Assembly (NCBI GenBank): GCA_943788235.1
Contig: CALSPM010000005.1
Coordinates: 310,001 to 374,000 of the forward strand
Reading direction: 5' to 3'
DNA from: an uncultured Cyclobacteriaceae bacterium
Lineage (GTDB): Bacteria > Bacteroidota > Bacteroidia > Cytophagales > Cyclobacteriaceae
DNA length: 64,000 bases
Under the pieces are notes generated by a model, which was not told the DNA's origin, ran no database searches, and saw only the letters and a program-made list of their open reading frames with translations. This document shows positions 1 to 64,000 of the stretch, piece after piece. Every line of letters begins with the position of its first letter. Positions within the stretch are counted from its first letter, which is position 1. Both the position numbers and the translations under genes were made by a program.

Positions 1-362
1 CCCACAAAGCCCACTTCTTTATCAAACATGTGCATAGAGCCTCCCTTTCCCTTGGAGACACCGGTTGACTTACCGAATAATTCTGCCATGATGTATTTAG
101 GGTCCGTTCCCAGGGCAATAGGATGGGCATGATCTCGGTAAGAAGTGATGTATTTATCTCCTTTGATAAGTGCAGAAACTGAGCCTGCTGCACAGGCCTC
201 TTGGCCAATGTAAAGGTGGCAAAATCCTCTTATTTTTTGTTGGCCGTACAATTGACCTGCCTTTTCTTCAAATCTGCGCATGAATAACATTTGTTCATAC
301 CAATTCAAGTAAGTTTCTTTAGAAAAGCCTACTTTGTTATTTTTTTTTGTTTTCGCTACCAT
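1..362 (-). CDS. pdhA: Pyruvate/2-oxoacid dehydrogenase E1 component alpha subunit, N-terminal part (truncated by window edge)
   Basis: Reverse-strand translation MVAKTKKNNKVGFSKETYLNWYEQMLFMRRFEEKAGQLYGQQKIRGFCHLYIGQEACAAG...SYRDHAHPIALG is typical of E1 alpha; start CAT at 360-362. Confidence 0.85.
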   Translation of the reverse strand, partial: MVAKTKKNNKVGFSKETYLNWYEQMLFMRRFEEKAGQLYGQQKIRGFCHLYIGQEACAAGSVSALIKGDKYITSYRDHAHPIALGTDPKYIMAELFGKSTGVSKGKGGSMHMFDKEVGFV

Positions 363-455
363 ACCTCCTGCGCTCTTATGTAAAATTCTTTTAATTTGCC
401 CCTAACAATTTAAAGGAGGACAAAAATAATTAAAATATACTGTTCCTCAAATTTA

Positions 456-1568
456 ATGAAAATCAAAGCACTTGCACTTCAAAATTTTAAGAATTACGAA
501 AATTTGGCCTTGGAATTTTCGGAGGGGATTCAGTTATTCCTCGGTCAGAATGGTATGGGGAAAACGAATTTATTAGATGCTTTACATTATTTAACCTTCA
601 CGAAGACCGCTTTTGTAAATACAGATAATCAGAATATTAGAAAAGGAGCCTTGTATTTTCTTTTGAAAGGGAATTTTGATAATGAAGGAAAATACCATGA
701 AGTGATTTGTTACCATGAGGTGAGGAAAAAAAAAGTAATCAAACTCAACGGATATCCCTATGAGAGGATCATTGAACACATTGGCAGATTACCTTTAGTA
801 CTGAGCACCCCCTATGATAGTGATTTGATAAGGGAAACCAGCGAGGTTCGCAGAAAGTGGATAGATGGTTGTATTGCCCAATACAATCAAGAATATTTAG
901 CTGATTTAATGGGATATAATAGGATTTTGAGTCAAAGAAATACATTGCTGAAGAGCATGGAGGGTCATTTAAATGGCTCCAATAGTTCTCTTTTGGACAC
1001 TTATGATACCCAATTAATTACGTTATCCAAAAATTTGAGTCAGGTACGTGCAGATTTTGTCAATAAGTTTATTCCTTTTTTGACCGCCAATGAAGGGCTG
1101 ATTGTTTTTGACCGCGAAACATGTTCAATGACTTACCAATCTCAAGTATTGGCAGTGGATTTTGAGCGTACTTTTTTAGAAAGTCGAAAGAAAGATCTTG
1201 TCACCCAACGTTCAAATGTAGGTTCACACAAGGATGATTATTCCTTTTTGATGGATGGGCAGCCGTTAAAAAAGTTTGGGTCTCAAGGGCAACAAAAAAG
1301 TTTTCTAATTGCGTTAAGGCTTTCGCAATATGATTATTTGGCTAAAGCGACGAAGACAAAGCCGATGTTACTTTTGGATGATATTTTTGATAAATTAGAT
1401 GATGAGCGTATTGAGAGGCTTACAGATTTATTAAGCGATTCGGTAAGATTTGGTCAAGTATTTATCACAGATGCTCGAAAAGAAAGGACATCTTTACTTT
1501 TGAAAGACAAGTATAATGCTAAAATATTTGAAATAGGAAATGGAAAGGTAAACAGTTATGAAACATGA
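456..1568 (+). CDS. recF: DNA replication and repair protein RecF
   Basis: Walker A GQNGMGKTNLLDALHYL, signature-like FGSQGQQKSFLIALRLSQ and MLLLDDIFDKLD. Confidence 0.95.
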   Translation: MKIKALALQNFKNYENLALEFSEGIQLFLGQNGMGKTNLLDALHYLTFTKTAFVNTDNQNIRKGALYFLLKGNFDNEGKYHEVICYHEVRKKKVIKLNGYPYERIIEHIGRLPLVLSTPYDSDLIRETSEVRRKWIDGCIAQYNQEYLADLMGYNRILSQRNTLLKSMEGHLNGSNSSLLDTYDTQLITLSKNLSQVRADFVNKFIPFLTANEGLIVFDRETCSMTYQSQVLAVDFERTFLESRKKDLVTQRSNVGSHKDDYSFLMDGQPLKKFGSQGQQKSFLIALRLSQYDYLAKATKTKPMLLLDDIFDKLDDERIERLTDLLSDSVRFGQVFITDARKERTSLLLKDKYNAKIFEIGNGKVNSYET

Positions 1569-1848
1569 CCGTACCCAAAGCTTGAGAGAGGCTATTGGTA
1601 AATATTTAAAAGAAGAAAAGCTCGAGGGGAAGCTCAATGAGCATAAACTTATTGGTATGTGGCAGGAACTCATGGGGCCTACTATTGCGAATCGTACGGC
1701 TCGAATGTTTATCAAAAAAAAGACACTCTATGTTAACATGAATTCAGCGCCACTAAAACAAGAGCTGAACATGTCAAAGGCTAAGGTTTTGAAATTAATT
1801 CATAAAAAGGTGGATATAGACATCATCGATGATGTTAAATTCCTTTAG
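1558..1848 (+). CDS. DUF721 (DciA-like) family protein
   Basis: 96 aa, overlaps the recF end; W-x-ELMGPTIANRTARMFIKKKTLYVNMNSAPLKQELNMSKAKVL pattern of DUF721, common next to recF. Confidence 0.8.
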   Translation: MKHDRTQSLREAIGKYLKEEKLEGKLNEHKLIGMWQELMGPTIANRTARMFIKKKTLYVNMNSAPLKQELNMSKAKVLKLIHKKVDIDIIDDVKFL

Positions 1849-1855
1849 TGCGCTG

Positions 1856-2614
1856 TTATTTTATTTTTTTTAGAGGGATTTCTTTTTCTCGGAAGGGAAA
1901 ATGATAGATCAGATAATAACTGAATCCCATGTTGGCTGTTTTTTCATCAGTGCCACTTTTCCAATTTCTACCCCAGCCGGGGATATCAAAAGGGATGAAT
2001 TGATCTGGAGCAGAAATATTTTTCATAATTTCTATGCGCAGGACGGAGCCTAAAAAAACATTTTTCCAAATCTGGACATTGAGTCTTAATAGTATTTCTG
2101 TCCAATGGGCTGAAATATTTTGATTTGAGAATTGTAAGGGTTGGGTACCAAACCAAGGATTTTCCTCTGTAAAATTCAATTGGTCAGAAAACCTACTTTG
2201 TGCATATCGAAGACCTAACGAAATCATATTTCTATATTTGTTAGAAGGGATGAGATTATAATCGATGCCCCACTTTAAAAAAGCTCCTTTGTTGGTATAA
2301 TCGTAAGTTTTTATTCGGTTTATTTCTTCTACGCCACCCTCAAAGGCAAGGAGGAATCGGTGAAAATCGAGATCGATCATTCCACCCAAAGAACTTTTAT
2401 GGGGCTTTATAGCTGTCCCCATTAATCTAGAGACATCTATACCAACATGCAACCTCGAGGGATTCCAATCTGGTTTAATTCGCACAGTATCTGCTGTTTG
2501 ACTCATCCCAATAAAAGGGAGAAGCGTAAGGATTAAAATGTTATAGATAGATTTCAAAATTGATAGGAACATAATCGAGATGAACTTCTGATCCAACGAT
2601 GACCAGTGAGTCAA
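1856..2614 (-). CDS. Conserved Bacteroidota protein, DUF6048-like (outer-membrane beta-barrel-like)
   Basis: Reverse ORF with N-terminal hydrophobic segment and barrel-like strands; pairs with the upstream small lipoprotein; family call from memory. Confidence 0.5.
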   Translation of the reverse strand: MTHWSSLDQKFISIMFLSILKSIYNILILTLLPFIGMSQTADTVRIKPDWNPSRLHVGIDVSRLMGTAIKPHKSSLGGMIDLDFHRFLLAFEGGVEEINRIKTYDYTNKGAFLKWGIDYNLIPSNKYRNMISLGLRYAQSRFSDQLNFTEENPWFGTQPLQFSNQNISAHWTEILLRLNVQIWKNVFLGSVLRIEIMKNISAPDQFIPFDIPGWGRNWKSGTDEKTANMGFSYYLIYHFPFREKEIPLKKIK

Positions 2615-2987
2615 AAGATTGATAGCTTGTATCTAAGTCATAAAACCTAATGGTAGCTTCACAAGAAAGGTCATAAATGAGGGGTTGACTTTTATAACCA
2701 ATGGCTAATGAATAAAGGCTACTGTCTGTGTAATAATGAAAGACTGCTTCATTGTTTTCAACAGGCAATGGGAGAAGCATACCTATGAGTGTGTCTCGAT
2801 CTCCTGGCAATCGACCAAAACCTTCCAAAGTGATCGAATCAAACGCAATGATTTTACTTTCACCACTTAACAGATTAAATGTGGCCACCGCATAATTTCC
2901 ATAAGGATCCAATGTACAATCCTCAACCTCATTACAGGACTCGAATAGGCAAAAACCAAAACTTAAAAAGAATAACCAAAATCGCAT
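2541..2987 (-). CDS. Small lipoprotein, DUF6452-like
   Basis: 148 aa; MRFWLFFLSFGFCLFESCNEVEDC lipobox-like N-terminus; overlaps the downstream DUF6048-like gene. Confidence 0.5.
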   Translation of the reverse strand: MRFWLFFLSFGFCLFESCNEVEDCTLDPYGNYAVATFNLLSGESKIIAFDSITLEGFGRLPGDRDTLIGMLLPLPVENNEAVFHYYTDSSLYSLAIGYKSQPLIYDLSCEATIRFYDLDTSYQSFDSLVIVGSEVHLDYVPINFEIYL

Positions 2988-3046
2988 TATTTACAAAGTT
3001 AGTTAATGGATGCTCATCTTGGATGCTTAAGCGACTCCATTTGTGT

Positions 3047-3054
3047 TAGCTTTG
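3047..3054 (+). promoter_or_regulatory. Possible Bacteroidota -7 element (TAGCTTTG) upstream of rimO
   Basis: Matches TAnnTTTG exactly 20 nt before the rimO ORF; no convincing -33 TTTG at N19. Confidence 0.3.
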
Positions 3055-3074
3055 CAAAAAATTAATATTATTTT

Positions 3075-4391
3075 GTGAAGACCAAAGGAAAAAAGAAGGA
3101 TAAAGTGAATATCGTTACACTTGGGTGTTCCAAGAATATTGTCGATTCAGAAGTTATGTTGACCCAATTAAAAGGCAACCAAATTGACACCACCCATGAG
3201 TCAGAAAGTGATGATGCCAATATAGTGGTAATCAATACTTGCGGGTTTATTGATAATGCAAAGCAAGAATCAATCGATACGATATTGAGGTATGCAGATG
3301 CCAAAGAGGACGGGATCGTGGAGAAAGTTTTTGTCACGGGCTGTCTCTCGGAGCGCTACAGAGTAGCACTTCAAAGAGAAATTACAAACGTGGATGGCTG
3401 GTTTGGTACCATGGAGCTTCCTTTGCTACTTAAAAGGTTCAATGCTACCTATAAAAATGAATTGTTGGGGGAACGTATTACCACAACGGCTAACCACTAT
3501 GCTTATTTGAAAATATCCGAGGGTTGTGACCGACCTTGCACCTTTTGCGCTATCCCATTGATGCGTGGGAAGCACGTTTCAAAACCCATTGAGGAGATTC
3601 TTTTGGAGGCAAAGAATTTAGTGAAAAATGGGACCAAAGAGATTTTATTAATCGCTCAAGATTCAACTTATTATGGCCTAGATATCTATAAAAAAAGAGC
3701 GCTTGCTGATTTGATGAATCAGGTGGCAGATGTCGAAGGCCTTGATTGGATCAGGCTTCACTATGCCTTTCCTAGTGGATTTCCGATGGATGTTTTGGAT
3801 GTGATGGCCAACAGGAACAATATTTGCAATTATCTGGACATACCCTTACAGCATGGATCAACGCGTATGCTTGAATTGATGAGAAGAGGCACGACTCGGG
3901 AGAAAACAGAGGTTCTTTTGAATGACATAAGAGAGAAAATTCCTAAAATTGCCGTTAGAACTACGCTGATAGTTGGGCATCCGGGCGAAACTGAAGAAGC
4001 ATTTATGGATTTGATGGACTTTGTTGAAAAAAATAGATTTGAAAGATTAGGCGTCTTTACCTATTCTCATGAGGAGGATACTCATTCTTATACGATGAAA
4101 GATGATGTTCCCGATGAGGTAAAGCAACAACGCTTAGAGGCAATTATGGAACTACAAGAGGGGATTTCCGCAGAAATAAATGCTGAAAAAGTGGGGAAAA
4201 AATACCGCGTGTTGATTGATCGGTTTGAGGGAGGCCAATATGTCGGACGTACCGAGCATGATTCTCCTGAAGTGGATAATGAAGTACTTATAAATTCGGA
4301 TGGTGGTTATCTTAGGGTGGGAGATTTTTGTGAAGTAGTCATCACATCTGCATCGGCTTTTGATTTATATGCAAAACCCATAAAAGCCTAG
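3075..4391 (+). CDS. rimO: Ribosomal protein S12 methylthiotransferase RimO
   Basis: MTTase N-terminus VNIVTLGCSKNIVDSEVMLTQL, radical SAM CDRPCTFCAIPLMRGKHVSKP, C-terminal TRAM-like region. Confidence 0.95.
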   Translation: MKTKGKKKDKVNIVTLGCSKNIVDSEVMLTQLKGNQIDTTHESESDDANIVVINTCGFIDNAKQESIDTILRYADAKEDGIVEKVFVTGCLSERYRVALQREITNVDGWFGTMELPLLLKRFNATYKNELLGERITTTANHYAYLKISEGCDRPCTFCAIPLMRGKHVSKPIEEILLEAKNLVKNGTKEILLIAQDSTYYGLDIYKKRALADLMNQVADVEGLDWIRLHYAFPSGFPMDVLDVMANRNNICNYLDIPLQHGSTRMLELMRRGTTREKTEVLLNDIREKIPKIAVRTTLIVGHPGETEEAFMDLMDFVEKNRFERLGVFTYSHEEDTHSYTMKDDVPDEVKQQRLEAIMELQEGISAEINAEKVGKKYRVLIDRFEGGQYVGRTEHDSPEVDNEVLINSDGGYLRVGDFCEVVITSASAFDLYAKPIKA

Positions 4392-4398
4392 TTTAATC

Positions 4399-5955
4399 AT
4401 GAAAAAAACACATCTATCGTTACGAAAAGTAGGCTCTTTTTCAAAGATGTTTTTAGATTATATTGAGGGACAAGATGCGTTGAACGAATTTTATGAGTGG
4501 AAGCCTAAAATTGAATCCTTTCAATCTGCAATCACTAATAAAGCCTTCAGTCCGGCAAAGAGAAAGACGCTTGTAGATGCTTTAGAGCGTCAGTATGACG
4601 GCTTGACCTGTGTATTAAAACTTTCGGAGAACATTCAAAGCCTTTCAGAAGCGCGTACCTTCACCGTCACTACAGGTCATCAGTTAAATATATTTACAGG
4701 TCCTCTTTATTTTTTATTCAAGCTAATCACTACCATTAATTTATCAAAAAAGCTTAAGGCACATTATCCTGATTATCATTTTATTCCCGTCTATTGGATG
4801 GCTACTGAAGACCATGATTTTGAAGAAATTAGCTTTTTCAACATGTTTGGTAAAAAATATCAATGGACTACCGAACAAACCGGTGCAGTAGGAAGATTTG
4901 ATCCTTCTTCATTAACTGAGGTACTGGATCAGGTACGTGAGAACGTTGAGTTATTTGAAAAAGCTTATGGTCGATTTAAAACTTTAGCAGATTCAGTGCG
5001 ATTTTACGTAAATGAACTCTTTGGATCTGAAGGCCTGATCGTGGTTGATGGTGATGATTCTCAATTGAAGGCCCAGTTTGCACCTATAATGAAGGATGAT
5101 ATCCTCAATCAAAATGCGCATCAGAGGGTAAAACAGACCAATGAGCAATTGATTGATTTAGGTTACAAATCACAAGCATTTAGTAGGCCCATTAACTTTT
5201 TCTATCTCGATGATTTTCGGAGACGTATTATTTCTGATGGTGAAAATTTCAGTGTGGTGGACTCAGACATTAAATTTACCAAGCGGGAAATTCTTTCAGA
5301 GATTGATCATTATCCAGAGAGGTTCAGTCCCAATGTGATTATGAGACCGGTTTATCAAGAGGTTATATTACCCAATATAGCTTATTTAGGAGGGCCAGCA
5401 GAGATCATTTATTGGCTACAATTAAAAGGAGTTTTTGATTACTACAAGATGATTTTTCCTGTTTTAATGCCTCGAAATTTCGGGATGATTATTAATCAGA
5501 CTACAGCAAAAAAGGCAAAAAAATTAGGCATAGCTAATGAGCAACTCTTTCGAAGCAAAGAACAATTGAAAGCAGATTATTTAAGTCGGACAAGTGCGCA
5601 TCAACCTACTCTAAATGATCAAAAGCAGTCATTCAGTGATTTGTTTGAATCGATAAAAATAAAAGTGGAAATGATTGATCAATCTTTGGGAGGTTATATC
5701 GACTCAGAGGAAGTGAAAGCCATAAAGGCGTTAGCGCATATCGAGAAAAAGCTTAAAAAATCCCTAGAAAAAAATCATCGAACAGCACTCATACAGATAG
5801 AGGGTATTAAGGATAGATTATTTCCGAGCGGGGTCCTTCAAGAACGTAGCGAAAACTATTTAAACTTTTATTTTAATAATACAGCGCTAATTCAGGAGCT
5901 ATTGGATGAATTTGAACCCTTTGAATTTTCATTTTATCTATTTTGGGAGGAATAA
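4399..5955 (+). CDS. bshC: Putative cysteine ligase BshC (bacillithiol biosynthesis)
   Basis: 518 aa; TVTTGHQLNIFTGPLYFLFKLITTINLSKKLKAHYPDYHFIPVYWMATEDHDFEEI is diagnostic of BshC. Confidence 0.95.
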   Translation: MKKTHLSLRKVGSFSKMFLDYIEGQDALNEFYEWKPKIESFQSAITNKAFSPAKRKTLVDALERQYDGLTCVLKLSENIQSLSEARTFTVTTGHQLNIFTGPLYFLFKLITTINLSKKLKAHYPDYHFIPVYWMATEDHDFEEISFFNMFGKKYQWTTEQTGAVGRFDPSSLTEVLDQVRENVELFEKAYGRFKTLADSVRFYVNELFGSEGLIVVDGDDSQLKAQFAPIMKDDILNQNAHQRVKQTNEQLIDLGYKSQAFSRPINFFYLDDFRRRIISDGENFSVVDSDIKFTKREILSEIDHYPERFSPNVIMRPVYQEVILPNIAYLGGPAEIIYWLQLKGVFDYYKMIFPVLMPRNFGMIINQTTAKKAKKLGIANEQLFRSKEQLKADYLSRTSAHQPTLNDQKQSFSDLFESIKIKVEMIDQSLGGYIDSEEVKAIKALAHIEKKLKKSLEKNHRTALIQIEGIKDRLFPSGVLQERSENYLNFYFNNTALIQELLDEFEPFEFSFYLFWEE

Positions 5956-6524
5956 GTTCAAAAGAGGAATTAAGAAAGTATTTTTTAATGTATCGAAAGA
6001 TGCTCGATGTACAGGTGTATATCGAGCGCAACCAGCAGATTCAAAACCTTTGCTTAGCGTTGATGGAAAATCTTAATATTCAATATTTTCACACCTATCT
6101 CGCCATAGGCAAAAACAAAGAGCCAGTGACACAAACCATCATTCAAACTTCTTGGTCCTGCGGGCGTCAGGTCTTGATATCCAAAATAGATTTTCAAAAC
6201 CGGAGTATGTCTCATCATACTTATGAATCGACCGATAAAATCCAAATCAGTCGCTATGGTATTCCAGAACCGGTGCATCAGGCTTCTGCTGCTTTAGATG
6301 ATTTACAAGCGATTCTTGTACCCTTGTTAGCTGTGGATAAGAAAGGGAATAGGATTGGCTACGGAAAAGGCTATTATGACGAGTTATTGAGTGAAATCAG
6401 CCATTTAAAGGTTCAAAAGATAGGATTATGCCTGAGTGGCCCAGTTGATTTAATTCCTTATGTCGAGGCGCATGATGTTGCATTAGATTATTGTATTACA
6501 CCCCATAAAGTATATCGATTTTGA
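5943..6524 (+). CDS. 5-formyltetrahydrofolate cyclo-ligase
   Basis: LVPLLAVDKKGNRIGYGKGYYDELL motif. Confidence 0.9.
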   Translation: MGGISSKEELRKYFLMYRKMLDVQVYIERNQQIQNLCLALMENLNIQYFHTYLAIGKNKEPVTQTIIQTSWSCGRQVLISKIDFQNRSMSHHTYESTDKIQISRYGIPEPVHQASAALDDLQAILVPLLAVDKKGNRIGYGKGYYDELLSEISHLKVQKIGLCLSGPVDLIPYVEAHDVALDYCITPHKVYRF

Positions 6525-7480
6525 AAGTAGATTGTTTGATTATTGGAGCGGGCCCGATTGGCCTTGCTTGTGCCATAGCCGCTAAAAAGGCAGGGTTGAG
6601 TAATTTGATTGTAGATCGGGGGACTTTGGTTAATTCAATCTATCATTATCCGGCAAACATGACTTTCTTCTCTACTTCAGATAGATTAGAAATAGGGGAA
6701 GTCCCCTTTATTTCAAATAGTCCCAAACCTACGAGATCTGAAGCCTTAGAATACTATAGAAGGGTAACACTTGCTTGGGATTTAAAGGTCAATTTGTATG
6801 AAGAAATCGTCAGTGTCGTTAAGAAAGATCAACTTTTTGACATAAAAACGACAAAAACTACGCATCAAGCGGCCTCAATTATTGTGGCAACAGGCTTTTA
6901 TGATTTGCCATTTTTGTTAAATCTCACTGGAGAATCCCTTTCTAAAGTAAAGCATTATTATCACGAGGCACATCCCTATTTTGGAATGAATGTAGCGGTT
7001 ATCGGATCCGCTAATTCGGCAGTGGATGCTGCCTTAGATACCTACAGAAAAGGGGCAAAAAAGGTAACGATGATTGTTCGAGAAGCTGAAATTGGGTCCA
7101 ATGTGAAGTATTGGGCTCGGCCAGATATTATAAATAGAATTGAGGAAGGAGCCATAAAAGCCTATTTTGAGTCAACGATTACCGAGATTCGACAGGATGA
7201 GATTGACGTTAAGACATCCGAGGGTGAGATAACTCTTGTCAATGATTTTGTTCTTGCCATGACAGGCTATCAGCCAGATTTTAATTTTTTAACTTCTATG
7301 GGGGTAAAGATAGGAACAGATGTCAATCGAACGCCTTTTCATAATTCTGAAACTATGGAAACCAATGTCTCAGGTATTTTTCTTGCTGGGGTTATTTGTG
7401 GAGGCCTAAAAACAAATAAATGGTTTATTGAGAATTCTCGTGAGCATGCTGAATTAATTATTAAAAAATTAATTTCTTGA
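6521..7480 (+). CDS. ypdA: YpdA family (putative bacillithiol disulfide reductase)
   Basis: FAD motif CLIIGAGPIGLACAIAAKKAGL and second Rossmann VAVIGSANSAVDAALDTYRKGAKKVTMIVR; TTG start overlapping the previous stop (TTGA). Confidence 0.88.
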   Translation: MKVDCLIIGAGPIGLACAIAAKKAGLSNLIVDRGTLVNSIYHYPANMTFFSTSDRLEIGEVPFISNSPKPTRSEALEYYRRVTLAWDLKVNLYEEIVSVVKKDQLFDIKTTKTTHQAASIIVATGFYDLPFLLNLTGESLSKVKHYYHEAHPYFGMNVAVIGSANSAVDAALDTYRKGAKKVTMIVREAEIGSNVKYWARPDIINRIEEGAIKAYFESTITEIRQDEIDVKTSEGEITLVNDFVLAMTGYQPDFNFLTSMGVKIGTDVNRTPFHNSETMETNVSGIFLAGVICGGLKTNKWFIENSREHAELIIKKLIS

Positions 7481-7562
7481 TTGCCTAAATCCCAGAAGGC
7501 ATCCTTAAAGGAGTTTTTTTTGGAAGAGGTTGATAAATCGTATTAAGTAACTGAAATTATTA

Positions 7563-7712
7563 TTTTCGGAGTTCATATCAAGAAATAAGTATTTGATTAC
7601 AGTGGATTTGAGAGATAAATATTGAGGTCCCATCTTAGCACTATGGTTTTGGAGATGGTTCTCCAGTGGTTGGTTCTTATAAAGGCATTCTGTGGTGGGA
7701 TGCCTTTTTTTG
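7563..7712 (+). ncRNA. Candidate structured small RNA, copy 1 of a tandem direct repeat
   Basis: ~150 bp, about 87% identical by manual alignment to 7805-7954; hairpins ATCAA(7577-7581)/TTGAT(7593-7597), CCAT/ATGG, GGAGA(7651-7655)/TCTCC(7660-7664); terminator stem AAAGGCAT(7681-7688)/ATGCCTTT(7700-7707) plus T-run. Confidence 0.45.
7681..7711 (+). terminator. Intrinsic terminator-like hairpin ending repeat copy 1
   Basis: AAAGGCAT tctgtggtggg ATGCCTTT followed by Ts. Confidence 0.6.
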
Positions 7713-7804
7713 CCTGACATTCAACAGGCGCCCTAGCTATAAAAGGCAGTAGTCTTCCCGGGGCACTGAGGTATTTTGAGGGGTCTTATTTCCTTATCAC
7801 AGTT

Positions 7805-7954
7805 TTTTCGGAGTCCATATCAAGAAATAAGTATTTGATTACGGTAGATTTGAAAGATAAATATTGAAAGGCCATCTTGATAGTATGGTTTTGGAGATCC
7901 TTCTCCTATGGTTGGTTGTTTTAAAGGCATTCTGTGGTGGATTGCCTTTTTTTG
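7805..7954 (+). ncRNA. Candidate structured small RNA, copy 2 of a tandem direct repeat
   Basis: Same order of hairpins; GGAGA(7893-7897)-TCCT-TCTCC(7902-7906); terminator AAAGGCA(7923-7929)/TGCCTTT(7943-7949) plus T-run. Confidence 0.45.
7923..7953 (+). terminator. Intrinsic terminator-like hairpin ending repeat copy 2
   Basis: AAAGGCA ttctgtggtggat TGCCTTT followed by Ts. Confidence 0.6.
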
Positions 7955-8016
7955 AAATCAGCCAAAAGAATTAATTGGGTTTAAAAAAAGAGGGAAGAAA
8001 AAAACGGTAAAGGAAA

Positions 8017-8130
8017 ATGATAAAAATCCAACTTCTTATGATACTTATCGTAATTTCAACCTACGCATTATTGCTATTGATTGTGAGTAATATGATTTCA
8101 TCAAACAAAATGAATCCTACCCATGTATAA
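8017..8130 (+). CDS. Possible 37-aa single-TM microprotein
   Basis: ATG...TAA encoding MIKIQLLMILIVISTYALLLLIVSNMISSNKMNPTHV; preceded by aaaggaaa; below the ORF-track cutoff. Confidence 0.3.
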   Translation: MIKIQLLMILIVISTYALLLLIVSNMISSNKMNPTHV

Positions 8131-8398
8131 AAAGCATAATTTTTTTTTGGATGAAATAGATTTTTATATGAATCCAACTCTTTGAGTGAACGATGACAGC
8201 TAAAGACGTGTTTGTTCCTTAGTTATTAATAAGATTAAAAATTATGAGATTTTCATGTTGGTATTTTGGCTAATGTTTAAATTCCTCTTTTTAAATTAAC
8301 TGAGCAAAAGTTTAGTCATGGTAATTTTAAATATTAATATTGCCCGATAAACACAAACAAGCCAGAAATCATAAATACAGTTACTTTTTTTACTATCA

Positions 8399-10786
8399 AT
8401 GAGGCTACTTTTTTTAATAATATTCTTCAATGTCAGTTGGTTGTCTGCGCAGCAAATGGTCACATTAAATGGTGAAATTAGCGATGCGGCCAATGGGGAA
8501 TCTCTTGTTGGGGCAGTAGTATACATCAAACAAGTGGAAGGTGGAGCAGTTACCAATGTGTATGGTTTCTATTCTTTGAGTGTTACTCCAGGCACTTATG
8601 ACGTTGAATTCAGATATGTTGGTTTTAATACGCAGAATATGGTTTTGACGCTGACAGAGAATATGCGTCTTGATATTGAACTTGTTGAGATTGAAAAGGA
8701 GTTGAATTCGGTGGTGGTGTCCGCAAATCGTGAAGATGCCAATATCAGCGATGTAGAGATGAGTACAGCTAAGCTAGATATCAAATCAATATTGAAAGTA
8801 CCCACTTTTGCTGGAGAAGTAGATATCATTAAAAGTATTCAGTTGTTACCTGGGGTAAGTACAGTGGGTGAAGGAGCCTCTGGTTTTAATGTGCGAGGCG
8901 GTGGTGCCGGCCAAAATTTAGTGCTTTTGGATGAAGCTCCCGTATATCAAACCTCACATTTATTTGGTTTTTTTTCCGTGTTTAATCCGGATGCAGTTAA
9001 AGACGTTACATTATATAAAGGGGGTATTCCTCCTCGTTATGGAGGAAGGTTGGCATCGATTCTGGATATAAGGATGAAGGAGGGGAATAATAAAGGTTAT
9101 GAATTTAATGGAGGTGTTGGAACTGTTTTTAGTAGATTCTCGGTTGAAGGCCCGATTAAAAAGGAAAAAGTATCCTTTATTCTGGCAGGCCGAAGGTCTT
9201 ACGTGGACGTGTTAGCAAAACCCTTTACAGACGTATTTGACAATGGAGCGGCGTTGTATTTTTATGACCTAACAGCAAAGGCAAATTGGGACATAGATGA
9301 CAGAAATAGGGTCTATTTATCTGGGTATTTTGGTCGAGATGTATTCAAGTTCGATGAACGACAAGGCTTTGATTGGGGTAATCAAACAGGAACGATTAGA
9401 TGGAATCACCTTTTTAGCGATAAATTATTTTCCAATTTTACTGGCGTATTTTCTGATTATGATTACGGATTTAGTTTTGGTGACGATGCTTCAGATACAT
9501 TCGATTGGTCATCAAATATTAAGACCTATGATTTTAAACCTGAATTTAATTATTTCCTTAATGCCCAAAATGAGATTGTTTTTGGAGCAGAATTTTTGTT
9601 CTATGAATTTGAACCGGCCAATGCGATTGGAGTTAGTGATGGGTTTATTTCAGATATCAGTTTAGACAAAAAGAAATCTCTTGAGACATCGTTTTATTTT
9701 GGGAATAATCAAAAAATCAATGACCGTTTAAGTACCCAATATGGTCTTAGAATATCTTCTTTTCGCTATTTAGGTGGAGGTAATTCTTATTCTTATGGTA
9801 CAGCGATTCCCGGAGAAAGAAAACCATGGATTGGAACACAGTCACACGATAACATGGAAACCATAGCTCATTATGAGGTTTTAGAGCCTCGAGCTTCTCT
9901 CCGTTATACCTTGAATCCTACGAGTTCGATTAAGGGGAGCTACAACCGAATGAATCAATTCATTCATTTGATTTCCAATACAGTAGCGGCAACACCTATT
10001 GACGTTTGGCAGCCAAGCACCAATAATATCAAACCTCAGACGGGAAATCAGATCGCTATTGGATATTTTAAGAATTTGCAGGGGAACTTGTTTGAAACTT
10101 CTGCAGAGGTTTATTATAAATGGAATAAAAATCAGGTTGACTATATTGATGGTGCCGATATCTTGATCAATGAGTTTTTGGAAGGGGACCTGCTTTCAGG
10201 CGATGGTCGGGCTTATGGATTGGAACTGTATTTGAGAAAAACACGTGGGCGCTTCAATGGTTGGGTCAGTTATACTTTAGGAAAATCGGAGTTGAAGATC
10301 GATGGCGTTAATTATGGTACAGATATGGCTGAAAGAAAAGGGCAATGGTATCCCAATAGATTTGACCAAAGGCATAATCTAAAAATCACAAATAATTATC
10401 AAATAAATGACAGAATAACCCTTTCGGGTGTCTTTAGCTATCTCTCAGGAACGCCAACTACCTTTCCCAACGATCGCTTTTCACAACAAGGTTATGTCAT
10501 TCCATTGTTAAAAAATGAGCGCGGGAATGTTCGAATACCTGATTATCATAGATTGGATGTTTCGGTTACTTGGGACAATGTATATTTTGGCAAGAAAGGC
10601 AGAAAGAATACTGATTATTTCGTGTTTTCAGTTTATAATGTTTACAACAGAAGAAATCCATTTGCCATCATGTTTTCTCAAGGTTCAGATAGGCAGCCTA
10701 TTGACGAGCCCGTAGAGACCATAGCTTCTCAAATTTCTATCATTGGTTCTTTTGTGCCTGCTTTTTCTTACAACTTTAAATTTTAG
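8399..10786 (+). CDS. TonB-dependent receptor with N-terminal carboxypeptidase-like regulatory domain
   Basis: Signal peptide, VTLNGEISDAANGESLVGAVVYIKQVEGGAVTNVYGFYSLSV, plug LLPGVSTVGEGASGFNVRGGGAGQNLVLLDEAPVY, terminal aromatic SYNFKF. Confidence 0.93.
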   Translation: MRLLFLIIFFNVSWLSAQQMVTLNGEISDAANGESLVGAVVYIKQVEGGAVTNVYGFYSLSVTPGTYDVEFRYVGFNTQNMVLTLTENMRLDIELVEIEKELNSVVVSANREDANISDVEMSTAKLDIKSILKVPTFAGEVDIIKSIQLLPGVSTVGEGASGFNVRGGGAGQNLVLLDEAPVYQTSHLFGFFSVFNPDAVKDVTLYKGGIPPRYGGRLASILDIRMKEGNNKGYEFNGGVGTVFSRFSVEGPIKKEKVSFILAGRRSYVDVLAKPFTDVFDNGAALYFYDLTAKANWDIDDRNRVYLSGYFGRDVFKFDERQGFDWGNQTGTIRWNHLFSDKLFSNFTGVFSDYDYGFSFGDDASDTFDWSSNIKTYDFKPEFNYFLNAQNEIVFGAEFLFYEFEPANAIGVSDGFISDISLDKKKSLETSFYFGNNQKINDRLSTQYGLRISSFRYLGGGNSYSYGTAIPGERKPWIGTQSHDNMETIAHYEVLEPRASLRYTLNPTSSIKGSYNRMNQFIHLISNTVAATPIDVWQPSTNNIKPQTGNQIAIGYFKNLQGNLFETSAEVYYKWNKNQVDYIDGADILINEFLEGDLLSGDGRAYGLELYLRKTRGRFNGWVSYTLGKSELKIDGVNYGTDMAERKGQWYPNRFDQRHNLKITNNYQINDRITLSGVFSYLSGTPTTFPNDRFSQQGYVIPLLKNERGNVRIPDYHRLDVSVTWDNVYFGKKGRKNTDYFVFSVYNVYNRRNPFAIMFSQGSDRQPIDEPVETIASQISIIGSFVPAFSYNFKF

Positions 10787-10789
10787 GGA

Positions 10790-11738
10790 ATGAAAAAAAT
10801 ATTTATTTCGCTCATTGCTTTTGCTTTTTTTGCTTGTGAGAATATCATCTATCCTGAACTTGAACCTAGTCTAGAACAATATGTGGTAGATGCATGGCTC
10901 AATGATTTGCCCGGAAGCCAAAAGATATTTTTATCTAAATCCAATAATTATCTCATGTCCGAGCTTCCGAAACTTCTTTCTGGAGCCGAAGTTTATCTGA
11001 CCGATGAAGATGGAAATAGATATGATTTCGAAGAAACAGAGGGAAGGATATGTCTGGGGGGATTCGTCAAGTACCTCATTTCTGCAAGTGGGGACTTCTT
11101 ATCAGCTGAATGTATCCATTGATGGAATACGGTTTAGTGGAACTTCAGAAATGAACCCAGTGCCCCCTGTAGATTCAATTACCTTTAAGTATCAAGAGAA
11201 AGACTTTTCTACAGCAGAGGATTATTATTTGGCTGAGGTAGTAGCTACGGATTTAGCGGGAGTGGGGAATACCTATTGGATAAAAGCTTGGAAAAATGAA
11301 GTATATCTCAATAAGGCAAGTGAAATAAACATCGCCTATGATGCGGGTTTCAGTGCAGGGGGGAACATAGATGGTCAGGTATTTATTCAACCAATACAAG
11401 AATTGATCAATCCTTTTGACACAGACGAGGCAGGTGAGGCATTGATTGAGCCACCTTATTCGATTGGAGATACGATCTATGTCGAAATTCATTCTATCAG
11501 TGAGTCGGCTTTTTATTTTCTTAATGAAGTAAAGATTCAAACGGTTCGTTCGGGTGGATTTGGGGCTTTGTTTGCGCAACCATTTTCAAATGTGTCAACT
11601 AATTTGATTAATGAGGATGTGAACTCAGCTATTCATCCCGTTGGCTTCTTTAACGTATCTGCTATATCATCTTTAGAGCAAGTATTGACTTCTGAGATTG
11701 CCCAAAAGGCCCAAGAAGAAGCTGAAAATAAAAATTAG
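10790..11738 (+). pseudogene. DUF4249 family lipoprotein, frameshifted (~11038-11050)
   Basis: ORF 10790-11122 (lipobox AFFACENIIYPELEPSLEQYVVDAWL) continues in another frame as YVWGDSSSTSFLQVGTSYQLNVSIDGIRFSGTSEMNPVPPVDSI; sits after a TonB-dependent receptor as expected. Confidence 0.75.
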
Positions 11739-11744
11739 AGTAGC

Positions 11745-12461
11745 TTAATTAACTTTTTGGGCGCGAACCATTTCCCATTTCCCCATGGCACCAGGTAACG
11801 TTTCGATCTCAAATCCTATCGCTATTAAATCTCTTTTGAATTGCCCTTTTGCACAGTAGGTAACCAAAACTCCATTTTTTTTGAGATAGTTAAAGCATTT
11901 TTTTAAATTCGATTGGTACCAAATACTGGGCTGTTTCGATGGGCTAAAAGCATCAAAAAAAATTATATCGTAATAGGAGGCCATCTGTTTGAAATTTTCA
12001 AGTGACGCGCTATGCTTGGTCAGCTTAAAGACCTTATTGATGCTATGAGTAACCCCCCATTCACATTGATGAATCTTGGCCACATTTTTAGACCAATTTT
12101 TGAATTGCAACTGTGTATAAATGGCTGCAGGTAAGGGATGGGTCTCTAAGCTTTCATAATCAACTAGACATGAATTGTTTTTTGCCCAATTGATGGCGAG
12201 TAGGGCGTTCAACCCTGTTCCAAATCCGATTTCGAGAATCTTAATGTGCTTGCAGGAAGTATCTATTTTTTTAAAATAGTCAAGGCCTTGCTCAATGTAA
12301 ACATACAGAGATTCTCTAATGGCTCCTTTAGTTGAATGATAAAAATCATTTAATTCCGTATTCAATAATGATGAAGAACCATCTCCAGTAGTAATCAGTT
12401 CTAAGTTGGGAGATTTTAGAGATGCTTTTTTATTATCATTTTCAGTGTTTGAAGGAATCAT
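11745..12461 (-). CDS. mnmD: tRNA (5-methylaminomethyl-2-thiouridine) methyltransferase MnmD-like
   Basis: LELITTGDGSSSLLNTELNDFYHSTKGAIRES, ILEIGFGTGLNALLAI, DIIFFDAFSPSKQPSIW. Confidence 0.88.
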   Translation of the reverse strand: MIPSNTENDNKKASLKSPNLELITTGDGSSSLLNTELNDFYHSTKGAIRESLYVYIEQGLDYFKKIDTSCKHIKILEIGFGTGLNALLAINWAKNNSCLVDYESLETHPLPAAIYTQLQFKNWSKNVAKIHQCEWGVTHSINKVFKLTKHSASLENFKQMASYYDIIFFDAFSPSKQPSIWYQSNLKKCFNYLKKNGVLVTYCAKGQFKRDLIAIGFEIETLPGAMGKWEMVRAQKVN

Positions 12462-12468
12462 GCTGCTT

Positions 12469-12954
12469 TTAATCCTTATAGATAAGGACTACGGCGTGTG
12501 CGGCAACGCCCTCTTTTTTACCTACAAATCCAAGGGTTTCGGTCGTGGTAGCTTTGATTGAGATATCTGCTTTATCTAGATCCATTACCTCAGACAGACA
12601 GGTTTTTATATCCTCAATATAAGGTCCGATCTTAGGTTCTTGCAGACATATTGTGGTGTCAATATTTCCAATTTTAAAACCTTTTTCATCAATGAGATTC
12701 ATGACTTCTTTCAATAATATTTTACTATCAATGCCTTTATATTTCGAATCTTTATCAGAAAAGTGAAAGCCGATGTCACGTAAATTTGCAGCCCCAAGGA
12801 GGGCATCGCAAATGGCATGAATCAATACGTCTGCATCAGAATGACCGATTGCTCCGTGGGTATGGGGAATTTTGATACCCCCCAGCCAGAAGTCCACTTG
12901 AGGGGCAAGCTGATGAACGTCATAGCCATAGCCAATTTTAATAGCAGGTTTCAT
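12469..12954 (-). CDS. ispF: 2-C-methyl-D-erythritol 2,4-cyclodiphosphate synthase
   Basis: KIGYGYDVHQL...HTHGAIGHSDADVLIHAICDALLGA; start reassigned from the ORF track to the MKPAIKIGYGYDVHQ Met. Confidence 0.95.
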   Translation of the reverse strand: MKPAIKIGYGYDVHQLAPQVDFWLGGIKIPHTHGAIGHSDADVLIHAICDALLGAANLRDIGFHFSDKDSKYKGIDSKILLKEVMNLIDEKGFKIGNIDTTICLQEPKIGPYIEDIKTCLSEVMDLDKADISIKATTTETLGFVGKKEGVAAHAVVLIYKD

Positions 12955-12958
12955 AGAC

Positions 12959-14188
12959 TTAATTTTTATGATAATACAATGTGGTACAATTTGATTCAAG
13001 TAAGGTAGTATGGATGGCAGCATTTATTTCTTTTTCAGTTACCGCTTCAACAATGTCAATCTCTTTATTGACTAAATCGGTATTTCCCAAATGGGTGTTG
13101 TAAGCTAAACTCATGGCCCTATTTAATAAATCGATCTCTCCAAAAGTGATGGATGAGATGGACATATTTTTAACTTTTTGTAGTGATTTAGCAGGTTGAG
13201 TTGTTAGTTCTTGCAAAGCATCATCAAGTGTTTTTTCAGCGGTCTCAAAAGTAATATTTTCACTGAGCCGACCACTAATAATCATAAGCCCTGGGTCTAT
13301 ACTTCCTGTTACGTAAGAAGATAAGGAAGAAAAAATATGTGATTTTTTAACACCTTGCTGGTGTAAAATAGAAGACTTGCCTCTACCTAAAATATCTGAG
13401 AGCAAATCATTTGCTTTATATTGTTTGCTGGCCCTGCCGGGCATGTGGTAGGCTTTATAAATAGCATTTTGGGGAACTTGGGCTGTTAAATCGATGTGCC
13501 GATGCTGAATCTGCTTTGGCTCCAAGGGGATGATGCGCTTGTTCACACTTCGATCCTTAATAGGCGCAAACCATTTGGCACAAAGTCGCTGCGCCTCTAA
13601 GAGGTTAATATTACCTGCAATGACCAATATCGCGTTGGATGGGGCATAGTAAGTATCAAAAAACGCCTTTACTTCTTCCATATTTATTTTTTCAATATGG
13701 GGAATTTCTTTTCCGATAGTTGGCCAACGATATGGGTGTAATTGGTAGGCTGCAGGGCTCAATTTTAACCAAACATCTCCATAGGGTTGATTTAGGTAGC
13801 GTTGTTTAAATTCTTCAATAACCACATTTTTTTCTCTTTCAAGTACTTGCTCTTCAAATGACAATGCCAACATCCGATCTGATTCAAGCCAGAAACCAGT
13901 TTCTACATTGTTTGCAGGAACAGTGGTATAATAATTGGTAATGTCACTGCTTGTGAAGGCATTGTTATCACCTCCTACAGCTTGCAAGGGGCTATCAAAA
14001 TTAGGGATATGCTTGGATCCCCCAAACATCAAGTGTTCAAAAAGATGGGCAAAGCCAGTTTTATTAGGATCTTCATTTTTAGAGCCCACTTTGTATAGGG
14101 TGTTCAAGCAGACCAACGAAGAGGTTTTGTCCTGATGAAGAACTACCTCAAGACCATTGGTTAATTTAAATTTTTCGAATTCAATCAT
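12959..14188 (-). CDS. M16 family zinc metallopeptidase
   Basis: HLFEHLMFGGSKHIPNFDS (HxxEH), downstream ENVVIEEFKQRY. Confidence 0.93.
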   Translation of the reverse strand: MIEFEKFKLTNGLEVVLHQDKTSSLVCLNTLYKVGSKNEDPNKTGFAHLFEHLMFGGSKHIPNFDSPLQAVGGDNNAFTSSDITNYYTTVPANNVETGFWLESDRMLALSFEEQVLEREKNVVIEEFKQRYLNQPYGDVWLKLSPAAYQLHPYRWPTIGKEIPHIEKINMEEVKAFFDTYYAPSNAILVIAGNINLLEAQRLCAKWFAPIKDRSVNKRIIPLEPKQIQHRHIDLTAQVPQNAIYKAYHMPGRASKQYKANDLLSDILGRGKSSILHQQGVKKSHIFSSLSSYVTGSIDPGLMIISGRLSENITFETAEKTLDDALQELTTQPAKSLQKVKNMSISSITFGEIDLLNRAMSLAYNTHLGNTDLVNKEIDIVEAVTEKEINAAIHTTLLESNCTTLYYHKN

Positions 14189-14273
14189 AAGCTATTGTGA
14201 AATACAAAAATAACATCTAAAAATTCATGAGAGTGTACCATCTTTACAAAGTCTTTTTCAAAATTTTTGAATC

Positions 14274-16241
14274 ATGAAATTTGAACCTAATAAAAGATCA
14301 GAAAGTAGGTTAATCGAAATTTACCAAGAACTGGTTACACCCCGTCTGATAGAAGAAAAGATGTTAATCCTGCTAAGGCAAGGTAAAATAACCAAATGGT
14401 TTTCAGGAATTGGTCAAGAAGCCATCAGTGTTGGCGCTGCTTTGTGCTTGAAGGATTCGGAATACCTTTTACCTATGCACCGAAATTTAGGGATATTTAC
14501 CACAAGAAAAATCCCATTGGAAAAGCTATTTAGCCAATTTCAGGGGAAAGCCAATGGATTTACCAAAGGTCGGGATCGTTCCTTTCATTTTGGGACCCAA
14601 GAACATCACTTGGTTGGGATGATCTCTCATTTGGGGGCACAACTTGGGGTTGCGGATGGGATTGCATTGGCTGACTTGATACAAAAAAAGAAAAAGGTGA
14701 CCCTTGTTTTTACAGGTGATGGGGGTACGAGTCAAGGAGATTTCCATGAAGCTGTTAATGTCGCTTCGGTTTGGAATTTACCTGTAATTTTTGTGATCGA
14801 AAATAATGGCTATGGCCTTTCAACTCCCAGTAACCAACAGTTTAATTTTGATTCATTTTTGGTGAAAGGTCCGGCTTACGGAATAGAAGCTATCTCGGTA
14901 GATGGGAACAACATCCTAGAAGTCATGAATGAACTTGAAAAGGTTTGCGATTCCATAAGAGAACGACCTCGACCCGTCATTTTTGAGGCAAAAACGTTTA
15001 GAATGCGAGGCCATGAGGAGGCTTCGGGGACTAAATACGTCCCGAAAGAGTTAATGGATTATTGGGCAAAAAAAGATCCTATTGCCAATTATGAATCTTT
15101 TTTAATTGAGTCAGGAATTGACTCGGAGGTTTTAGAAACTCTTAAAGAGGATATTAAAAAAGAGATTAATATGGCGGTTAAACAGGCCTTCAGCGAAGTG
15201 CCATTAACGGTGAATCCTGAACAGGAACTCACTGATGTTTATGCACCATTTACTCAAAAAAATAAAGATTTAGAGCCAACAACTAGAAAGATTAGATATG
15301 TTGATGCCATTTCAGAAGGTCTTCGGAAAAGTTTGGAGCGTCACAAGGAGCTTGTATTTTTAGGGCAGGATATTGCAGATTATGGAGGAGTTTTTAAAAT
15401 TTCGGAAGGATTTTTAGAACAATTTGGACCTCTAAGGATTCGAAATACACCTTTATGTGAATCAGCCATTGTGGGGATTACCTTGGGGCTAAGTATTGCA
15501 GGCATGAAGTCGGTAATGGAAATGCAATTTGCAGATTTTGTTACCTGTGGGTTTAACCAAATTGTCAATAATTTGGCTAAATCTTATTATAGATGGGCAC
15601 AAAATGCAGATGTTGTGATAAGAATGCCAACAGGTGCGGGTGTAAATGCAGGTCCTTTTCATTCACAATCAAATGAAGCTTGGTTTTTTCATACGCCTGG
15701 CTTGAAAATTGTATATCCATCCACACCTGCAGCAGCCAAGGGCTTATTGTGTGCGGCGATTGAGGACCCCAATCCTTACCTCTTTTTTGAGCATAAATAT
15801 TTGTATCGATCTTTGACGGGGCCGGTAGCCGAGGGCTATCATACAATGGAAATAGGAAAGGCACAAGTAGCGTTGAAAGGAAATAGATTAACCATTATTA
15901 CTTATGGAATGGGTGTACATTGGGCATTAGAAGCATCCAAAACGATAGATGGACTTGAAATAATTGATTTATGTACTTTAATGCCTTGGGATAAAGAAAC
16001 GGTAAGTAGATCAGTAAAGAAAACCAATAAGAGTTTGGTTCTTCACGAAGATTGCATAACAGGTGGTATTGGTGCAGAAATTGCCGCTTGGATAGGCACT
16101 CATTGCTTTGAAGATCTAGATGCGCCTGTTTTGAGAGTAGGAAGCTTGGACACGCCTGTTCCATTTTCTAATACCTTAGAACAAAATTTTTTACCCCAGC
16201 AGCGGTTACTTGAACAGTTAAATTATTTACTAAAATATTAA
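14274..16241 (+). CDS. Fused alpha/beta 2-oxoacid (branched-chain/2-oxoisovalerate-type) dehydrogenase E1
   Basis: 655 aa: alpha part with TPP motif GDGGTSQGDFHEAVNVASVWNLPVIFVIENN, then beta part RKIRYVDAISEGLRKSLERHKELVFLGQDIADYGGVFK...MEMQFADFV. Confidence 0.93.
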   Translation: MKFEPNKRSESRLIEIYQELVTPRLIEEKMLILLRQGKITKWFSGIGQEAISVGAALCLKDSEYLLPMHRNLGIFTTRKIPLEKLFSQFQGKANGFTKGRDRSFHFGTQEHHLVGMISHLGAQLGVADGIALADLIQKKKKVTLVFTGDGGTSQGDFHEAVNVASVWNLPVIFVIENNGYGLSTPSNQQFNFDSFLVKGPAYGIEAISVDGNNILEVMNELEKVCDSIRERPRPVIFEAKTFRMRGHEEASGTKYVPKELMDYWAKKDPIANYESFLIESGIDSEVLETLKEDIKKEINMAVKQAFSEVPLTVNPEQELTDVYAPFTQKNKDLEPTTRKIRYVDAISEGLRKSLERHKELVFLGQDIADYGGVFKISEGFLEQFGPLRIRNTPLCESAIVGITLGLSIAGMKSVMEMQFADFVTCGFNQIVNNLAKSYYRWAQNADVVIRMPTGAGVNAGPFHSQSNEAWFFHTPGLKIVYPSTPAAAKGLLCAAIEDPNPYLFFEHKYLYRSLTGPVAEGYHTMEIGKAQVALKGNRLTIITYGMGVHWALEASKTIDGLEIIDLCTLMPWDKETVSRSVKKTNKSLVLHEDCITGGIGAEIAAWIGTHCFEDLDAPVLRVGSLDTPVPFSNTLEQNFLPQQRLLEQLNYLLKY

Positions 16242-16264
16242 TTTGATTAATTTATATTAAAGTT

Positions 16265-16927
16265 TTGAAGGGGTCACCTTACATATTATTCTTATTATTG
16301 ATATTATTTTTGTTCTGTATTTCTTTTAAAGGACAGGCTCAAATAATACCTGATAGCGATGTTAAACTGAGAACGATAAAGGTCAAGAAAAAGGGTCGTA
16401 GGATTCTTAATTGGAATAAAAATCAAAAGAGGTCTCTTGAAGGTGACGGTGCTTATGTTTTGGGTAAACGGTTGAAGCATGGGAAGTTTACGAGTCATGA
16501 GTTTGAAAAGTACAAAATTAGAAGTGTAATGGGGCATGAAAATCACTTTAATGTAAGTGATTTTAGGCGGGTTGCTCATGCTTTACGTAAGAGTCTAAAA
16601 TATGTGGAGTTTGAAAAAAACGATTTTGAAAAAAGTAGAATTAGAAGTGTATCGGGACAAAAAAATTATTTTAATGTAAGTGTATTGAGCTGGTCTACGT
16701 TTGATTTATTTATAAAAAGGAAGCCCTGGACTTCCTTTCGGGGCCCAACTATTACGGATGTAAGTATTAAAAAATCAGACCAAGGAGGATATTTAAGTTC
16801 TAAAAATAGAGATTGGAATTTATTGTGGGTGAAATTGGGACCAAGTACCCGTACTCCTGAAGGGATCAAGGAAAATGTAAGCCCCGCAAAATTTGATAAA
16901 AAAGAACGAAAAATTTGGAATAATTAA
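16265..16927 (+). CDS. Hypothetical basic protein with internal degenerate duplication
   Basis: Signal peptide-like start; repeats EFEKYKIRSVMGHENHFNVSDF / DFEKSRIRSVSGQKNYFNVSVL spaced 40 aa. Confidence 0.6.
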   Translation: MKGSPYILFLLLILFLFCISFKGQAQIIPDSDVKLRTIKVKKKGRRILNWNKNQKRSLEGDGAYVLGKRLKHGKFTSHEFEKYKIRSVMGHENHFNVSDFRRVAHALRKSLKYVEFEKNDFEKSRIRSVSGQKNYFNVSVLSWSTFDLFIKRKPWTSFRGPTITDVSIKKSDQGGYLSSKNRDWNLLWVKLGPSTRTPEGIKENVSPAKFDKKERKIWNN

Positions 16928-17271
16928 TGAACTGGATACCTCTCATAAATGAAGATCAATTACTAGAAATCAAACAAGTGTCTCAAGAGCAGCCTGTAAT
17001 GATATTCAAGCACAGCACCAGCTGTTCAATCAGTGCCATGGTGCTTGATCGTCTCGAACGAAAATGGTGTGGGGATGAGATAAGGGACTTATCCATCTAT
17101 TTTTTAGATTTGCTCAGGTACCGCCGTATCTCTGATCAAATTTCCATTGATTTTGACGTACGCCATGAATCACCCCAGTTATTAGTTGTTGAAGGGGGAT
17201 CGGTTACGTATCATGATTCGCATTTCGGTATAGATTACCAAATGTTACTGGCTTATATTCAAAAGGATTAA
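16927..17271 (+). CDS. ytxJ: YtxJ-like bacillithiol system redox-active protein (DUF2847)
   Basis: MNWIPLINEDQLLEI...PVMIFKHSTSCSISAMVLDRLERKW, typical monothiol YtxJ motif. Confidence 0.88.
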   Translation: MNWIPLINEDQLLEIKQVSQEQPVMIFKHSTSCSISAMVLDRLERKWCGDEIRDLSIYFLDLLRYRRISDQISIDFDVRHESPQLLVVEGGSVTYHDSHFGIDYQMLLAYIQKD

Positions 17272-17671
17272 AAGTCGAAGGTAATTTCTTGTGTGATGAT
17301 GGGTGAGAGCGTCATCATGACGGGGCAGGCCAGGCCTTTGTTTTTTTAACATAATACGTTGTTTAAAAGAAATTCCGAAGTTCTCCCAACTAAAATGGAC
17401 CTTAATCTTTCCAATGGTTCTTGGATGGGTTTGCATATCTTTGGTGGTCTCCCATAGTCAGGCCATTAAGGTTAACATTCATTTTATCAGCTTCTATACC
17501 CATTATGGTTGCTATGCAACTACCTAAAGCTGCTGCCACCAGATCGGTTGGTGAAAAAGATTCACCTTGACCTTAGTTATCTTTGGGTGTATCGGTAAGG
17601 AGCGTATCTCCAGAACCTTGATGCATGATTGAAGTTCTTAATCTTCCTTGATAATTCGATTTGAATTGCAT
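17268..17671 (-). pseudogene. OsmC family protein, degraded
   Basis: Three frames reassemble MQFKSNYQGRLRTSIMHQGSGDTLLTDTPKDN*GQGESFSPTDLVAAALGSCIATIMGIEADKMNVNLNGLT / WETTKDMQTHPRTIGKIKVHFSWE.. / GLACPVMMTLSPIITQEITFDF*; nonsense TAA at 17573-17575 plus two frameshifts. Confidence 0.85.
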
Positions 17672-17723
17672 TTACAAACTTTTATCTTTACATCCATGTT
17701 ACATCTGTAGAATAAATCGATTA

Positions 17724-18435
17724 ATGTTTAAAGGGATTCTAACTTTTTTTATGATTTTAAGCGTTCTTTTTGGGATTTTCCCAATTTGATGACGAAGATG
17801 AATACGTAAAAGAATTTATTTGGGGAGTGACGACCAATACCAATAGTAGTTTGATTGGAGGAGCAGTTTTTAGATACGGAAGAAGTCACAAAGAGGATAT
17901 TTTCGAAACTTTCGGTTTTGAGTTGGTAAACGTAGCACATCCTAGTGAGCTAAAATATACTTCCTCACAAAATGGAAGCACCTTCATTTGGGGAAAGCAA
18001 AATAGATTATTGGCTATTAGAGGTCAATATGGGAGGGATAAAATTATATATGGAAAGGAAAGCCAAAAAGGAGTTCAAATTAATGCCAATATAGCCGCAG
18101 GACCAACCATTGGTATTGTCATACCCTATTATGTGCTTACCTCTGGTGGAGAATATGTCGTATACGATCCAGTAAGGTATACGAATTTACAATCCATCCA
18201 GGGCTCAGGTAAATTTTTACAAGGCTTTGGAGAGTCAAAAATAATCCCTGGAATCAATATCAAAGCGGCATTAGATTTTGAATTTGGCAGTTTTATGAGG
18301 AATGTGATTGGGATTGAGTTTGGTGTGATGGCTGAAGGTTATGTTAAACAAATAGTTATTGTACCCACCAAGCCCAATAGGGCTTTGTACACCTCCGCTT
18401 TTTTTACTTTCTTTTGGGGGAAGAGAATTTATTAA
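17724..18435 (+). CDS. Secreted/outer-membrane hypothetical protein, probably frameshifted in the signal peptide (T-run ~17766-17770)
   Basis: [15 protein letters not shown] (ATG 17724) is out of frame with [19 protein letters not shown]...; barrel-like C-terminus. Confidence 0.55.
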
Positions 18436-18460
18436 TTTTGAGTTAATATTAAATAACCGA

Positions 18461-19351
18461 ATGATAGAATTACCTGTAATTTCAGCAGCGTCTAGTAAGC
18501 ACATAAAAAAACCAAATTGGCTGCGCGTAAAACTCCCAGTTGGCGAAGCTTATGCGAAGGTTCGTAAAATTGTAGATGAAAACAAGCTGCATACCATTTG
18601 CGAGAGTGGAAACTGTCCAAACATGGGTGAATGTTGGGGTGCAGGAACGGCTACCTTCATGATTTTAGGAAATGTATGCACACGAAGTTGTACCTTCTGT
18701 GCGGTAGCTACGGGACGACCTCCTGAATATGATGAGGCTGAGCCCCAACGCGTTGCAGAAGCCATTGCCACCATGGGGGTAAAACATGCGGTACTTACTT
18801 CGGTCAATCGAGATGAGCTCAAAGATCGGGGTGCAGAAATATGGTATCAGACGGTAAAATTGGTAAAAGAACTAAGTCCATCAACGACTATTGAAACCTT
18901 AATACCAGATGTTAAGAACAATTGGGATGCCTTACAGCGGATGGTTGAAGGAGGACAAGAGGTCGTTTCTCATAATATGGAAACGGTCGAAAGATTGTAC
19001 AGAAGAGTCAGACCTCAGGCAAGATATGCGAGAAGTCTAGAACAAACTCTACGTACTTACAAGATGGGCAAGCGAACCAAATCAGGGATTATGCTAGGTC
19101 TTGGAGAAACTGAAGAAGAAGTTTTTAAGGCCATAGATGATTTGGTGGAGGCCGGATTACATATTTTGACATTGGGGCAATATCTACAACCCACTAAAAT
19201 GCATATTGAAGTAGCAGAGTTCATCCATCCGGATCAATTTGAAAAGTACAAGGAGGAAGGCTTAAGGAGGGGATTGAAATACGTTGAGTCCGGTCCTTTA
19301 GTTCGCTCATCATATCATGCTGAAAGGCATGTAAACGTATCTCTAGATTAA
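18461..19351 (+). CDS. lipA: Lipoyl synthase
   Basis: [40 protein letters not shown]; start reassigned to [12 protein letters not shown]. Confidence 0.97.
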
Positions 19352-19403
19352 AGGTATATTGCTTTAGTCATTATTCAAAAAGATCGAGACCTCAAAAAAT
19401 AGC

Positions 19404-20315
19404 TTAATTTTTGAGCATGATCTCCTCAACGTTCTTTTTGATCTTGAAACAGATTTCATCAAGGGGTAAATCATTGATATCTTCCCCAAAAGGGTCTTCG
19501 ATTTCTTCTGAGATGAGTTCGACACTTACTAAAAAATAAAAAGTAAGAATTACTATAGGCGTAGTCCAATAACCAAATTGCCAAGCAAAGCTGACCGGAA
19601 GTGTTAAAGAGTAAATGAACAAAAATTTCTTGATAAACATGCTGAATGAAAAAGGAATGGGAGTTGTTTTGATACGTTCGCAGCCTCCTATCATATCTAC
19701 AAAACCCTTTAATTCTTTATCTAGAATATAAAGTTGGTACCCATCAATTATCTGATCCTTATAAAGCTGATTGGTTCTTTCAAATAAGGCGTCAGCCAAT
19801 TTATTAGGTCTGTGCGTACTAGAGATGACGTTATTCCTTAAGGTCTCATCAGGCAAGGACAATTCACTGACAAGAATACTGTCTCGAAGATGTTCTTTGG
19901 TTGCGAAAGCAATATTCGCAATCATGTCAATAAAAAATTCTCGATCGGCTGTTCTATCAACGGGGAGTATATTATTTATTTTTATGGCCAAATAGCGTGT
20001 ATCATTGACTAATTTTCCCCATAATTTTCTTCCTTCCCACCAACGATCATAAGCGGTATTGATTCTGAATACCAGAAACAGCCCGAGCATCACACCAATA
20101 ATAGAATGAAATTGTATGGTACTTTCATAATGGAGTTGCGTAAGATCAACGACGATGGCTACATAAGCGGTCGAAAAGACACCCATGAATAAAATAAGAG
20201 GCAGTAATGACTTAAATACATATCTGCTGTAGACATCAAAAATGAGGGATGCCCAGGATTTAGGATTATATTTTATCATAGTTTTAAAGTACGCTGTTCG
20301 TATGACTTTTTTCAA
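19404..20315 (-). CDS. Bestrophin/UPF0187 family membrane protein
   Basis: SLLPLILFMGVFSTAYVAIVVDL...SIIGVMLGLFLVFRINTAYDRWWEGRKLWGKLVNDTR. Confidence 0.9.
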   Translation of the reverse strand: MKKVIRTAYFKTMIKYNPKSWASLIFDVYSRYVFKSLLPLILFMGVFSTAYVAIVVDLTQLHYESTIQFHSIIGVMLGLFLVFRINTAYDRWWEGRKLWGKLVNDTRYLAIKINNILPVDRTADREFFIDMIANIAFATKEHLRDSILVSELSLPDETLRNNVISSTHRPNKLADALFERTNQLYKDQIIDGYQLYILDKELKGFVDMIGGCERIKTTPIPFSFSMFIKKFLFIYSLTLPVSFAWQFGYWTTPIVILTFYFLVSVELISEEIEDPFGEDINDLPLDEICFKIKKNVEEIMLKN

Positions 20316-20497
20316 ATAGCCAATAACTGAAAATTTTTAGGGCTCTAATATTACCTTTCAGGCGTTCCCTTTTAGCATATTCATATTGGTAGTAAATAAT
20401 CTAACTTGGTCATTTATATATGCAATAATAATAGTAATACTATTAATTAGCAAATTTCTTATAGAATCCTTTGAAATAACAGCTTAATCCAAATTTT

Positions 20498-21647
20498 TTA
20501 GAATAAAGGTACTTGATTTTTTCTATCAATATTGAGGGTCAATACTTTAATGAGTTGAGGCCGAGTGCAGATTTTAGTTTGATTAGTCTGCGGTAGGATT
20601 GAGTCGATGCTGTTTGCATCTATTGTACCCATCAAAACTTGAGTTTTGATGTGATGATGAAGGGCCTTGGCAGAAATGATTTCATCAGGAGAAATATTAT
20701 TTGAAAAAATCAGGCAATCGATACCTGCATTGATGGCTAAAACTACGGCTTCCTTGAAGCCATAGTTTTTAATAATGGCTGCCATGTGCATATCATCACT
20801 AAAAATGACTCCTTCGTATCCTAATTCTTTCCGAAGAAGGTCTGTAATTATTCGCTTCGAGAGTGTAGCTGGAAATAGGTTTTCGTCTAGGTTTTGGTTA
20901 ATAATGTGTGCGGTCATTATGGCTTGAACAGATCCTGTTTTGATCAATGTAATATAAGGTTCTAACTCCTTTTTTTGCCAGCTATTAGAGACGTCGGCGA
21001 CGCCTAAATGCGTGTCTACTTGAGAGGAACCATGACCTGGAAAATGCTTCAGTACAGTAGCCACATTAAAAGGTTTGTGCCCTTCAATATAAGCAGTCGC
21101 ATGTCGGGCGACCGTTTGTGGATCTTTTGAATAGCTCCGCTCATTTTTTACAATCACCGGATTACTAGGATTAATGGCCACATCTACTGATGGTGCATAG
21201 TTTACATTAAAACCAAGAGAACTAAGAGTTTGAGCGGTTTGGGTACTATAGAATTTTGTTGAGTCTAGGTCATCCATGGCCCCCAAATAGGCAGCCGAAA
21301 CAGTTTTTGGGAAGCCATATTTAGGTTTCAAGCGATTGACATAGCCTCCTTCTTCATCAATGGCAATAAACAAAGGTATGTTGGCCTCTTTTTGGAGCTC
21401 CTCAATCATTTTTTTTAATGCCACTTTTGTATCTTCTTTTTGCATATTTTTTTCAAAAAGGATGACCCCACCGACTTTACCGGTTTTGATGAGATTACGT
21501 AATTCGTTACGCACCGAAGCATCACCAAAATCAGTAATTCCTATCTGAATCATTTGACCAATCATAATATCCAAGGAGTCTTTTGGCTCACCTATTGCAC
21601 CATAAAAGAAGAGCATAGAAAGTGACTGTAATACTAATTTTTTTCAT
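20498..21647 (-). CDS. Glycoside hydrolase family 3 N-terminal domain protein (beta-N-acetylhexosaminidase-like), probable frameshift in the signal peptide
   Basis: IDEEGGYVNRLKP...LKHFPGHGSSQVDTHLGVADV...VIFSDDMHMAAI; MKKISITVTFYALLLW (ATG 21645-21647, ATGA overlap with upstream stop) is out of frame with GAIGEPKDSLDIM. Confidence 0.85.
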
Positions 21648-22720
21648 ATTCGCATCATTTTATCTATTGGTTGACCACTGAGTGTTTCTTGTCCCATCAT
21701 GAGATCTGATGTAAGGCATGAATGGACTGGTAAGATACCGATAATATGGCCGAGTGAGAATTGATTTTTGTCAACATTTTTGGGTAAATGAATGATGCCG
21801 TGCTCTTGAGATATTTTATTGAGGTAGACACCCTCTAAAACTGCCCAGCCATTTTGATTAAAAGTTACAATTTGGCCAAAATGCTTATGAGGACTCATGA
21901 CGAAATCTTTAGAAAAATGGACGGCACCACCATAGATGACCACTTCATTACGATCATAATGTTCTGCCACAATTGGGCAAGCCATAGCCACTGCGATTTG
22001 ATCAACCGTACAAGAGCCTATCGCCACTTGTGTCAGATCATAATAAACGAAGTTTCCGCAGCGAAATTCGGAGATCAAGTTAAAATTTTCAGAGACAGAA
22101 CAAGAAGGGGTATCCCCATAGCTTACAAAGGGAGGGTCTATAAATCGGTTGACTAAGAGTTCCAGTTTTTGGAGACTTGTTTTATGCGCTTTTTCAATCT
22201 CATCTGTACCATGAGCATCATAAGTATGCCCGGCATGTGCCATCAATCCAGAAAATTGACATATTGAATTTCTTTGATCGGCCAATGATAAAATAGATTC
22301 CCAATTACTCGCATCAATTCCCGTTCTTCCATAACCGACATCTGTTTTAATCATGTAGTGGATGGGAGTTTTCATATGGGATTTAAGATGTGTTAAGGCT
22401 TGCTGAGATTCGATTGATACAGTCAGCTTAATGTGCGTGGCTAATTCATTGAGTTTTTGATGTTCCAACAAGTTATAGGGGAAGGCAATATGGATGTCAT
22501 CCCAACCATGCTGATAAAAATAATGGGCCATGGCGAGTGAAGAAACAGCAATGTGGTTTACTCCCATTTCACGGAACCACCGCGCTACGGTCGCAGATTG
22601 ATGGGTTTTAAAATGGGGCCTAAACAGCAGATTAGATTTTTTGGCCTTTTCAGCCATAAAGGCAATGTTTTTTCTTGCTTTGACTTCATCGATGATTAAA
22701 GTAGGTCGAGTGATTTTCAT
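21644..22720 (-). CDS. D-threonine aldolase-like / alanine racemase N-terminal domain PLP enzyme
   Basis: RPTLIIDEVKARKNIAFMAEKAKKSNLLFRPHFKTHQSATVARWF; GDTPSCS motif and C-terminal HSCLTSDLM. Confidence 0.85.
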   Translation of the reverse strand: MKITRPTLIIDEVKARKNIAFMAEKAKKSNLLFRPHFKTHQSATVARWFREMGVNHIAVSSLAMAHYFYQHGWDDIHIAFPYNLLEHQKLNELATHIKLTVSIESQQALTHLKSHMKTPIHYMIKTDVGYGRTGIDASNWESILSLADQRNSICQFSGLMAHAGHTYDAHGTDEIEKAHKTSLQKLELLVNRFIDPPFVSYGDTPSCSVSENFNLISEFRCGNFVYYDLTQVAIGSCTVDQIAVAMACPIVAEHYDRNEVVIYGGAVHFSKDFVMSPHKHFGQIVTFNQNGWAVLEGVYLNKISQEHGIIHLPKNVDKNQFSLGHIIGILPVHSCLTSDLMMGQETLSGQPIDKMMRI

Positions 22721-24065
22721 GATTGATTGTAATCGATTAAAAGTTTGATGATCTCAACAAAATAGGCCCCATTATCATGCCCATACCAACTCATGGAACG
22801 GGGCTCGTATTTTTCCAAATCATACCATTTGTCATCAGGGACATATCCTGCATATCCACCGTTAAATGATGAGATAATTAGATTTAGATTTTTGGACTTG
22901 GCATAGGCATACAACTCCACTGCCAATTCCCCAGAGAAATCACAAGGCAATCCAATCATGACCAAATCATTGAGCTGAATCATGGAGATTTCCAATGGGG
23001 AGTGACCAAATGCCCATTTAAAGACCCATGGACGAAGCGCCCAGTTTTCAGAAATTTTGACCATAGGCTGTCTTAAAAAAAGGGGTATTCTAATAAAGCT
23101 AAGATTTAATTGGTTTTCATAAGGATATCCAAATTGCTGAATTAAAGCAACTTGTTTGGCCATTTCTTCACCCATAAATTGAGCGCGATCAAATCCTTGT
23201 CTTGGACCGGTTTCTGGACCCATGCTTGCTACGGCGCCGGCGCTGTAAACAGCAAAATCGAGGGGAGTATGGTTCACCATCCAATCAGAAAAAACTCCGG
23301 GATAATCTCTAGACATTTGTTTATTTTCACCAGAAAGGCACGTGGCATGGGCACCGTAAAAGACATGTACTCCTTCTTGTATGCCTGATTTTAAGGCCAT
23401 GAGTTTTAAGGAGGGATCGGTAATGCCTTGGGTACCGATGAGGCGATTAGTAATCAATGTAGGAATGGATAATTCATTAAAACTCCAGGCACCAGCATTT
23501 AACCTTTTCTCGGCCATCTGAATACTGGCTACGATTTGATTGGCGATAAATTCAGGGTACTTGGCATCGTAGTTCCTGCGATCATATTGCCTACCAAACC
23601 GGGTGCCCAACCCCCTAAACTGGAATGCGTATGGGTGGCCGAAAGAAAAACTTCCGGTACGGACCAACCCGTATTAAAAAGCTTTTCTTTTAAAAGGGCA
23701 GTTACTTCTGGCGGAATAATCAACAGGTCTGCTGAGACGATGGCGATTTTATTTTTACCATTGTTTATGACGGTAGTGCTAACGTAGATGGAGTCATGAA
23801 CGCTTGTCATTTCTTTGGGTCGTCGATTCCCATAACCCGCTAAAGGAGCCAATTCGGAAGGTGTCAAGTTGGCCCGGGCAAACCCTATCAACAAGGTATC
23901 TCCGATGGAGCGACTGGGATTTTTTGTCAGTAACTGATTGATTTCATGGATACTTTTTTTATAAAAATCAAGCGCCTTGTATGGGGTACGATCTATACGA
24001 GTGAGGGTGCTGGAAAGAAAAATAATGAGGAGACCAGAAGTGAGGAGGAGCGTTTTTTTAAGCAT
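22717..24065 (-). pseudogene. Neutral/alkaline non-lysosomal ceramidase-like protein, frameshifted (~23570-23580)
   Basis: N-terminal ORF ...IGFARANLTPSELAPLAGYGNRRPKEMTSVHDSIYV...SATHTHSSLGGWAPGLVGNMIAG continues in another frame as NYDAKYPEFIANQIVASIQMAEKRLNAGAW... Confidence 0.8.
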
Positions 24066-24242
24066 GCTATCGTGATTTGTTCTGGGATCAATATTTTATT
24101 AGGGTTGAAATTATCTGCAAATATTATGAGATTAAATTTAGGCCAATAATTGTTACTTGAACCAAAGTCTAATTATTTTTTCGCCATCCACCCTAATTTT
24201 TTTTTTGTATTAATAATGAGGCATCAGGCCCTACTAGCCCGC

Positions 24243-25770
24243 TCAATTTTCGCGATCTAAACTTCGACATTGAATGGCTTCAGCTAGATGCTCGATGAGA
24301 ATATCATCTTTTCCTGCTAAGTCGGCAATGGTGCGGGCGACTTTCAAAATTCTATCATAGGCCCTTGCCGAAAGCCCTAATCTACCCATAGCTGTTTTTA
24401 GTAATATCTTATCTGCCGCATTAATGGAGCAGATATTTTTGACCATTGGCGAGGGCATCATCGCGTTATTATGAATGGCAGACTGACTTTCAAATCTTAA
24501 TTGCTGACGATTTCGAGTGGAGATGACGCGATCACGAATCGCCGTACTAACTTCAGACTTTCTATTTGAAGTCATCTGATCAAAGTAAATAGGGGTTACC
24601 TCCACATGAAGATCTATACGATCCAGCAAAGGGCCACTGATTTTGTTGAGATAACGCTATACGGCACCTGGGGGACATATGCATTCTTTTTCTGAATGGA
24701 GATAAAAGCCACAGGGACAAGGGTTCATACTCGCAATCAACATAAAATTCGCGGAAAAATCAATGAATACTCGCGCTCTAGAGATCGTGATATGGCGCTC
24801 TTCGAGGGGCTGTCTGAGGACCTCAAGGGCCGAACGTTTAAATTCAGGAAGTTCGTCTAAAAAAAGAATACCATTATTGGCCAAAGAAATTTCACCAGAT
24901 TGCGGAATACTCCCTCCTCCTACCAGTGCGACATCACTTACCGTATGGTGGGGTGCCTGAAATGGGCGTATCGAAATGAGATGAGCATCGGTTCCGAGTT
25001 TTCCTGCAACAGAATTTATTTTGGTCGTTTCTAGGGCTTCATAAAGGTTTAAAGGGGGTAAAATCAAAGGAATTCTCTTTGCCAACATGGTTTTCCGTGC
25101 TCCGGGAGGACCAATTATGATGACATTATGCCCCCCTGCGGCGGCAATTTCAAAAGTTCTTTTGATATTTTCTTGCCCTTGTACATCTGAAAAGTCTACT
25201 CCGTATTCATTTTGATAAAATTCGAAGTTTTCTCGGGTATCATACTGCATGGGAGCAATGATATTTTCCCATTTGAATGTTCTACCGCTTCTTTGATATT
25301 TGTGATACCAATGATTTCTAACTGATCTACAATGGCCGCTTCCCTTGCGTTTTCTTTGGGTAATATAAATCCTTTAAACCCTTGTTTTCGAGCTTCGATT
25401 GCAATGAGCAGAATACCTCTGAGTGGGTGCAATTGACCGTCAAAGGATAATTCTCCCATCACTAAATATTGATCAAGCGTGGGTAAATTAACTTGATTAG
25501 AGGCCCTTAAGATGGCTAATTTAATGGGAGGTCATAAAAGGAGCCTTCTTTTTTGATATCGGCTGGAGCCAAATTTACTACAATCTTCTGTCGGGGCATG
25601 TGGTAGTTATAAAACTTAATCGCTCCCTCCACCCGCTGTTGACTTTCTTTAACGGTCGAATCAGGCAGTCCTACCATAAAAAATTGGGTTCCTTGGCTAA
25701 CATCTACTTCAATCGTTATAATGAAGGCATCAACACCGTATACCGTACTGCCATAGGTTTTAGCTAATAT
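24243..25770 (-). pseudogene. ComM/YifB Mg-chelatase-like AAA ATPase, degraded
   Basis: Reassembled LAKTYGSTVYGVDAFIITIEVDVSQGTQFFMVGLPDSTVKESQQRVEGAIKFYNYHMPRQKIVVNLAPADIKKEGSFYDLPL...[21 protein letters not shown]...NPCPCGFY...[26 protein letters not shown]; start codon position reads ATA (25768-25770), frameshifts ~25515-25529 and ~25255-25275, TAG at 24657-24659. Confidence 0.9.
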
Positions 25771-26096
25771 AATTTATTAAAATAATCATTGATAGAGTAG
25801 GATAAGGGACATGACACTTGTCGTAATTACAAAACTAGAATCAACTTTACTTCCCCAGTCAGTATTTAATGTCTTGAATCTGGGTTTTTTGTGTAATGAA
25901 TTAAGTCCTATGCCTATTAGGTGGCTGCACATTGCTAGACTTACTAAACTGATCTACTTTCTAAGAATCTAGCTCTTTTAATTGATCATATTTTATTAGT
26001 TTACGAAACTACTCTGGATCTGAATGTTTCTTAATGAGATCTGTGTAGGCTCGCTAGGAAGCTATCTTTTGAATGATGATTCTCAATATTAAATCA

Positions 26097-26687
26097 TTAA
26101 TGAGTTATTTTTTGCTCAATCAATAAGATCATAATGTGGATGATCTTGATATGTATTTCTTGAATCCTATCTGCAAATCCAAAATGCGGTACAATCAATA
26201 TCCTATCTGCTATATTTGCTAACTTACCCCCATCTTTTCCGGCGAGTACAATGGTTTTCATATTCTTTTCTTTTGCGGCCTTTACTGCATTTACAATGTT
26301 CATAGAATTTCCACTCGTGCTGATGGCTAAAAGCACATCTCCATTATTGCCCATCCCCTCGATAAATCTTGAAAATATGAATTCATAACCATAATCATTA
26401 CCTACACAAGTGAGGTATGCTGCATCAGAAATAGCGATGGCAGGCAGGGATTTACGGTCATTTCTGTACCGACCGGTAAGTTCTTCGGCGAAATGCATCG
26501 CATCGCAATGCGAACCCCCGTTGCCACAAGTGATTATTTTACCTCCATTTTCTATGGCATGGGTCATGAGATGAGCCATTTCGGCGATGGTTTCGATCAA
26601 CTTAGGGTCGGCCATGAAGTTCGACAATACTTGATGGGCTTCTTGCAGCTCTTGTTCTATTATTTCAATCTGATTAGTAATCTTCAT
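26097..26687 (-). CDS. gmhA: D-sedoheptulose-7-phosphate isomerase
   Basis: [63 protein letters not shown] domain. Confidence 0.92.
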
Positions 26688-27039
26688 TTTCTTCTAAAGA
26701 AGGTTGGTTAGGGTCATCGTTTGATTCAGAATTGGAGCCGTCATCATGGGTTATTTGATCATATAATTTTGATTTTATGGACATGACCTCATCCGTTTGC
26801 TCCCTGATTTTATTTTTAAGCTTGTTGATGGTGAACTTTTGAACAATGACCTCGAGTAACATCAGCACAGATAATAGTAAAATGAGATTGGCTCCAATCA
26901 CTGGGAGTTGTTTGAGAGCCAACCAGTAGCCCCAATCTTGAATGGTCTCGAGTATGATAGCCTCGTAATAGATCATCATGATAGATGAGATTGCTGCCGC
27001 GAGGTAAAGAATCAAAAAAGCATTTTTAAACTTTACCAT
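26674..27039 (-). CDS. Small two-TM membrane protein of unknown function
   Basis: 121 aa with two hydrophobic segments and an acidic tail; overlaps gmhA start. Confidence 0.6.
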
Positions 27040-27094
27040 TTTAGTTCAAATGAGATATCCAAAGTTAATATATAAAGGATAAATGAAATTATTA

Positions 27095-28942
27095 TTATGG
27101 GGAACTTGATGCTGTTTGTGAATGAGGCATATTCTGAATTTCCAGAAGTGTTTTATAAACCCCAGCTTCCTTAATTAATTCCAGATGGCTGCCTGATTGA
27201 ATGATTTTGCCCTCTTTGAGGACCAAAATTAGGTCGGCATTTTGGATGGTACTTAATCTATGGGCAATCACTAAGGTCGTCCTGTTTTTTGTCAGATTGA
27301 GTATCGCATTTTGTACCAGTTTTTCAGACTCAGAATCCAGGGCTGAAGTGGCCTCATCCAAAATGAGGATTTCAGGATTTTTGAGAAGCGCACGTGCTAT
27401 GCTCATTCTTTGTTTTTGTCCTCCTGACAATTTAGATCCTCGCTCACCAATGATGGTATCATAACCCTTTTCAAGCTGCATGATAAACTGGTGTGCATTT
27501 GCGATTTTAGCAGCTGCGATGATTTCTTCTAAGTCAGCCTCAGCTTTGCCAAAGGAAATATTTTGACGGATGGTATCATTAAACAAAATGGACTCTTGGG
27601 TGACAATACCCATTTTTTTTCTTAACGAGGAGATGGTAATGTCTTTGATGTCTAATCCATCTACTCTGATTGAGCCTTCTGCGGGATCATAAAATCGGGC
27701 TAAGAGATCAGCAATGGTCGATTTTCCACCTCCAGATTGGCCTACCATAGCCACAGTGCTCCCTTTGGCGATATGGAAACTGATGTCATTGAGTACTTTT
27801 CGATCTTCATAAGCAAAATCAACCCCCTCGAAGGAGATATGTGATTTGTAGTTTATTAAATCTTGTGCATTTGCATGGTCAATTACCTTTATTGGTGTGT
27901 CAATTAGTTGAAATACGCGCTCACTTGAAACCAAACCTTTCTGAATATTGGTAAATGCATTGGCAATGTTCTTGGCAGGGACGATGAGTTGACCAAAAGT
28001 GATTAAAAAGAGAATAAATTTGGAAGGATCTAATTGATGTGAATCACTTAATACCATATGGCCTCCAATTAATAGAATTAAACAGAGCATTGAGGTCCCA
28101 AGTACCTGAGCCAGAGGTGCTGAAAGATTTGATTTTGTGGCCATTTTCATGCTTTGACGAGCATAAACGCCAGCCTCGCTTGTGAATTTTTTTTGCGTGT
28201 ACCATTGTGCATTAAATGCTTTAATGACTCTTATCCCTGATAACGTTTCTTCTAGTATATTGGTTAGCCTACTAATAGATTCTTGAGTAAATTGAGCTCT
28301 TCTTTTCAGCCTTTTAGCAATGTAAGAAATGGCTGATCCAGAGACAGGAACTAAAAGTAGCGTGTACAAAGTGAGCTCTACAGAGATAAAAAATAAGATA
28401 AAGAAATAGCCCAAAATTAAAAAAGGTTCTTTGAAAAGCACCGTGAGCGAATTGACAATGGTAGCTTCTATGTTTTGAACATCGGTGCTTACTTTGGTCA
28501 TCAGATCCCCTTTGCGAGCATCTGTAAAATAACCCAGATCCAATTCGGTAATTCGATTAAAAACTGAATTTCTGAGGTTTGTTACTGCATTTACTCGCGC
28601 TTTTGCTTGAAGCATAAGGGTCAGGTAATTAAAGAGGTTGGCAAAGACCACGGAAATGATGAGAATCAGGCAGATGGTGTAAAGTGCATCTCCTTTGGTT
28701 TGTGTAGCAATGAATTCATTTAAATAAGTATAAAATTGCTCTAGTGACCAAGGATTAGAGTCAACTGAAGTTGTTTCCGTTGCGGCTGTCGAAGTGGGCT
28801 TAAACAGTAAATTGAGTAAAGGGGCTAAAACAGCTAGGTTAACTATGCTGAAGAGAACAAATAACAGCGTATAAACAAAGTATTGAGGGATTAACCACTT
28901 GTAAGGTTTGGCGTATTGAAGCAATCTAAAATATGAATTCAT
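27095..28942 (-). CDS. ABC transporter ATP-binding/permease, MsbA-like
   Basis: Six-TM domain then GQSGGGKSTIADLLARFYDP, KLSGGQKQRMSIARALLKNPEILILDEATSALD. Confidence 0.92.
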   Translation of the reverse strand: MNSYFRLLQYAKPYKWLIPQYFVYTLLFVLFSIVNLAVLAPLLNLLFKPTSTAATETTSVDSNPWSLEQFYTYLNEFIATQTKGDALYTICLILIISVVFANLFNYLTLMLQAKARVNAVTNLRNSVFNRITELDLGYFTDARKGDLMTKVSTDVQNIEATIVNSLTVLFKEPFLILGYFFILFFISVELTLYTLLLVPVSGSAISYIAKRLKRRAQFTQESISRLTNILEETLSGIRVIKAFNAQWYTQKKFTSEAGVYARQSMKMATKSNLSAPLAQVLGTSMLCLILLIGGHMVLSDSHQLDPSKFILFLITFGQLIVPAKNIANAFTNIQKGLVSSERVFQLIDTPIKVIDHANAQDLINYKSHISFEGVDFAYEDRKVLNDISFHIAKGSTVAMVGQSGGGKSTIADLLARFYDPAEGSIRVDGLDIKDITISSLRKKMGIVTQESILFNDTIRQNISFGKAEADLEEIIAAAKIANAHQFIMQLEKGYDTIIGERGSKLSGGQKQRMSIARALLKNPEILILDEATSALDSESEKLVQNAILNLTKNRTTLVIAHRLSTIQNADLILVLKEGKIIQSGSHLELIKEAGVYKTLLEIQNMPHSQTASSSP

Positions 28943-29226
28943 GCGGGGAGTTTATTGGTTACAACCGAACGGGGTGAAAAGGAGATGTTTATATTGTTTA
29001 AAGTATAAGACCCTGTTAAAAACACCCTGTTATCAATTTATTTACTCATTCGTTCAAGCAAGAGCGCATACTCCTGCGAGACACAAAAATAGTCTAATGG
29101 AAAGAGAGACGTTTCATTTGATGTTAATATTCTTAAGAACTTAGAATTTATTAAAAATTGCACTTTTTTATTACACAAATTTATATTTATCTTTACAATT
29201 CTTTTTGAAACTATATAGTTCTGTTC

Positions 29227-29469
29227 ATGAAAAAAAATTTACATCCCGAATATAAAGAAGTTGTGTTCCTTGACACGTCAAGTAATTTCAAATTTTTGAC
29301 CAAGTCAACAATGAAGTCTTCGGATACCATTAAATGGGAGGACGGAAATGAATATCCGCTGGTGAAAATTGAAGTAAGCTCAGCCTCACATCCCTTTTAT
29401 ACAGGGAAAAAATTATTTGTGGACACGGCGGGACGTGTTGAGAAATTCAATAAGAGATATCAAAAATAA
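29227..29469 (+). CDS. rpmE2: 50S ribosomal protein L31 type B
   Basis: [29 protein letters not shown]...[30 protein letters not shown]; non-Zn type. Confidence 0.95.
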
Positions 29470-29490
29470 AAATAAGTAAAGATTTAAAGC

Positions 29491-29523
29491 AAGTCTTCAA
29501 GAATATTCTTGGAGACTTTTTTT
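29491..29523 (+). terminator. Intrinsic terminator after rpmE2
   Basis: AAGTCTTCAAGAAT/ATTCTTGGAGACTT inverted repeat followed by a T-run. Confidence 0.8.
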
Positions 29524-29534
29524 ATTTTTGGGGT

Positions 29535-30734
29535 ATGCGTAAAATAGCATTTTGGGATGACCCCGAGCGCCATCAACGTTTATGGCCATTGACCTACACG
29601 AAGCCTTCTTGTGAGCTGCGGGTGGGGATTCTTACCATTAGAGAGAAATGGGAGCATTACCTTAAGGCCGTTCTAGTTGGTTATTTTACATTAGATTATT
29701 TAACGGGCCAATACACGAAGCCAAGGGATGCCTCTGGAATATGGGTTATCAATGGGAGTGTAATGCCCAATGAACAACTTGCAGCCTCTATTAAAGGGTT
29801 AAAAAAAGGGACAGGCATCATTTACGAAGGTGTTATGATTGCCCTGTATACCGATGAGGGATTTGCAGGGTCAAATTACGATTGGACGCAGTGGAATTAT
29901 TCATTAGATCAAATAAACTATGGATGGGATATTTTCAAGCAAAATGGGGAACAGATAAAAAAAGATTTCAAATTAGTTACCCAAGATCAAATATCGCAGC
30001 CAATCGCAGATCCCCATACCCGCACTTATGGGTCCGATATATATATTGAGTCTGGAGTGACCATCAGAGCGGCCATTCTTAATGCGGAGCATGGGCCTAT
30101 CTATATTGGCAAAAATTGTAGAATAGGGGAAGGTGCCATTATTCGCGGACCATTTGCCATGAATGAGCATAGTGAAATTAAAATGGGGGCTGCGATCAGA
30201 GAAAAAGTGACCATAGGCCCTCACTCAAAGGTAGGTGGAGAAATCTCTCAAACAGTGATTCAGGGGTTTACCAATAAAGCCCATGATGGATTTTTGGGAA
30301 ACTCGGTCATCGGAGAATGGTGTAACTTAGGAGCAGGAACTAGTAATTCAAATCTAAAGCTGAATTATACTACCGTTAAGATGTGGGATTTTTATAGTAA
30401 AAAATTCATAGATACAGGATTGCAGTTTTGTGGAATGATCATGGGGGATTATACTAAATGCAGTATTACTTCGCAGTTCAATACCGGGACCACGGTAGGC
30501 GTGGGAGCAAACATTTTGGGTTCTGGAGTACAAAAAAATTTAATTCCTTCTTTTTCTTGGGGAGTAAAACAAGGTTTTATTACCCATCGGATTGATAAAA
30601 TGCTTGAGACAACGGATCGAGTCATGAGGAGAAGGAGTAAACATTTAGAGGATCATCAGAAGGGAATACTTAAAAATGTATTTACCCAAACTGAATATGA
30701 ACGCACTTGGGAAATAGGAATAAATAATGAGTAA
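29535..30734 (+). CDS. GlmU-like putative sugar nucleotidyltransferase with left-handed beta-helix
   Basis: Hexapeptide repeats IRAAILNAEHGPIYIGKNCRIGEGAIIRGPFAMNEHSEIKMGAAIREKVTIGPHSKVGGEI. Confidence 0.85.
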   Translation: MRKIAFWDDPERHQRLWPLTYTKPSCELRVGILTIREKWEHYLKAVLVGYFTLDYLTGQYTKPRDASGIWVINGSVMPNEQLAASIKGLKKGTGIIYEGVMIALYTDEGFAGSNYDWTQWNYSLDQINYGWDIFKQNGEQIKKDFKLVTQDQISQPIADPHTRTYGSDIYIESGVTIRAAILNAEHGPIYIGKNCRIGEGAIIRGPFAMNEHSEIKMGAAIREKVTIGPHSKVGGEISQTVIQGFTNKAHDGFLGNSVIGEWCNLGAGTSNSNLKLNYTTVKMWDFYSKKFIDTGLQFCGMIMGDYTKCSITSQFNTGTTVGVGANILGSGVQKNLIPSFSWGVKQGFITHRIDKMLETTDRVMRRRSKHLEDHQKGILKNVFTQTEYERTWEIGINNE

Positions 30735-30749
30735 ACGAGTCATTAAGAG

Positions 30750-31874
30750 ATGAGATTTGAAGAGATTCCTGGACTCCTCGCCTTAAAGGAAACATTGGTT
30801 TTATCACATCAACGAAACCATCTGGCACATGCTCAATTGTTCAGTGGACAGGAAGGTGGTGCCGCCCTACCTTTGGCCATTGCCTATGCCACCTATTTGC
30901 TCTGTGAGAATAAAGAATCGGCAGATGCTTGTGGAAGTTGTCTGACATGTCAAAAAATGGCCAAGCACATACATCCTGATGTTCATTATTTTTTTCCTTC
31001 AGCCAAACCGGAAAAAGAGGATGGGAAGCAACAGTCTAGGGTGAATGAAGTTTGGAGGGAATTGATTATTGAACAGCCTTATGCTGCGCTTGGTGATCTT
31101 ATCAGTGCACTGGATATGGAAAACAAGCAAAATCAGATAAGTAAGGCGGAAGCAAAAAAAATTGTACAAACAGTAAGTATGAAATCTTTTGAGGGCGGAC
31201 TCAAAATTTTGATTATTTGGTATCCTGAAAAAATGAATGGGACGGCAGCCAATGCCATTTTAAAAGTGTTGGAAGAACCTCCTGAAAATACTTTGTATTT
31301 GATGGTTACTTATCATTATGAAGATTTACTAACAACCATTATCTCTCGTTTGCAGTTGGTTACCGTTCCCTCATTTTCAGAGGACGAAATGATAAAATAC
31401 TTATTTAAAAATCATGATGCTGCTGCCGAAGATGCGATCAAGGCATATCGATTCTCAAATGGGAGCTTACCGAATGCAGTAGCCAATTTAAAAGAAGGTA
31501 ATGAGGATGAGCTGCATTGGTTCATTGATTGGATGCGAAATTGTATAGGAGCTAAATATGATTTTTTATCTCGGATGAGTGAGCAATTCAAGCAAATATC
31601 AAGGGCAAAACAACAGATTAAAATGCGCTGGGCACTTGAGATGATTCGTAATGCAATTTTGGTTAAAGGAGCAGAAGATTTAATTTCCTCGCAAGGCGCT
31701 GAGCGTGTGTTCATATTGAAATTTAGTAATGCCATTAATCTTCAAGGACTTGAACTCATTTATAAAGATCTTTCAGAAACTTTGTATTATCTAGAGCGCC
31801 ATGCTCACCCACAGATGGCCCAATTAGCCTTAAGTATCAGACTTTCCTATATTATTAGAACCCATCGTGGATAG
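30750..31874 (+). CDS. holB: DNA polymerase III delta-prime subunit-like
   Basis: HAQLFSGQEGGAALPLAIAYATYLLC, Cys cluster CGSCLTCQKMAKHIHPDVHYFFP, NAILKVLEEPPENTLYLMVT. Confidence 0.88.
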   Translation: MRFEEIPGLLALKETLVLSHQRNHLAHAQLFSGQEGGAALPLAIAYATYLLCENKESADACGSCLTCQKMAKHIHPDVHYFFPSAKPEKEDGKQQSRVNEVWRELIIEQPYAALGDLISALDMENKQNQISKAEAKKIVQTVSMKSFEGGLKILIIWYPEKMNGTAANAILKVLEEPPENTLYLMVTYHYEDLLTTIISRLQLVTVPSFSEDEMIKYLFKNHDAAAEDAIKAYRFSNGSLPNAVANLKEGNEDELHWFIDWMRNCIGAKYDFLSRMSEQFKQISRAKQQIKMRWALEMIRNAILVKGAEDLISSQGAERVFILKFSNAINLQGLELIYKDLSETLYYLERHAHPQMAQLALSIRLSYIIRTHRG

Positions 31875-32781
31875 GCTCGTTGTCATAGGAACGCGTAAAA
31901 GCAGACTGGCTTTGTGGCAAGCTTATTGGGTAAAAACCCAACTGGCCAATGAGGGCATTGCTTCAGAGCTTGCACCCATATCAACTCAAGGCGATCGCGT
32001 TTTGGATGTAGCCATTTCTAAGATAGGCTCCAAAGGAGTTTTTACTGAAGAATTAGAACAAAAACTCCAAAATGGAGAAATCGATATAGCGGTACACAGC
32101 GCCAAAGATATGCCTTCGGTATTGCCTGAATCATTTGAAATTATCGCGTTTGGTCCAAGGGCACAGCCCAATGATGTTTTGATCAGTTCAAATAAAGTTA
32201 ATCTAGCCACACCGCTTGTCATTGGAACCTCATCAACGCGCCGCGTGGCCTGTCTGAGACATTTTTATCCTCATATAGAAACGGTAGATATGAGAGGAAA
32301 CTTACAGACGAGAATTGAGAAAATGAAGGCGGGAGATTGTGAGGCCTTGATATTGGCTTATGCTGGGGTACAAAGGATGAATTATGAAAGTATGATTCAA
32401 TATGTCTTTGATGAAAAAGTGTGGATTCCCGCCGTGGGTCAAGGGAGCATTGCCATTGAAGCGCATAGTTCATTAGACCCTTCAATAAGAGCTCAAATTA
32501 TATCGAAGGTAAATGATGCGAATACGGCGACCGAGGTCATCGCAGAACGTGCCTTTCTTGAAAAATTTGAAGGAGGTTGTAGTATTCCCGTTTTTGCACA
32601 TGCAACTTCTGATCAAAATGGCATTATTTTAAGAGGGGGTATCATTAGCCTAGATGGTAAGCAAAAGATATTAAGAGAGCGCTCCAGTCATGATCCTAAA
32701 GATCTTGGTAGGGGCTTGGCTTTAGAGGTTTTAGAAGTGGGAGGCCAAAACATTTTAAAAGAAATAAGGAAACAAATTTGA
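31867..32781 (+). CDS. hemC: Hydroxymethylbilane synthase (GTG start)
   Basis: IGTRKSRLALWQAYWVKTQL...VHSAKDMPSVLP...GTSSTRRVACLRHFYPHI...EGGCSIPV. Confidence 0.97.
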   Translation: MDRLVVIGTRKSRLALWQAYWVKTQLANEGIASELAPISTQGDRVLDVAISKIGSKGVFTEELEQKLQNGEIDIAVHSAKDMPSVLPESFEIIAFGPRAQPNDVLISSNKVNLATPLVIGTSSTRRVACLRHFYPHIETVDMRGNLQTRIEKMKAGDCEALILAYAGVQRMNYESMIQYVFDEKVWIPAVGQGSIAIEAHSSLDPSIRAQIISKVNDANTATEVIAERAFLEKFEGGCSIPVFAHATSDQNGIILRGGIISLDGKQKILRERSSHDPKDLGRGLALEVLEVGGQNILKEIRKQI

Positions 32782-32796
32782 AATCTAGGAAAGAAG

Positions 32797-33630
32797 ATGA
32801 AAAAAATAGTAATCATAATATGGTTAATGATGGTTTTACAGGGTTGTAATTCTGATAAAGATATCTTAGTCAATATCAATACCCAATTTGGAACCATCAA
32901 AGTGCTTTTATACGACGAGACACCACTCCATAAGAAAAACTTTATCGAGTTGGTGCGGGCGGGAAAATATGACAGTACCTTGTGGCATCGGGTTATGAAA
33001 GGTTTTATGGTCCAGGGCGGAAATGTCAATGAAAAAGAAGGGACACAGGAATCTTTAGAGGATCGTATTCCTGCCGAAATCATGAGTGATTTCATGCATA
33101 CTAAAGGTGCTTTAGCGGCAGCCAGGCAACCTGATCGGGTTAACCCAGAAAAAATGTCCTCGGCAAGTCAATTTTATATTGTCCATGGTAAAATATTCAG
33201 CAAAGAAGAGTTAACAATAGATCAATTTGCATTAAATCAGGGTTTGAGTGAGTTAATGAAGAATCCCGGCTATGATACCATAGCCCAACAATTTATCAAT
33301 TTGCAAAGGGGAAATAAAATTGAAGAAATGAATCAATTGGCTCTGAGATATGTGGAATTAGTGGAGTCTGTACAAGGGATTTCACTGCGCAAAGACATGG
33401 CATTGGATCGATTGGATGCTTACACGACCTTGGGAGGGGCTCCGCACTTGGATAATGAATATACAATTTTTGGTCGTGTGGTTGCGGGCTTAGAGGTGGT
33501 TGATCAAATCGCAAGTGTATCGGTAGGAAGAGCCAACCGACCGATTGAGGAACTTTTTATGACTATGGAAATCGAGGAGGTACCTAAAAAAGAAATTATT
33601 GAAAAATACGGTTATAGCTATCCTGAATAA
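32797..33630 (+). CDS. Peptidylprolyl isomerase (cyclophilin-type) lipoprotein
   Basis: MKKIVIIIWLMMVLQGCNSD lipobox; LWHRVMKGFMVQGGN; SASQFYIVHGK. Confidence 0.92.
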   Translation: MKKIVIIIWLMMVLQGCNSDKDILVNINTQFGTIKVLLYDETPLHKKNFIELVRAGKYDSTLWHRVMKGFMVQGGNVNEKEGTQESLEDRIPAEIMSDFMHTKGALAAARQPDRVNPEKMSSASQFYIVHGKIFSKEELTIDQFALNQGLSELMKNPGYDTIAQQFINLQRGNKIEEMNQLALRYVELVESVQGISLRKDMALDRLDAYTTLGGAPHLDNEYTIFGRVVAGLEVVDQIASVSVGRANRPIEELFMTMEIEEVPKKEIIEKYGYSYPE

Positions 33631-33632
33631 TT

Positions 33633-34542
33633 ATGATAAAGCTATTAGTTACGGGGGCCAATGGCCTATTAGGGCAGAAATTAATCAGTCTATCAAGCTT
33701 CGCTACAAGAGGTTTCTTTTATCGCTACGGGTAGAGGCGAAAATCGTAATCCACCTGGAAAATATGAATATAGGCAGTTAGATGTTACCTCTCGAGAGGA
33801 GGTGTCGACAGTCCTCAAAGAGATTAATCCTGATGTGGTGATCAATTGTGCGGCCATGACACATGTGGATCAATGCGAAACTCATCAAGAATCGTGCTGG
33901 TCACAAAATGTAACGGCTTTAGAATATTTAATAGCGAGTAGTATTGAGGCAAATGCTTTACTCATTCAGCTCTCGACAGATTTTATTTTTGATGGTTTGG
34001 CGGGTCCTTACGCTGAAGAGGCGCTAGCCCATCCCTTAAGTTATTATGGAAAGAGCAAGTTAGCTTCAGAAGATTTATTGAAGGCCTCACCCGTCAAAAG
34101 TGCGATTGTCCGCACGGTTTTGGTTTATGGAATCGCACATGATATGTCAAAGTCGAATATAATTTTATGGGTAAAGCATAGTCTAGAGCAAGGGAAAAAA
34201 ATACAAGTAATCAATGATCAATGGAGGACACCTACCTTGGCTGAAGACTTGGCTTTGGGTTGCATGGCAATTGCACAAAAAAAGGCAGAAGGGATTTTTA
34301 ATTTATCAGGTAAGGATCTGCTTACTCCCCATGAGATGGCATTAAAAACAGCGCATTTTTTTAAGTTAGATGCGTCCCTGATTGAAGAGGTGGATGGAAG
34401 TGTATTTACTCAGCCAGCTCAGCGACCCGCGAGAACAGGATTTATTTTGGATAAAGCCATTACCGAATTAAATTATAACCCCCACAGTTTTGATGAAGGC
34501 ATGGCTATTTTACAAAAACAATTATCATTAAGGTCCCTTTGA
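33633..34542 (+). pseudogene. SDR/RmlD-like sugar-nucleotide-binding protein, frameshifted (~33696-33702)
   Basis: MIKLLVTGANGLLGQKLISL (frame of ATG 33633) continues in another frame as SLQEVSFIATGRGENRNPPGKYEYRQLDVTSREEVSTVLKEINPDVVINCAAMTHVDQCE...LSYYGKSKLASEDLL. Confidence 0.8.
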
Positions 34543-34560
34543 AAATGTTTGAGCCTCTAC

Positions 34561-35091
34561 TTAGGGTTCTACTTCAACAATCATTTCTATCTCTACACAG
34601 ATATTCATAGGTAAGGCAACCATACCGACAGCTGCACGGGCGTGTTTTCCTCTATCTCCAAAAACTGCGACCATCAAATCTGAGAAACCATTGATTACTG
34701 CCGGTTGTTGGGTAAAAGTGGGGGTAGAGTTGACCATGCCAAATACTTTAACGATCCTTTTTACCTTATTGAGATCTCCTATTTCGGCCTTTAAAGCCAT
34801 CAATTGAGAGATGGCTGTATATCGAGCCGCGTCATAACCCTCTGGTATACTTAAATCTTGTCCCAGTTTACCGGTTATGTATCCATTGGGACCGAGCGGA
34901 CCGAGTCCTGCCATATAGATGAGATTTCCTGTTCGGACGCTGTTGACATAATTGCCTACAGGCTGACTCGGTTCATTGAGGGTAATTCCTAATTCTAGTA
35001 ACCTAGCATCAATGTCGTAATCGTATAAACTTTGACTGAGCAGGCTAAATGAGCTCAAAGATAATAAGAGTAGGCCGAGATAATTTTTCAT
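34561..35091 (-). CDS. RidA family protein with predicted signal peptide
   Basis: NYVNSVRTGNLIYMAGLGPLGPNGYITGKLG...ARAAVGMVALPMNICVEIEMI. Confidence 0.88.
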   Translation of the reverse strand: MKNYLGLLLLSLSSFSLLSQSLYDYDIDARLLELGITLNEPSQPVGNYVNSVRTGNLIYMAGLGPLGPNGYITGKLGQDLSIPEGYDAARYTAISQLMALKAEIGDLNKVKRIVKVFGMVNSTPTFTQQPAVINGFSDLMVAVFGDRGKHARAAVGMVALPMNICVEIEMIVEVEP

Positions 35092-35093
35092 AT

Positions 35094-35477
35094 TTATTTT
35101 TTAAGGTGAATAAAAATGTCTTCCATGAGTTGTAATTCAATGGAGTTTTCATGTTTGGATTTGACAAAATAAGAAATTCCTTGCAGGTTGCTTTCATTCA
35201 CAAGATAAAGGGTATCATTCTGCATGTTCCATGTTTGGGAATGCTGAATGGTATCAACTCCGAAGACACAGCCTTTATAGCCATGAGCAATGATGGTGAT
35301 GGAATCACCGTGAAAAATGAACTTACCATTCATGATAAAACTTTCAATACCCGCTATTTCTCCAAAGGATTCAGGTGAAGTTTCCCAAACAGCATCCCAT
35401 GTTCCTTGCAGTTTAACTTCATCGCTACATGATAACAAAGAAAATATTATCAATGATAAAGGAATGATTTTTTTCAT
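35094..35477 (-). CDS. Hypothetical lipoprotein
   Basis: MKKIIPLSLIIFSLLSCSDEVKLQGTWDAVWE lipobox. Confidence 0.65.
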   Translation of the reverse strand: MKKIIPLSLIIFSLLSCSDEVKLQGTWDAVWETSPESFGEIAGIESFIMNGKFIFHGDSITIIAHGYKGCVFGVDTIQHSQTWNMQNDTLYLVNESNLQGISYFVKSKHENSIELQLMEDIFIHLKK

Positions 35478-35673
35478 AGAGAAATAATTTTTTTATTGTA
35501 CCGAAGATATTAAAAATGGATTGGATGAGGGCAACTTGATCTTGTTTTCTTTAAGCCCTCTTCTCTACGGTATTAAATATGTTGACGCCCACTGAACAAG
35601 TCTAGGGCTTAAAAAATGAGAAGGGGATCTAAGTTCTATAATTTGGTTATGTATTGTGGCATTTTAATTATAA

Positions 35674-36913
35674 TTACGGAGCTATAAAAGATAATTGTTC
35701 TAATTTTTTTATGACCCTATTTTTTTCATGCAAAAAATCATTGAGCGCTTTGGGATTGATGGGATCTGAAGGGGGTAAATCTACTTTTAACACATCTACT
35801 TGTTTGTTATTTTTCCAGAAGCGAAAGCAGAGGTGTGGTCCGGTGGCCAGTCCTGTGCTTCCCACAAATCCAATAGTTTGACCTTGTTCAACTTGGACCC
35901 CTGGCCTGATACCTCGCTTAATTTTCTGCATGTGTAAGTATTGGGTTGAATAGGTACTACTATGCTTTATTTTAACATAATTTCCATTATAACGCCCATA
36001 CTTGGCTTCCACAACGACGCCTTCACCGACCGAGTGAATGGGTGTGCCTGCAGCGGCTGCATAATCTGTTCCTAAATGGGCCTTGTATCTTTTTTGAACA
36101 GGATGATAGCGGCGACCTGAATATCGAGAACTTATTCTCCTGTAATTCAGTGGGGCTCTTAAAAAAGTCTTTCTTAAGCTGTTACCGTCCTGGTCAAAAT
36201 AATCGTCTTTTTGATCTACGCTGTATCGAATACCATAAAATATCTTGTTAAAATGTTCAAAATAGACACCCGTGATTTGCTTAATGCCAATAGGTTTTCC
36301 TTCAATATTTTCTTCCTCATAAATGACCTTGAACTTATCTCCTTCTTGTATTCTGAAAAAGTCAACTTGCCAAGCAAGTACATCGATGAGCTTACTTACC
36401 AATAAAGGAGGGGCTCCAATATCTATTGCTGTTTCATATAGGGATGAATGAATTGTGGCAGCAATACTTCTTTCAATGATATCTATTTTCTTACGGTAGA
36501 CGCGTGTATAGAGAGAATCCCCTAAGGAAAAAACAACAAAAGATTTCAAATCAGGTTCAAAAATAAAATAGTCAACGGTCTTATTTGAATCTATTTTATG
36601 AATAATCGAATATTTTTTACCTATGTTAAGTTTGCGTAGGTCAAACACATTTTTTGAAGTCTGGGCAATTGCATAAATTTTGGCATTAGATACACCAAAA
36701 TTTTGAAGAATAGCGGAAAGCGTTTGGTTTCGTTTTATTTTCCCTACTATAACTCCAGACGAATCTACAGGAAGGCCAAATAATAATTTTGGCTCTGGAG
36801 CTTCCTGCGCGAGGGATTCAATAGCCTCTTTTTTGGGTACTTGCTTGACCACGGAATCACAAGCATGAAAAAGTACTAAAAGGGATAAAGAGATTAAATA
36901 CTGAGATTTTCAT
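35674..36913 (-). CDS. M23 family metallopeptidase lipoprotein; probable frameshift just after the start codon (A-run ~36907-36913)
   Basis: HLGTDYAAAAGTPIHSVGEGVVVEAKYGRYNGNYVKIKHSSTYSTQYLHMQKI; upstream in frame SQYLISLSLLVLFHACDSVV looks like a lipoprotein signal, but the ATG at 36911-36913 is out of frame. Confidence 0.85.
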
Positions 36914-36923
36914 GTGCGTAGCC

Positions 36924-38888
36924 TCATTTGCTGAAATTGGTGTGCCCAAGGTCTAAAAATGAGAGAAAGGATGGAATGTCTAAATTATAGGAGATAGGAT
37001 CGACAAGTAATTGGCCCTCAGCAGTCATGATGATATAAAGGGGTTGAGCATTATTTTTAAATTGGGTAATTTGTAAATCTGCATTTTGCTTACCTATCGT
37101 TTTTTTTGTCTTACTATCGTAAGAAGATTCATACCATTGATTCTGTGGCAAAGCCGTTTTATCATCTACATACAAAGCAACCACGATGAAGTTCTCAGAT
37201 AATCGTTTGAGAATTCTGGAATCCGACCATACACGCGCCTCCATTTCTCGGCAGTTAACACATCCATGACCCGTAAAGTCTATAAATATGGGCTTTCCGG
37301 TCGCAAGGGCACATTCCTTGGCTTGCTCTAAATCAAAATAACCTGATAGTCCATGAGGGAGCTCAAGAAAGTCACTATATTTTGGCGCTTCACACAAACC
37401 AGATAAATCGTTATTAAGTATTGTTTGATTTGATGAACTTACATTGAAATCTTGTCCTGAGATGGGAGGTAAATAGCCAGACATTCCTTTTAGAGGGGCC
37501 CCAAAAAGTCCTGGAATGAGATAAAACACAAATGAAAAACTGATGATGGCCAAAATTAATCCCAACACTGAAGTATTTTTTGCCTTAGAATCTCCAGGCA
37601 TTCGAAAGATACCGAGCAAATAAAAACTCAGTAAGGTGAAAATAGCAATCCATAGAGCTAAATAAATTTCACGGTCTAAAATGCCCCAGTGATAGGCTTG
37701 ATCAGCGATACTTAGAAACTTAAAGGCAAAAGCCAATTCCAGAAAGCCAAGGACCACTTTTACTGAGTTGAGCCAACTTCCTGATTTGGGTAGGGATCCG
37801 AGCCAGCCAGGAAATAAGGCAAAAAGCATGAATGGGATGGCAAAAGCTGTAGAAAAAGCCAGCATTCCTAAAATCGGCTTGAGTACCAGTCCTCCAGCCG
37901 ATTCCACTAATATCGTACCTACGAGAGGGCCGGTGCAACTGAAGGAAACTAAAACTAAAGTTAAAGCCATGAAAAAGACACCGATTAGGCCACCTTGATC
38001 TCCCATTCGATCTACTTTATTCACCCACTTGTGGGGAAGAGTAATTTCAAAAAGACCGAAAAAAGAGACGGCAAAAAAGACGAATACAATAAAAAATAAA
38101 ACATTTGGAAACCATCCTGTGGCCAAGTCATTTGCGATTTCTGGGCCCATGAATGGGGCTATAATAGCACCGAAGAGTACATGAATTCCGATGATGGATA
38201 GACCATAAAAAAGACTATTTTTAATTCTCGTTGCCTTACTTTTATTTTTTACTGTAAAATAAGTAACGGTCATGGGAATCATAGGAAAGACACAAGGGGT
38301 AAGAAGGGCCGTAAGTCCAGCGATGAAGGCGATCAGCATAAAGGAAAGTAGGGTATAGGGGTCATTGGCTGCTCGCATGTCAAAAACGCTTTCATTTGGT
38401 CCAGCTTTTTTTTCGGAAAAGGTTGCCGAGTTCATGGAGGTTGCAACAAAAGAGAAATCATCCTCAAGGGGAATACAGAGTCCCGTAACATCTGAACAAA
38501 CTTGATAACTATACAAACCCTCAATACGATAGTTGAGATCTTTTAATTGAATATTTTGAACAAACGTACCTATTTTTTTAAAATAGGTGTAGGTACCCAT
38601 AAATATAGAATCATAAGCACTTAAGGCTGCTTGAGGTTGAATGGATCCTAACAGTTTGTAACTCGCATGCGGCGTGAAAATGAATTCGGTAACGTTAGGA
38701 CCTAATTCAGGATCAAAATCAGAGGAATATAAATACCAATCGGCATCAATGACCGCGTTAAAAATAATTTGAGCCGTTGCTTGATCATCTGAAACAGAGA
38801 TACTTTGACGCCATTCGATAGGCTTCATTATTTGACTTGAACCCCAAAAACTAGCTACAAGTAACAATAGGATTAATTGAACGCGCAT
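36924..38888 (-). CDS. DsbD-like thiol:disulfide interchange protein
   Basis: N-terminal DsbD-like domain, TM domain with LLTPCVFPMIPMTVTYF, C-terminal thioredoxin-like FIDFTGHGCVNCREMEARVW. Confidence 0.92.
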   Translation of the reverse strand: MRVQLILLLLVASFWGSSQIMKPIEWRQSISVSDDQATAQIIFNAVIDADWYLYSSDFDPELGPNVTEFIFTPHASYKLLGSIQPQAALSAYDSIFMGTYTYFKKIGTFVQNIQLKDLNYRIEGLYSYQVCSDVTGLCIPLEDDFSFVATSMNSATFSEKKAGPNESVFDMRAANDPYTLLSFMLIAFIAGLTALLTPCVFPMIPMTVTYFTVKNKSKATRIKNSLFYGLSIIGIHVLFGAIIAPFMGPEIANDLATGWFPNVLFFIVFVFFAVSFFGLFEITLPHKWVNKVDRMGDQGGLIGVFFMALTLVLVSFSCTGPLVGTILVESAGGLVLKPILGMLAFSTAFAIPFMLFALFPGWLGSLPKSGSWLNSVKVVLGFLELAFAFKFLSIADQAYHWGILDREIYLALWIAIFTLLSFYLLGIFRMPGDSKAKNTSVLGLILAIISFSFVFYLIPGLFGAPLKGMSGYLPPISGQDFNVSSSNQTILNNDLSGLCEAPKYSDFLELPHGLSGYFDLEQAKECALATGKPIFIDFTGHGCVNCREMEARVWSDSRILKRLSENFIVVALYVDDKTALPQNQWYESSYDSKTKKTIGKQNADLQITQFKNNAQPLYIIMTAEGQLLVDPISYNLDIPSFLSFLDLGHTNFSK

Positions 38889-38913
38889 AATTTATCAATG
38901 ATAGTTTGACCCC

Positions 38914-40287
38914 TTAGCTCTTTTTTGATATTTGGGAAAAATGACCGTAAAAATAAGCAATTGTTTCAATTCCTTTATAATAATTAAATAAGCCATAACT
39001 TTCATTGGGTGAATGAATGTCATCCGAATCAAGACCAAAGCCCAGTAAGATAGGTTCTATTTTCAGTTCTTGCATGAACAAAGCAACAATTGGGATGCTC
39101 CCGCCTTCCATCGTTGGTATCGGTGTTTTTCCCCAGGATTGTTCAAATGCCTTACTTGCTGCTTGATACCCGTTTGAATGGGTAGAAACTACTGCGGGTG
39201 TTCCTCCATGATGGGGCGTTACCTTGACTTTTACAGATTTGGGTGCATTTTCTTCAAAATATTTGATAATCATTTGTGTGATCTTACCACTGTTTTGGTT
39301 GGAGACCAATCGGGTAGAAATTTTGGCAAATGCTTTAGAGGGGAGTACCGTTTTAGATCCTGGTCCTGTATATCCACCCCAAATACCATTCACATCTAAG
39401 CAAGGGCGTATACCAACGCGCTCAATGGTTGAAAATCCTTTTTCTCCTTTAACCTCTTCAATGTTGAGTTCTTTTTTATAATGGTCAAGATCGAAAGGAG
39501 CTTTGGCCATTTCAGCTCTTTGCGCTTCAGAATATTCTAATACATCATCATAAAAGCCGGGAAGCGTGATGCGTCCTTCTTCATCTTGCATATCAGCAAT
39601 AAGCTTGGTGAGAATATTGATGGGATTGGCAATTGCGCCACCATAAACACCCGAATGAAGATCTTTATTAGGACCGGTCACCTCCACCTCGAGATAGCTT
39701 AAACCTCTCAACCCGACGGTAATAGATGGGGTATCATTATTTATGATGGAGGTATCTGAAATTAAAATGACATCTGCCGATAATTTCTGCTTTTCTTCTT
39801 TAATGAAAGCTTCTAAATTATCGGAACCTACTTCTTCTTCTCCTTCGATCATGAATTTAACATTGCATGTTAGCGTATTTGTTTCCATCATGGCTTCAAA
39901 AGCTTTAACATGCATGTACATTTGACCCTTGTCATCGCAGGCACCTCTGGCATAAATTCGATCATTTTTTACGATGGGTTCGAAGGGGGGATGATCCCAA
40001 AGCTCATAGGGATCAGCAGGTTGTACGTCATAATGCCCGTAGACTAACACCGTGGGAAAGGTGGAATCAATGATCTTTTCAGCATATACAATCGGATGAC
40101 CTTTGGTTTCGCATAGTTCGGCATAGTCGACACCCGCGGCTATTAATTGGTCTTTGACAAACATAGCTGCATTTCTGACATCACCATCAAATTTTTTATC
40201 GGCACTAACAGATGGAATCCTTAATAAATCGAGTAATTCATTAAGAAACTTATCTTTATGATCATTTAAGTATTCTAAAGTTGTCAT
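38914..40287 (-). CDS. M20 family dipeptidase/peptidase
   Basis: VLVYGHYDVQPADPYELWDHPPFEP, GEEEVGSDNLEAF; start reassigned to MTTLEYLNDHKDKF. Confidence 0.93.
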   Translation of the reverse strand: MTTLEYLNDHKDKFLNELLDLLRIPSVSADKKFDGDVRNAAMFVKDQLIAAGVDYAELCETKGHPIVYAEKIIDSTFPTVLVYGHYDVQPADPYELWDHPPFEPIVKNDRIYARGACDDKGQMYMHVKAFEAMMETNTLTCNVKFMIEGEEEVGSDNLEAFIKEEKQKLSADVILISDTSIINNDTPSITVGLRGLSYLEVEVTGPNKDLHSGVYGGAIANPINILTKLIADMQDEEGRITLPGFYDDVLEYSEAQRAEMAKAPFDLDHYKKELNIEEVKGEKGFSTIERVGIRPCLDVNGIWGGYTGPGSKTVLPSKAFAKISTRLVSNQNSGKITQMIIKYFEENAPKSVKVKVTPHHGGTPAVVSTHSNGYQAASKAFEQSWGKTPIPTMEGGSIPIVALFMQELKIEPILLGFGLDSDDIHSPNESYGLFNYYKGIETIAYFYGHFSQISKKS

Positions 40288-40356
40288 AGGAAATTTTATT
40301 AAGAAAAAAGGATGAAACAAATTTACGCACAAGAATTATCAATTGAGGGGTAAAAT

Positions 40357-43300
40357 TCAAAAACCGTCGTCATCATCATCTTCCGAGGCATCTAAAAATT
40401 CATCAAATCCTTCGGGGTAGGTAAGCTTGAAAGGGGCTTCTATGTCTAGGTAAACTTTTCGAAAAGTATTGATAAAATCTAAGGTTTCAGCTTCTTCACC
40501 TGCAACTAAAATGAGCTGTCCAGGCTTAAGCTTACCGCTGCTTTCATTACTTTTAATTTCATCATTAAATTCAGAATTTGAAGAATAAACTAAAAGACTA
40601 TTATCCTGATAATTAAAATAATACCAGCTACCTGGGGCAGCTTGAATAAATAAATTCAAAATATCATTATCGATATCGTCTTTTTTAATTTCTAAAAAAC
40701 CATCCACTTGTGTATTAATATCCTCACCGTATATATTGGAAATTGATATTTTGGAAGTGTTGTACCATGATTTTTCATCAGGATTCCAATTCATTTTCAC
40801 TCCCGAGATGACCAAAAATTTGTTCAGTAGCTCTGATATTCCAACCAAAGGAGTATACTCTTCTTGGTTATCTGATTGATATTTTTTTGCATTTTCATCA
40901 CCTATGAGGTTACTTATTTTTAATAAATTTTTTGTATTGATTTCATTGGCAAGGTCTCCCCCTAAGCGAGACAAAATGTCAAGAAGGTCTATAGATATTA
41001 AGTCGGCAATAGAGTATTTTTTAGATTGATATCTATTATCAAAGCAGCATCAAGGGTGCAAATACTCGACGCTACATCTAAGGTTCCTATTACCGAAGCA
41101 GATAGGTTGAGTTTACTTTCCTTAATACCAAAGAAGTTCATCTTGCCTTCAAAACTGTAAGATTGAGTTGAATCATTGTAGATAAATGTTTGCCCCTCAT
41201 ACGCATCACCTGTTGACTTCAAAGGCTCTTCAATGAGGTAATTTCTTGAATTCACATCATATTTTACCATCCCTTTTGCTAGAAAATAATCGTGGTTTTT
41301 TTTATTTTTTTTATTTTCAATAAAGGTTGGGTATAAACGACCTCTTATATCCTGATGCAGGCCTGCTATTAACGGTTCACCATCTTCAAAAGCTTCTTTA
41401 TTGAGGTCAAAAACTACTTCAGCGATTTCTTCATCTTGTTTATAAGTAACCCAAAGGTCATACGCAGGGTTATTAGTAAATTCAGGCTGAATAAATCCAT
41501 CTAATTCTAAAGCTTGTTTATATGTTTTGAGGGTTACTTTACCTTTATAGGCGAATCCTGGGGCAATTTCGATGTCTCCGCTCTTAGTTATTCCCGTAGC
41601 TTGAGTGTAGTATTTAAGCTCTTGATTTTCAGCATTTTTTTTACGACTAAATCTACGTATTTCTGTATTATTCTCAGTGGTGGTATCCGTGGTAAAGTAG
41701 CGTTTTTTAATACTTAAATCATACATTGGGATTTTACTTGTATCCCCCTTTGTAGAGGCGACATAATTGGCTTTAGCATTGAAATCATTTTTCGAGACGA
41801 TATTAATAGTGGCATCTGTGAGGAAGTGGTATAATTCGGTTGACTCATAGATGATTTTTGCATTTTGAAAAGTTTCTAGTTTTGAATTAAATTTTATGGT
41901 TGTTTCATTATTTTCAGGGATAATTTTTGCATCGGCCACGGGTATGTATGGAATACCTTGAACAATTAATTCAGATGTTTTGATATCGTAAATGGCATTG
42001 GTCCCATTGAAGACTAATGAATCTAGATCTGAACGCGTTGAGTAAAAATAAGAATCTTTTAAATCAACATTATCTGGTTTTCTCATCGTTACTACTGAAT
42101 CTTCCAAAAACCAGGTTGCATTGACAATAGATGTCTTCATTGCAGTATAGGGAAAATTAAAAGCAGCATCACGTGTATTTTCAATATTTATATCGGCTAT
42201 ATTTTTTTCAAGGTTAAAATTTACATAGGTATCCTCCCCAACCATTGCAGGCTGATCAATCTGGTCTGAAAGGATTTGAAATTTGCTATTCCTTGCCTCA
42301 AATTTTTTTTCTTCGAATGTCATTTGTTTAGATTCCGTAATTGAACCACGTGTAAAAAATCGACCAGCACCGTATACACCTGCTTGGGTGAGGTTAACGG
42401 TACCTTCTAATTGAGCGGATTTCGTATAAAAATTAAAGGGCTCACCAATGGTAATTAGATACATACTATCTTTTCTGGGATACCAACTCATTCTAAAATT
42501 TCCAAGATCAGCTTGAGGAAAGTTCAAAGACTTTACTTGACCGGGATCAATATAGCCTTTGTATCCATCAGTAGTTACAGAATCGGAATAATAAATAAAG
42601 TCATCAGAGAAAAGGTGACTGTGTATAAAATCAATTTTTCCAGTTCCTCGAATCCCATTATTACTTAACCTGATGGTTTCATAAGTTTTGGCGGGTGTTC
42701 CGTATAGATTGTAACCTTCTTTTGGAATTTCATGATTAAATCCCAGGGATTGATCTCCCATAATAATCAATGAATCTTCGAAAACTGGAAAAATTCCTCC
42801 GGAGTTAAAAGAACCTGGAAAAATTAAATTTTCAGTACTATCACTGTCAATATCATCAAATTTCTTAGGTCTTACTATGAATACAATTGATGAATCATAA
42901 GCGCCGTTGAGTATTTCAGGCTGGTTGAAAAAGACTAATCCACTAGTGTTGGAGACAAAGTAAGGATATTTATCGCTTTCATCTCGTCCAGATCGATTAT
43001 TCGGCATATTTAAATATACGATTCCACTCGTTTGCTCAATGTGATTTGTAAGTTCGCCGTAAGAACCATCGGAGTTAGACAATCTTAAATCAACAGAATC
43101 AATTTGGTTCAAGTTTATGAGAAAATTCTCATAATCAAATTGAAAGTTTTGGCCTTGATAATCAAATTGGCCTAAAGTAACCCCACCATTGAAAATGATT
43201 TCACGATTTTCTTCTCATTGAAATTTTTCCATTTTCGGGTGTAATAGAGCCTTTGTAATCCGCAGTTACCCAAAACTTTTTAATACCATTTATATTTAAA

Positions 43301-45228
43301 TACATGGAGTCTAGATTGAGTGAAGCATTGAATCCTGTGGCCATTTTAGATGAAATAAAAACGTTATCAAAGTCTCTCTTTTTTGCAGCAGCTTGATAAT
43401 ATAAGAAAGCCCGCGGTAATAATTTCACATGACCCGTTCTAAAATTATAATTAGCAAATCCGTAAATACTCAATATTTTCATAGCACCTTTAACGAGACG
43501 AATATCGAGATCATATTCACTACTCAGATCGAGTTCATTGAACTCTGTCAGTCCATATTTTCGGGCATAAAAGACTGAAAGACCGATAGGATGGAAGCGA
43601 TACAGCCCATTGAGACCTTGATACCGATTTAAGTTAAAAAAATCAGAGGATTCAAAAGTTGTAGGTAAAAGCCCGGCACCATTGGCCATTTTAAAATTAA
43701 TAGAGTCATAATTCATTGGCCATATTAATTGATCAGTACTTATCAGTATTTCATGATATGAATCATAAAAAGGCGTGACATCATATTTTTTTTCTCGCCA
43801 AACGGTCAGGTGGTTTTCTCTGCCATCATAACGCATGGCGATACCTGGATGAAAAAGTGAATCTGAATTTACAATAATTGAAATTTCCCCGTTATGAGCT
43901 AAGATGACAGAATCTTTAAAATCAAATATTTCTGACTTTATGATGGCTTTTCTACCATTTCCATCAAGAATAATTAACTCACCATGGGCCTTATTGATTG
44001 CCGTTCCAATCAATTGATTTCCTCTAATTTGAATACCACCTGTATATTGAACTTTCCCTTCAAAAAAGGGGAGTTTTATATTGTTTTCATATGAGGTAAA
44101 TTCAGGGAAATTTTTTGTATTTTGTTGAGTACTTTTTTGGGGTTTGTACTTGAATATTCCCGATATGGAATCAGTGAAAAGATCAGGAAAGATCAGTGTT
44201 GCATTAGGCGTCCAAAAGTCACCCCTATCTACTCGAAAATTAAAGTCTCCCAATTTAACTTGAGCACCGATCATTTTTTTATATTTTTTTGGCCAATCTA
44301 TGGTCGCTGAAGACCCTGAAAATTGGCGATCTTTGAAGATATGATTTCCTATTACATTGTTAATTTTTAAAGAATCAAAAGAGGTGGAAAGTATCAGTGA
44401 TGCCTGATCTAAATGAAGGTAGGGCCCAGAAATGACCGCAGGAATGTATTTTGCTTTTTGTAAGGCAACATAATCTATTTCAGAGCTGTAGGTTCTTGCT
44501 CTTACTGGAGTAGTATCACTATTGATTTGTATCGAGTTATTTTCTGTATCATTGTCCCAACTCTCGTTATCACTCGGCCAATCATTATTTGCATCATTGT
44601 CCCAACTCTCGTTATCACTCGGCCAATCATCATTTGCATCATTGTCCCAACTCTCGTCATCACTTGACCAATCATCATTTTCGGTAGAATCTATTTGTTG
44701 GGAAGTTTCTAGAATCTGATCTTCACTGAGCGTTGTGACTTCTCCGAGGAAATTAAAGGAATATAATGGATTAAGGATTTTAGAGATGAAAAATTTACTC
44801 TGATAAAGATTTTGACTATTAATAAATTCATTAAGTCCCTTTTGAAAATGAGTATACTCTTGTTTGCTAAGCGTTTCTAAGGAAGAAAATGAGATAGCTA
44901 AAATTGCATCAATTTGCTTTGTAGGGATCTTTTGTACCAAAGGTAGGCCGGTAATGAATTCAAACAATAAGATATAATTGGTCCTACTAAAGCGCTTTTC
45001 TTCTATTTTTTTTACGATCGCAATGAGTTTCTCTTTTTGCCCTTGATTAAATTGCTCGTGCCATGACTCGTCAAAGGAGGCTTCAATTTTTAATGATTTT
45101 TGGGTATTTGTGACTTTTAGAAATTGTAGAACTTGTTGTTTAAAAGTTTCAGAATCATTTGAGAAACTTTGTGCTGACAACTGCCAAGTAAAAAAGAAGA
45201 GTAAAAAAGCAGAAAAGATGTTTTTCAT
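40357..45228 (-). pseudogene. Very large (~1600 aa) secreted protein of unknown function, split into three ORFs by two frameshifts
   Basis: ORFs 43201-45228, 40998-43112 and 40357-40974 are colinear; bridging translation EENREIIFNGGVTLGQFDYQGQNFQFDYENFLINLNQIDSVDL links the first two and KKYSIADLISIDLLDILSRLGGDL links the last two (A6 run). Confidence 0.75.
44551..44683 (-). repeat. 45-bp tandem repeat (~3 units) encoding DDWPSDNESWDNDAN-type acidic repeats
   Basis: Units start at 44551, 44596 and 44641 (attgtcccaactctcg...); in frame within the 675-aa ORF. Confidence 0.95.
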
Positions 45229-45259
45229 GACTTAAATCTAAATAAACCACTCACGATAA

Positions 45260-46090
45260 TCACATTCTTTTGGTTAAAACGATTACCGTCCAAAGGCTCA
45301 AGCATTTTTGCTGTATTTGCTTAAGACCCAGTTTTTCGGCGTCAGCACAAATTTTAGGTGCATCCTTTTCATAAAAACCACTTAAAATTAAAACACCATT
45401 TAAGGCAAGCAGACGAGCATATTCAGATATCTCATTCAAGAGGACGTTTTTATTGATGTTGGCAATGATAATATCTGCTTGGTCCTTGAGGCTTAAATCT
45501 CGAACCACTCCTTTCAATACTCGGCCAGGACAATCGTTCAAGTTAAAGTTTTCTTGAGCATTTTCAATACACCAATCATCAACGTCCGTCGCGACTATGT
45601 GCGCGGCACCCAGTTGGTGAGCTAAAATGGATAAGACTCCGGTTCCAGTACCAAAGTCATAAATTTTTTTTTGATGATGATCAATGGATAATTGTGCCTC
45701 AAGTATCAATGATGTGGTGGCATGATGTCCAGTGCCGAAAGACATTTTCGGATGAATTACAATCTGATGCTTGAAATGATCTTGGGGTTCATGAAAAATA
45801 GCACGAACCATGATTTTGTCAGCGATGACAACGGCGGCATAATTTTTTTCCCATTCTCTATTCCAATTGATTCGTGCGACAGCTTCAAGTTTGTAGGAGA
45901 TGGTTCCCGATGGTTGATACTTCTTTACAAGGCTATCGAGGAGGGATTGGTTAAAATTTAGCATCTCGCAATAGGCACTAAAACCCATTTGATGTTCCTC
46001 AAATGAATCATAGCTCAACATTGATAGTTCGGCGATCAATAGGTCACTTAAGTGGGGATCACAAGTAAAATGGACACCTTTAAAACTCAT
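45260..46090 (-). CDS. prmA: Ribosomal protein L11 methyltransferase
   Basis: MSFGTGHHATTSLILEAQL, YDFGTGTGVLSILAHQLGA, DIIIANINKNVL. Confidence 0.95.
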   Translation of the reverse strand: MSFKGVHFTCDPHLSDLLIAELSMLSYDSFEEHQMGFSAYCEMLNFNQSLLDSLVKKYQPSGTISYKLEAVARINWNREWEKNYAAVVIADKIMVRAIFHEPQDHFKHQIVIHPKMSFGTGHHATTSLILEAQLSIDHHQKKIYDFGTGTGVLSILAHQLGAAHIVATDVDDWCIENAQENFNLNDCPGRVLKGVVRDLSLKDQADIIIANINKNVLLNEISEYARLLALNGVLILSGFYEKDAPKICADAEKLGLKQIQQKCLSLWTVIVLTKRM

Positions 46091-46407
46091 CTTGAGCAGC
46101 CTGCAAAAGATTCGAATTCTGTAAAATAGATGATAAAATCAGCCTCACTTTTTTTATGGGTGAAGTAAATTTTAAAACGGGCAAAATCTTTTTTTTCTTC
46201 AAAATACCACATCCCTGGCTTATCTGCGTATAGACGATTTTGTTGTTCATAAATGACGATGTCGGCAGCAGCCTCTGATAATTCTTCATAAACAATTAAA
46301 TCTGCTAGATAGGCTTTCTCTACTTCATACATACTCCCATAGGCTTGACATATCAAAGCTTGACTGGGGGTAAAAAAGAGTTGAAATACAATAATAAGAA
46401 GCCACAT
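46087..46407 (-). CDS. Small secreted DUF6150-like protein
   Basis: Signal peptide MWLLIIVFQLFFTPSQA; repeats VYEV..ADLIVYEE; family from memory. Confidence 0.55.
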   Translation of the reverse strand: MWLLIIVFQLFFTPSQALICQAYGSMYEVEKAYLADLIVYEELSEAAADIVIYEQQNRLYADKPGMWYFEEKKDFARFKIYFTHKKSEADFIIYFTEFESFAGCSR

Positions 46408-46408
46408 T

Positions 46409-47170
46409 TTAGAATGACTTGGCGATGTCAATAAATCCTTGTGCATCCATACTTGCACCACCTATCAAGCCACCATCAACATCAGGGCATGAAAAAAGTG
46501 TTTGGGCATTCGCTGGCTTGACACTTCCTCCATACAATATGGGTATCTGTTTGGCAATGCTGTCGCTGTAATTTTTTGCGATAGTATCGCGAATAAAATG
46601 ATGCATTTCTTGTGCCTGCTCATCTGATGCGGTAACGCCTGTCCCTATGGCCCAGACGGGCTCGTAGGCAATGATGACCTTAGCGAATTCAACAGCATCG
46701 AGTTCAAATAAGCTTGAAGATAATTGTTCTTTCACAAGATTGAAATGAGCATTTTCTTCTCTCGTTGCTAGCTTTTCTCCACAACAAAAAATGGGAGTCA
46801 TTTGATGTTTCAGTACGATTTGAGTTTTAGCCTTGAGTTCAGCATAGGTTTCTTTGTAATATTCTCTCCGTTCACTGTGGCCTAACACTACACAATCTAC
46901 ACCTAAGTTTTGGAGCATGGCAGCAGAAATTTCGCCAGTGTAAGCCCCTGACAATTCTTGATGGCAATTCTGTGCGGCAATGAACACATTCGTTGCATTG
47001 CCTATTGTTTTTTTAACACTTTCTATGTGTGTGTAAGGGACCGACATAATAATGGTCGTCTCTGATAATGATTTATCTTTTGCCATATGAACCACCTCGG
47101 AAGCAAGCTTCAATCCTTCATCAAGTATGGTATTCATTTTCCAGTTTCCAGCTGCAATTTTTTTTCTCAT
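46409..47170 (-). CDS. tpiA: Triosephosphate isomerase
   Basis: KIAAGNWKMNT, VVLGHSERR, IIAYEPVWAIGTG, ILYGGSVKP. Confidence 0.98.
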   Translation of the reverse strand: MRKKIAAGNWKMNTILDEGLKLASEVVHMAKDKSLSETTIIMSVPYTHIESVKKTIGNATNVFIAAQNCHQELSGAYTGEISAAMLQNLGVDCVVLGHSERREYYKETYAELKAKTQIVLKHQMTPIFCCGEKLATREENAHFNLVKEQLSSSLFELDAVEFAKVIIAYEPVWAIGTGVTASDEQAQEMHHFIRDTIAKNYSDSIAKQIPILYGGSVKPANAQTLFSCPDVDGGLIGGASMDAQGFIDIAKSF

Positions 47171-47173
47171 ATT

Positions 47174-49996
47174 TTATAGTTTTTCTTTTAAGTAGTGGGC
47201 GGTATGATTTTGACTCCTCAAATTAACCATATCTTCAGGAAGCCCCGCAAAGTTAATAAATCCTCCATTCGCACCACCTTCGGGTCCTAGATCAATGATC
47301 CAATCTGCATTTTTAATGACTTCCATGTTGTGCTCTATGATGACTGCCGTATTTTTTTCGTCTATTAAAGCACTGATTGAGTCCAGTAATTTTTTGATGT
47401 CATGAAAATGTAAGCCGGTGGTGGGTTCATCAAATAAAAACAAAGTGTGGTCATTTTTATTGGCCCCCTTTTTACTTAGGAAAGAGGCTAGCTTAACTCG
47501 CTGGGCCTCTCCCCCACTTAGGGAGCTAGAGGATTGACCCAGTTTTACATAACCCAGGCCCACATCATCTAAAGGTCTAATTTTATTACATATGTTTTTT
47601 CTATCCGCAAAGAAAATCAGGGCTTCTGACACAGTTAAGTGTAAAATCTCATTGATGTTTTTTTGTTTGTAACGGACTTCAAGAATTTCTTTTTTAAACC
47701 TTTGACCTTTACAGTTTTCACAGGTTAAATGCAGATCTGCCATGAATTGCATTTCAATTTTTACGGTACCCTCTCCTTCGCAAGTATCACACCGGCCACC
47801 GGTCACATTAAATGAAAAGAAAGCAGGCTTGAATCTGTGTTTTATAGCGATGGGTTGCTCAGAAAAGAGTTGACGAATATGATCATAGGCTTTTACATAA
47901 GTAATGGGATTGGATCTTGAGCTTTTACCAATGGGGTTTTGATCTACAAACTCGATGTGACTTATTTTTTGATAATCTCCATCCAGTTTGTCAAATTTTC
48001 CCGTAGCCTCAGTACTTAAACCAAGGATTTTTCCAAGGGAGCGGTAAAGAATTTTTTTAATTAACGTTGATTTCCCTGAACCACTCACACCTGTGACAAC
48101 CGTCATTACCCCAAGGGGAATTTCTACATCAATATTCTTAAGGTTGTTTTCTTTGGCTTTCTTAATGAGGATAGATTGATTCCAGCCCCTTCTTAAGCTT
48201 GGAAGAGCAATTTGCTCTCTTCGAAGCAAATAATCCAAGGTTAAAGAAGGTTCTTGGTGTGTTGCGGCGTCCCTAAAGTGACCTTGAAAAATAAGATTTC
48301 CTCCATGACTTCCTGCACCGGGGCCGATATCAATAATCTGATCTGCCGCCAACATTATTTTTTCCTCGTGCTCTACCACAATTACGGTATTTCCAAGACG
48401 CTTTAAACTATTCAGTACTTCTATCAATTTATCTGTATCTCTGGGATGCAGTCCAATGCTGGGCTCGTCAAGGATATACATTGACCCAACCAAGGCACTT
48501 CCAAGTGAAGTGGAAAGTTTGATCCGCTGAAATTCTCCTCCCGAGAGGCTTGAGGTAAGTCTATTGAGGGTGAGGTAACCTAAGCCTACCTGTTCAAGAT
48601 AACTGAGCCTATTCAATATTTCGGTAAGTAACCGTTGACTGATTTTGGCATCGTATTCAGATAAATTGATTTCACGCAGCTTAGGGATCAAATCAGCAAT
48701 GGGAATCAATACCATTTCAGCGATGGAAGTACCTCCTATTTTCACATAATGAGCATCTTTCCTTATGCGGGTGCCTTTGCAATCCGGACATCTCGTTTTT
48801 CCTCGGTAACGAGAAAGCATTACTCGGTATTGAATTTTATGAGTTTTTGATGCTAAAAAGGAGAAAAAGGCATGTAACCCTTCGAAGTATTCATTGCCAT
48901 CCCACAACAACTGATATTGTGCTGGAGTTAATTCACTAACGGGTCTATGAATGGGAAAATCAAACTTAATAGCATGTTTAATTAAGGGTTCAACCCATTT
49001 CCTCATGGTTTCACCACGCCAAGGAACTAAGGCATTTTCAAAAACGGACAGATTGTTATCAGGAATTACCCGCTCTGGATCGATGCCCAAAATCATTCCA
49101 AATCCTTCGCATTTACGGCAGGCACCATAAGGATTATTGAAACTAAATAAGTTAACGGTCGGTACTTCAAATGAAATTCCGTCCAATTCTAGTCGATTAG
49201 AAAATTTTACTTTTTTGACACCTAAAACTTCGATATTACAAACCCCCTCCCCTTCAAAGAAAGCTGTTTGAATGGAGTCGCTGAGTCTGGACATAGTTTC
49301 TTCATCTTTTTTACTAACAGTCCGATCTATTAATAAATCTAAAGGTTTATTTTTTATTTTTTTAATGTCCAAGTCTTCAATGAACAGCATTTTTTGTTCA
49401 TAAATAATCCGGGTATAACCTTTACTGAGTAATATCTTTAATTCATCCTCTAAGGTTCTTTTTTTATGGACATTTAGAGGTGCCGAAATGATTATTTTCA
49501 GGTCTTCAGGTTGAGATAAGATATAATCTACCACATCAGTTACCGTATCTTTTTTTACTTCATTCCCTGATTTAGGAGAGAGGGTCTTTCCTATTCGGGC
49601 ATACAAAAGTTTAAGATAATCATAGATTTCAGTCGTCGTACCGACCGTGGATCTTGGATTGCGCGTATTTACTTTTTGTTCAATAGCGATGGCTGGAGAT
49701 ATGCCTTTGATATAATCTACCTCAGGCTTCTCCATGCGCCCCAGAAATTGTCGAGCATAAGCGCTCAAACTTTCAACATATTTCCGCTGACCCTCCGCGA
49801 AAAGCGTATCAAAAGCCAGACTTGATTTTCCAGATCCAGAAACTCCGGTAATGACGATCATTTTATTTCGTGGAATAGCAATGTCGATATTTTTCAAATT
49901 ATTGACACGTGCTCCTTTGATGATAATGTATTTTTTGTTGTCGAGAAGTTCTAATTTTTGTTCTATTGGCATTTGTTTGAGGTGGGCTATGCCCAA
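47174..49996 (-). CDS. uvrA: Excinuclease ABC subunit A
   Basis: ITGVSGSGKSSLAFDTLFAEGQRKYVESLSAYARQFLGRMEKPEVD; SSLSGGEAQRVKLA. Confidence 0.98.
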   Translation of the reverse strand: MGIAHLKQMPIEQKLELLDNKKYIIIKGARVNNLKNIDIAIPRNKMIVITGVSGSGKSSLAFDTLFAEGQRKYVESLSAYARQFLGRMEKPEVDYIKGISPAIAIEQKVNTRNPRSTVGTTTEIYDYLKLLYARIGKTLSPKSGNEVKKDTVTDVVDYILSQPEDLKIIISAPLNVHKKRTLEDELKILLSKGYTRIIYEQKMLFIEDLDIKKIKNKPLDLLIDRTVSKKDEETMSRLSDSIQTAFFEGEGVCNIEVLGVKKVKFSNRLELDGISFEVPTVNLFSFNNPYGACRKCEGFGMILGIDPERVIPDNNLSVFENALVPWRGETMRKWVEPLIKHAIKFDFPIHRPVSELTPAQYQLLWDGNEYFEGLHAFFSFLASKTHKIQYRVMLSRYRGKTRCPDCKGTRIRKDAHYVKIGGTSIAEMVLIPIADLIPKLREINLSEYDAKISQRLLTEILNRLSYLEQVGLGYLTLNRLTSSLSGGEFQRIKLSTSLGSALVGSMYILDEPSIGLHPRDTDKLIEVLNSLKRLGNTVIVVEHEEKIMLAADQIIDIGPGAGSHGGNLIFQGHFRDAATHQEPSLTLDYLLRREQIALPSLRRGWNQSILIKKAKENNLKNIDVEIPLGVMTVVTGVSGSGKSTLIKKILYRSLGKILGLSTEATGKFDKLDGDYQKISHIEFVDQNPIGKSSRSNPITYVKAYDHIRQLFSEQPIAIKHRFKPAFFSFNVTGGRCDTCEGEGTVKIEMQFMADLHLTCENCKGQRFKKEILEVRYKQKNINEILHLTVSEALIFFADRKNICNKIRPLDDVGLGYVKLGQSSSSLSGGEAQRVKLASFLSKKGANKNDHTLFLFDEPTTGLHFHDIKKLLDSISALIDEKNTAVIIEHNMEVIKNADWIIDLGPEGGANGGFINFAGLPEDMVNLRSQNHTAHYLKEKL

Positions 49997-50037
49997 AGAA
50001 ATTAATCTGATTGCAAAAATAGATATTGTACTTGGTA

Positions 50038-50068
50038 TTTGGTAGCAAATTAAAATTCTATATACTTG
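50038..50068 (+). promoter_or_regulatory. Bacteroidota-type promoter (TTTG-N19-TATACTTG) upstream of the sigma factor gene
   Basis: TTTG 50038-50041, 19-nt spacer, TATACTTG 50061-50068 (one mismatch to TAnnTTTG). Confidence 0.55.
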
Positions 50069-50146
50069 CAGGAGTAATTAAATTTTTTATTTACCTAAAA
50101 GACACAATTTGGTATAGACTTCTACGTTCACTAATAGTTCATTATA

Positions 50147-50746
50147 ATGAAAAATGTAGAAATGAGTGACAGCCACTTGCTGTCTCACTATGCCAAAGGT
50201 GACGAACAGGCCTTCAGTATGTTGCTGAACCGTCATAAAGACAAGGTCTATACCACCATCTATTTAATAGTAAAAGATAGTTACCTCGCCGAAGACATCT
50301 TGCAAGAGGTATTTATAAAAGCCATTACAATGATTAAATCTGGTCGATATAATGACGAGGGAAAGTTTCTTCCATGGATTTTGAGAATTGCGCATAATAT
50401 GGCTATTGATCAATTCAGAAAGACCAAAAGATCCCCTTTAATTGTTACTGAAGATGGGAGCAACATTTTCAATACATTGGCATTTTCAGAGACTTCGGTT
50501 GAAGAGATACAAATCAAGCAAGATACCCACGAGTTACTTAAAGTACATATTAAGGAACTTCCGGATCTACAGCGAGAGGTATTGGTAATGCGACATTACA
50601 TGCAAATGAGCTTCCAAGAAATTGCTGTTGCTACGGATGTCAGCATAAATACTGCGCTGGGAAGAATGAGGTATGCTTTGATCAACCTAAGAAAAAAATT
50701 CAAGCAAAAAACCATTGCCTATGACTCCAAACTTTACAACAAATGA
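50147..50746 (+). CDS. RNA polymerase sigma-70 family (ECF-type) sigma factor
   Basis: Region 2 YTTIYLIVKDSYLAEDILQEVFIKAI, region 4 LPDLQREVLVMRHYMQMSFQEIAVATDVSINTALGRMRYAL. Confidence 0.93.
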   Translation: MKNVEMSDSHLLSHYAKGDEQAFSMLLNRHKDKVYTTIYLIVKDSYLAEDILQEVFIKAITMIKSGRYNDEGKFLPWILRIAHNMAIDQFRKTKRSPLIVTEDGSNIFNTLAFSETSVEEIQIKQDTHELLKVHIKELPDLQREVLVMRHYMQMSFQEIAVATDVSINTALGRMRYALINLRKKFKQKTIAYDSKLYNK

Positions 50747-50954
50747 TGCATTACAATATATATATCAAGAGGCATCTAGTCAATTAACGGTACAAATATA
50801 TATCGCCAGAAATAGAGATGATTCATTCAATGAAGTATTGTTGGAATTTGAATCATTGAGATTAAAATTAGATCAGTTGAGGCTTACACCTAATAACTTG
50901 TCGATTGAAAAAATTTTGTCATATTCCAGAAAACAGAAATTTGAGTCAGCTTAA
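50715..50954 (+). CDS. Small hypothetical protein overlapping the sigma factor gene
   Basis: 79 aa, no TM, starts 32 nt inside the sigma gene in another frame. Confidence 0.55.
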   Translation: MPMTPNFTTNDALQYIYQEASSQLTVQIYIARNRDDSFNEVLLEFESLRLKLDQLRLTPNNLSIEKILSYSRKQKFESA

Positions 50955-51000
50955 TTTCTCTAAGAATTCTTTTGAGGAGCGTAAACTCGAGTATTTTAAG

Positions 51001-51646
51001 GATGACTAGAAAAGAAAGGTATCAATTTTTTATCTCTTATTTTTCCCAAAATCAGCCAGAGGCAGAGACAGAGCTTAAATATAGAAATCCCTTTGAATTA
51101 TTGGTTGCTGTGGTATTGAGTGCTCAATGTACGGATAAGCGAGTAAATATTGTGACGGAAAGTCTATTTAAAGAATTTCCAACTGCTTCTGCTATGGCGG
51201 CCTCAAATTTCGATGAACTTTTCCCGTATATTCGTAGTATTTCTTATCCTAGTAATAAAACCAAACACTTACTTGGTCTTAGTAATATGTTGGTGTCGGA
51301 TTTTGGAGAGGTGATTCCGTTGAATATTGAAGATTTACTACTGATGCCAGGGGTTGGGAGAAAAACAGCCAACGTGATTGTATCTGTTCTAGACCAACAG
51401 CCTGCAATGGCAGTTGATACCCATGTTTTCCGCGTCTCTAAGCGCTTGGGTTTGGTTACCCTCAAGGCCAAAACGCCCTTTGAGGTAGAGCGACAGTTGG
51501 TCAAACAGATACCTGATGATTATATTCATAGAGCCCATCATTGGTTGATTCTGCATGGGAGATATACTTGTTTGGCTCGAAAACCGAAATGTCAAATTTG
51601 TCCTCTTACCAATTTTTGTAGGCATTATGCTCATTCAGCGGTATGA
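51001..51646 (+). CDS. nth: Endonuclease III
   Basis: LLVAVVLSAQCTDKRVN, LMPGVGRKTANVIVSVLDQQPAMAVDTHVFRVSKRLG, Fe-S CLARKPKCQICPLTNFC; start near MTRKERYQFF. Confidence 0.95.
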
Positions 51647-51783
51647 CATAGAGGCTATGAATTTCTTTTTAGGTAAGCATTTCTTAATTTCGTAGAACAC
51701 TAATGGTTTTAATTTGATTTGGATGCCTAACCTTGAGACCAAAATAGGACTATCTTTAGGTCAGTAATAAACCCCAATTTTAG

Positions 51784-53961
51784 ATGTATAACAGGCAAGA
51801 ACTTCATTTCCCATTTTGGTTATTAGAAATCCAAGAGCATATTCAGATTTTCTCAACTATCTTATTTGTGGGGTTTTTTGCTCCGGCCTTCGGGCAAGGT
51901 ACTTTTGAAGATAGTCCTTTTGTTGATATGATTTTTAAAATAGATACTTCGGTTTATACTTGGCAAAAAAATGCCATTATGATCAATGGAAAAATGCAGT
52001 TGCCTTTCTATTATGATTCAGAAAATGAGGTAGCCGAGATAGAAGTGAAAATGGCAGGCTATGCGGAAGCAGGGGCCATTCAATTGAAGGTTTCTAATGA
52101 TTATATTATATTAGATTCTTTATTGGCCTTTGATGATTACATCCGGTTTAAAGTTAAATTTAAAGATCTAACAGCATCAAATTTTTTGAAGTTTGTTTTT
52201 AAGGATCAAATGGACCCTTCGAAAAGTCAGTTTTATGACCTTGGACTCTTCCCGCATACCCAAACCCGTCTTCAAATGATTTCAGCAGGGAGTGAACTTT
52301 TTATTGGGGAAGAGCAAATACTCAATATATCGGTGAGCAATATCGATAATGTGATGCTCAGTAATCAATGGGTTTCTGACGGCAAAGTAAATTACTTGAT
52401 TCGAAAAAAAAACGATGAATTGCTGGTGCATTTTCTTCCAATAAAAAGGGGTCTGTATACATGGAATGTCAAACTCCCGCTTATAAAACCGGAATTGTTA
52501 GAGGGGGAAATGGTATTTGAATCTGCCCCTTTAATTAAAAGGGTTGAGATTAAAAGTGGTCGTATTGCTTTTTTAAATATCAATAAATTAGAAATCACTC
52601 CTTCGGAAAATTCCAAATCTCCTAATATCATTCAAATTGATAACCATGAAAGGTTATCTTTAGAAAAAACCTACCGCTTAGAGGATCAAGAAGCACCGGG
52701 AGGAGCCTTAGTTGCAGAGCTTTTTACCCAATCAAGTATGAGCAATGGGAAAGTTTTGGCCACCCTCAGGACGTATGCCTATCATCAAAAGTCTAAAGGC
52801 TATCTTTATTTAAAAGAAAATGATAAGGCCTTATTTGTAACCAATTTTGACATTACACCGCGTACCAAAATTGAGGCGATTTATATTCAAAGACCAGGGA
52901 AAAATTGGGAAAAAACCAATCAAGTTCATCCAGGAGAAAACCTCAATATTCGACTTGAAGGACAGGGATTACACAAAGGAAAATTTACTTTCGAAGGGGT
53001 TTATCAGGAGCAGTATGATTCTTTATTAAAAAATGAAAATGAAATTCAATACAGGGTAGAGGTACCTTTGGATATTTTATCGAATACTGTTGATATTTAT
53101 AATCACAATAATAGTACGGACTTAAAACTGGACGTAAACGAATACCAAAGACCGAAAGAGTTGGATTTTTTAATCTTAGATATCGATGGAAATGATTACC
53201 CAGTCAGTACACAAGATAAGCCCATATATTATGATAAAACGATAACAGATTTAGTCATTAAGTTTGATGAAAACAGGATTGATTTTTCGGATCAACTTTT
53301 TGGAAAGCAGTTTTTGGAAATAGATGTTAAGATTAAAAATAAGGCGGGAAATATTATTGAGTTATATGAATTTGAAGATTTAGTGGTTTGTCCGGGTACT
53401 TTTTCGCCGCGGGGAGATCGGTATGATAAAAGCGAGTGTACTACCAATACCATTAATTTGAATAATTTCATTAATAATAAAACATCCCAACTACCCGAAT
53501 GGGCTCAAATAGAATTAGATATCAAGCATAAGGACAATGCGTACGAGACTGTTAGATTAAATAGGAAAGTCGTCATTGTTCTTAAAAGAGCTAATAGCTA
53601 TGACATTGATGTTTCTTTTCCTGCTGGTTTACTGGTACTTAAATTTGATGATCAATCAGATTTCGCCAACTTTGGGGGAGTCAGTTTGGCTATGATGGCC
53701 CAAATGAGTTTTTATCAGCCGGGTAAGATCGCTGAATATCGGCCTTATAAAATTGGCGCAGGATTTATTTTCCTCAATGCCTTTAGTTTTGATGAGAATG
53801 ATTCTCGAGGTAGAGATGTAGGCTTGGTTATTTTAGGTTCTATTTATCCAATTTCAAGAGAGAAAAAATTAACCTTTCCATTGTATGCCGGCTTTGGGTA
53901 TTTTTTACAAGAAAAAATTCCATTTTTCATGCTAGGGCCTGGTATTCAAGTTAGGTTTTAG
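51784..53961 (+). CDS. Hypothetical secreted protein with C-terminal barrel-like region
   Basis: Continuous 725-aa ORF with N-terminal hydrophobic segment ending FFAPAFGQ; aromatic-rich C-terminus. Confidence 0.65.
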   Translation: MYNRQELHFPFWLLEIQEHIQIFSTILFVGFFAPAFGQGTFEDSPFVDMIFKIDTSVYTWQKNAIMINGKMQLPFYYDSENEVAEIEVKMAGYAEAGAIQLKVSNDYIILDSLLAFDDYIRFKVKFKDLTASNFLKFVFKDQMDPSKSQFYDLGLFPHTQTRLQMISAGSELFIGEEQILNISVSNIDNVMLSNQWVSDGKVNYLIRKKNDELLVHFLPIKRGLYTWNVKLPLIKPELLEGEMVFESAPLIKRVEIKSGRIAFLNINKLEITPSENSKSPNIIQIDNHERLSLEKTYRLEDQEAPGGALVAELFTQSSMSNGKVLATLRTYAYHQKSKGYLYLKENDKALFVTNFDITPRTKIEAIYIQRPGKNWEKTNQVHPGENLNIRLEGQGLHKGKFTFEGVYQEQYDSLLKNENEIQYRVEVPLDILSNTVDIYNHNNSTDLKLDVNEYQRPKELDFLILDIDGNDYPVSTQDKPIYYDKTITDLVIKFDENRIDFSDQLFGKQFLEIDVKIKNKAGNIIELYEFEDLVVCPGTFSPRGDRYDKSECTTNTINLNNFINNKTSQLPEWAQIELDIKHKDNAYETVRLNRKVVIVLKRANSYDIDVSFPAGLLVLKFDDQSDFANFGGVSLAMMAQMSFYQPGKIAEYRPYKIGAGFIFLNAFSFDENDSRGRDVGLVILGSIYPISREKKLTFPLYAGFGYFLQEKIPFFMLGPGIQVRF

Positions 53962-54851
53962 GTTTTTTTTTGAAGTATTCGGCAGCAAAAACTCCCATTA
54001 TGACAACTAAGCCACCAATTATTTAGAGAGAGGATGGTCTTTCTTTTAAAAACAAATAAGCAAGTAAGACGGTAGAGATGGGTCCTATACTGCCAAAAAT
54101 TGAGAATTGGTTGGCCCCCATTTCTTTGATGGCATATGATATCAAAAAAGAGGGAATTACGGTAGAAAAAAGAGCAATGAGTAAGCCATATATATATACT
54201 TCTTTAGGAAAAGCGAGTACGTTAATACTCATTTTTGATTCGACTATGAATTGGAAAATGATCAAGACCGAAGATATGATCATCACATAAGAAGTAAATC
54301 TCCGAGCCCCAAATTTAGGAATGAGCCAGCCGCTTCCAATAATATAAGAAGCATAAGTAACCGCACCTCAGAAGTACTAACAAGGATCCTTTCAGTGTTG
54401 TCGAAGGATCGCTTACTTCAATTTCAGGCAAAAAAACAATGCAGATGCCCAAATACGTAATAAGAATGGCGAATAATTGATAGCTACTGATTTTAATTTT
54501 AAAAAAAATAAAGGAGAGCAAAATAACAAAGGTTGGATAGGTAAATAAGATTAGTCGATCTAAACTTGCTTTGATGTATTCCAATCCTTTAAAATCAAAA
54601 TAGCTCGCTAAATAATAGCCAAGAAAGCCAAAAAGGAGAACCCATAAATAATCATTTTTTGCAACGGTTATTTTTTGATTCTTATAAAGGGCAAAAAAAA
54701 TATAAAAAGGGAGCGAAAAAACCATTCTTAAGAGCAAAAGACTGGCGGCATCTGCCCTATATTGATAGGCCAACTTAGCGAATATGGCTTTGGTTGAAAA
54801 TAAGATAATTCCTGTCAAACCCAATCCTAGAGCAATTTTACGGGTTATCAT
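53951..54851 (-). pseudogene. EamA/DMT family transporter, degraded
   Basis: Reassembled ...KGSLLVLL|SAVTYASYIIGSGWLIPKFGARRFTSYVMIISSVLIIFQF...LLAYLFLKERPSSL*IIGGLVVIMGVFAAEYFKKKPKT; frameshift ~54364-54370, TAA at 54023-54025. Confidence 0.88.
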
Positions 54852-55483
54852 TATTTTTGATCTAAATCGAGGGGCGGGTCTTCTTTGGGCGTTTTTTCTT
54901 CAATAAAAAATGATTTTTGCCAAACCAATATAATGAAAACGCTGATAAAAATAGCGGCATCGGCAATATTGAATACTGGCCACAAAGACATATAATCGCC
55001 ACCAAGAATTGGAAGCCAATCAGGCAAACGACCTTCCCAAATATCGATATAGAACATATCAATGACTTGGCCATAAAACCAAGGCGTAGGGGCATCAAAG
55101 GGGGCATTATTTAAATAATAGCCATAGAAGACAGAATCGATTAAGTTACCTATTGCACCTCCAAGGATCAGACTCATACAAATTAGAAAGCCATGATTCA
55201 TGGGTTTCTTGTACATTATAAATAAATAATAGCCGATGGCTACCATGGCGATAAGTCTAAATAAGGTCAAGATGATTTTGGCATGATCAAAAGGAAGCTC
55301 CATTCCAAAGGCCATTCCGGGATTCGTGAGATAATGAAGTTTGAAGAAATTTCCCAAAATCTTTATTTGCCCACTGGAGCCCAAAACCATATATTGGTGG
55401 ACGAGCATTTTCACGATTTGATCTAAGATGATCACGGCCAAGCTCACACCATAATATTTAAATACTCCGGAATTATTTTTCAT
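54851..55483 (-). CDS. lspA: Lipoprotein signal peptidase
   Basis: VIILDQIVKMLVHQYM, LGGAIGNLIDSVFYGY, FNIADAAIF. Confidence 0.93.
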   Translation of the reverse strand: MKNNSGVFKYYGVSLAVIILDQIVKMLVHQYMVLGSSGQIKILGNFFKLHYLTNPGMAFGMELPFDHAKIILTLFRLIAMVAIGYYLFIMYKKPMNHGFLICMSLILGGAIGNLIDSVFYGYYLNNAPFDAPTPWFYGQVIDMFYIDIWEGRLPDWLPILGGDYMSLWPVFNIADAAIFISVFIILVWQKSFFIEEKTPKEDPPLDLDQK

Positions 55484-58400
55484 AGGATATCAAATTCAAT
55501 TGGATAATGATTTCAGCACCATCGATATCTAATGAAATTCCATTGGGGAGGTCTGCATTAAATAGAATAGTTTTTGTCTGTGTCTCTTGCTGAATCGATT
55601 GTTGATGCACTTCCATAGCTTCTTTTATGAGCTTGTCATGGGTAGAGTAGAGGATGTCAATCTTATCTTGAACTTCTAAATTTTGATCTTTTCGGAGGTT
55701 TTGAATTCTATTAACAATATCTCTTGAGAGGCCTTCTTTTTTTAACCCATCGCTCAAATTAATATCTAGCGCAACTGTTAAGCCATCCATAGAGGCGACC
55801 AACCAGCCTGGAATATCCTGAGAGCTGATTTCAACATCAGTCAATAGCAATTCAATCATTTCACCTTCAATCTCAATATTAAAGAATCCATCATTTTCAA
55901 ATTGAGCAATATCTGTTTGAATTAAACTATTTATTTTAGGGGTGATAGCTTTCAATTGAGCACCAAACTTAACGCCTAAGGTTCTGAAATTTGGTTTGAT
56001 TTTTTTAATTAAAATTCCAGCATCATCGTCCAAATAATCAATAGTTTTCACATTGGTTTCGTTGATGATGAGCTCTTCGACTTTTTTCAATCTATTTTTT
56101 TCATCTTCATTCAAGACGGGGATCAAAATTTTCCTGAGAGGTTGTCTGACTTTGATTTTCTGTTTTTTTCTTAATGAATGGACTAGAGAGGAAGCGAGCT
56201 GTGCCAATCTCATGCGAGCTTCTAATTCGGTGTCAATGGCTTCTTCATTGATGACTGGAAAATGAGCCAAGTGGACCGAATCGTCTGAAGATAATTTTGT
56301 AACGGAATTGAGGTCTAAAAATAATTTTTCAGCATAGAAAGGGGCAACGGGTGCCATGAGTTGCGCGATCGTATGAAGGCAAGTGTAAAGGGTTTGATAG
56401 GCCACTTCTTTGTTCTGATTGTAATCACCGATCCAAAACCTTTTTCTATTCAAGCGAACATACCAATTGCTCAGATCATTGACAGTAAATGATTGAATGG
56501 CTCTTGCAGCTTTCGTAGGTTCATAATCATCATAATATTGATCTACTTCTCGAACAATGGAATTGAGTCGACTGATGATCCACAAATCACTCTCTGTCTT
56601 TTCAGTGGCAGCAATCGCTTTATTTTTGAAATTGAACGCATCCAAGTTGGCATAAAGCGCAAAAAAGGAATAGGTATTGGATAGGGTTCCAAAAAACTTT
56701 CTTTGTACATCTAAGATGCCATTGGCATCAAATTTTAAGTTATCCCAGGGATTCGCATTGCTGATCATATACCATCGGGTGGCATCTGGACCATACTGTT
56801 CAATCACGTCAAAAGGATTCACTGCATTACCCAATCTCTTGGACATTTTATTGCCATTTTTATCTAAAACTAGTCCGTTGGCAATGACATTTTTGAAGGC
56901 CACAGTATCGAAGAGTAAACAAGAAATAGCATGCAGCGTAAAAAACCAACCTCGCGTTTGATCTACGCCTTCGGCGATGAAATCTGCAGGGTAATTGGAA
57001 TTAAAAAGGTCTTGATTTTCGAAAGGATAATGCCATTGTGCATAGGGCATGGCTCCTGAATCAAACCACACGTCAATTAAATCAGGTTCACGGTGCATGG
57101 GCTGACCCTTTGGACTTACTAAAATCACATCGTCAACAAATGGACGATGTAAGTCAAAGTTTTCTGGTAAGCTTTCTGACATAAGACCTGCGGCAACGGC
57201 TTGGTCAACCTCAGTACGCAGTTCAGCGATGCTGCCGATACATTTTTTTTCACTCTTATCAACCGTGACCCAGATAGGAAGGGGCGTTCCCCAGTATCTT
57301 GACCTGCTTAAATTCCAATCGACCAGGTTTTCCAACCAATTTCCAAATCTACCTGCACCTGTAGATTTTGGTTTCCAGTTGATGGTATTATTTAAAGCTA
57401 CCAAGCGATCCTTCAATGCGGTGGTTTTGATAAACCATGAATCTAGAGGATAGTATAATATGGGTTTGTCGGTTCGCCAGCAATGTGGATAAGAATGCTC
57501 GTATTTCTCCACTTTAAACGCCAAATTTTCTTCCTTGAGTTTAATAGCGATGAGGACATCAGTCGGCTTGAAGTTAGGATCCTGACGCACCGATTCAGGA
57601 TAATACTCTTCCCGCACATATTTTCCTGCAAAATCTGTGACTTCTTTTACGAAACATCCTTTGCGATCTACTAAAGGGACTTCGAGTCCTTGATCATCAA
57701 GTACCATGACTGCAGGCACATTGTTTTGTTGACTGATTCGAAAATCATCAGCACCAAAGACGGAAGCCGTATGAACCACGCCAGTACCGTCTTCTGTTGA
57801 TACAAAGTCCCCAGAAATGACTCTGAATCCTTTTTCATTTAACTTATCATTGGTCACATAAGGCATCAATTGTTCGTAACGAATCTCTAAAAGATCCTTT
57901 CCTGTAAAGGAATTGAGTAGTTTCCAAGGGATGAGTTTATCTCCTGCTTGGTAATCACTTAATACTATTTGATTTGCCTTTTCTGTAAAATACTTATTGA
58001 TTAATTCTCTGGCTAAAATGACCGATACGGGTTGATAAGTATAGGGGTTAAAGGTGGAAATTTTTACATAATGAATTTTATCACCTACTGCTAAGGCACA
58101 GTTTGAGGGCAATGTCCAAGGTGTGGTCGTCCAAGCCAAGATTCTGACATCTTCTTCTTCTTGATCAAATAAGAAGGCCGACTGTTGGGTGGGCTTTACC
58201 TTAAATTGGGCTACCACCGAAGTATCTTTGATGTTTTGATAGGTACCTGGTTGATTTAGTTCATGTGAACTTAAACCGGTTCCTGCCGCCGGAGAAAAGG
58301 GTTGGACCGTATATCCCTTGTAGAGTAAATTTTTTTCATGCAGTTTTTTCAATAAATGCCAAACACTTTCCATATAGTGGGCATCAAACGTCATGTAAGG

Positions 58401-58844
58401 ATTTTCTAAATCGACCCAATAGCCGATTTGACGCGTCAATTCATCCCATTTGCCTTTGAACTTCATGACAGCCTCCTTACATTTTTTATTATAATCGGCT
58501 ATGCTAATTTTTTTACCAATGTAGTCTTTTGTAATCCCAAGTTCCTTTTCAACTTGTAATTCAACAGGAAGACCGTGGGTATCCCATCCACCTTTTCTTT
58601 TGACCTGAAATCCTTTTTGAGTTTTATACCTACAAAAAATATCCTTGACAGCTCTGGCCATGACGTGATGGATGCCAGGAGTACCGTTGGCTGAGGGGGG
58701 GCCTTCAAAAAAAGTAAAAGAGGGCTCCCCTGATCGCTCTGTAATGGTTTTGGAAAAAATATTGTTATTTTCCCAAAAAGCACGAATTTCTTTCCCTACT
58801 TCAGGGTAATTTATTTGTTTATATTCGCGAAACTTGACCATCAA
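55473..58844 (-). CDS. ileS: Isoleucyl-tRNA synthetase
   Basis: FFEGPPSANGTPGIHHVMARAVKD, GWDTHGLPVE, KNGNKMSKRLGN. Confidence 0.98.
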   Translation of the reverse strand: MMVKFREYKQINYPEVGKEIRAFWENNNIFSKTITERSGEPSFTFFEGPPSANGTPGIHHVMARAVKDIFCRYKTQKGFQVKRKGGWDTHGLPVELQVEKELGITKDYIGKKISIADYNKKCKEAVMKFKGKWDELTRQIGYWVDLENPYMTFDAHYMESVWHLLKKLHEKNLLYKGYTVQPFSPAAGTGLSSHELNQPGTYQNIKDTSVVAQFKVKPTQQSAFLFDQEEEDVRILAWTTTPWTLPSNCALAVGDKIHYVKISTFNPYTYQPVSVILARELINKYFTEKANQIVLSDYQAGDKLIPWKLLNSFTGKDLLEIRYEQLMPYVTNDKLNEKGFRVISGDFVSTEDGTGVVHTASVFGADDFRISQQNNVPAVMVLDDQGLEVPLVDRKGCFVKEVTDFAGKYVREEYYPESVRQDPNFKPTDVLIAIKLKEENLAFKVEKYEHSYPHCWRTDKPILYYPLDSWFIKTTALKDRLVALNNTINWKPKSTGAGRFGNWLENLVDWNLSRSRYWGTPLPIWVTVDKSEKKCIGSIAELRTEVDQAVAAGLMSESLPENFDLHRPFVDDVILVSPKGQPMHREPDLIDVWFDSGAMPYAQWHYPFENQDLFNSNYPADFIAEGVDQTRGWFFTLHAISCLLFDTVAFKNVIANGLVLDKNGNKMSKRLGNAVNPFDVIEQYGPDATRWYMISNANPWDNLKFDANGILDVQRKFFGTLSNTYSFFALYANLDAFNFKNKAIAATEKTESDLWIISRLNSIVREVDQYYDDYEPTKAARAIQSFTVNDLSNWYVRLNRKRFWIGDYNQNKEVAYQTLYTCLHTIAQLMAPVAPFYAEKLFLDLNSVTKLSSDDSVHLAHFPVINEEAIDTELEARMRLAQLASSLVHSLRKKQKIKVRQPLRKILIPVLNEDEKNRLKKVEELIINETNVKTIDYLDDDAGILIKKIKPNFRTLGVKFGAQLKAITPKINSLIQTDIAQFENDGFFNIEIEGEMIELLLTDVEISSQDIPGWLVASMDGLTVALDINLSDGLKKEGLSRDIVNRIQNLRKDQNLEVQDKIDILYSTHDKLIKEAMEVHQQSIQQETQTKTILFNADLPNGISLDIDGAEIIIQLNLISYEK

Positions 58845-58880
58845 AAGAGCTTATTTTTAATTTAAAATTCATGTCAGTGA

Positions 58881-61247
58881 TTATTTGATATCTTTTTTTC
58901 CTTCTTGAAATTCTGGAAATTGTTCAATAAGAGGATGTTTATTTGTATTCCTTTTACCACTATCAAATTGGAGTAACAACGCCGGTAATACCGTAAGGTT
59001 AGTGATCATAGCAAATAATAAGGTGATCGATGTAAGCTTACCTAGAGCTACAGTCCCCCCAAAGCCTGACGCTGAAAAAATCACGAAACCACAAAAAAGA
59101 ATAATAGAGGTATAGACCATGCTTGAACCCGTTTCTTTAAGACTGTTACTGATGGCTAAAGGCACATTAAATTTATTACTAAAAAGTTCTTGTCGGTATT
59201 TTGCTAAAAAGTGAATGCTGTCATCCACCGAGATGCCAAAGGCAATGCTAAAAACTAAGGCTGTGCTGGGCTTCAAAGGGATGTCAAAATAACCCATGAT
59301 GGCACCCGTGATCAGGAGTGGGATAAGGTTAGGGATCAGGGAGATGATGATCATTTTTATATTTCTAAACAAGAGTCCCATAATTATAGCAATGACTAAA
59401 AAGGCAACCATCATCGAACTGATTAAATTATCAATCAAAAATTTATTGCCCTTGATAAAGGTAATGGTTGTACCCGTAACGGCTAGGTTCATTTTGGTGT
59501 CTGCGAAAAGAGATTCAATTTTGGGCCTTATCACCCCAGAAATTAGAGAGTCCATTTTGTTTGACCCTATATCAGCCACTTTTAAAGAGATTCTCATTTT
59601 CTGTTTATTTTCATCTACAAAATTTTGGGAAAAGCCGGCTTCATCCGGTTGCAAGGCTAAATATTTGAGAATGAAACCTAAATCACGCTGATTGGGGAGG
59701 CCGTAAAAGTTTGGGTTTTGATTATAAAAAGCTTGTCTGGCAGCCTTGATAAAGCTGACCAATGATACGGGTTGAGATATGTAAGGAATCTCGTCTAAAA
59801 AGGTCTCAAAATCATTGATTTTTTGTATATTTTTTAAATTTTGAACTCCTTTTTTTGTTCCTGTGTCCACAATGATTTCTAGTGGCATGATGCCACTAAA
59901 TTGAGCTTCAAAAAAACGCAAATCTTGAATCAAAGGACTGTCTTTAGCCAAATCATCGACCATGAAAGACACCGAATTAATCTTGGAGACGCCAATGACT
60001 GATATCCCTATCGTAGCGATTGTAATCAAAAAGATTAAAATTCGCTTTTGATGAACCATAAAATCTAGGTATCTCAAGAATCTAGCAATGAATTTGAAAT
60101 TCAGATGTTTTAAATTTCTACTAGAAGGAGGTTTTAAATAGGAATATAGGGCGGGAATAAGAATAATACTAACGACAAAAGTTGCCATAATATTGAGGCC
60201 AGCCACAATCCCGAATTCAGCTAAAATTTTAATGTCCGTCACTATCAAAACAAAAAACCCAACCGCAGTAGTAAAATTTGTAATGAGGGTAACGATGCCA
60301 ATTTTCCTGATAATACTAGTTAATGCCCTTATTTGATCTCCATGACGCGCATATTCATGATGATATTTATTTAGCATGTATACACTGTTAGGTATTCCAA
60401 TTACGACAATAATGGAGGGTAAAAGACCCGTCAGCGCAGTTATTTTGAATCCAAATAAAGAGACACAACCCAAAGTCCAGACGACCATAGTTAAAATAAC
60501 TATCAAAGGAAAAAAAACAGCCTTTAACGAACGAAAAAACATAAAAAGGACAAAACCTGTTATTATAATGGAATAAATTAAAAATCGGGTAAGTTCACTT
60601 TTGATGGTAATCATATTGGAGGAGCGCACGTAAGGTAATCCAGCAAAATGGGTCTGAATGTTTGTGACTTCTTCAAAGCGCTGACCTGCCCTGACCAAAT
60701 CAAAAATGAGTTCATTTCTGTTTTCTGAATTAATGACCTCCTTGTTTAGGGAAACCAGCAATAGGGTAGCGCCCGTTTGTTGGTTGATTAACTGGCCACT
60801 GTAAAATTTGAGCGCTAAAGCCTCTTTGAGTAAACTGTCTAAACTCTTTTGTTGCTCTAAAATGGGTCCGAAGAGGGGGGTAATATTGAATTTCTTTGCT
60901 ACCCTATCTGCATCTAGCCTTTGTAAGGTGGGGATGCCTAAAACGGCAGTGACGCCCTGAAGACCTTTGAGTTCATCTGCGAGCGCGCGGAATCTGTTGA
61001 AATTTTTGAGCTCAAAAAGGGTGCTGTCTTGAACGCCAATGGCCATGATATTTCCGTCTTCCCCAAAGAGTTTTTTAAAGGCCTGAAGATTTATCATTTC
61101 AGTATCATCCTCAGGAACCACACTGGCCAAGTCATAAGAGATTTCTATGAATTGCAAATGGTATCCCATAAAGACTGTTATCACGCCAATTATGATGACT
61201 AATGACAGCCTGAATTTAAGGATGATTTCAGCTATTAATTTCCACAT
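58881..61247 (-). CDS. RND/MMPL family exporter
   Basis: Two repeats of TM clusters, FGISVDDSIHFLAKYRQE. Confidence 0.9.
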   Translation of the reverse strand: MWKLIAEIILKFRLSLVIIIGVITVFMGYHLQFIEISYDLASVVPEDDTEMINLQAFKKLFGEDGNIMAIGVQDSTLFELKNFNRFRALADELKGLQGVTAVLGIPTLQRLDADRVAKKFNITPLFGPILEQQKSLDSLLKEALALKFYSGQLINQQTGATLLLVSLNKEVINSENRNELIFDLVRAGQRFEEVTNIQTHFAGLPYVRSSNMITIKSELTRFLIYSIIITGFVLFMFFRSLKAVFFPLIVILTMVVWTLGCVSLFGFKITALTGLLPSIIVVIGIPNSVYMLNKYHHEYARHGDQIRALTSIIRKIGIVTLITNFTTAVGFFVLIVTDIKILAEFGIVAGLNIMATFVVSIILIPALYSYLKPPSSRNLKHLNFKFIARFLRYLDFMVHQKRILIFLITIATIGISVIGVSKINSVSFMVDDLAKDSPLIQDLRFFEAQFSGIMPLEIIVDTGTKKGVQNLKNIQKINDFETFLDEIPYISQPVSLVSFIKAARQAFYNQNPNFYGLPNQRDLGFILKYLALQPDEAGFSQNFVDENKQKMRISLKVADIGSNKMDSLISGVIRPKIESLFADTKMNLAVTGTTITFIKGNKFLIDNLISSMMVAFLVIAIIMGLLFRNIKMIIISLIPNLIPLLITGAIMGYFDIPLKPSTALVFSIAFGISVDDSIHFLAKYRQELFSNKFNVPLAISNSLKETGSSMVYTSIILFCGFVIFSASGFGGTVALGKLTSITLLFAMITNLTVLPALLLQFDSGKRNTNKHPLIEQFPEFQEGKKDIK

Positions 61248-61382
61248 ATCAAATAGATCGCAAAGGTAATTATTTTATTGAGGATCACGCAGTTCCATCA
61301 TAACTGCTTTTGTTGATTAATGCATATGAGCAGATTGCTGAGCGTAAATTTTATTGAAGCCCTCAAAATGGAGTCTAAAAAT

Positions 61383-62738
61383 CTAGTTTTTAATATTTCC
61401 TGAAATTATTTTATACAAACGGCTGGCATTTGAGTCAGTGAGACCTGAAATAAAGTCAATCACTACGCGAAGGTTTTCATAGACAGAAAATTGATCCTTT
61501 GTCAGTTGTAATTTAAAGGAGTCAGGCAAAATTCGGTAAATTTTTTTGTCCTTAGTTGAAGCGAATTTAGGATTGTTTTTTATCGCAAATATCGCTTGAC
61601 AGAAAGTAGCAGTAAGTTTTTCTATGATTTCATAGCCCGCTACTTCCCTTTCGAGTACTTGTCGTGATTGGTAAATGTATTCAACGGAGATTGAACTGAT
61701 TTTTTCTAAGACGGGGGCCGAAGGGATTTTATCCGTCAAAGCATGATCAAGGTCACCTGTCAACAGTTCAGCTTCTTTTGAGACAAAAACCGTTACTACT
61801 TCCTGAATAAGTTGATAAATTGCCATGGCTCTCAAAACACCTAATTTTTCGTTTAAGTCAACGATTTTACTTAGCTTTTCTTCAGAAAACTTGGGGCCTA
61901 TAATCTCAGCTAATAAGTTTTTTGTTTGTTCAAATGAAATAAGACCCAGTCGTGTGGCATCTTCTAAGTCTATGATACTGTAACAAATGTCATCAGCAGC
62001 CTCGACTAAAAAAGCAAGGGGATGTCTTAACCAAGTAGTTTCTGATATTTTTTTAAGTTGAAGTTCTTCAGCGATGGTTTGAAAATAGGTAAAATTATCA
62101 TCAAAGAATCCATACTTGTGTTGGCTTTGCCGTGCAGGAACCTTTTTTGACGCACTGCTCAAAGGATATTTAGTAAAGGTAGCCAAGGTTGAGTAGGTCA
62201 AACTCAGACCTCCCTGATTGGGATTGGTCAGAATCCTAAATCCCTGTGCATTTCCTTCAAAATTAATTAAATCGGACCATTCAGTGGGTTTGACCATTGA
62301 TTCAAAAAACCGTCCTCCTTCGGTATTTAAAAAGAAAGAGGAGATACTTTGTTCTCCGGAATGCCCAAAAGGAGGATTACCAAGGTCGTGCGCCAGACAT
62401 GCAGCGGAGACGACATCTCCAAAATCTTGGTACTTAATACCCGAGGCTCGTAGCGCTTCATTTTTGGACAAAATGATTTTACCTGCTTCTTTTGCCAATG
62501 ACCGGCCCACACTCGCAACTTCTAAGCTATGGGTAAGTCTACTGTGAACAAAGTCATCTTCAGGCATAGGAAAAACCTGTGTTTTATCTTGAAGTTTCCG
62601 GAAGGGATGTGAGAAAATAATCCGATCGTAGTCCTGCTCAAATCGACTTCTTGTTTGGGCGAGAGGTACTGATTTAGATATACCAAATCGTTTTGCTGAA
62701 AATAAATTAAGCCAATTCATCGATGTGTGCTGAAACAT
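61383..62738 (-). CDS. dgt: dGTP triphosphohydrolase-like (HD domain)
   Basis: RSRFEQDYDRIIFSHPFRKLQDKTQVFP, RLTHSLEVASVGRSLA, AHDLGNPPFGHSGE. Confidence 0.93.
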   Translation of the reverse strand: MFQHTSMNWLNLFSAKRFGISKSVPLAQTRSRFEQDYDRIIFSHPFRKLQDKTQVFPMPEDDFVHSRLTHSLEVASVGRSLAKEAGKIILSKNEALRASGIKYQDFGDVVSAACLAHDLGNPPFGHSGEQSISSFFLNTEGGRFFESMVKPTEWSDLINFEGNAQGFRILTNPNQGGLSLTYSTLATFTKYPLSSASKKVPARQSQHKYGFFDDNFTYFQTIAEELQLKKISETTWLRHPLAFLVEAADDICYSIIDLEDATRLGLISFEQTKNLLAEIIGPKFSEEKLSKIVDLNEKLGVLRAMAIYQLIQEVVTVFVSKEAELLTGDLDHALTDKIPSAPVLEKISSISVEYIYQSRQVLEREVAGYEIIEKLTATFCQAIFAIKNNPKFASTKDKKIYRILPDSFKLQLTKDQFSVYENLRVVIDFISGLTDSNASRLYKIISGNIKN

Positions 62739-62774
62739 TTTGGTGGAACAATGAATATATACTCGTTGGATAAT

Positions 62775-62975
62775 TTATGAGTTATCATGAAATATTTCTT
62801 GGATGGCCTCAATTTTTTTTTCTACTGAGACGGCAAAAAAAACTTTGATATGGGTGCCTCCATAAGTTCTAAAAAAGGAATTTTGACCCTTTTGGATCCA
62901 TTTCATTTCAGAAAAAGCCAATAGTTCCCAAGTTTTAATGGCAGGCACCGAGAAAAGATCAGCTAAATAGAACAT
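62775..62975 (-). CDS. Small hypothetical protein downstream of glyS
   Basis: 66 aa ORF MFYLADLFSVPAIKTWELLAFSEMKWIQKGQ..., starts 4 nt after the glyS stop. Confidence 0.5.
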   Translation of the reverse strand: MFYLADLFSVPAIKTWELLAFSEMKWIQKGQNSFFRTYGGTHIKVFFAVSVEKKIEAIQEIFHDNS

Positions 62976-62978
62976 TTA

Positions 62979-64000
62979 CTAAATGGATTTCAATAACTTT
63001 TTCAAGGTCACATTTTCCTCTAAAATACGTGCGATGTCTGTTATGGGGATACGTTCTTGCTTCATCGAATCTCGTTCTCTGATCGTGACGGTGTCATCTT
63101 CAAGAGATTGGTGGTCAATGGTGATGCAATAAGGAGTGCCCACTGTATCTTGCCTTCGATATCTACGCCCAATCGCATCTTTCGCATCATATTGTGCTGT
63201 AAAATCGTATTTAAGTCCCTTGAAAATTGCTTGAGCTTTTTCAGCAAGCCCATCTTTATTCATCAAAGGGAGCACCGCTACTTTTGAAGGGGCCAAGGCC
63301 GCAGGCAATTTCAAAACAATACGCTCAGAATTATCTTCGAGTACTTCTTCTTGATAGGCTGCAGATAGAACGGCTAAAAACATACGGTCTAAGCCTATGG
63401 AAGTTTCCACTACATAAGGGACATAAGATTCATTTTCCTGTGGATCGAAATAGCGGAGCTTCTTTCCAGAGAGCGCTTCATGAGCCAGCAGATCAAAATC
63501 TGTTCTCGAATGAATTCCTTCAAGCTCTTTGAATCCCATGGGGAATTCAAATTCAATATCACAGGCCGCATTGGCATAATGGGCAAGATTGAGATGATTA
63601 TGGAATCGGTATTTCGCGGTACCTAATCCCAATGCGTTGTGCCAACGCATACGCTGGAGCTTCCAGTGCTCATACCATTGCATTTCTTCACCTGGCTTAA
63701 CAAAGAATTGCATTTCCATTTGCTCAAATTCGCGCATTCGGAAGATAAATTGTCGGGCAATGATTTCGTTCCTAAAAGCCTTACCTATTTGGGCAATTCC
63801 AAAAGGAGGCTTCATCCTATTGGATTTCTGAATATTAGAAAAATTCACAAAAATACCTTGAGCGGTCTCTGGGCGTAAATAAATAGTATTTGCCCCTTCC
63901 GAAACAGATCCCATTTCAGTGGAAAACATTAAATTAAATTGCCTTACATCCGTCCAGTTTTTAGTACCTGAAACAGGATCTGAAATTTCTAGATCAACAA
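62979..64000 (-). CDS. glyS: Glycyl-tRNA synthetase (continues beyond window)
   Basis: YLRPETAQGIFVNFSNI, GIAQIGKAFRNEI, C-terminal anticodon-binding domain; frame open to window end. Confidence 0.95.
   Translation of the reverse strand, partial: VDLEISDPVSGTKNWTDVRQFNLMFSTEMGSVSEGANTIYLRPETAQGIFVNFSNIQKSNRMKPPFGIAQIGKAFRNEIIARQFIFRMREFEQMEMQFFVKPGEEMQWYEHWKLQRMRWHNALGLGTAKYRFHNHLNLAHYANAACDIEFEFPMGFKELEGIHSRTDFDLLAHEALSGKKLRYFDPQENESYVPYVVETSIGLDRMFLAVLSAAYQEEVLEDNSERIVLKLPAALAPSKVAVLPLMNKDGLAEKAQAIFKGLKYDFTAQYDAKDAIGRRYRRQDTVGTPYCITIDHQSLEDDTVTIRERDSMKQERIPITDIARILEENVTLKKLLKSI

Follow-up and report, generated by a model that had tools for sequence, protein, structure and literature searches.

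A genus-restricted family of tandem repeats in marine Cyclobacteriaceae that probably encode sibling small RNAs

Two direct copies of a 150-nt repeat lie between a ypdA-like gene and a TonB-dependent receptor gene in a 64,000-nucleotide stretch of DNA from an uncultured Cyclobacteriaceae bacterium, the whole of which is referred to below as the window. They are probably tandem sibling sRNAs that act in trans and form a new family, each repeat unit being a complete sRNA gene. Each unit would consist of a conserved promoter/operator block of ~50 bp followed by a non-coding RNA of ~96 nt, with the predicted order variable 5′ leader, weak hairpin 1, hairpin 2, unpaired G/U-rich UGGUUGGUUGUU linker and terminator with a UGUGGUG loop. 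The two copies would be sibling sRNAs, probably co-regulated, which most likely pair in trans with mRNAs through the linker and/or the loop, repressing translation.

Results

A tandem repeat between ypdA and a TonB receptor gene

The copies form an ungapped direct repeat with 87% identity and a period of 242 nt. As BLAST aligns copy 1 with copy 2 at E=1.8e-46, chance is excluded as the origin of the repeat. A first-pass annotation of this DNA had described such a pair (150 nt each, without indels, differing at about 20 positions and spaced by 242 nt) and its setting, and domain matches agree with the latter. Upstream, a ypdA-like Pyr_redox_3 oxidoreductase gene ends at 7480, and copy 1 begins 83 nt past its stop; downstream, a TonB-dependent receptor gene (CarbopepD_reg_2/Plug) of a TonB-receptor/DUF4249 operon starts at 8399. 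The features considered in this work are the following, all on the + strand.

7563-7712: repeat unit copy 1, a promoter-like block plus predicted sRNA gene 1; direct repeat; match to model R2 of 114.5 bits at 7611-7715
7577-7610: upstream block of copy 1, ATCAAGAAATAAGTATTTGATTACAGTGGATTTG, which may be a promoter/operator; it contains a -7-like TGGATTTG at 7603-7610
7616-7711: predicted sRNA 1, about 96 nt; start placed from the -7 box, end from the terminator
7630-7646 (copy 1) and 7872-7888 (copy 2): hairpin 1, CCAT-9-ATGG; 83% of cells paired
7651-7664 (copy 1) and 7893-7906 (copy 2): hairpin 2, GGAGA-UGGU-UCUCC; 94.5% of cells paired
7665-7680 (copy 1) and 7907-7922 (copy 2): unpaired linker AGTGGTTGGTTCTTAT, whose conserved UGGUUGGUUGUU may serve as a seed or binding site; from the alignments
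7681-7711 (copy 1) and 7923-7953 (copy 2): intrinsic terminator with conserved loop TGTGGTG, from terminator scan, folds and alignment
7713-7804: 92-bp spacer between the copies, holding the upstream region of copy 2; resembles the one separating copies 1 and 2 of congener G007
7805-7954: repeat unit copy 2, a promoter-like block plus predicted sRNA gene 2; direct repeat; match to model R2 of 115.1 bits at 7853-7957
7819-7852: upstream block of copy 2, same block as in copy 1, with -7 box TAGATTTG at 7845-7852, a full TAnnTTTG match
7858-7953: predicted sRNA 2, about 96 nt; start placed from the -7 box, end from the terminator

Directly past the array, a small ORF (8017-8130, + strand) would encode 37 aa, MIKIQLLMILIVISTYALLLLIVSNMISSNKMNPTHV, with one membrane span predicted by eye. 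The corresponding position is also open in G003, G005, G007 and G008 (33-37 aa) and missing in G004; its synonymous and non-synonymous counts (18/71) are not decisive.

The family is restricted to one genus

BLAST searches of 98 relatives returned matches in congeners only. These are marine Cyclobacteriaceae, and the matched contigs come from uncultured Cyclobacteriaceae and Flammeovirgaceae MAGs, one of which is UBA4465. The site formed by ypdA, the array and the TonB receptor gene (the main locus) is common to G003, G005, G007 and G008 and decayed in G004, and holds one to three copies, some of them decayed. In G007 it comprises two full copies, a secreted-protein gene on the opposite strand and a third copy, which the contig end truncates; in G005, a full copy, the same secreted-protein gene, a truncated copy and a 3′-half copy. 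G003 carries one full and one 3′-half copy, G008 two truncated copies, and G004 a single decayed copy lacking a working terminator. In G006 one copy lies at another locus (C35), and a third locus (C88), adjoining an FG-GAP-type gene and a hemB-like gene (names assigned by eye), holds an array of three. The ends of the C35 contig are exact inverted copies over at least 4.3 kb (L029/L030), probably an assembly artefact, and copies within this duplicate were counted once.

Members recognised by model R2 occur in eight of the ten congeners, several of them weak or decayed; the RNA was not found in G001 and G009. As it is absent from these two genomes, and as copies have decayed or lost their terminator arms in G005, G008 and G004, the RNA is not indispensable. 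A weaker, further relative is present in the host at C2:235679 (30.1 bits, E=0.04), with a different terminator stem and the same loop, and G002 shares its counterpart (33.9 bits).

Outside the genus, models R1 (146 genomes) and R2 (296 genomes) gave only matches near chance. Over the 296 family genomes R2 had one out-of-genus match at E<=0.001, which overlaps the end of a coding sequence. The two best out-of-genus hits were rejected as members. That in G286 (40.7 bits) is the terminator of an RND pump gene and overlaps coding sequence. That in G016, from another genus (L045; G016:C41, minus strand, about 1501-1610), consists of two tandem terminator hairpins past the end of an OmpA-like gene; their loop, CTGTGGTGG, is the same as in our repeat, an agreement not above the chance level for the genomes covered. 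Terminators with a TCTGTGGTGG loop gave one clear case outside the genus in 296 genomes, by our estimate about the chance level, and the exact DNA pattern, searched in 84,980 species, had a terminator context in the same congeners only. Neither phages, plasmids nor viral contigs matched the repeat. Rfam gave no match in the window at the gathering score and none that was plausible at E<=10 within 7400-8420. The family is thus genus-restricted and not in Rfam. The proposal of an uncatalogued structured-RNA family, made from the two copies, is supported by the presence of homologues, intact or decayed, in the majority of congeners, by the compensatory changes described below and by the lack of an Rfam match.

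The 5′ third of the repeat looks like promoter/operator DNA

Counts of variable sites over the six intact main-locus copies delimit two conserved islands per copy. On the upstream side, the 24-nt core at 7577-7600 is invariant in all six (0/24), and five of 15 sites vary in 7601-7615. Within the predicted RNA, 10 of 14 sites vary in 7616-7629 and 7 of 17 in hairpin 1, as compared with 3/18 in hairpin 2, 5/16 in the linker and 3/27 in the terminator.

The upstream island (GAAATAAGTATTTGATTACAG-GNATTTG) recurs ~200 nt 5′ of a secreted-protein gene which precedes an STN/TonB-type receptor gene and a DUF4249-like gene, protein kinship at this operon having been judged by eye. It does so at four places, all lacking the RNA body: two in the host, one in G003 and one in G001. 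The host recurrences are nearly identical copies on C6 and C9 (L032:3866-3937 and L033:4290-4360); the others are L034 (G003:C9) and L170 (G001:C60), and together they may represent a shared operator. Because the invariant DNA also lies upstream of an unrelated operon, the 5′ ~50 nt of the repeat (7563-7610) look like promoter/operator DNA, and we treat them as a candidate for this role. Two elements of the first-pass annotation are revised by this result. It had taken the whole ~150 nt as transcript, whereas the 5′ ~50 nt behave as promoter/operator, with their invariant core and recurrence at an unrelated operon; and it had proposed an ATCAA/TTGAT RNA stem, which is disrupted (GTGAA) where the block recurs beside the secreted-protein and TonB/DUF4249 genes. 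With the start position that we infer, the transcripts would be ~96 nt long.

The block ends in TnnATTTG-like boxes. The Bacteroidota -7 consensus, TAnnTTTG (PMC7366714), is matched in full by copy 2 and by copy 1 of G005; most box matches are no better than those in shuffles, and the copy 1 box is not significant alone. G006_1, which lacks the first island, carries a TTCATTTG box at the corresponding place. Matches to the first half of the repeat at L003, L004, L022 and L170 were rejected as further sRNAs because neither RNA body nor terminator follows downstream.

Conserved linker, terminators and helices in the predicted RNAs

Nearly invariant within the predicted RNA are the UGGUUGGUUGUU linker and the terminator loop UGUGGUG, the latter kept also at the further host locus despite its different terminator stem. 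A survey of terminator loops in half of the host genome indicated that the UGUGGUG-type loop is not a common one; the survey registers it under ‘TGG’, since G-U pairing can zip the loop. That each copy has a terminator of its own is supported. A simple terminator scan flags copy 1 only, and the copy 2 terminator, a 7-bp stem with an internal mismatch, folds as a 3′ hairpin before the T-run. All four stems originally proposed are free of mismatches in both copies. The accompanying statement that loops vary while stems stay constant holds for hairpins 1 and 2 but not for the terminator, whose loop is kept where the stem differs.

Folded singly, the two 150-mers gave weak energy z-scores (-1.32 for copy 1, -0.45 for copy 2), so that homologues were needed to show structure. 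When predicted transcripts were folded, shuffles were as stable in 0 of 200 cases for G006_2 and in 4 of 200 both for window copy 2 and for G006_1. Eleven intact copies were then realigned to model R2. Three helices are kept in them, with 93.7% of cells forming standard pairs; as a control, the structure was slid by one to three columns, which left 42-54% of cells paired. Changes on both sides of a pair occur in eight cells, against a shuffled mean of 2.1, and none of 500 shuffles reached that value. The number of pairs with such changes (three) was reached by 91/500 shuffles and is not exceptional.

The strongest single example is the last (fifth) pair of hairpin 2: seven copies have A-U here, two have C-G and one has U-A. 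In addition, two distant copies have U-A in place of C-G at the outer pair of hairpin 1, and three copies have C-G in place of U-A at one terminator pair. Hairpin 1 is weak, its innermost pair being unpaired in 5 of the 11 copies and the whole hairpin missing in the third paralogue. Since the alignment was fitted to the structure, covariation is support and not proof; what these eleven copies show is conservation of the helices with modest compensatory change.

Evolution of the array

The two copies would have arisen by tandem duplication, with later homogenisation and loss through direct-repeat recombination. Host copy 2 shares its upstream junction with G007 copy 2 and its downstream tail (GAAATCAGCC) with G007 copy 3, and the secreted-protein gene of the G005 and G007 arrays is missing from the host array. 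Recombination between direct repeats may have deleted this gene, giving rise to the host arrangement. The protein itself (229-237 aa, no Pfam match) is encoded on the opposite strand between copies in G005 and G007 (L027:3813-4502 and L024:2761-3474).

Discussion

Known systems of the same kind

The best reading of the comparisons is that the family resembles FopS and NgncR_162/163 in kind and belongs to neither. FopS, a family of paralogous sRNAs, and GibS are sRNAs of Bacteroides thetaiotaomicron (PMC11697453); like them, the units described here are multicopy paralogous intergenic genes of a Bacteroidota genome, predicted to yield sRNAs of less than 100 nt that end in an intrinsic terminator. 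Promoters of the TAnnTTTG type would be shared with FopS, the boxes here being only suggestive, and TonB/SusC-type outer-membrane genes, regulated targets in FopS, are neighbours here. The differences lie in the RNA. FopS has a 5′ single-stranded R1 seed, the terminator hairpin directly after it and a length of 65-70 nt; here it is the 5′ leader that varies, two further hairpins (1 and 2) stand before the terminator, the predicted length is ~96 nt, and the conserved elements are the linker and the terminator loop, not a 5′ R1 seed. Copies are clustered at one site, whereas those of FopS are dispersed. The FopS consensus was deposited in Rfam according to its authors (PMC11697453); our repeat had no match in release 15. 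The FopS partner RbpB, an RRM-1 protein, has no counterpart in the host: no RRM_1 domain (PF00076) was found in the 98.5% complete genome, the Bacteroides control being positive.

Neisseria NgncR_162/163 (PMC9973317) are likewise two adjacent, similar sRNA genes (78% identity there, 87% here) with three stem-loops and an unpaired connecting region. They differ in phylum and sequence, and the Neisseria siblings have validated mRNA targets. Two traits of trans-acting sibling sRNAs are present in our family: two or more highly similar sRNA genes per genome with terminators of their own, and a conserved RNA secondary structure with modest covariation.

Trans-acting RNAs and the alternatives

By likeness to FopS (PMC11697453) and NgncR_162/163 (PMC9973317), trans base-pairing is the most likely use of the RNAs, which we infer to be transcribed, with the UGGUUGGUUGUU linker and UGUGGUG loop as candidate sites of contact. 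When targets of linker, loop, 5′ leader and hairpin 2 were predicted among 1133 start regions from about half of the genome, the top energies did not go beyond those of shuffled queries, a failure which says little because short-seed prediction is weak. Complementarity to the neighbouring small ORF and the TonB leader did not exceed that of shuffles.

The main rival, which we regard as unlikely, is that the RNA sequesters a protein by a CsrB-like or 6S-like logic, UGGUUGGUUGUU and UGUGGUG being the binding sites and copy number setting the dose. Conservation strongest in the unpaired linker and loop, a loop kept although the stem differs, variable copy number and the empty target prediction would all suit it. 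Against it, there is no candidate protein, the RRM-1 family (RbpB) being absent from the host genome, and a published precedent for the motif was not found.

It is likewise improbable that the repeat is a terminator module only, an insulator after ypdA or an attenuator before the TonB operon that was duplicated by chance and has no trans function. The position of copy 1 so close behind the ypdA stop, a terminator among the least variable parts, and copies that vary and decay are what this would predict. A terminator does not need hairpin 2 and the linker, which are conserved, hairpin 2 also covarying, and termination does not need a conserved loop. Moreover, copies occupy unrelated loci in G006, and every first copy at the main locus retains the conserved upstream block.

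The repeat could also be a type I toxin-like gene, each copy encoding a hydrophobic peptide of 24-30 aa (MVLEMVLQWLVLIKAFCGGMPFFA in copy 1). The Ldr/Ibs type I toxin loci of E. coli likewise combine a short hydrophobic ORF with direct repeats in tandem, and an ORF (MVLE..KAFCGG) overlaps each main copy, its frame being open throughout the six intact copies of the main locus. This ORF has no coding signature: pairwise comparison gave 48 non-synonymous codon differences and 6 synonymous ones, and the variable sites are distributed 4/2/2 over the codon positions. Its frame is broken or absent in G006, G003_2 and G005_3 (absent in the 3′-half copies), and a 1-nt insertion alters the C-terminus in G007_2 and G005_1, whereas the RNA features persist. 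The ORF was rejected as a coding gene and, with no antisense RNA identified either, we consider the toxin reading very unlikely.

Least probable, and hardly to be entertained, is that the repeat is mobile or recombinational in nature (a MITE, a transposon end or an att-like site): several copies per genome, an inserted gene flanked by copies in G005 and G007 and an assembly break at a copy in G007 fit it, but terminal inverted repeats, a transposase and a target-site duplication were looked for and not found, phages, plasmids and viral contigs held no match, and the copies are few and mostly at one syntenic site.

Returning to trans-acting sibling sRNAs, a more far-reaching and unlikely extension is that Bacteroidota without RbpB possess a separate multicopy sRNA regulon, marked by the UGUGGUG terminator loop and the UGGUUGGUUGU linker and bound by an RNA-binding protein of its own; the common upstream block would place these sRNAs under the regulator that also acts on a TonB/DUF4249 uptake operon.

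Significance

Tandem sibling sRNAs are an already known kind of system; the family and its corrected boundaries are new, and the discovery is real yet of a fairly ordinary kind. The Bacteroidota sRNAs studied experimentally come mainly from Bacteroides, and very few have been described in environmental Cytophagales. A defined family with mapped copies and a structure supported by modest covariation gives studies of sRNAs in marine Bacteroidota lacking RbpB a concrete place to begin, and the variation from one to three copies per site, with decay in some relatives, forms a natural copy-number series. Should the upstream block prove to be a shared operator, the sRNAs would be linked to the control of outer-membrane uptake genes, as FopS is through a different RNA.
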